Shown piece after piece: positions 1-64,000 of a DNA stretch of 64,000 nt. The translations under genes and the position numbers were made by a program. Source of the DNA: Cymodocea nodosa. Taxonomy: Eukaryota; Streptophyta; Magnoliopsida; Alismatales; Cymodoceaceae. Numbering within the stretch: the stretch's first letter is position 1; every line of letters begins with the position of its first letter. The notes under the pieces are model-generated. The model was not told the DNA's origin and did not search any database. It saw nothing but the letters and a program-made list of their open reading frames with translations. The stretch lies in contig CM072336.1 of NCBI GenBank assembly GCA_036874045.1, positions 28,591,001 to 28,655,000 of the forward strand. The letters are read 5' to 3'.

Positions 1-430
1 CAGTTATAATGTTTCCTAATTGCAATCATAGAATAATTACACTTGCGAACAAAAATGATTCATCCTAATATCTAGGGGTGAGCTCTCTGAATGACTTTTT
101 TATATAAGGCTACAAAATTTTTACGGAAAATATGTGGATGTTTGGTTTTAAAATGACTTTGCCAATGTGAGATTGTGATAACTGAAGCAACCAGAAAATT
201 CTTTAAAGATACACAATCACCACTAAAATGTGTATCATAATATCATATATAACAGACGACTTGACACATTCCACTGTCTGCTGAAAGCCTAGAAAATGCT
301 GCAAGCCAAGCTTTATGTAGGAACAGGAACAAGCAGTGCAGCACTTCGAGTTGGAGGATAAACAGTCTTACCTGATTATAGTAACACTTTACCTAACGTT
401 AAATTCTAATGCAAAATTTCAACAGGGTAC

Positions 431-27449
<27,019 letters not shown>

Positions 27450-27776
27450 GGGAAACTGAACAATTATTTCTGTTTTGTGGGTCAGGAAGGACAACAATTA
27501 GTACGGAGAAGAACTGCCGCGCAGACAACGTTTAGTACAGTACATGTGCATGCGGCGCGCGTGGAAGAACAAAATGTGCAAAAGGGGGAATCGAGAAGGA
27601 TCCCGATACCAATTCAGAAGAGAGGCGTTCGGCGTCGATGAGGTGAAGACCAGGATTCGATCCGGTTCGCTTTTTTTATATTGATTTGTTTCTGACTCCC
27701 GATTGCACGTACAGCACAAATCCTTTTTATGCAAATACAGGATAAATAAATCAATGCTGAACTATAATATAATACA

Positions 27777-27867
27777 GTTTTATATTATATTATATTATAT
27801 TATATTATATTATATTATATTATATTATATTATATTATATTATATTATATTATATTATATTATATTA
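27777..27867 (+). repeat. (TATAT)n microsatellite upstream of F2KP
   Basis: A near-perfect array of a 5-bp unit over about 90 bp, roughly 330 bp upstream of the F2KP start codon. It translates to a YIILYYIIL-type repeat on the plus strand; that ORF is an artefact. Confidence 0.95.
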
Positions 27868-29193
27868 AAAAAATATTTTCTGAGAAAGTAAGGTCGCCAT
27901 CACCCATCAACTAAAATTTTCTCTTGGTTTTACATAATAAAATCCTTTTAAAAGAAAATCTTATTAATAAAGGTTGGCAAGGTGATTTTCTTTGTGGTTG
28001 GTGTAACATAAGTTTGGAAAATACAAATCATTTAGCGGTAGACTGTTATTTCCCTGACAAAATTTAGACTTTTCACTTACATAATAATAGAATGATCCTA
28101 GCAGATTTTTTTTTTTTCCTAGCTTGCTTTCTCCCAACCTTGTCCTTTTCCATGTCTGTTTCTACCTGGATTACTTTCATTTTTCTTATTTTGGTTTTTA
28201 TAGAGTGTCAGAAATAACTTTATTTTTAAAAATATTTCCTCAAATGTCATCTCGATATTCCATTTTTTTTTTTACTTAACTTCTTTTTGACTAAATATGC
28301 TTACTGCAAGGGTTGAAGTAGATAAGTTAAACAACGTACACTCTACTTGAAAAGCTCACACAGATACCGTTGCTGGCCAACGTTTGTCTTGTTGTGCCCC
28401 TTTGAACCCTTGGGCCATCTCCCTGTTCTGTTGGGGTAAATAAGCAATTATTTCGACAAACTAAATTACAATATATATATCCAAACGTGCCCTCAATTTG
28501 TTTCAAGAATAAATAAATTGATGAACAAAGAAGTTCATCAAATGAACAATTATAAGAATTTCTAGAGTTACGGCTATTACAAGTTATAAAAGAATTACCG
28601 TTCTTCTTGGAGTGTTAGTTAACAAGCATATTAGTAGCTTATACGTCAAATGATTTGTTCCAAAATTACAAGGTATTTTACACCAATCATTATCAAGCAT
28701 ATTAGTAGTCAAACCTAAAATACTTCAATTCGAACGAAAAAAAGTAAATGGAAAAAAATTGGATTCTATAATTATTTGAAAACGATCAAATTATTTTCAC
28801 ATGTCGAGTTAAAATAATCGTGTTACCAAATGAAACGAAAAAGTTGTACCAGTGACAAGGATTAATAAGAATGGGCCAGAGAGCACCAATCAACCGAGCT
28901 TGTTGGACAACAACAAAGGAAGAATGGCATAATTCCACTTCATCCAGAAACAATTAGAGGCTCACTAAACTACAAATATAGTTGGTCATAATAACAATCA
29001 AGTTATAATAAATAATAATTAGATTCCTTGGAAGAATAACGTTAAAATAGACTAGTTGGTCAAAGCAATCACGTTATAATAAAAATAATTAGATTCCTTA
29101 GAAGAATGACGTTGAAATGCTGCTCAAAGAACTACAAATTTGTCTATAAGCATCAAGGAACTGGAGCAGAATCACAACACAATATAGGCATTG
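27868..29193. other. Intergenic AT-rich region, with a 70-bp tandem duplication
   Basis: No gene was seen. Two copies of a roughly 55-bp block (AGTTATAATAAATAATAATT then AGATTCCTTGGAAGAATAACG, versus its near match) lie at about 28,997-29,053 and 29,068-29,122, a tandem duplication of about 71 bp. Confidence 0.7.
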
Positions 29194-29769
29194 TCAGAAA
29201 AACATAGCACAAGACCGACACAATATCTGAAACGCTGGCTTAAAAATCAATTGCCACTCAACCACTAAACAACCATATTCGAAATTCATGAGAAAGATTG
29301 TTATTATAGAGCTTGCCGAATGACGTAGGAAATAGAGTGCGACAGCTCTCCAGTCCCGTTTGATAAAATCCAACATGGCATCGTTAAAATAGTCGCTAGC
29401 AATAAGAGTGAAAAAGGAATTCGGAACTCGTTTCTTGGTAAAAGAACGAAACCATAATCTGCAATGAGATTTTTTTCCCTCGACCAGTACCACCAAATCA
29501 ATCGGCATCCCTGAAATCAAAAATGTGCAACAAAAACATGATATGAATTGAAAAATTGGTTTGCAGAACGAGAAGCAATTCAAGAAAAAAAATGAAAACA
29601 TATCATGGAAGAGATGTACACGCCACCGACTGCAAGAAAAGAAGCAAAAAAGAATCAAACGCACTACATTACAGGCATAGATACAGAAGGGTAGAAAATC
29701 AAAAAATACATCTCTATGATATAATCCATGAAAAATCATCAAAAGAATATATCTTATGAAAATGCACAT
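29194..29769 (-). CDS. Hypothetical ORF, 191 codons, doubtful
   Basis: An open frame on the minus strand rich in Phe, Leu, Cys and Ile. An acceptor-like TTTGATTTCAG lies near 29,512, after which the base composition becomes more coding-like (MPIDLVVLVEGKKSHCRLW, ending in RSCAMFF). I recognise no domain. It may be one exon of an unknown gene, a transposon relic, or chance. A second frame over the same DNA is also open for 65 codons. Confidence 0.2.
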   Translation of the reverse strand: MCIFIRYILLMIFHGLYHRDVFFDFLPFCIYACNVVRLILFCFFSCSRWRVHLFHDMFSFFFLNCFSFCKPIFQFISCFCCTFLISGMPIDLVVLVEGKKSHCRLWFRSFTKKRVPNSFFTLIASDYFNDAMLDFIKRDWRAVALYFLRHSASSIITIFLMNFEYGCLVVEWQLIFKPAFQILCRSCAMFF

Positions 29770-30359
29770 CTATGACAAGATATCTATGAGGCTAATAAGA
29801 CAACAAATCAATGAAAATAAAAAAAAGGCGTAACCCAAGAATTTATTTAATATTAGTTTTCCAGAACAAATTACCGTGGAAACAGATTTGATTCCAATAA
29901 CTTATATCAGAACATCACGGACTACTTATTGACAAGAAAGAAAAAAAATAACACGTTACACCGTAGATGGAGAAAAATAACTCTTCAGAATTTCAACTGC
30001 CCAACAAAACCAGGATCATCAGAAATACATTGTTCATCCAGCACATCGATTATGCACAAAAAAGTAACATAAACATTCTGAATATTGAAAGTTTATTAGA
30101 AAGATGCATGATCACCACACAAAGCAAAAGATATTCTTTGACAAATATGGTAATCCTAATCAGGTTCTACGGTGGAAGAAATAGGAAATAAATACAGGCA
30201 TCTCTTGTTAAAAACCTAAGATTTGAAAGCCACTATTTTGCAGGAGAAACAAAATTGTCTTATTCCTACTAAGTTCATAAGATTAAGAATATACTTAAAG
30301 GTAGAGCACTTTTTGTTTTTCTCATTCTGAGAGAGATATTTAGAAAATCCTATCATTCA

Positions 30360-30660
30360 TTTCCATTTTTTATTTGTCTACCTTTCTTATTCCTAGGGGC
30401 ATTTGTCACACAACTGATAATTCGATTCATGATTTTTGATGGGATTTTGAATCTTCTAAGCAACATATTAATCTTAAAAATTGGAGTTTTTTTAAGTTGG
30501 ATAAAGAATGGGGCAGTTTAAACGTTCAAGACTTAATTGACACTACAGTTCCTTTCATTCTTAAGCTTTATTGGAAAACACAAACTACTCCTAGTGATGA
30601 TATTTGGATTAACTTGTCACAACCTATAAATTAACTTGTGATGAAAGTCAATGCACAATA
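30360..30660 (+). mobile_element. LINE ORF2 tail fragment
   Basis: Plus-strand text reads NLKNWSFFKLDKEWGSLNV, then QDLIDTTVPFILKLYWKTQ. This resembles the post-RT region of plant non-LTR elements (the pattern of WKDICLPKEEGGLGIRDL then LNLALLAKWLW). It is short and has stops on either side, so only a degenerate relic is claimed. Confidence 0.45.
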
Positions 30661-32683
30661 ATAGAATAAGTTAAACAAAGTCTAAATGATACCAAAATAA
30701 AAAGATCTTTATTAAAAACATTAAAAAATATCTTACAAAGCATTAGATCTTTCTTGGATCTCTAATCAAATTCAACAAAGATCTGGCTAAGTCCAAGGTG
30801 TTGATCATACCTAGGCATTGCCCAGAAAATGCCTAGGTCTTTGCCTTAATAACTATGAGTGAAATTCCATAATAGGATAATCACAAATCTTCAAATTTTC
30901 TTAGTCCATGAATCATCTTATTTTATTGGAGATGTCTTAAGAAAGTTGCACCTACTAAGGTTAGTATCTGTGATGATTTAACGCATTATCAATAATGCCT
31001 CATTCAAAGCTATCACTTGAACATCTTGATATTTGAAGTCAAAGTCTTCAATATCATCCACATTGCTTACCATTCTTATCAGGGTCTTGGAGATGTTAAG
31101 AGAATTAGAAATTATGTAAGTAAAAACTTGAAAAAGAGGTTACAGAGTTATGCATTGAGAATTGGAAGAAAAAAAATTGAAACCCTAATTATAAGGTAAA
31201 AAATAAACTCATTAACAAAGTTAAGAGTTGAGAGTTGTAAAAAATATGTATTAATTATAAGGTAAATGAAAAAGGTGCAAAGCCAATCAAAGAAAATCAA
31301 GATGAAAATGCAAGACAAGCAAAGAGCTCATGAAGAACCAATGTAAGATGAAGAAAAACTTAAAAGACCAAGGATGCACAAAAATGCATGAAGACCTGAA
31401 TTACTTCAATTATTGATGTAATAATGGTGTGCGTCCTTAGGAAACTTTGTAATCCCCTTGATACTTTTCATACTAGGCCTATCATACAAGACATGTAAGA
31501 TAAATGCATGCACTTATATTGAACACTTAAAATAACCTATTCATGCATCTACTTATCATATTCCCAACAAATCAAAATACCATTTCTAAGAAACGAAATA
31601 CTGGGCCAAGAGTGCACTTAGGAACCAGATCAACATATCAATATTGGTACCAACATACCCATTACGAATAATGGCATACCAATTACCAAGTTTGAAATAT
31701 TGTTCTGGAAGACAAACCTGCAACAGCTTACTAGAGCAAGAATGATGTACCATTTGTTTCATCAGAATATGGGTCTTAGAGCATTTGACATACTGATTTT
31801 CCAATCAACATACTAATCTTCATACAAGAAAACTAGAACTAAAATGACCAACATACTGATATTCCAATCAATATATTGATCCAAGTGACTGTTAGATAAA
31901 CAACATACTGAAACACTAAACAACATACCGAATTCATTGAAAATGAAAAATGAAGCTAACTATTGTGCCTTCTCTTCTAGGTTACAAAACCTTATAAATA
32001 GGCATTCTTAAGGCATGCAATGTACACCTTTAGGACTACCAACATTTCTGAACATCATTCATAATTTTCCAAGTGTTTTAGGAGTGTTTGTGTACGTCAA
32101 AAAGTTCAAAAATAGAATAAATGAAAAGTTCAGATTCCTGTGAATTGGAAAATCCAAATTCTTGATAAAATTTAAGATATTTGTGCATGTCTCGGAAAGT
32201 CAAAAAAATCAAAATTCCCAAGAGGATTTGTGCTAAAGGCAATATTCAAAATTGAAATATATTTTTTTAATCAAAGTACTCCAATAATTATTTTTTATTT
32301 ACTCTATTTTTTAACTTCATAATACTTATATTTTAATAAAAGTTATCAATTCTTTTTATTTTTATTTATTAATAATCTCATAAACAAATTAAAAAAATTT
32401 ATGTTGCATATTATCTATTTGAAGAAAACATATCACAAACCATTACATTTCAAATTTAAAAACTAACATCCAATATAACCATTACAAACAATAAGTTTTC
32501 CTCTTCTGGTTTCACAAAAAATGATGTTCATGGTTCATCTATATCATGCATCTTATTTTTCTAGTGAAGAAGATGACTGATTAGAAAAACAATCAATGCT
32601 TAGGGAGAGAGAGAGCAACTGACGGAGAAAACAAATGTTGCTTCAACGAAGGTTCCTTCAGCTTATCTGACCCATTCGCTTCC
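30661..32683. other. Intergenic AT-rich region with LTR-like text
   Basis: No supported gene. Between 31,560 and 32,110 the sequence repeats ACATACTGATATTCCAATCA-like units and has a TATAAATAGGCATTC promoter-like motif at about 31,993, reminiscent of a plant LTR, but no ends were found. The rest is AT-rich. Confidence 0.45.
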
Positions 32684-33139
32684 ATGGATGCTTCTACCCT
32701 TTCTCCTCTTCTCGAAGATCATATCCTAGGCAATCAGACAATTACAATGATGGACTACTCTTCTACAGCACCACTCTTCGAACCACAAACTTTCCTCCTA
32801 GAAGACCAGCATGCCCAGATGGAGCAGATCATGGTTCCAGATCCTATAATGAACTGTTATCCACCAGTTTCCACCTCCGGTCTGCCTTTCGCCTCTTTTG
32901 TTAACGCACATCCTCCTCTATTTCCATTACCAAAAGCATTCAAAGACGATTACATGGTCCCAACTCTGCCTGGTTACTTGGGTCTGGACCCCTTGTTGTT
33001 GCCATTGCTATGTTCACCTTGCTCATTTTTGAATCAAACACGGACAAGGAAAGGTGGGTTCTCCACTAGGAGCTTGGGGATGCCTGTGACCAGCAAGGAT
33101 ATTATATCCCTGAAGAACTTGATGGTCGGACGTGATTAG
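32684..33139 (+). CDS. Unrecognised 151-codon ORF
   Basis: A plus-strand open frame starting MDASTLSPLLEDHILG and rich in Pro, Leu, Met and acidic residues (MVPDPIMNCYPPVSTSG, then LPGYLGLDPLLLP), ending KNLMVGRD. Base composition is less AT-rich than its surroundings and codon use looks coding. I recognise no domain; the flavour is that of a low-complexity N-terminal activation region, but that is a guess. It could be a gene fragment or a first exon. No partner exon was found downstream. Confidence 0.4.
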   Translation: MDASTLSPLLEDHILGNQTITMMDYSSTAPLFEPQTFLLEDQHAQMEQIMVPDPIMNCYPPVSTSGLPFASFVNAHPPLFPLPKAFKDDYMVPTLPGYLGLDPLLLPLLCSPCSFLNQTRTRKGGFSTRSLGMPVTSKDIISLKNLMVGRD

Positions 33140-33671
33140 TGAACAACATCAAATTCAAACTTGATGTTTATCTAATCCACCTCTCTGCTTTAGTTGATCT
33201 CACCACCACCACCGACACAGTACCCACAGAGATTTCTGTCGATCCATTCCCTTGATTGAGTTGAGGAGCAGGAGTACTATTACAGGAGGGGGGGTGGTGG
33301 AACAGAGGCAGGGAGGGTTGGAGTGGCTGTGATAGAGGATGAGGAGAATAAGGGTGTCAGATTCCAACGACAAAGGGATGTGTGGCAGCAGAGGATGGTC
33401 CTGCAAATCGTGCTCCAGGCGATTTGGATCATCATCTCTACTGGCAAGCATGCTCAGGAGAGATGGAGAGACAGGAAGATAGGCATTTTCGAAGGAGGAT
33501 TTTCTGGACATTCAGAGGGGGTTTAGTCTAATTTCAAGGAAACTCTAGTCTTTTATACTTGGGAAAGTTTTTTAACTTTTCCAAGATTCTGAGTTTGCAC
33601 AAGCAAGAAAATTTTTTTCCCAAAGTTTCCAATTCTTAGAATTCCCAAGAATCCAAAAGGCACAAACCCCC

Positions 33672-34243
33672 TGTTAGAGGCATTTCAAGGCTAAAAAAGG
33701 TTGCATTCAAGCATTCCCAAACATGGCATCCAAGAGCACATCAAAGGAGAAGTAGAACTTCTGTGTTTGTAAGATTTTCTCATTTTTAAGTGTATAACTT
33801 AGCTCAACAAGTTGTGGTAAGGGCTTACTGGATTGTGTTGAGGGCTCCTCAATTTTAAGGAGGCAAAATTGGCTAAGACAACAAGGTTAGCAAAACTAGC
33901 TAAGGGAAAACTTGGTGGAATTGACAAAAGTGACAAAGTGTTGGACCTGTAACAACACTAGTGCAAGTGGTGAGGTGTTGGCTTGAAACAACACCAAATT
34001 AGTGTAAACTCAAGATGATTTGCTTAAGGAATGGACATAATCATTTAACGAACCATTATATATATTGTTGTTCCTGCAATGTGTGCCTTTATTTTCTTTG
34101 GTTCATGTTAATTTTCACTTCTGCATTAATTAATGGTTTTGAATACTGCATAATTGTAAAAATCATTTAATTGTTCTGAAATTCGTTTAAAATTCATAAA
34201 ATACCACTCACACCCTCTCTAGTGAAGTCCTTCAATCCTAACA
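33672..34243 (+). repeat. LTR 3'-end-like block
   Basis: The end CACACCCTCTCTAGTGAAGT...CAATCCTAACA closely parallels the end of the solo LTR at 24,084 (CCCCCCTCTGGTGAAGTC...TTCCTAACA). A TGTTAGAGG at 33,672 could be the left end, but the flanks (CCCCC and GATGA) do not match, so the block is probably truncated. Confidence 0.5.
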
Positions 34244-34550
34244 GATGAAAGCATGAAAATTACATTCCAATATATGGTTGCACTTTGTGTTCAGAAGGTG
34301 CACCAAATAACAAAATTGGTCATTTTACTAGTAGCATTAATGAAAAATTAGTTGACCAAACAACACAAAGTTTATAGTTTTAAGAATACAAGATAAAACC
34401 ACGAACATTACATTCAAATATATGGTTTCCTGAATCAATGACCTTCACAGGGCACCAACCTAACCCAACAATTATAAGGTCACCTAAAAGTAATGGGCAA
34501 CTAAGAAAGAAGAAATGAACATGCAATCACTTGACACTGGTACACTGACC

Positions 34551-36629
<2,079 letters not shown>

Positions 36630-39600
36630 TTATGTAGTTTTCTTCTTCTTTTGTTGGAGTTTTCTCCACTTTATGTATATCTGATATGAGAGGCCTGTAA
36701 AGACCATTATTACACATCCCCACTGCTTCACCGACATCGGATTGCCACTTAAGAGTGAAGAGATCACAATGCTTACAAACTTCCTTGTGGTTGTGATGGT
36801 AGTGTTTGCAAGGGAACCAAAATTGCTGATTGTAAGGAAGATGAAGTTCTGGCCAATGGCACCACAAATGCAGTAGATGAGAATATCCCAAGTGACCTCT
36901 GGATGCTCCTTGCAAAACTGGATTGCTCCGTAACCACTGCCTTGTGGAAAGCCAAACATATAGACCATGTTATATATTGTGCCCCATAGATTCATTCCCA
37001 GCATTATTTCCCAAGCACCAGTCTTCGGATACCTAAGTATGAATTAGAAAATTTTGGGATACAAATACACAATAGTCAGTTTATAGGCATAACAAAATAG
37101 GCACATCTGTATAAATCACCTTGCAGTAATTGAATCTTGTGTTGCATTTGTGAAGCCATCAAATGCTAAGTTCAGAAAGCATAATCCATAACCAAGTGGA
37201 GCATTTGGATGAGCAAGTTTGCTTATGGTTTTAGAGCTGGTCTGCAATGGGTTCCAAGTGAAAGTAGCAAATGGCAGAGAAGTTAAAACTATTCACTGAA
37301 TCACTGTCTTGCATATCTCTTTGTAATATTAAGCATAATGGTTTTTAAAGACTTTACCTTCAAAAGTGCAAAAGCTGACACCCCACCAGCAACAAGAAAT
37401 GTGCAAATGTATTCTGGAAGGGTATACTTGATGCCATAAACAAGAGTACCCATCAGCATGACTGCACATTGAACAAAATAAAGTTGAAATAAAACACTAA
37501 CAGATCCCTTCAGTTAGAATCTCATTTCAATTAAAGTTCTTTTAAATATATAAACATGGATAACCACGAAACAAAATCTTAGGAAAATAGATGAAGAAAT
37601 GTCCTGCTGATTCCATGGCGATGATTGTGTCTCTGTTGCTAACAAATCTAATGTCATAGAAGCTGCACTAGTATATATGAACACCCATGCAGCAATATTT
37701 TCAGAAGGAAAAAATACACTAACATGTGAAGCATCATGGACATGTGAAAAGTTTTCATAAGGAATCTTGGAATACAAAAAATGGGTGGAAGTAGAATATT
37801 ATTTATAAGTAAACATAAAATCTTTATTTATAGGGACTACACAAAGAAGAACAATATGAAACTAAACTCATATACATCTAAAATCCTGATACATTATTTT
37901 ATCTAACACTTCCCCTAAACCTAGAGGAACATCCAACTTGTAACAAACTTATACATAAACAAATTATAACAAACTAAACAAGAAAATATATAACAAACAA
38001 CCATCAATTAGAAGTAGTAACAATATTGCGTAAGTAAGAAAAATAATTAAACCTTAGCTAACCACACTATAACAAGTGCACACACTATTTCGTTGTTAAC
38101 ATCATTAGACTCAATCAACATACAAACACCTACATATACTAGTAGGTTCACTAACCAACAAGACTGGTCGTGTGGAGAACAAACAACTTTGATGGAACTA
38201 ACAATACTACAATGAGACACACGAGAAAAATATAGATAATTTAATTGAAGATTAATAATGAGGTATTAAACATCTTTTTCTGTCTTGTTTTTCTCTTCCC
38301 TTTTTTCGAGCTTTCATCATTTTTTTGACATTTTATTATGATTTTGTCCCTTCCTCCTTTCTCCATCTTTTTCATTTTCCATTTTTTCTTTCTCTCTCCT
38401 CTTTTTTAATCTCACATGCTCCACACCCTTTTACCTCTTCTTTTAGATTCTTCTTATTCACTTTTTTTCTTTTCTCCCATTCCTTTTTTTCTTTTTCCTT
38501 CCCCTTTCTTTTCCTCTTCCTTTTCTTTTTAGTCTTTTGCCTCTCCATCTACGAAAGGAAGAGATGGGACGGCAGTGTGGAAAGAATGAAAGTAGTGCAG
38601 CAGTGATGTCGAGGTAAGGGAACTCAAGATCAGCATAGGCACTGATGAAGATAGTGTCCCAAAGGTTGAAGGTGAGGTGGGCAGAGTGGAGGAGGTCAAA
38701 GGCAAGTTTCTTGTTGACGGTGGAGGTGAGAAAGGTTATGATCTACTTGCAGGCAAACTAGGTGACAGTAGAGATGTCGCAACTAGGGATTGCTTTATGA
38801 CTTGAGGTACACTCTCAACATGGACAACAGATGGGGCCACTCTCCACAACTCCAATGGAAGATGAAGATGAGATCGAAGAGGAGAGAGGAACCAATGCAA
38901 ACCCAAACCTGGAAAAGAGTACTCATGTTTTTGTACACTTAAGGTAAAGAGAAGATGAGAGACAGGCTTAGACAATTAGACAGAGAGAAAGAGGAGATTG
39001 ATAGCCAATAGGAATGTTAGACATGGTTGAATCCCTTAATAGCAAAGAGAGAGAGAAAAGGGGCAAAGAAGTTCTAACAATAGTACTACTAATGGAACAG
39101 AGGAGGATGGAGGTAGAGGTAGTTGGGAATGAGAAGTAACTTGAATGATTGACTAGAGAAGGACTAGTAACGTTAGTGGCAGAGGAGAGATGAAACAACC
39201 CCTGTAAGGGGTTTGATGATGGCTGGTGGCAGCAATGGTGATTGAGAAGAGGGTGTAACTTGAATTTCCTTCCTCCCTACCTAGATCCCCACACTCTTTG
39301 AACTTTTAAAACTTAAGTTTTAATATAAAATTAAAACATAAAAAATGATTGAAAGTAGAATATTATTCATAAGCAAACATAAGACCACTATTTATAAAAG
39401 CTACACAAAGAGGATAAATATCACTTAAGAAATGTCAAACAACACCTACACACACCTAAAACCCTAATACATTATTGTTTAACAAAGGGCATTGCAAATC
39501 TAATTTTGAATTATACAGAATTATGATAATAAGGTAACATTCAAGAGTTTGAGAATTGTCTTGAGAGGAAAAGTTGAGAATTGTAAATGGAGTCTGTTTA

Positions 39601-42600
39601 GATTTGTAATATGTACTTTAATACCTTATTTTCTATAATTTGATTTTTAATATGTAAGAGGAATTTGTATACAACATAAAATGCTGAAACAAGATAGCAA
39701 AAAAAGTAACAAAAAGTTAAAACAAAATATAGAATGTTTGTGCACAATAAAAAATAGAGAAAATTTTAATAAATTTTTGCCCTAACTTTTTCGAAAAAAT
39801 TTTTGTTTATGCCTATTTTCCAACATTGGAAGATACGAAAAAGTAGAAAAGTGACAACTCGTCTCTACCATATGTTAAGTAGAAGTTTTCTTTTAATTTT
39901 TTTATGGATCATTGTTATCATCATAAATCATAGAAATCATATTTTATCTTAAAAATCAAATTTTATCATTATATATCATAAAATTTATATTTTATCATTA
40001 TAAATCATAAAAATCATATTTTATCATTATAAATTATAAAAATCATATTTTATCATTATAAATCATATTTTATCATCTTTTATCTTAAAAATAATATCTT
40101 ATCATCTTTTATCTTAAAAATCATATTTTATCATCATAAATTATAAAAATCATCTTTTATCATAAAAATCATATTTTATCATTATAAATCATAAAAATCA
40201 TATTTTATCATCACCTTAGCAATTGAAAGATGGTCTTTTTTTTTCTTTTCTTCCACTAACTTTTAACACAACTAGATGCATTTCCCCTCCTTTCCCTCTC
40301 TCTCTCCCCCACCCTTTTTGCTTACTCCCCTTTTCCCCTCCCTTTTTTTTCTCTGACTGCCTTTTTTAAGATCTATATGTTGCCCAACACTCCCCTCCTT
40401 TCTCTCTTTTTTAACAATTTTTTTCAAAACCCATGTGCCTTACAAACTCTACTTCTCCCTACCATCTTTTTTTTTAAATTCACCCATGACCACCAACCAC
40501 CCCTCCCCTTCTTCAATTGTCTCTCCTTCTACAAGAACCCATCAATGATAGGTCACACATAGAAATGAGAGGGTTGGGAGCTTGAGGTGATAGGATGAGG
40601 AGGTGATCACAGTTGTTGATGACATAAACAATGGTGGAGGGGCTTGCCATTGCTGTGAATGGCTTTGGTAGAAAGTGTGAAAGGAGGTTTGTAATGGTGG
40701 TTGGAAGGGTGTGCAAGGCTAATTAATGCTTGCAATGATGGCAACATTACTGATGACCTTGGAAGTAAGTCACATTTAGGGTTTTGATCAAAGAAGTAGA
40801 AGTTTTGGTCACTGATGGCAGAAGGGTGCTGCAACTAGGTTCCAATGATGATAATAGAAGTTTGGGCCATTAACCATGGTGAAATAGTGGTTTGTTGCTG
40901 GCTGGGGTTTGATAGAGAAGGAAGATGACTCGTGTTTAAGAGGAGCATGGATAAGAATAGGAGATTAAATGAAAGTAGGGGGAAAAAAATGAGAGTTTGA
41001 GGTCGACTAGCACCACCACAACAAGGTGGCAATAGTGGCTAGGGTTTTCCTACTCTCCTTTTACTCCATAGAACACCTAAACTTTAATACCATATGAAAG
41101 ACAAGAAAATGGGTGGAAAATAAATGATCCATTAATCCATGCAATGCCTCTATAAATAGAGGCTACATAAGATGACTAATGCATTGTAAGTAATGTGGGA
41201 ATATTATCCACAACATATAATAATCCTAACACTCTAACAAGGACATGAAGCTAGTCAAAACTAGGACATAGGGTTTTCTAGTATGGTATGTAGTGTTGGG
41301 CTGTGAGAACACATTGTTTATGGTAATTTTTATGAAAAGACTTCAAAATATATGAGCAGTAATATCATCCATTGTTCTACAATGTAAAGTTGCAGGCATC
41401 ACTTCAAGTCTATAGCATAAGCTTATAACAAGAAAATAGTGTTCTATGTCAATAAAAGTTTTTTTCAAGAGAAAATGTAAAAAAAATAGGAATCTCACCA
41501 GGAATCATTTTGGAAGATTTTGCAAGGACCTGTACCATATGTACGATAAACAACATCAGCAGGTACTCTTAAAGTTGAAATGTTGCATTTCTATAATCAA
41601 CCTTAGAAATGGGCCATGAATAAATTATAGGATATTTGTCTAAAGAAGTGCAAAATGGAACAAGAATTGTAGATGAGTGTGCACATTATGCATTTATTTC
41701 TATTATAAAATCTAAAAATATTATTAAAGCTTGTGATGATAAATTTTAAATTCATGTAATGCAAGAAGAGTTAAATCAATTTGTTAAAAATGATATATAG
41801 GAGCTTGGTCCAAAATTAATGGGTCATACTATTATTGAAATAAAATGAGATTTTAGGAACAAATAAGATAAGTTAGGTAGAATGGCTACTGCTAAGGTTA
41901 GACTTACTACTTAAGGAAATAATCAAAAATAAGGAATTGGCTTGGATGAGACTTATGCACTCATAGCTAAATTGGAATCCACTAAGATGTTATTAGCATT
42001 TGCTGGCTACATGACATTTACTTTATATCAAATAGATAAGAACAGTTTTTTTAGATGGAATCATCGATGAAGAAGCATGTGCTAAGCAATCTTTAGGTTT
42101 TAAGTGAAAAATTCCTAGATTATGAGCACAAATTAAGAAAAACAATTTATTGACTGAAACAAGCACTTTATCATTATTTATAAAGCACATGAAATTATAG
42201 ATTATTTTATTCTAGAGAGATCCCACTAGAATTATTAAGGTATAATGATGCTAATTTTGAAAGATAAAAATTGGATAAGAAGAGCATTAATAAAACTTGT
42301 CAATTTTTAAAACACTTATTAGTCTCATGATTTAGTAAGAAAGAAAATTATGTTGTATTTTCCACAACCAAAATCACATAATATAGTGGCTGGATTGTGT
42401 TGTATGCGAGACAAACTATGAAAGTCTATGACATTAAATTTAGACACACTTACATACATTGTAACAACAATAGTGATATTAATTTATCAAAGAATTTGAT
42501 TTTACATTCACAAACCAAACACATTGAAATTAGACATCATTTCTTCAGAGATTTTAGATTAAAAATAAATATTATTTTAGATTTTGTATCTACAAAGGAT

Positions 42601-45364
42601 TAATTGCAGATATATTTACAAAACCTTTGTATATGCAATAATTCACTAAAATTAGGAGAAATTTAAGAATTTGTTGTATGATATTAAGTGCAAATTGAAT
42701 TCTAAATATTTATCTTGTATTGTGTGTCAATTTGCTTATCACCGTAGAAAGACACCCAAGTCTCAATCAACATTTAGTAGATTACTAATATATTGAAATC
42801 ATGATAGACACACCATATATGATTTTTGGCATACCATTAGTGAAAATGGTCCATTGATTTCATAGCAAAGGTTGACCACTTAAGGCAATCGGCATACTAA
42901 ATGGAAATTCAACATATCAATTGCATGGTAGGACCATGCTAAATCTTAATTGATAAACTCTTTTATAAAGTGTTCCCTCTCTTATTTCTCTCTTCACCTC
43001 AGCCATCCACGAACTCCACTCTTTTCCAACATCTCCTCAAGCAAGTTTTGGCCAAAATTTACCCCAATTTTGAAGATGTCAAGGAAGATGATGGTTAGCA
43101 AAGGCAAAGGAAAAAAAGGAGAATCTTGAAGGCATCCAAGAAATTTAAGGAGTGAGAGAAGTGATGCTTCTCTCCATTTCAAAGATGAAAATGCCAACAA
43201 GGATGTCATAACACCATAGTGAGCTACACAGAGCAATTCAACAATTAGATGTGGAAGTTCTACAAGGAAATGAGGAGATAACTTAGGATGCACCTCCTCC
43301 ACTTCAAAATTAGCTTATACCATGTGGTTGTAATTTTATTTTGATGATATGTTCAAATTTTGATGACATGTTCATGTTGAATTTTTTTTCTCATATTTGA
43401 TATTTTAAAACTCTTGGTGTGCAAGGTCATCAAAGTCCCATGTTACACTTAACTGGATAGGCAATCAAAATTTCTTTCTTGACTTACATAACATTTTCCA
43501 TCTTAAATAGACCTAGGGAGAAACCAAATCCATTATCATAGGTGAGAAGGAATGCGTTCATGTTTGGCATCCATCTTAAGTAGAGATGAGAAGAAAATAT
43601 TGGCATGCATTCTCTTAGTTCTTTCAAAACAATTTTGACATTATGTGATTTTCTCTAGTATGTAAAATGTTTGAATGTGGTTATCTTTGAGATGTACCCA
43701 AGTGAATGGCTAGTTGATAATTTTAAGAAGAAGACATTCTAAACCAATTAGGCAAATAACAACACACCTGAGCTGGATAACTGATGTACTTTAAGGCTTC
43801 AATTCCCATTGCAGGACCAATGGTGTTGGTGATACTAGCACTCCAATAACTCCACCAAGGGGCACCACCATTGGAGGTTCGAGACCAAAGTTTAATCACT
43901 GTTCTTTAGTAAGCCATGAGTTGGTTAAGAGACATGTTAGTTCCAAAATCTAGTGATTTCATCATTCTAGCATAAGGAGATAAAGAAAGCATACTCATGA
44001 AAGACCAGACAAAGCAAATCACATTCTGTGCAAGGTTCAAAAATGCAAGGTGCTCAAACCGTTTGCCATCGGTTCCAAACTGCTTTGTAGACCTATGAAA
44101 AAAACTACCTGGTAAAAACCATAAAGTGATAGCACAGGCAGTGCAACATCAAAGAAGTAAATAATGGCAAAAATAAGATGTCTATGCAATTCTAAGTTTT
44201 CCATGAAGGTTATTGGCATGCATGTAGGTGACTTCCATGTATAATGATTTTATATTTTTTGAAATTGCATGCTAAAACACAAGGAAACCATATCATTTAA
44301 GGTAGAATTTGATGGAATGAATATAAACTTAGTCTTTGTTGATGGTAAGCATGTTTAATGACTATGGACACTAATAATTGAACATCCTTTAGGAAAATTA
44401 GATTCTGGAAATCATAACAAGAATTACCTTAATCTCATGATTTTGATCCAAACAAGAATGTAATTTTAGTTCATTGAACCATCTCTGTATTACAGAATTT
44501 GAACTTATAACAATAATGTAGATAAAATAAAGCAAACTAACAGTGTGTTTTTCAATTTTTACTTCTTACCAACCTCAAAGGTTCACACTCAAGAATAGTT
44601 ACTCCATAGATTGTTGTGATGAATGCTCCTACACAATCTCAAACGATATAAAATTTGCCATAACAACAACAGATCCACAATTTCCTTTGCAAATTAGAAC
44701 CTAAAATCACCACTTGTTATCCAAAAATCATATAGAGAAGAGTAGTATCATAGATGCCAAAATAATAAAGATCTGTCACTGTAGAAAATCTAGAATTGGT
44801 CATTCAAATTTTTTGAGCAAATAACGCAAACGAAATCGAGATTCATTCTCTCTGATGATAAGTTTTCAGAATGGAAAAGGCAATTTATTTTAAAATTGAC
44901 CATGGGATAAAGTTTTTTGATAAAATACAATGAGATAAAGTTGATAAAGTGATTGAGAACCTAATCCTACATTTACACCGATTTAAGTCTTTTGGTATGG
45001 TATCCTTGATTCAAAACAAATTTGGAATGACTCTGATAGGAGCCATTAGTGACCGTTAAGTTGATAACGAATTCAACCGTTGTTAAACACTTGGTCCATC
45101 CCTAGTTGATCCAGCACTTGTGTGATCAAGGTGACTTACCGTAACAAAAATGTCGATTATCAACGGAAAAGATATGCTACTTACCGCCACCAAACATCAA
45201 ACGCAACAAAATCAAATTGCAAACTTATAAAACCCTGCGACTCAGGAAGATTTTACTCACACAGTTTCCTGGAGGACACCCTGCGTAATGTACGCTGCCC
45301 AGATCCCGCAGACGCATACGATCAGGACGGCAAAACGTCCGAATCCGCCGTCGTACGCCACCAT
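36630..45364 (-). CDS. UTR3/UTR1: UDP-galactose/UDP-glucose transporter, ER type
   Basis: Nucleotide-sugar antiporter of the SLC35B1-like group that brings UDP-glucose and UDP-galactose into the ER, where it supports glycoprotein folding control. Seven in-phase exons: 45261-45364, 43995-44092, 43768-43898, 41499-41529, 37358-37461, 37120-37241 and 36630-37032, giving 330 aa (Arabidopsis UTR1 is 332). Landmarks are GIWAAYITQGVLQET, KRFEHLAFLNLAQ, NTIGPAMGIEALKYISYPAQ, VLAKSSKMIPVMLMGTLVYG, LNLAFDGFTNATQDSI, and FGSLANTTITTTRKF with FVSIVISSLLSGNP. It is hydrophobic throughout, as for a multi-span carrier. The C-terminus KKKKTT carries a KKXX retrieval signal. The start was chosen by the match to the family N-terminus. 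Introns 3 and 4 (2.2 and 4.0 kb) contain LTR fossils. It looks functional. Confidence 0.97.
37782..39484 (-). mobile_element. Short non-autonomous LTR element (TRIM/LARD-like) fossil
   Basis: Two related direct repeats of about 130 bp lie at 37782-37908 and 39346-39484. Each runs TG...TAACA on the plus strand and shares TAGAATATTATT-ATAAG and CTAAAA-CCT-ATACATTATT. An AGGGGAAG polypurine tract (37909-37916, minus) abuts the 3' repeat. Between them is only a leader-like pyrimidine-rich stretch with no recognisable pol. It lies within intron 4 of the transporter gene. The repeats have diverged considerably, so the insertion looks old; it is broken. Confidence 0.7.
39917..40213 (+). repeat. AT-rich minisatellite
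   Basis: About ten irregular copies of a 25-30 bp unit built from ATCATATTTTATCATTATAA and ATCATAAAA, covering nearly 300 bp in intron 4 of the transporter gene. Confidence 0.9.
40300..41231 (-). mobile_element. Second copy of the short LTR element (LTR plus leader)
   Basis: An LTR at 41110-41231 (plus strand TGGGTGGAAAATAA to AATCCTAACA, with a TATAAATAG promoter motif) is related to the pair at 37,782-39,484. Just inside it, TGGTATTAAAG (41082-41092, minus) is a decayed tRNA-iMet primer site, followed by a leader reading AAAACCCTAGCCACTATTG. No second LTR or pol was seen. It is a fossil fragment within intron 4 of the transporter gene. Confidence 0.65.
41770..42960 (+). mobile_element. Ty1/copia fossil (RT to RNase H and downstream)
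   Basis: Plus-strand remains: RT-like text near 41,870-42,070 (DETYALIAKLESTKMLLAFA) and an RNase H block at 42,397-42,603 (SDINLSKNLILHSQTKHIEI, then RHHFFRDF), followed by sequence that may be LTR. It differs from the copia family in the F2KP introns. It is broken. It lies in intron 3 of the transporter gene. Confidence 0.75.
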
Positions 45365-45711
45365 CTCTCGTCTGATCCGGTGGGGAAGGGACAGAGGGAA
45401 GAACACGGGAGTGAAACCGAAAAACAACACGACACGGTTTATTTTATTGGAAAAAAAAAACACAACACCGGTGTATAGCGTGCGTTGTATGGAGTCCACG
45501 TAGCGATAGATGACTGGTGGTTAAGAACCAAGGGAGGTTCCCATTGGCCAGTATGACGTGGATGGCTTGTACGTCTTGCTGTTTTGGGAATTTTTACGAT
45601 ATTCACGTATAAAATAATAGTCATCGGTAGATAATTATGTATTTTTTTAGTCTCATCATCGTGCTTTTAATTTAATGATCAAGGTTTAAAACTTTTGGTA
45701 CGGCACCCCTC
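45365..45711 (-). promoter_or_regulatory. Upstream region of the transporter gene
   Basis: Gene-free DNA 5' of the transporter start. No specific promoter motif is claimed. GC content drops sharply after about 45,560. Confidence 0.4.
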
Positions 45712-48010
45712 AGATTATAGGTGCAATGAACCAGGTCGGGTCGGACCGATTCAAAAAAATAAAAGTATGTATGGGCTATGGGTCGGACCAGGCTGACTTG
45801 GAAAAATTATAAATTTTTTCAGAACGGTCGAGTCCAGCCCGTAGGCAACCTTTGAAGTTTTTATAATTTTTATAATAAAATAATATAAAAAATTTCGATC
45901 TAATAGAAGTTCTTCGACTTGACTTAGAGGTATCAATGGTTGAGTTATGTTGAACTGGTCCAGCCCAAAAAGTAGCACCTTATTCAGACTGCGAGTTGGG
46001 TTAGACTGAGTCAAAAAAATTTTACAATAGTTCAATTTGACTTGAAATTTTTTAAGATATCTTAATTTAATTTGAAATGTTTTTGAGACAACCTGGTCTG
46101 ACCTATAGTTTGGTTGAGTGGCTGCCTAGGTCACTTGTTTTTATATTTTTTATTTTTTTATTTTTACGTTGTTCTCACCAAAGTTTGACTTTAATCTGAT
46201 TAATATAAGTTTTTTTTCTTTGATCAAATTGAAGTTTTTTATTCTTTTGTTCAGTTAGATTGTGTCTCACCTTTGATCAGATTGATTTTTTTTTTATTTT
46301 TTCATCAATCTAATCGTTTAACTATTTTTTTATTTTTATTTATTTTTTTCTTTGGTCCAACTAACTGAAGTTTTTTATTTTTTACTTTAGTCAGACCGAA
46401 GTGTAACTTCAATCCAACTGAAGTTTTTTATTTTTTTATTTTTTTCAGTTAGACGAATGTTTTTTATTTTTTCATCGATTTGATCGTATATCACCTTTAG
46501 TTAAATTGAAGTTATTTTATTATTATTTTTATTAGTCTAATTATATCTCACTTTTGGTCAGACTCAAGATTTTTTTTATTATCTTTTCATTTATTTTTTT
46601 GATTTTAAATTAAAAGAAATAAAAATAAAAAATTACAAAATTATCTAATAATCAATTCATTATTCAAACACATTATTTTATTTATAAATATATGAACATT
46701 AAACATAAGTCATCATTTATTCATTACATTAAAATCAATATCAAGATATCATCAACTCACCATTCATGATTCATCATCCATCAACACATTCAAATACAAG
46801 TCATAAAGTTAAAATAAATATTTTATTTCTAAATTCAAATTAGAAAATACATTATTTTTGTAAGTACATTAAATATATTTACATTTAATGTATATAATTA
46901 AATTTAAATATTTAAATTTATAAATTCAACAATGAAATCATCTTTCTATTACTGTCCACGAATATGAACAAACTCCTAATATTTAACACACATTAATGTT
47001 TCTAAAATATCATCTTTTAATCTTACTCTTCTATCATCTAATATATTATCACTAATATTAAATGTCTGTTCATATGCTATAGAATAAGTTGGAATTGTTA
47101 GTAAATCTTTAGCTATTAATGATAAAATAAGAAATGTGCGTTTTTATATTTTCCACCAATTTATTACATCAAAATTTAGAAAATCATGATTATCTCTTAT
47201 TAAATAGCTATGATTAGTATTATTAAAATTATTTAATTCTTTCATATTTGTTACATTAAAATCACTATATTCATCATCAAATAAACTATAATCAATTATT
47301 GATGATGATGACGATGGTTGTGAAAAATATGATATTTTGTATTTGTTGTTGTGTTTAATATTTTATAACATACATATCAAACATATTATTTAATTTTTCT
47401 TCTACATTTTCAACTATTACATCAAGTTCTATGTTTAAACAAGTTTGTATTACATTTATTAATTTTTTAACTTTTATTTTAGTTATAGGATCTAAACAAG
47501 CTTTAATGTATATAAGAGAGGTATCTTATTCCAATATTTTTAAAAAATTTCTTTCATTTTTAAAACTATAGGTGCAAAAAATGGATAATTACTATAAATA
47601 TTAAAAATTCTTGTAATATTATATAAGTGGTGGATTGCATAAACATATGTACAATAATATATTCCTAATAAATGTTCTGTTGCATTATAAAATGATTTTA
47701 AAAATTCAATAAAACAATTAGTTATTGTAAAATCATTTCCATCTAGTGGTGTTGTATTATCATCTATTCTACCATTATAATAAGTTTTTATAGCTTCTTT
47801 ATAAGGTAAAAAATTATTTAACATTAAATATAATGAATTCTACATATAAGAAACATCCATTATAAATGTTTTATGTGGTAATTGAAATGAATCACATATG
47901 TGATTAAATTTTTGTTGTCATCTACCACTAGATAAAATGTAACCTAATGTAATTCTAATATTTTCTAGAAAATGTTTTAATTCTTCGACACCTACTTGAA
48001 CTATAAACAT
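45712..48010 (-). mobile_element. hAT-family DNA transposon remnant
   Basis: Minus-strand decayed hAT transposase (46,960-48,010). Clear family blocks are YLMLNNFLPYKEAIKTYYN and IEFLKSFYNATEHLL (DUF4413-like), then FDVINWWKI, LSLIAKDLLTIPTYSIAYEQ and ILDDRRVRLKDDILETLM (the C-terminal dimerisation region). In-frame stops interrupt it, including one just after MCVKY, and the N-terminal half is missing, cut at the junction near 48,010. The flank at 45,712-46,140 repeats GGTCGGACC-like units, as do many hAT ends, and 46,140-46,620 is a T-rich stretch with repeated TTTTTTATTTTT and CAATCTAATCG units. Confidence 0.8.
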
Positions 48011-48011
48011 C

Positions 48012-48760
48012 TAGAATGACTTAAAGGACACTAAAGTAAATGTTCAGATAATTATGAAGCTAAGTATCCGAAAGTCAGACATTTAAGTGGATGTTCGGAT
48101 AGTTAAAAAGTCAAATATCTGAAAGATAGTGACTTAAGTGGATCTTCGGATAGTTAAACAGTAATCATCCAAAAGTCATGAGTTTTTCAGAAGGCTACAA
48201 CTATAATATTCTGAAGTGACTAAAGAGATACTTAAATGAGTTTTTGGATACTTAAGACAGTAATTATCCAAAAGACAATCAATTTTTGGAAAGTTAACAA
48301 TAGAAACTTCTGAATGGATTGAGAGAGATGCAAGTGGATTTTCGGACAGTTAAGTCTGTAACTATCCAAAAGATCGAATCTCTCCAAACAATTAGCTTGC
48401 TACAGTACTGCCTGTTATGACAAATGAAGAAAGAAGAATTTTCTTTAAATAGTTAAGCTTTGTAACTATTCGAAGTGTTGCAGATTTCAAAAAGATAGGA
48501 AGATAAAGCTCCGAAATTGAGAGTTCCTTTTCCAAAGTATTTTCTCTCTACTGTAATGGCTCAAGTGTAATTAAAGGTTTATTAACCCTAGGTTGGGTAG
48601 TATATAAACCTTTATGATGTTGTAAAACATGCGATTGATTGTGTTGAAGCTCAAAGAAGAATCTCCAACTCTCTGTGGATGTAGGTTGTTGCCGAACCAC
48701 GTAAATATTGTGTCTTCAGTGTTCTTTCTTCCTCTTCCTCTTCACTTCCTAGTTTCAGTG
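48012..48760 (+). repeat. LTR-like block related to the solo LTR at 22-24 kb
   Basis: It repeats GTTCGGATAGTTA and AACTATCCGAAAG-like units with the same motif logic as the solo LTR at 22157-24084. It then has TTGAAGCTCAAAGAAGAATC and GCCGAACCACGTAAAT, a typical 3' end of a plant LTR. The left edge truncates the hAT remnant and the right edge abuts telomere-like repeat. Complete ends were not found. Confidence 0.6.
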
Positions 48761-48796
48761 AGTTTAGGGTTAGGGTTTAGAGTTTAGAGTTTAGGG
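48761..48796 (+). repeat. Degenerate telomere repeat at the LINE-1 3' end
   Basis: Five units of the TTTAGGG type (two perfect TTTAGGG, one TTAGGG, TTTAGAG variants) directly join the poly(T) that is the antisense of the LINE poly(A). Confidence 0.9.
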
Positions 48797-51700
48797 TTTT
48801 TTTTTTTATTATTATATAACTTCTATCCTTTACATTCATTAGAGGATAGTCCTGCAAATAAAAGAGAAACCAAGTAAAACTTGGCTAGGAAGCAAAGTAC
48901 AAGAATTGCTAGAATAAAATGATCATGTGAAGAAATTTTATCGAAAATTTTCTTTGATTCAACCGAAAAAAATTTCGGTGAAACTGAGGTTCCAAAACGG
49001 TCGAACCGTCAAACTGATTAACGGTTGAACCGAAGAGTGAGGAAAAATGATGGCAGATCGGTGAGACCGTACATGGGGTTCGGTTCGATCGGAGAAGACA
49101 CAATCTAACCGTAGATTCTATGCGGTCAAACCGAATCACCGAAGAGTTTGGTAAAACCGTCGAATTAACGGTTAAACCTAAGAACTAGAGATTCTGTTGA
49201 GGAATCGGTGAGACTATATCTGAGGTTTGGTTCAATCGGACAAGACACGGTAAAATCGTAGACCCAAGGCAGTCAAACCGACATATTGATGATTTAGCCG
49301 ATACGACTGAAATAAAGGGTTCAATGTGAACAGGGGTAAGTCGGAAAAGTCTATGATCGCTGTCAAACCTTGAAAATTAGGGGCATTTATTCCGATGTCT
49401 CTTTGCAGGCGGCGAGCGATTGTATCCTCGTAAGTTGTGACATATAGTCTGTAGAACTTGAAATTTAAGCGCTAGATCATTTAATCTCTCGGATATTGAA
49501 GCCTTGGATATAATAAATAATCTAGGATATAATAGAAGAAGAGTTAGGCTTTTTATTGCCAAATATTATCTCACATATGTGTTTCCACAAACTCTAAAGT
49601 GTAATAGGTGTTAGATATTCCAATTGGTAATCCTGTCAATATTGAGAAGATTTTTGAGCCAATTTACCAACTATTTAACAAAATTGTAGTCGTAAAAAAT
49701 ATGTTGGATTGTTTCTGAAGAATTGTTGCAAAAATTGCACATAGATGGAAGATAATATCCAACCTGAGTCCAAATATCATCCACATGAATGATATTTTTG
49801 TTTAATTTCCACAAGAAAATAGATATTTTTGTGGGTATCTGAGTAGACCACATGTATTGGAGCTTATAATCTTGATGGTGATGTACTAGCACTAAATTCC
49901 AAGCTGTTTTGATCGAAAATTTTTGCCTGTGTAGTGCGCTTGAAGCCTGTAATAAATGTTTATAGTTTCTCCAACTACTGTTGAACATTCTATTGATATT
50001 ATTGCTATTGCATCCCTCTGTTATTTGATCCATTGACCCATATATAGCATTAATGGCTTCCGCCCAGATACTTATGTTATCTAGAATTTTTTTGATTTGC
50101 TTTAATCTGAAAGCTGTGATCTGATCTCTCGTATTTCTGATATCAAGTCCATTCTCAGTAATAGGTCTAGCAATTTTACTCCATGAAAGCCAATGAAAAT
50201 TCTTTTTGGTATTGTCTCCAGACCAAAAAAATTTAGCACAAATGGAATTGATTCTGTTTATGATACCCAATGGAAAGGGAATAGCACATAAAGTGTGTAT
50301 AGGGATAGAATTTAGAACATGCTTTATCAGCATTAATCTACCTCCTTGATTGAGAAATCTTGCCTTCCAATCTGCCATTTTATTTTATATCTTATCAATC
50401 AGATATTGGAAAATTTTTATCTTAGGTTGTCCTTTAAAAATAGGACAACCTAAGTAAATGAAAGGCCAATCACTTTGCTTGCAGCCTAGAGTATCTTCTA
50501 TGAATGCTATTCGATGTGCTGGGCTTTTCTTTGAGACAAAGAAGTTGCTTTTTTCATAATTTTTTTTATGGCCTATAGTCATTTCATATTTCTTTAGGAT
50601 ATCTATGACTTTTTGTAGCATTGACTTCCTACCATTTAGGAATAGAAGGGCATCATCTGCAAAAAGCAAGTGAGAAATGCGCCAATGTCTGTTTTGACAT
50701 TTATAAGGTACATAGCTTGGTTCATGTTGCAGCTTGAGGAGTGCTCTACCCCGCAGTTCTTCAGTTATAATAAATAAGAAAGGTGAGAGTGGATCACCTT
50801 ATCGAAGTCCTCTAGATGGATAGAAAAATTGTGTGGGAGCTCCATTAAACAACACCAACGTAGGGTTGTTAGAAATGCAATTTGAGATAATGTTTATGAT
50901 TTTGGAATCAAAACCAAATACTTTGAGAGTATGAAAAATAACATTTCAATTCATTCTATCAAAAGCTTTTTCCATATCTAATTTGACAATAAGATTACCT
51001 CCCCGATGGCCTTGATCAATATATTTAATCAATTCTTGTGCTAAGGAAATGTTATCATGTATGCTTCTTTCCTTGATGAAAGCTGCTTGAGTAGGAGATA
51101 TCATAAGTGTAATCACTTTGGATATTCTATTGGCAATAATTTTGGCAATGATCTTGTAAGAGATATTACATAAGCTGATAGGCCAAAAATTTGCAAAGTT
51201 TCCTGGTTGCTTTCTTTTGGGGATCAAAGCAATATATGTAGTTTTCCATTTATTGTTTAGTTTTGCACCTGTAAAGAAGTACTGTATAGCAGCACAAAAA
51301 TCTGTACTAATTACCTCCTAAAATTTCATATAGAATTCTGTTGTAAAACCATCAGACCCGGGGGCTTTATTATTGAGAAGAGAGGCTAAAACATCTTTGA
51401 TTTCAGCAATAGTAGGAATTTCCCATAAGCACTTATTGTGACTTTCATTTAAAACTCTAGGAATATTATCAAACAAGCTTTGATCCTCATTAACTTGTTG
51501 AAAATGTAATAATTTTGAAAAATAATTTTTACCTTTCTTTTTAATTTGATCTTTGTCTTCACTGTCAGTAGTTCCTACATACAAACATTTGAAATGATCT
51601 TTCAAATTTCTCCGTTTGATAAGTTGATGGAAAAATCTTGTATTTCTATTCAGTTCTAACAGCTAATTAATGTGTGAACTTTGTTTCATTAGACTTGATT

Positions 51701-54325
51701 GTTGGACTGTATTCTTTATAAACTTCTCTTTGAGATTGAAAACAATAGAGTTATTTTCCAACGTACAAGTCTGAGGCTCTTTTTGAAAATTCTACTCTAA
51801 AGAATGAATTTGATTCAATATATTCTGTTCCTCAGTAAAGATATTTCCCACAATATTTCTGTTCCAACTTATGAGAGTTTTCTTAAGTAACTTGAGCTTT
51901 GCACTAAAATTTGTAATTGGATTTTGGAATTGTGCACTGCACCAGACATTGCTGACAATATGATTGAGATCATCATAAGTTAACTAAAAGTTTTTAAATT
52001 TGAATGATCTCAGGCCCCAACCTTTGATATTTTTATTATGAATCCAGATATAAGCATGGTTTGAGCAAATTCGTTCACCATAAGTAATCTCATCTTTGAA
52101 TTGTTCAAACAGAGAGAGATTCATCAAAATGCGGTCTAACCTTGCAAATTTTCTGTTGTTACCTGTTCTATTGTTGCACTAGGAAAACAAGTCTCCAGAA
52201 TGAACGGGCTCTATGAGTTGGTTTTGATTTATGAAATCATTAAATTCCTATCTTGTCGACTGATGGATATGAATATTATTTTGTACTTCATCGTTATGTC
52301 TAGTAACATTGAAATCTCCTCCAATCATCCACAGGCAGTGTGCAGTCTTTGTACTCAATTCAATTAAATAATCTCATAGATTTCTATGAATATTCTGATT
52401 ACATGAAGCATAAATCACCAAAACAACTAAATATTGATAAGAAGAATTTGAAACCTTGTAGGTAATGGCTTGCGGGTGTGACTCCCAAAGCTGTATATCC
52501 AAATTATCAAATTAAAAAGCACAAATCTTTGAATTACCATAATGATAATTCCAATTTATATTGTCTGTAAATTTTTGAGAATCATCTTCGAACATAAAGT
52601 GTTACTGGATGAATATTATTTGTAATTTATGCTTCTCTATAAGACTTTTGACAAAATTGTGGGTTGATTTATTGACCAACTCTCGACAATTCCAAAATAA
52701 TATATTCATTCTTACCGATTCAAAGCCACTTCAATCTTACAAGGACGTAAGACTGATACTCTACGAGGATTCGGAGTCATGAATGAGCTGTAATTTTTTC
52801 TATCTTAGTCGTGTACTTTGTCTTTTGGACAAACAATTCATATTGATTTTCTGTATTGGAGTTTCTGCTTCCTCGTCTGCTGAATCTAACATAAGCTTCT
52901 TTGAATATGAAGATTCTTCATCTGAATTTGATTCCATACCTTTGTTTTTTAATTTTTCTTTTAAAATCTGTAAAGCAAGATTTTGAAAAGACTCTTGTCT
53001 CGGTTTAACTGTAGAAATACCCGGTTGAACCTGATTCAAAGTTGCGTCGAAAGCCTAGTTTGAGGCTTCCGATGCGATCACTGCTATAGCGTGTTGTCAA
53101 GTTGCACTACCAGTTGCGGTTGCGTGTCTAACAACACCTTTGGCAGATTTTCCACCACCTTCTCTAATGCTTCAGCACTGCAAATAGAGGTTGCGTGTCT
53201 GGCATTCTCTAGAGCCCCTGCAGGTGCTAAGGCTACGTGTCTTGGAGAGAGAGACTATGGAACGGTTTGCGATAAATCCTTCTATGTCAGAGGGTTGTCA
53301 GTTGGTTGATTTGATACGATTTTTCCGGTGTTGGCTTGTTGAGAATTTCTGATCTTCGTAGATTTTTTGTGTGAAACCACCTTTCACGTACTGTTATTTC
53401 CATCCGTATTTTTCTAAATTGTCGAAGGACCTGCATTGTCAAAAGCAGCTTTCTTTTTGCATTGTTGAGCTGTGTGCCTGATTTTGCAGTAGTGAGTGTA
53501 GAATTTTGGCTCAAAAGGATATAAAAATTTTTAAACGATGATTTCTCCTCCGTTGTCGATGGTGATTGAGCGTGGGAGAGGCTTCGACAAATCCATCTCA
53601 ACACAGATTGCTAGCAGCCCTAGCCTTGTAAAATTGCAGACGTCTTTATGAGCACAAAGGTATTTACCAAGAAGTTTGGCGATGGATTTTATGGCTCCCG
53701 GAGTGTGGAGATGTGCACGAAGATGAGGTAGGTGAACCCATATTGGAGCCCAAATTGCTTCCATTCTAGGTGAAAAGGAGACCAATGAAAAACAGACATT
53801 CTTCTCCCTTTAATGCTCTAGTTATCCTTAACCCTAAACCCTAAAAAATGTTTATGACTTTGAAAATGTAAAAGTACATACCGGTTATCCAAAGCTGTTG
53901 GAAAAACTCCTTTAGAAATGTTAAGTGTAGCCTTGATACCTTCAAGAATGGAGTGGAGATCAGGCCGTTGACCTGCAAATCTCCCAAGCAGCGTGTGTTG
54001 AAAAGGAGCTGCCAGATTTGAAACTTCTTCATTGGAGAAAGATATTTTGAGTTGGCCTTCCACCGAGATAGGGTCTCTGACCGGGATCTCAGGAAATGAG
54101 GGAGAAACAAAATGCTCACGGATAGTAGTTGCGAAAGAAGGACGAGGTGAGTCCTTTTGCCAAGCACTAGGGTTGACAAAAGGAGGAGGATCTCCTAAGA
54201 TCTCCATCGGAGCAGGTGGCAGATCATCCGCCATGGAATCTCAAGGAAAAAAGCTCCAAATCTCTTGACAAAAAGTCGCCTAGAGAAGCTCTGCTTAGAG
54301 AGACAGTAGAGGGGAAGAATGAGTT
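48797..54325 (-). mobile_element. L1-type LINE copy 1, full-length but dead
   Basis: About 5.5 kb in minus-strand order: 5' leader (54,235-54,325); ORF1 from MADDLPPAPMEILGDPP (54,234), a DUF4283-like gag protein with ENA text PRMEAIWAPIWVHLPHL and a decayed zinc knuckle in which two Cys are replaced (YTHYCKIRHTAQQC); ORF2 endonuclease (about 52,710-51,900); RT (50,946-51,227 TQAAFIKERSIHDN, LDMEKAFDRM; 50,385-50,669 LFADDALLFLNGRKSML); zf-RVT region (49,671-50,378); a 3' region rich in CGGT-N3-ACCG; a stem-loop; and poly(A). Many stops and frame changes in both ORFs show it is inactive. Telomere-type repeat lies at both ends. Confidence 0.9.
53287..54234 (-). pseudogene. ORF1 (DUF4283/zinc-knuckle gag) of LINE copy 1, broken
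   Basis: An RNA-binding gag-like protein of plant L1 elements. It starts MADDLPPAP and contains LDNRYVLLHFQSHKHF (DUF4283 strand-helix region), then after a stop and a frame change FSPRMEAIWAPIWVHLPHLRAH, CNFTRLGLLAICVEMDLSKP, and a knuckle missing two of its ligand Cys. The matching part of copy 3 is intact, which shows the direction of decay. Confidence 0.85.
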
Positions 54326-54336
54326 TGGGTTTAGGG
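54326..54336 (+). repeat. Short telomere-repeat junction (LINE-1 5' end / SINE 3' end)
   Basis: GGGTTTAGGG between the 5' end of LINE copy 1 and the poly(T) of the 5S-headed element. It could also be read as a telo-box in the LINE leader. Confidence 0.75.
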
Positions 54337-54756
54337 TTTTTTTTTTTTTTTTTTAAGGGTCCTCCTTAGACACTCAAACAGCTTGGTGAACACTATGAGT
54401 ATCCTTAGAGGTGATAGAAGGTGAACCTTCATGGACACTCAAACAGCTTGGTATACACCAAGAGTATCCATGAAGGTGATAACATGTGAGTCTCAATGGA
54501 CACTCAAATGACTTGGTATACACTAGGAGTATCCAAGGAGACGAAAGCTTATAGGGAGCCTTGCTAGGCCCACTTTGGTAAGTGGTGTACACAACTACAG
54601 CTTGTCAATGCTTGAGCAGAGCCAACACTACTACTCATAAGCACTACACGAGAACTTCCCAAGTGGTCACCCATCTTGGTTCTACTCCCGCCCAAACATA
54701 GTTAACTCCAGAGTTCTTATAGGAGTCAGTGCTTGGTAGTAGGTGTAAATGCACCT
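54337..54756 (-). mobile_element. 5S rRNA-headed SINE-like element
   Basis: On the minus strand it begins at 54,756 with a 5S rRNA-like head of about 116 nt, then a tail region with three 65-bp tandem units (starting near 54,369, 54,434 and 54,499), ending in 18 A (54,337-54,354). The start at the 5S +1 position, an internal Pol III promoter and a poly(A) end are the features of a 5S-derived (SINE3-type) retroposon. The alternative is a piece of a Cassandra-type TRIM, whose LTRs contain 5S sequence; however the 5S there is preceded by other LTR sequence, and no TG...CA ends were seen here. Telomere repeat lies on both sides. Confidence 0.75.
54640..54756 (-). pseudogene. 5S rRNA-like sequence
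   Basis: By eye about 60 of the 74 bases from AGAACTC to CTCGTGT match plant 5S rRNA, including TTGGGCG (intermediate element) and GATGGGTGACC (C box). The A-box stretch is more changed (GGAGTTAACTATGTT). The first 40 bases align loosely. It is not a functional rRNA gene, and there is no T-run terminator after it. Confidence 0.85.
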
Positions 54757-54772
54757 AAGTTTAGGGTTTAGG
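54757..54772 (+). repeat. Short telomere-repeat junction (SINE 5' end / LINE-2 3' end)
   Basis: AAGTTTAGGGTTTAGG between the 5S head and the poly(T) of LINE copy 2. Confidence 0.85.
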
Positions 54773-57700
54773 TTTTTTTTTGTTTTTTTTAAATAACTTC
54801 TATCCTTTACACTCGTTAGGAGATAATCCTGCAAATAAAATAGGAACCAAAGGAAACTTGGCTAGGAAGCAAAGTACAAGGCTTAAAGTATTGCTAAAAT
54901 AAAAAATGATCATGTGGAGAAATTTTACCGGAAATTTTCTTCGATTAAATCGAAGAAAATTTTGGTGAAACTGAGGTTCCAGAATGGTCGAACTATCAAA
55001 CTGATTAACGGTTGAACTGAAGAGTGTAGAAAAATGCTAACAAATCAGTGAGACTGTACATGGGGTTCGGTCCGATCGGAGAAGACACGGTCTAACCGTA
55101 GACTCTATGCGGTCAAATCGAATCACCGAATAGTTCGATAAAACCTTCGAAATAATGGTTGAACCTAAAAACTAGAAATTTTGTTGAGGTATCGGTGAGA
55201 CCGTGTCTAAGGTTTGGTTCGATCGAACAAGACACGGTCTAACTGTAGGCCCAAGGTGGTCAGACCGACATACTGATGATTTAGCCGGTACCTTCGAAAT
55301 AAAAGGTTCAGTGTGAACAGGGGTAGGTCGGAAAATGTCAGACCTTAAAAATTAGGAGCGTTTATTTTGATGTCTTTTTGCAAGCGGCGAGCAATTGTAT
55401 CCTCGTAAGTTGTGACATATATTCTGTAGAACTTGAAATTTGAGCGTTGGATCATTTAATCTCTCGGATATTGAAGCCTTGGATATAATAAATAATCTGG
55501 GATATAATAGAAGAAGAGTTAGGTTTTTTATTGCCAAATATTACCTCACATCTGTGTTTCCACAAACTCCAAAGTGTAATAACCGTTAGATATTTATAAA
55601 ATTGATGCTGAGAAGATTTTTGGCGTAAATAAAGCTGCTGACTGCTCCAGATTTCCCAGTTGTGGATTGGTGTTGTTGTAATCAATAATCGAAGCCAATT
55701 GATAATATCTTGAATGAATGAGCATGCAAAATAATTAGAGCTTTGTCCAACATTGATTTGCTACCATTGAGAAAAAGTAGAGTATCGTCGGCAAAGAGAA
55801 GATGAGATATTTTCTAATGTCTACCTTGGCATTTATAAGGGACGTAATTTTGCTCCATTTGCATTTTAAGAAAAGCCCTAGATAATAATTCTTTAATGAT
55901 AATGAAGAGAAGAGGAGAAAGAGGGTCACCTTAGCACAGACCTCGGGTTGGATAAAATACTTGAGAGTTAGCTCAATTGAAAAGAAATGAGGTGGGATTT
56001 GACGATATACATCTTGATATTAATTCAATAATATTAGAGTCAAATCCAAAGGCAGCAAGTGTGTTAAAAATAGCCAACCATTCCATTCTATCGAATGCTT
56101 TTTCCATGTCGAGTTTAATAATAAGATTCCCCCCTCGATGACCTTGGTCTATATATTGTATGAGCTCTTGGGTGAGAGATATATTGTCAAATATACTTCT
56201 ATCTTTGATAAAGGTCGCTTGAGTGTTCGATATAATGTTGGGTATGAATTTCGAAATCCGATTAGCTAAGATTTTTGCAATACATTTATAAGAGATGTTG
56301 CATAGGCTAATAGGACGAAAGTCCGAAAAATCCTCTAGTTGTTTCTTCTTAGAGATTAGCGTAATGAAAGTAGCCTTCCATTTATCATTAAGAGAAGATC
56401 CTACGAAGAAACTTTGAACTGCAATACAAAAGTCATTATCGATAATGTTCCAAAAGTGTTTGAAGAATTCAACAGTGAAGCCATCTGGACCTGGAGCTTT
56501 ATTATTAGGAAGGTCAAAGACAACATTCTTGATCTCATTAATAGTGGGAATATCTCATAATTTCTTGTTATCCTCCAAAGTAAGAATAGAAGGAATATTG
56601 TTGATCATACTATCAATCATTTGAGTGTGTTGGGAAGTCAATAATTTGCTGAAATAGTTTTTCCCATTGATTTTGAGTTGATCACAAGTAATATTGGTCG
56701 TGTCTGATTTGAGCATACTCTTAAAATAATCCTTCGTACTTCATCTTTTGATAATCTGATGAAAATATTTTGTGTTGCGATCCATTTCCTTCATCCAATC
56801 AATATGCGTAGATTGGCGGAAAAAGAAGAATTGACGATAATTATTTTTGTGGAGGGCTTCTTAATGATTGTGAAGACAAGATATTTTATCCAAGGTGCAT
56901 CTCATAGTATTGTGTTGGAGATCTAGTTCTAGAGAATTGATTTGGCTAAGTATCTTCTTCTCTTCTTTAAAAATATTACCCACTCTATCAGCATTCTATA
57001 TCTTTAATTTCTCTTTGAGTAGCTTGAGTTTTGCACTGAAATTTATAATAGGATTATTGTAGCTGAGACTATGCCACACTACTTGAATCATATTAGGTAA
57101 ATCTTCATAAGTCGGCCACATATTTTTAAAGTGAAAGGAGGTCGGACCCCATGAGATAGGATTTCTATTCTAAAGGATAATATAGGCATGATTTGAGTTT
57201 ACTCGAGTGCCATAAAATATTTTCTCTGTAATATGAGTTGCCATATGAGAATTGATTAAGATGCGATCTAATCTGGCATACTTTCTGTTAGTACCTGATC
57301 GGTTATTACACCAAGAAAATTGATTCTCATGATGGAAAGGTTCTGTGAGAAGATTGTTGTGAATAAACTCGTTGAAATCATGCATAGCAGATTAGTGGTT
57401 ATGGAGTATATTTTTTGTTTCTCCAATATGCCTAACCACATTAAAATCTCCCCCTAAAATCCAGAATGATTTATCAACAATAGAATTGATCTCTGATAAC
57501 TGATTCCAAAGTTGACGTTTGGTATATTGATTGCAAGAGGCATAAATAACAAAAATAAACAGATCCTTATGGGGAGCATTTAATACTTTGTAAGTACAAA
57601 CTTGAGGATGCATATCTTCTATCTGAAAATTAAAATTATCAGACCAAAGAGTGTAGATTTTGTGATTGCCATAGTGGTAATTCCAGTTGATATTATCAGC

Positions 57701-58026
57701 AAATTTTTGAGTATCTTCTGGCTTCATAAAATGTTCCAATATGCATATTGCCTCTAATTTTTGAGTTCTAATAAGATTCTTGAGATAGATTTGGGTTGAT
57801 TGATTGATCAGCCCACGACAATTCTAGAATAATATATTCATAAAAAATCAAATAAGTAATGAGAGAATTATTGGGAATTGATACTGACATTGCGGGAAGA
57901 TTCGACATCATTAGAAAGCTTACTTTTCTTCTGTCTAAGATGAATGCTTTGCCTCTTTGATTTGGTCACTCTGAAGTCCTGTTGTGAAATAGTATCTTTT
58001 GTATTAGATTGATGGTTATTTGTGGA
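54773..58026 (-). mobile_element. L1-type LINE copy 2, 5'-truncated and internally deleted
   Basis: Minus-strand copy closely related to copy 3. It starts in the 3' end of ORF1 (about 58,026, next to the telomere tract), has the endonuclease (57,170-57,739; LGGDFNVV, RLDRILIN, NSNHAYIIL where copy 3 has NSDHAYIIL), most of RT (down to 55,735; LDMEKAFDRMEW), then jumps to the last ORF2 segment (55,452-55,685; WSLWKHRCEVIFGNKKPN). About 890 bp present in copy 3 are absent at 55,727. The 3' region has decayed CGGT-N3-ACCG motifs, and the poly(A) is 54,773-54,790. Inactive. Confidence 0.9.
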
Positions 58027-58027
58027 A

Positions 58028-58181
58028 AGGGTTAGGGTTTAGGATTTAGGGTTTAGGGTTTAGGGTTAGGGTTTAGGGTTTAGGGTTTAGGGTTTAGGGT
58101 TTAGGGTTTGGGGTTTAGGGTTTAGGGTTTAGGGTTAGGGTTTAGGGTTTAGGGTTTAGGGTTTAGGGTTTAGGGTTAGGG
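58028..58181 (+). repeat. Interstitial telomere-repeat tract, (TTTAGGG)n
   Basis: About 22 units over 154 bp, mostly TTTAGGG with four TTAGGG and single variants (GGATTTA, TTTGGGG). It lies exactly between the 5' end of LINE copy 2 and the poly(A) of LINE copy 3. Confidence 0.97.
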
Positions 58182-58206
58182 TTTTTTTTTTTTTTTTATA
58201 TAAAAT

Positions 58207-58233
58207 CTATCCTTTGCATTCATCAGGGGATAG
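58207..58233 (-). other. Stem-loop just before the LINE poly(A)
   Basis: CTATCC-N15-GGATAG, a 6-bp perfect stem, 9 bp from the poly(A) of copy 3. The same element is at 48,823-48,849 in copy 1 (perfect stem) and near 54,800-54,826 in copy 2 (decayed stem). 3'-end hairpins serve as RT recognition sites in several LINE families; that role here is inference. Confidence 0.75.
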
Positions 58234-58289
58234 TCCTGCTAAAAAGGAGTGTGCCTAAAAAAAGGCATTACAAGACTCAAATTAAATTG

Positions 58290-59300
58290 AGTGAAATCAG
58301 ATGTAAAAATATCAGAAAATACTTTTCGGCTTAACCGAAAATTTCGATCGATTGCCGAGCACTGTGACCGGTCCCACCGGAGAATGTACTGGGCGGTCCA
58401 ACCAAGAAATGGTTATACCGAGAATTTAAAATATAAATCGGTGAAACCGTGTCTGTATTTGCGACCGGTGCAGATCCGGTTTAACCGTTGAAAAGACGGT
58501 CATACCGGAACAAGATCATTCATTCGAGGAAACGGTTTCGGTGTGAACAGAGTTGTCAGCGACCGATACCTGAATTTGGTGTGAACAGAGACTTATCTGC
58601 AATCGAAGCCTGTTGCTTGTCGGTGAGACCGAACTCTGAGATCGGTCCAACCGGAAAACTTTCGGTAGAAGATAAAAGGTCGGTGTGACCGTGTACGGGT
58701 TACGGTGTAACCGGGGCAGACTCGGTTTAGCCTTCGAAAACCGAAGCCAGAGTGTTTCATCCGAAGAGCTGAAATATCGAGCACTGTGACCGGTCCCACC
58801 AGAGAATGTACTGGACGGTCCAACCGAGAAGCAGATGGTTAGACCGAGAATTTAGAATATAAATCGGTGAGACCGTGTCTGTTTATGCGACCGGTGCAGA
58901 TCCGGTTTAACCGTTGAAATGACGGTCATACCGGAACAGAGATTTTTCATTCGAGAAAACGGTTTCGGTGTGAACGCGACCGATACCTGATTTCGGTGTG
59001 AACAGAGACTTATCTGCGACCGATACCGCTTCGGTGTGAACAGAGACTTGTCAGCGACCGATACCTGTTCGGTGTGAACAGGGACTTGTCTGCAATCGAA
59101 GCCTGTTGCTTGTCGAAGATACCGAATTCTGAGATCGGTCCAACTAGAGAATTTTCGGTAGAAGATAAAAGGTCGGTGTGACCTTGTACCGGTTTCGGTG
59201 TAACCGGGGCAGATTCGGTTTAGCCTTCGAAAACCGAAGCAGTGGTTCTTCCGAAGAGCCTTTCCCATGTGAATATGGTTACCCTGTGTACCGAGTTTCC
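58290..59300 (-). repeat. LINE 3' region with CGGT-N3-ACCG palindromes and a 420-bp duplication
   Basis: I count about 13 exact CGGT-N3-ACCG sites (for example CGGTGAAACCG, CGGTTTAACCG, CGGTCATACCG, CGGTGTGACCG) plus many one-base variants. A block starting GAGCACTGTGACCGGTCCCACC occurs at about 58,357 and again at about 58,777, a direct duplication of about 420 bp; the second copy is further expanded by repeated CGGTGTGAACAG units. Confidence 0.9.
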
Positions 59301-59423
59301 GTGTGAACAGAGAAGTGTCAGAACAGCTGTTCTTCGAGAGTAATACTTCCGATGATATGCGACGAGCAAATAATCTCCTCGTTAGTTGTGATTTGTATCT
59401 TGTAAATCTTGAAATCTGCATAA

Positions 59424-60974
59424 TCATTCTCGGATATTGAAACTATCGATATAATAAATAATCTGGGATACGATAGTAGTAATATTAGGCTTTTTATTGC
59501 CGAATATTATCTCACATCTGTGTTTCCACAAGCTCCAAAGAGTGAATGCCGAAAGATATTTATAAAAGTGATTCCGAGAAGATTTTTTTCTTGAATATAG
59601 CTGATGCCTGCTCCATATTTCCCAGTTGTGGATAGGATTTGCTGTGGTCAATAATCGAAGCCATTTGATAACATCTTGAGTGAAAGAGCAATTATAAAAG
59701 ATATGATTGATAGTTTCTGTGTCGTTCCTGCAGAATCCGCATATGGATGGTAATTGGTGTCCCATCTTTTTTCTGGTTTCATCTACTGGAAGAAATTTGT
59801 TTTTGAGTTTCCATAGAAAAACAGAAATTTTTGTAGGTATTCCCGAACTCCAAAAACCCAATAGTTTGTTGTTACAGTGTAGATGATTTCTGATAGAATT
59901 CCAAGCCACTTTGACGGAAAATCTTGGAATCTGCAGAGTTTGATAATATCTATGCCACGTTTTGCCTAATGTTTTGCCTATGTTGCTGTCTCTGTGGATA
60001 TTAAAAATATGGTCCATACTGCCATAGATTGCCTTTATTGCTTCAGCCCGGATGCCATTATTATTGATCAGCTTGTGTATTTGCTTTAGTTGAAATGCTA
60101 CTAGTTGTTCTTTTAAATTTCTGATATCGAGCCTACCTTCGGGAATTGGGGTGGAGATTTTTTCCCATTTGAGCCAATGATAGTTTTTCTGATTACTATC
60201 TCCTGACCAGAAAAAACGAGCACAAATATTGTTGATCTTCTGAACGATTCCACATGGAAGGGGCAAAACTGATAAAGTGTGTATAGGAATAGAATTTAAC
60301 ACATGCTTAATAAGCATTAATCTTCCCCCTTGGCTAAGAAATTTAGCCTTCCAACCTGCAACTTTGTTTTGAATTTTGTCAATGAGATATTGGAAGTATT
60401 TGATACGAGATTGACCTTTGAAAATTGGACAGCCGAGGTAGATGAAAGGCCATTTGCCTTGAGGACATCCAATCATAGTAGATAAAACAATCTTCCTGTG
60501 CTCCGGACTTTTTTTGGAGACATAAAAGTTACTCTTATTGTAGTTGATTTTTTGACCCGTAGATGCTTCATATTGCTGCAAAATAGTTAGAGCTTTGTCT
60601 AACATCGATTTGCGGCCATTGAGAAAGAGAATGGCATCATCAGCGAAAAGCAGGTGAGATATTTTCCAATGTCTTCCTTGGCATTTATAAGGGACATAAT
60701 TTTGCTCCATTTGCATTTTAAGGAGAGCCCTGGATAATAATTCTTCAGTGATAATGAAGAGAAGAGGAGAAAGAGGGTCACCTTGTCGTAATCCTCGGGT
60801 TGGATAAAATACTTGAGAATTAGCTCCATTGAAAAGAACTGAGGTGGGATTCGACGATAGACATCTTGATATTAGATCAATAATAGTAGTGTCAAATCCG
60901 AAGGCAGCAAGTGTGTCAAAAATAGCTGACCATTCCATTCTATCAAAAGCTTTTTCCATATCGAGTTTAATCAT
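59424..60974 (-). CDS. LINE copy 3 ORF2, RT core to C-terminus
   Basis: 516 codons continuing ORF2. RT motifs are LDMEKAFDRMEW, RGLRQGDPLSPLLFI and the catalytic FADDAILFLNGRKSML, then GWKAKFLSQGGRLMLIKHVL. The zf-RVT-like region has FSVKVAWN, TKISVFLWKLKNKFLPV and a CGFCRNDTETINHIFYNC Cys-His cluster; the end is LWSLWKHRCEIIFGNKKPN. No stop occurs over the whole stretch, so decay is recent. No RNase H domain follows. Confidence 0.93.
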   Translation of the reverse strand: MIKLDMEKAFDRMEWSAIFDTLAAFGFDTTIIDLISRCLSSNPTSVLFNGANSQVFYPTRGLRQGDPLSPLLFIITEELLSRALLKMQMEQNYVPYKCQGRHWKISHLLFADDAILFLNGRKSMLDKALTILQQYEASTGQKINYNKSNFYVSKKSPEHRKIVLSTMIGCPQGKWPFIYLGCPIFKGQSRIKYFQYLIDKIQNKVAGWKAKFLSQGGRLMLIKHVLNSIPIHTLSVLPLPCGIVQKINNICARFFWSGDSNQKNYHWLKWEKISTPIPEGRLDIRNLKEQLVAFQLKQIHKLINNNGIRAEAIKAIYGSMDHIFNIHRDSNIGKTLGKTWHRYYQTLQIPRFSVKVAWNSIRNHLHCNNKLLGFWSSGIPTKISVFLWKLKNKFLPVDETRKKMGHQLPSICGFCRNDTETINHIFYNCSFTQDVIKWLRLLTTANPIHNWEIWSRHQLYSRKKSSRNHFYKYLSAFTLWSLWKHRCEIIFGNKKPNITTIVSQIIYYIDSFNIRE

Positions 60975-61084
60975 AAGATTTCCCCCTCTATGGCCTTGGT
61001 CTATATATTGTATGAGCTCCTGAGTAAGAGATATGTTGTCAAAAATACTCCTGCCTTTAATAAATGCTGCTTGAGTATTAGATA

Positions 61085-62680
61085 TTATGTTGGGTATGAT
61101 TTCCGATTAGCTAAGATTTTGGCAATACATTTATAAGAGATGTTGCAAAGACTAATAGGACGAAAGTCTGAAAACTCCTCTGGTTGTTTCTTCTTTGGAA
61201 TTAATGTAATGAAAGTAGATTTCCATTTATCATTCAGAGAAGATCCTGAGAAGAAACTTTGAACTGCTAGACAAAAGTCGTTACCAATAATATTCCAGAA
61301 GTGTTTGAAGAATTCTGCAGTGAAGCCATCAGGACCTGGAGCTTTGTTATTGGGAAGATCAAATACAACTGTTCTGATCTCATTGATGTTGGGAATATCC
61401 CATAGTTTTCTGTTATCCTCCTGATTAAGAATATTGGGAATATTGCTGATCATACTATCCATCATATGCGTATGTTGGGATGTCAGTAAATTGCTGAAAT
61501 AATTTTTTCCTTTGATTTTGAGTTGATCACAAGAAAGATTGGACATATCTGATCTAAGCATACTCTTGAAGCAGTCCTTCGTGCTTCTTCTTTTGATAAT
61601 TTGATGAAAGTATTTTGTGTTTCGATCCATTTCCTTCAACCAATCAATGTGTGTAGATTGTCTAAAATATAGATATTGCCGATAATTGTTTTTTCGCAGG
61701 TCTTCTTGATAATTGTGAAGACAGGAAAGTTTCTCCGAGGTGCTACCATTGAGTTGGAAGTCCTGTTCCAGAAAATTTATTTTTCTAATTATCTGCTTTT
61801 CTTCTACAAAGATATTGCCCACTCTATCTGCATTCCAAATCTTTAGTTTTTCTTTGAGCAGCTTGAGTTTTGCACTAAAGTTTGTAATAGGATTCTGATA
61901 TGTGAGACTATGCCATACCGCTTGAATCATATTTGGTAGATCTTCATAAGTCAGCCACATATTTTTGAAGCGAAAAGCGGTTGGCCCCCAAGAGATAGTG
62001 CTCGTATTCTGAAGGATAATATATGCATGGTCCGAGTTTACTCGATTCCCATAAATTATATCTTCTGCTATATGTGTTGCCATCTGTGAATTTATTAAGA
62101 TTCGATCTAGTCTGGCATACCTTCTATCAGATTCTGATCTGTTATTGCACCAAGATAATTGATTCCCGTGATGAAAAGGTTCCGTGAGGAGATTGTTATG
62201 AATAAATTCATTGAAATCCTGCATAGCTGATTGTTGATTATACAAAATATTTTTGGTTTCTCCAATATTTCTGACTACATTGAAATCTCCCCCTAAAATC
62301 CAGCTTGCTTTATCTGCAATCGAATTGATCTCTGATAATTGATTCCAGAGTTGACGTCTGGTATATTGGTTGCAAGAGGCATAAATAACCGAAATAAATA
62401 AATCTTTGTAAGTGGCATTTGATACTTTATAAGTACAAACTTGAGGATGTATATCTATAATCTGAAAAGTAAGATTATCCGACCAGAGAGTGCAGATTTT
62501 GGAATTACCATAATGATAATTCCAATTAATATTATCAGCAAATTTTTGAGTATCTTCAGGCTTCATAAAATGTTCTAATATGCATATTGCCTCTAATTTT
62601 TGAGTTTTGATAAGATTTTTGAGATATATTTGGGTTGATCGATTGATCAGCCCACGGCAATTCCAAAATAATATATTCAT
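61085..62680 (-). CDS. LINE copy 3 ORF2, endonuclease and start of RT
   Basis: 531 codons from MNILFWNCRGLINRS. Apurinic-type endonuclease (residues 1-225): NCRGL, CILEHFMKPED (catalytic Glu), LGGDFNVVRNIGETK, RLDRILINS and NSDHAYIIL (the SDH triad end). After a spacer with WLKEMDRNTKYFHQ come the RT N-terminal motifs NNKAPGPDGFTAEFF and LIPKKKQPEEFSDFRPISL. It ends early at a frame break near 61,100: compared with copy 2 (GGTATGAATTTCGAAATCCG near 56,250), 7 nt are missing. The rest of ORF2 continues in another frame at 60,974. Confidence 0.93.
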   Translation of the reverse strand: MNILFWNCRGLINRSTQIYLKNLIKTQKLEAICILEHFMKPEDTQKFADNINWNYHYGNSKICTLWSDNLTFQIIDIHPQVCTYKVSNATYKDLFISVIYASCNQYTRRQLWNQLSEINSIADKASWILGGDFNVVRNIGETKNILYNQQSAMQDFNEFIHNNLLTEPFHHGNQLSWCNNRSESDRRYARLDRILINSQMATHIAEDIIYGNRVNSDHAYIILQNTSTISWGPTAFRFKNMWLTYEDLPNMIQAVWHSLTYQNPITNFSAKLKLLKEKLKIWNADRVGNIFVEEKQIIRKINFLEQDFQLNGSTSEKLSCLHNYQEDLRKNNYRQYLYFRQSTHIDWLKEMDRNTKYFHQIIKRRSTKDCFKSMLRSDMSNLSCDQLKIKGKNYFSNLLTSQHTHMMDSMISNIPNILNQEDNRKLWDIPNINEIRTVVFDLPNNKAPGPDGFTAEFFKHFWNIIGNDFCLAVQSFFSGSSLNDKWKSTFITLIPKKKQPEEFSDFRPISLCNISYKCIAKILANRKSYPT

Positions 62681-62706
62681 ATAAAATCAAGAAGGAGGAA
62701 AGTGAA

Positions 62707-64000
62707 TTATTGAGAAATGCTGCTGTTGCTGTGGGAAGATACAGCATCATTAGAAATCTTGCTTTTTTTCTGTCGGAGACGAATGCTTTGTCTCTTTGAT
62801 CTGGTTATTCTAAAGTCCTGCTGTGAGATCGTATCTTCGGTGTCAGATTGATGGTTGCTTGAGGAAAAAGAGTCGTCTTCTGAGCTGGGTCCTTCTGACA
62901 AGTGCTTCAGCTTTCCTTTTAAAATTTCTAAGGACATTTGATTTCGTAGAATGCCTGAATCTTTCTGATTTAATAAGATATGTTCTGTTAATGGATGCTT
63001 GTCTGGTAAGTGTTCCGCCGATAGCTGTTCATAAGGTTGCTCGAGTTCTACGGAAGGAGTGACAGCTTTATTTGATTTCCTGTTGCGTGTAACCAGTCTC
63101 CATTCTGAGTCAGTCAAGGCTTGCAGCTGAACCGACGGTTCTGTTTCATTTGGCAGGTTGATTTGATAACTCGGTGAGTCCGGCGAACTTTTTCCTCTTT
63201 GTCTTGTTGTATTTTCCGGTTCCCCCGGGATTTTGTCAGATATGCATATCGGTTCTTCTGTCGATAGGTTGACTGCTTTGTCAGGCGTAGCATACTGTGC
63301 GTCCTTGAAGTTGACAGATTTTTTTATTTCTGTATTTTTCTGTCCGACGGTGGGATTGTCAGGTATGTTTTTCGGTTTCACCGGTAGAATTGCGGTCTTG
63401 CCGATCTAGTCTGACACCATAAGCTGTCTTTCCTTCGGTTGGACCGATGATCCTATCGGTTCGACCGGTGATTCTGTCAGTACAGCGTCGGAGATTGCAG
63501 CTTTTTCTTTCGGTTGTACCGTAGTATTCTCCGGTTCAACCGATCTTTTGTCAGACCTGCCGATTTTTTCTTTTGCGATTTTTGCGTTCACACCAACCCT
63601 GTTCGTTGGTGCCTTTTGCGTGTAAACCGCTTCTGCCAGTGCTTCCGACGGCTGTTCTTGATTATTTTTCCTTTTGCTTTTTCGATTTACAACTTGCCAT
63701 TGTGAATTGCCCAGCGGGTCTTTGCGTGGATTAATGACAGGTGCGGTACTGGCAGGAACAGTATTGTCAGACAGAGCTTTCTTTCTGCATGTTGGGGTAG
63801 TGTGCCCGATTTTGCAGCAAAATTCACAGAATTTTGGTTCAAACGGGTATATGACCTTTTGATTGATGATTTCTCCACCATTGTCGATGACGATGGAGCG
63901 GGGAAGAGCTTTTGAAAGATCCATTTCAACGCAGATGGCGGTAAGACCAGGACGTGTAAAATTGCAGACATCACGATGTGAACAGAGGTATTTCCCTAGA
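62707..64000 (-). CDS. LINE copy 3 ORF1, gag-like RNA-binding protein (partial, one stop)
   Basis: The N-terminus lies beyond the right edge. The visible frame starts LGKYLCSHRDVCNFTRPGL (end of DUF4283), then EMDLSKALPRSIVIDNGGE and an intact zinc knuckle CEFCCKIGHTTPTC (CX2CX4HX4C, near 63,800). A Ser/Pro/Glu-rich linker follows, then a basic C-terminus (TRSKRQSIRLRQKKSK). One in-frame TAG lies at 63,406-63,408; the same frame continues open to 62,707. The linker around the stop is encoded by repeated CGGT-N3-ACCG DNA, giving VEPxxxSVQPKE-like repeats. Confidence 0.85.

What the first reader, a model, noticed from the sequence alone, without database searches (positions are those of the whole stretch)
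48761..58197. LINEs and a SINE all inserted, in one orientation, at telomere-type repeats
Three LINE copies and one 5S-headed element sit head to tail. Every 3' end reads poly(A) directly followed by CCCTAA(A) units (48,797; 54,337; 54,773; 58,182), and every visible 5' end also abuts such repeat (54,326; 54,757; 58,028). On the plus strand the joins are GGGTTT followed by more T, which is what target-primed reverse transcription predicts if the endonuclease nicks TTT^AGGG and the poly(A) RNA anneals to the TTT end. L1 endonucleases prefer TTTT^AA, so a shift to telomere repeat is plausible. Insect TRAS/SART and algal Zepp are known telomere-linked LINEs; I do not know of a described plant L1 with this specificity.
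Basis: partly seen in the sequence, partly recalled or inferred. Interest (0 to 1): 0.88.

Follow-up and report, generated by a model that had tools for sequence, protein, structure and literature searches.

The report
Retrotransposon arrays inside plant telomere repeats
In this flowering plant, ordinary-looking LINE and 5S-headed SINE jumping genes have repeatedly inserted, nearly always facing the same way, into the TTTAGGG repeats near many chromosome ends, much as in silkworm telomeres, which I did not find described in land plants.

Summary
The window is the last 64 kb of a 28.655-Mb contig. In the same assembly the exact string A9-CCCTAAACCC occurs 63 times; 60 lie within 87 kb of a contig end, on 25 ends, and 60 of these 60 have the 3' side facing inward. 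Of 75 LINE 3' ends examined, 40 of 42 near contig ends are followed by CCCTAAA units and 0 of 33 deeper ones are. Different 5'-truncation points, full 5' ends and SINE 5' ends abut telomere tracts, so one duplicated insertion cannot explain it. The stronger claim, a telomere-specific LINE, is not supported: telomeric and internal copies are interleaved on the tree, and internal copies show ordinary target duplications with an L1-like TT^R nick. GGGTTT^AGGG fits that nick, so general L1 machinery with a strong bias to chromosome ends fits best. Undecided: nicking inside tracts versus priming from short ends, and how far recombination between ends multiplied the arrays. New variant of a known kind.

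The parts
58184..64000 (-). LINE3: plant L1-type LINE, 3' part (end of ORF1, EN, RT, zf-RVT, 3' region, poly(A)); 5' end lies beyond the contig edge
   Evidence: Pfam Exo_endo_phos at 61085-62686; RVT_1 and zf-RVT at 59424-61106; 0 or 1 in-frame stop per match against five outside relatives, and a frame change between the EN and RT pieces; 3' junction An-CCCTAACCCTAAA
58028..58184 (+). telomere-type tract, about 23 units of TTTAGGG/TTAGGG between LINE3 and LINE2
   Evidence: Tandem Repeats Finder period 7, 23 copies, 92% matches
54774..58027 (-). LINE2: 5'-truncated LINE (starts at coordinate 1135 of the LINE3 sequence held), also with an internal deletion relative to LINE3; 3' poly(A)
   Evidence: 84% to LINE3 over 2.3 kb, 86% to LINE1 over the last 833 bp; 5' end abuts the tract directly
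54760..54773 (+). short telomere-type tract TTTAGGGTTTAGG between LINE2 and SINE
54338..54759 (-). 5S-headed SINE with three about 65-bp tandem units and a poly(A) tail; the first three sense bases (54757-54759) before the 5S match are of unsure origin
   Evidence: Rfam 5S_rRNA 54638-54756; 65-bp repeats; 1098 first-look candidates in the genome, 40 scored
54327..54336 (+). telomere-type stub GGGTTTAGGG between SINE and LINE1
48797..54326 (-). LINE1: near full-length, decayed copy of the other ORF2 lineage; 3' poly(A)
   Evidence: matches of the LINE3 RT and EN pieces with 4 and 9 in-frame stops
48761..48799 (+). degenerate telomere-type tract between LINE1 and the unique chromosomal DNA on the left

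Best explanation
An L1-type plant LINE family (at least two ORF2 lineages) and a 5S-headed poly(A) SINE, presumably moved by the LINE, repeatedly retrotransposed into TTTAGGG repeats near chromosome ends and built head-to-tail arrays there. Steps: (1) the LINE endonuclease nicks at TT^R, which in telomere repeat means GGGTTT^AGGG on the G strand (inferred from target duplications of internal copies and from junction phase); (2) the TTT end anneals to the poly(A) of LINE or SINE RNA and primes reverse transcription, so the element's 3' end faces the centromere (the structure is shown, the priming inferred); (3) the C strand has no TT, so only one orientation is possible (deduction); (4) telomere repeat lies distal to the element and later insertions add outward (weakly supported). 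The same elements also insert at ordinary TT^R sites elsewhere; an extra factor, unknown, such as open telomeric chromatin or a tether, concentrates them at the ends.
For: 40 of 42 LINE 3' ends near contig ends are followed by telomere units against 0 of 33 deeper ones (Fisher p = 3e-19). 60 of 63 exact A9-CCCTAAACCC sites are near contig ends, 60 of 60 of these in the inward orientation, on 25 ends; none for the reversed string. Six distinct 5'-truncation points, six LINE 5' ends that look complete, and SINE 5' ends at ten or more loci abut tracts within two bases. Phase 37 of 40 An|CCC, p = 9e-7. Internal LINEs: target duplications of 13-15 bp starting AA in 6 of 25 loci (L019, L020, L022 with the same flank as L020, L027, L045, L051; in the other 19 none was recognised, the 5' end often lying outside the DNA held). 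SINEs: of 20 fetched out of 46 matches, 4 of 4 near contig ends have telomere repeat on both sides and 0 of 16 internal ones do; of the 16, 14 have a duplication, 13 of these starting AA after C or T. (CCCTAAA)3 occurs 6709 times, roughly 47 kb or 0.013% of the assembly, yet 40 of 75 examined 3' ends lie in such repeat.
Against: Tracts between elements are short (median 54.5 bp over 32 loci by a strict count; up to 378 bp by the looser count), while the one terminal telomere read is 4.4 kb; random nicking in a long tract predicts wider spacing. Target duplications cannot be seen inside repeats, and their first A's are ambiguous next to poly(A). Two copies near contig ends have no telomeric 3' flank (L116, L121). 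Two pairs of loci are segmental copies (L013/L014, L017/L018). The queries were telomeric copies and only 40 of 68 and 40 of 81 candidates were scored, so the 40 of 75 share is biased upward. Only one contig end (C1 right) was read to its terminal repeat. SINE mobilisation by this LINE is inferred from the shared poly(A), target and arrays.
Confidence: 0.6

Rival explanations
1. End attachment: LINE and SINE RNAs are reverse transcribed from the free 3' G-rich end of critically short telomeres without a nick, then telomerase adds new repeat on top. The arrays grow outward one element at a time, as with HeT-A/TART or endonuclease-independent human L1.
For: Gives the same orientation and An|CCC phase. 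Explains the short tracts between elements against a 4.4-kb terminal tract. Within an end, the distal copy has the longer poly(A) in 16.5 of 22 pairs and the purer tract in 16.5 of 22 (ties counted half, pairs not independent). In the window the distal LINE3 shows 0-1 in-frame stops per match to five outside relatives, the middle LINE2 0-10 and the proximal LINE1 0-10 (3 or more in every long match).
Against: Internal copies show that these elements use nick-type insertion with target duplications. No correlation of poly(A) run with distance to contig end over all 40 (Spearman -0.03, p = 0.83). Telomere shortening in this plant is untested.
Confidence: 0.25
2. Recombination between chromosome ends: a few original insertions into telomere repeat were copied to other ends by exchange or break-induced replication within the repeat tracts, which keeps orientation and telomeric flanks.
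For: L013/L014 and L017/L018 share both sides at 97-99.7%, and L017, L018, L031 and L058 share downstream DNA at 97-99.6%. Chromosome ends are known to exchange (recalled).
Against: Different 5'-truncation points, SINEs and LINEs of two lineages, each joined to tract. Near-identical LINEs L058, L060, L064 and L065 (96.8-98.7%) have different downstream neighbours, although exchange within a tract could also do that. Telomeric and internal copies are interleaved on the tree, suggesting several separate entries (starred branches alone force 3 changes).
Confidence: 0.12
3. Unbiased insertion: general L1 insertions happened to hit an old interstitial telomere tract, and the window merely caught one such place.
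For: The same elements insert elsewhere at ordinary sites.
Against: The pattern repeats on 25 contig ends while perfect telomere repeat is about 0.013% of the assembly.
Confidence: 0.02
4. Assembly error: repeats at contig ends were wrongly joined.
For: Several contig lengths are round numbers, the window's contig included, and a stretch of N of about 7.5 kb lies below the C1 terminal telomere (a gap or a withheld stretch).
Against: The same precise structure, in the same orientation, at many ends; many junctions lie within a few hundred bases of each other in unbroken sequence.
Confidence: 0.01

Closest known systems
TRAS1 and SART1 of Bombyx (LINEs in TTAGG telomeres)
   Same: LINEs sit between telomere repeats in telomerase-type telomeres. 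[quoted passage not shown]
   Different: Here the element is a plant L1-type LINE (DUF4283 ORF1, zf-RVT), it also inserts at non-telomeric sites, and a SINE shares the arrays. That TRAS/SART belong to the R1 clade is recalled.
Zepp of Chlorella (LINE accumulated at telomeres)
   Same: LINE in the green lineage at chromosome ends (named in passages of PMC10088271 and title in its reference list; L1-like clade recalled).
   Different: Green alga, not a land plant. Zepp's nested end structure is recalled; no sequence comparison was made here.
MoTeR (Pyricularia) and FoTeR (Fusarium)
   Same: Telomere-associated non-LTR elements; FoTeR and MoTeR1 have the 5' end toward the chromosome terminus (PMC12857005, passages read), as here.
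   Different: They use a restriction-like endonuclease, and no FoTeR was detected at non-telomeric loci (same passages); here the endonuclease is of the Exo_endo_phos type and 35 of 75 examined copies are not in telomere repeat.
Human LINE-1, including endonuclease-independent insertion at telomeres
   Same: L1-type ORF2 (best solved match 8sxt, E 5.7e-16), poly(A), T-rich nick (recalled for human L1); Morrish et al. 2007 seen only as a reference title in PMC4700185.
   Different: In humans telomere insertion needs special mutant cells (recalled); here arrays stand near many natural chromosome ends.
SINE3-type (5S-headed) SINEs of animals
   Same: Full-length 5S rRNA head.
   Different: Poly(A) tail, plant host, L1-type target (SINE3 traits recalled). 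The papers naming 5S-derived SINEs in the listing concern lepidopteran insects, a fungus and one general essay; only titles and abstract starts were seen.

Membership tests
Plant L1-clade LINE | Apurinic-type endonuclease and reverse transcriptase in ORF2, zf-RVT, ORF1 with DUF4283 | tested here: met
   PF03372, PF00078, PF13966 in the window (EN and RT now in two frames); PF14111 in ORF1 of the C1 copy; the 120 relatives listed of 1394 have 28-52% identity, the named ones plants except one bird record, P0026. No tree with other LINE clades was built.
Plant L1-clade LINE | Poly(A) tail and target duplications of about 10-20 bp at T-rich nick | tested here: met
   13-15 bp duplications starting AA at 6 of 25 internal LINE loci (L019, L020, L022 with the same flank as L020, L027, L045, L051); none recognised at the other 19
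Telomere-specific LINE (TRAS/SART-like behaviour) | Inserted within telomere repeats, at one phase, one orientation | tested here: met
   Phase 37 of 40; orientation 32 of 32 and 60 of 60
Telomere-specific LINE (TRAS/SART-like behaviour) | Insertions confined to telomere repeats | tested here: not met
   35 of 75 examined 3' ends are not in telomere repeat; labels interleaved on the tree
TRAS/SART (R1 clade) | R1-clade ORF2 | tested here: inconclusive
   Relatives and domains are those of plant L1; no tree with R1 elements was made
SINE with 5S head | 5' part from 5S rRNA, short, target duplications, many dispersed copies | tested here: met
   (1098 first-look candidates, 40 scored); duplications at 14 of 16 internal copies
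SINE with 5S head | Moved by the LINE of the same genome | tested here: inconclusive
   Shared poly(A), target phase and arrays only
Chromosome-end maintaining retrotransposon (HeT-A/TART-like) | Replaces telomerase or attaches to free ends | not testable with these tools
   C1 ends in 4.4 kb of TTTAGGG, which suggests that telomerase works; the search for the telomerase family did not complete

The most novel reading that the evidence does not exclude
A land plant keeps a mixed telomere: telomerase repeats plus L1 LINE and 5S-SINE units that are added to eroded chromosome ends by priming from the G-strand, so that general, non-site-specific retrotransposons act as a backup for chromosome-end growth, with telomeric copies serving as active sources (two internal SINEs carry a CCCTAAACCCTAA stub inside their poly(A) tail).
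Probability: 0.22. Interest if true: 0.9.

Novelty: new variant of a known kind. Interest (0 to 1): 0.72.

Why it matters
Telomere-invading retrotransposons were listed, in the passages that I read, for insects, a fungus, Giardia, rotifers, a lizard and one green alga (PMC10088271), not for land plants. Here is a land-plant case in which the elements are not specialised: the same lineages also jump elsewhere. That makes it possible to ask how telomere targeting begins: by sequence match of a general TT^R endonuclease, by open or free chromosome ends, or by a tether. It also gives a plant system in which telomere repeat and retrotransposons share chromosome ends.

Tried and rejected
Segmental duplication of one insertion: rejected for the window (LINE1 and LINE3 65% identical in ORF2) and for the genome (different truncation points), though L013/L014 and L017/L018 are duplicates.

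A separate telomere-specific clade: not supported by the data at hand (16 telomeric and 9 internal rows interleaved, 379 of 500 shuffles as low). Limits: 320 columns, 11 of 26 inner forks drawn open, and the rows are the loci plus two C1 copies and LINE3. Of these 33 rows, 8 with under 120 aligned residues were left out, among them window LINE2; the loci, apart from the C1 copies and LINE3, were not added.

Age gradient over all copies: no correlation of poly(A) run with distance to contig end; only the within-end comparison leans that way.

Viral contigs: no match. Protein searches did not name the species; the best UDP-galactose transporter matches are about 80% identical, the named ones from several angiosperm families, so I only say flowering plant.

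Unanswered: the genome server was busy for many calls. Never answered: the LINE-motif-plus-telomere pattern, the wrong-orientation control pattern and the telomerase family. As a smaller stand-in for the orientation control, no A9-N(0-6)-GGGTTTAGGG was found in the 249,821 bases of loci held (overlapping stretches counted). The C-type count printed there (242) is inflated by overlapping offsets and is not used.

Rows left out of counts: L054 and L056 (inner repeats) and L063 (runs into N), L130 (not a 3' end). The other rows are further pieces of copies already read or stretches that do not reach the 3' end. Not all copies were listed: the two LINE searches scored 40 of 68 and 40 of 81 candidates, the SINE search 40 of 1098.

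Full report
WHAT IS IN THE WINDOW. Reading the minus strand 5' to 3', the right 15 kb of the window is LINE3, poly(A), a 157-bp telomere-type tract, a 5'-truncated LINE2, poly(A), CCTAAACCCTAAA, a 5S-headed SINE, poly(A), CCCTAAACCC, LINE1, poly(A), a degenerate telomere-type tract, then unique DNA. The 5S head is a full-length Rfam match. Telomere-type 14-mers are far above chance (20 against 0.03). LINE3 has an Exo_endo_phos endonuclease, reverse transcriptase and zf-RVT; a related copy on contig C1 has ORF1 with DUF4283. LINE1 and LINE3 share only about 65% of ORF2 bases, while LINE2 is 84% like LINE3 in ORF2 and 86% like LINE1 over its last 833 bp, so subfamilies seem to have exchanged 3' parts, and the cluster is not one insertion duplicated.

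WHERE IT IS. The assembly (374.6 Mb, 28 contigs, unnamed flowering plant) places the window at C2:28591001-28655000; C2 is 28,655,000 bases long, so the window ends at the contig end. On the plus strand TTTAGGG runs rightward, which is the direction toward a right chromosome end. C2 itself ends inside LINE3, not in telomere repeat.

I searched the assembly with the 300-bp 3' ends of LINE1 and LINE3 and read what follows the poly(A); 30 loci, 15 followed by CCCTAAA units, 15 not; 30 loci, of which 27 are usable 3' ends, 17 telomeric, 10 not; 19 further loci, 18 usable, 8 telomeric, 10 not. Together 40 of 75; this includes the window's three. Of the 42 within 70 kb of a contig end 40 are telomeric (the other two: L116, whose poly(A) joins another LINE's 5' end directly, and L121); of the 33 that are 234 kb or more away none is (Fisher p = 3e-19). 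The first 32 telomeric ones stand on 20 contig ends and 32 of 32 point their 3' end to the centromere, while 10 of 25 internal ones do; the 8 added later are all plus at left ends and minus at right ends. The share 40 of 75 is biased, because the queries were telomeric copies and only 40 of 68 and 40 of 81 candidates were scored.

A SEARCH WITHOUT LINE BIAS. The exact string A9-CCCTAAACCC occurs 63 times; its reversal occurs 0 times. 60 of 63 are within 87 kb of a contig end, on 25 ends, and 60 of 60 have the same inward orientation. Two of the three internal ones are SINE copies with CCCTAAACCCTAA embedded in the poly(A) tail, the third matches neither LINE nor SINE. The embedded stub looks like a transcript that ran from a telomeric SINE into its flank and was then inserted elsewhere (inference). 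The opposite-orientation control did not complete by the server; in the 249,821 bases of loci held it occurs 0 times.

INDEPENDENT INSERTIONS. After the tracts come SINE 5' ends (at ten or more loci), LINE 5' ends that look complete (L010, L021, L025, L055, L060, L066), or LINE bodies cut at different points: LINE1 coordinates 155, 1803, 3486, 4218, and LINE3 coordinates 1135 (the window's LINE2) and 1882, each starting within two bases of the tract. One LINE body after a tract is inverted (L049). Two pairs of loci are segmental copies (L013/L014, L017/L018), and some downstream DNA is shared between L017, L018, L031 and L058, so recombination also takes part.

A CHROMOSOME END. Contig C1 ends in 4.4 kb of TTTAGGG (28860004-28864414). 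Below it is a stretch of N of about 7.5 kb, and then an array: a LINE (0 in-frame stops in the ORF2 matches), tract, three SINEs separated by tracts, tract, a LINE 94.8% like window LINE3, tract, SINE, all in the same orientation. Direct contact of the outermost LINE with the terminal telomere is therefore not shown, and this is the only contig end that I read to its terminal repeat.

HOW IT WORKS. Of 25 internal LINE loci, 6 show target duplications of 13-15 bp beginning AA after C or T (L019, L020 and its flank-sharing copy L022, L027, L045, L051); in the other 19 none was recognised, the 5' end often lying outside the DNA held. For SINEs I fetched flanks of 20 of 46 matches: 4 of 4 near contig ends lie in telomere repeat, 0 of 16 internal ones do; of the 16, 14 have a duplication, 13 beginning AA after C or T. 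Next to poly(A) the exact start is ambiguous, but the AA is present on the 5' side too. This is an L1-like nick TT^R on the primer strand. Telomere repeat offers GGGTTT^AGGG on the G strand and no TT on the C strand, which gives the one orientation seen. The phase agrees: 37 of 40 junctions read An|CCC, two TCC, one CCT, against 4/7 for a random phase (p = 9e-7; 35 of 38, the call's second figure, p = 2e-6). So the site is ordinary for this endonuclease; the density at ends is not: perfect (CCCTAAA)3 matches (6709) amount to about 47 kb, 0.013% of the assembly. A tree of the C-terminal RT part shows telomeric and internal copies interleaved in both lineages (25 copies). Hence a general LINE with a strong bias for chromosome ends, not a telomere-specific clade.

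WHAT IS OPEN. Spacing is short (median 54.5 bp over 32 loci by a strict count that stops at variant units; up to 378 bp by the looser count). Distal copies have longer poly(A) in 16.5 of 22 within-end pairs and purer tracts in 16.5 of 22. Both hint at outward growth on short ends, that is, priming from free G-strand ends; but the overall correlation of poly(A) run with distance is nil. Telomerase could not be tested. SINE movement by this LINE is inferred.

LITERATURE. PMC10088271 (passages) lists telomeric retrotransposons in insects, Giardia, Chlorella, Pyricularia, Anolis and rotifers; no land plant appears in these passages. PMC2868851 (passages): TRAS1 inserts between T and A of TTAGG. 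PMC12857005 (passages): FoTeRs have the 5' end toward the terminus and were not detected at non-telomeric loci. The passages that I saw of PMC6431679, PMC4700185, PMC8621592 and PMC9498494 mention no land-plant LINE inserted in telomere repeat.

Noticed in passing
G000 C3:15542550-15543050 (L131) and C17:6057391-6057891 (L133): Internal SINE copies whose poly(A) tail contains CCCTAAACCCTAA, as if a telomeric SINE had been transcribed into its flanking repeat and re-inserted elsewhere.
   Followed up: partly
L019 and L051; L125 and L131: Different LINE or SINE copies inserted at the identical position of what seem to be dispersed repeats (GTCTTGACTTTCATTCC; TTGTGGGTCARCTTTAAY), hinting at recurrent hot sites.
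   Followed up: no
window 53826-53849: A small telomere-type stub (TTAACCCTAAACCCTAAAAAA) inside LINE1 ORF1, antisense to it, with GTTATCC on both sides about 60 bp apart.
   Followed up: no
window 3318-6042, minus strand: A decayed, distant L1-type LINE (25-50% protein identity in the matched pieces); the pattern scan of the window finds no telomere repeat there.
   Followed up: partly
G000 C10:23869 (L049): A LINE3-type body in opposite orientation follows the telomere tract, possibly an inversion during insertion.
   Followed up: no
G000 C12:21906352 (L116): A LINE poly(A) joined directly to another LINE's 5' end with no telomere unit between.
   Followed up: no
window 54774-58027: LINE2 combines LINE3-like ORF2 with a LINE1-like 3' end, as other copies do, pointing to exchange of 3' parts between subfamilies.
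   Followed up: partly
window 14461-15670 and 18483-19067, minus strand: Copia-type reverse transcriptase/integrase remnants (the second matches gag_pre-integrs by Pfam; the first is judged by eye).
   Followed up: no
window 36633-37043, minus strand: Exon of a UDP-galactose/UDP-glucose transporter gene; best database matches about 80% identical.
   Followed up: partly
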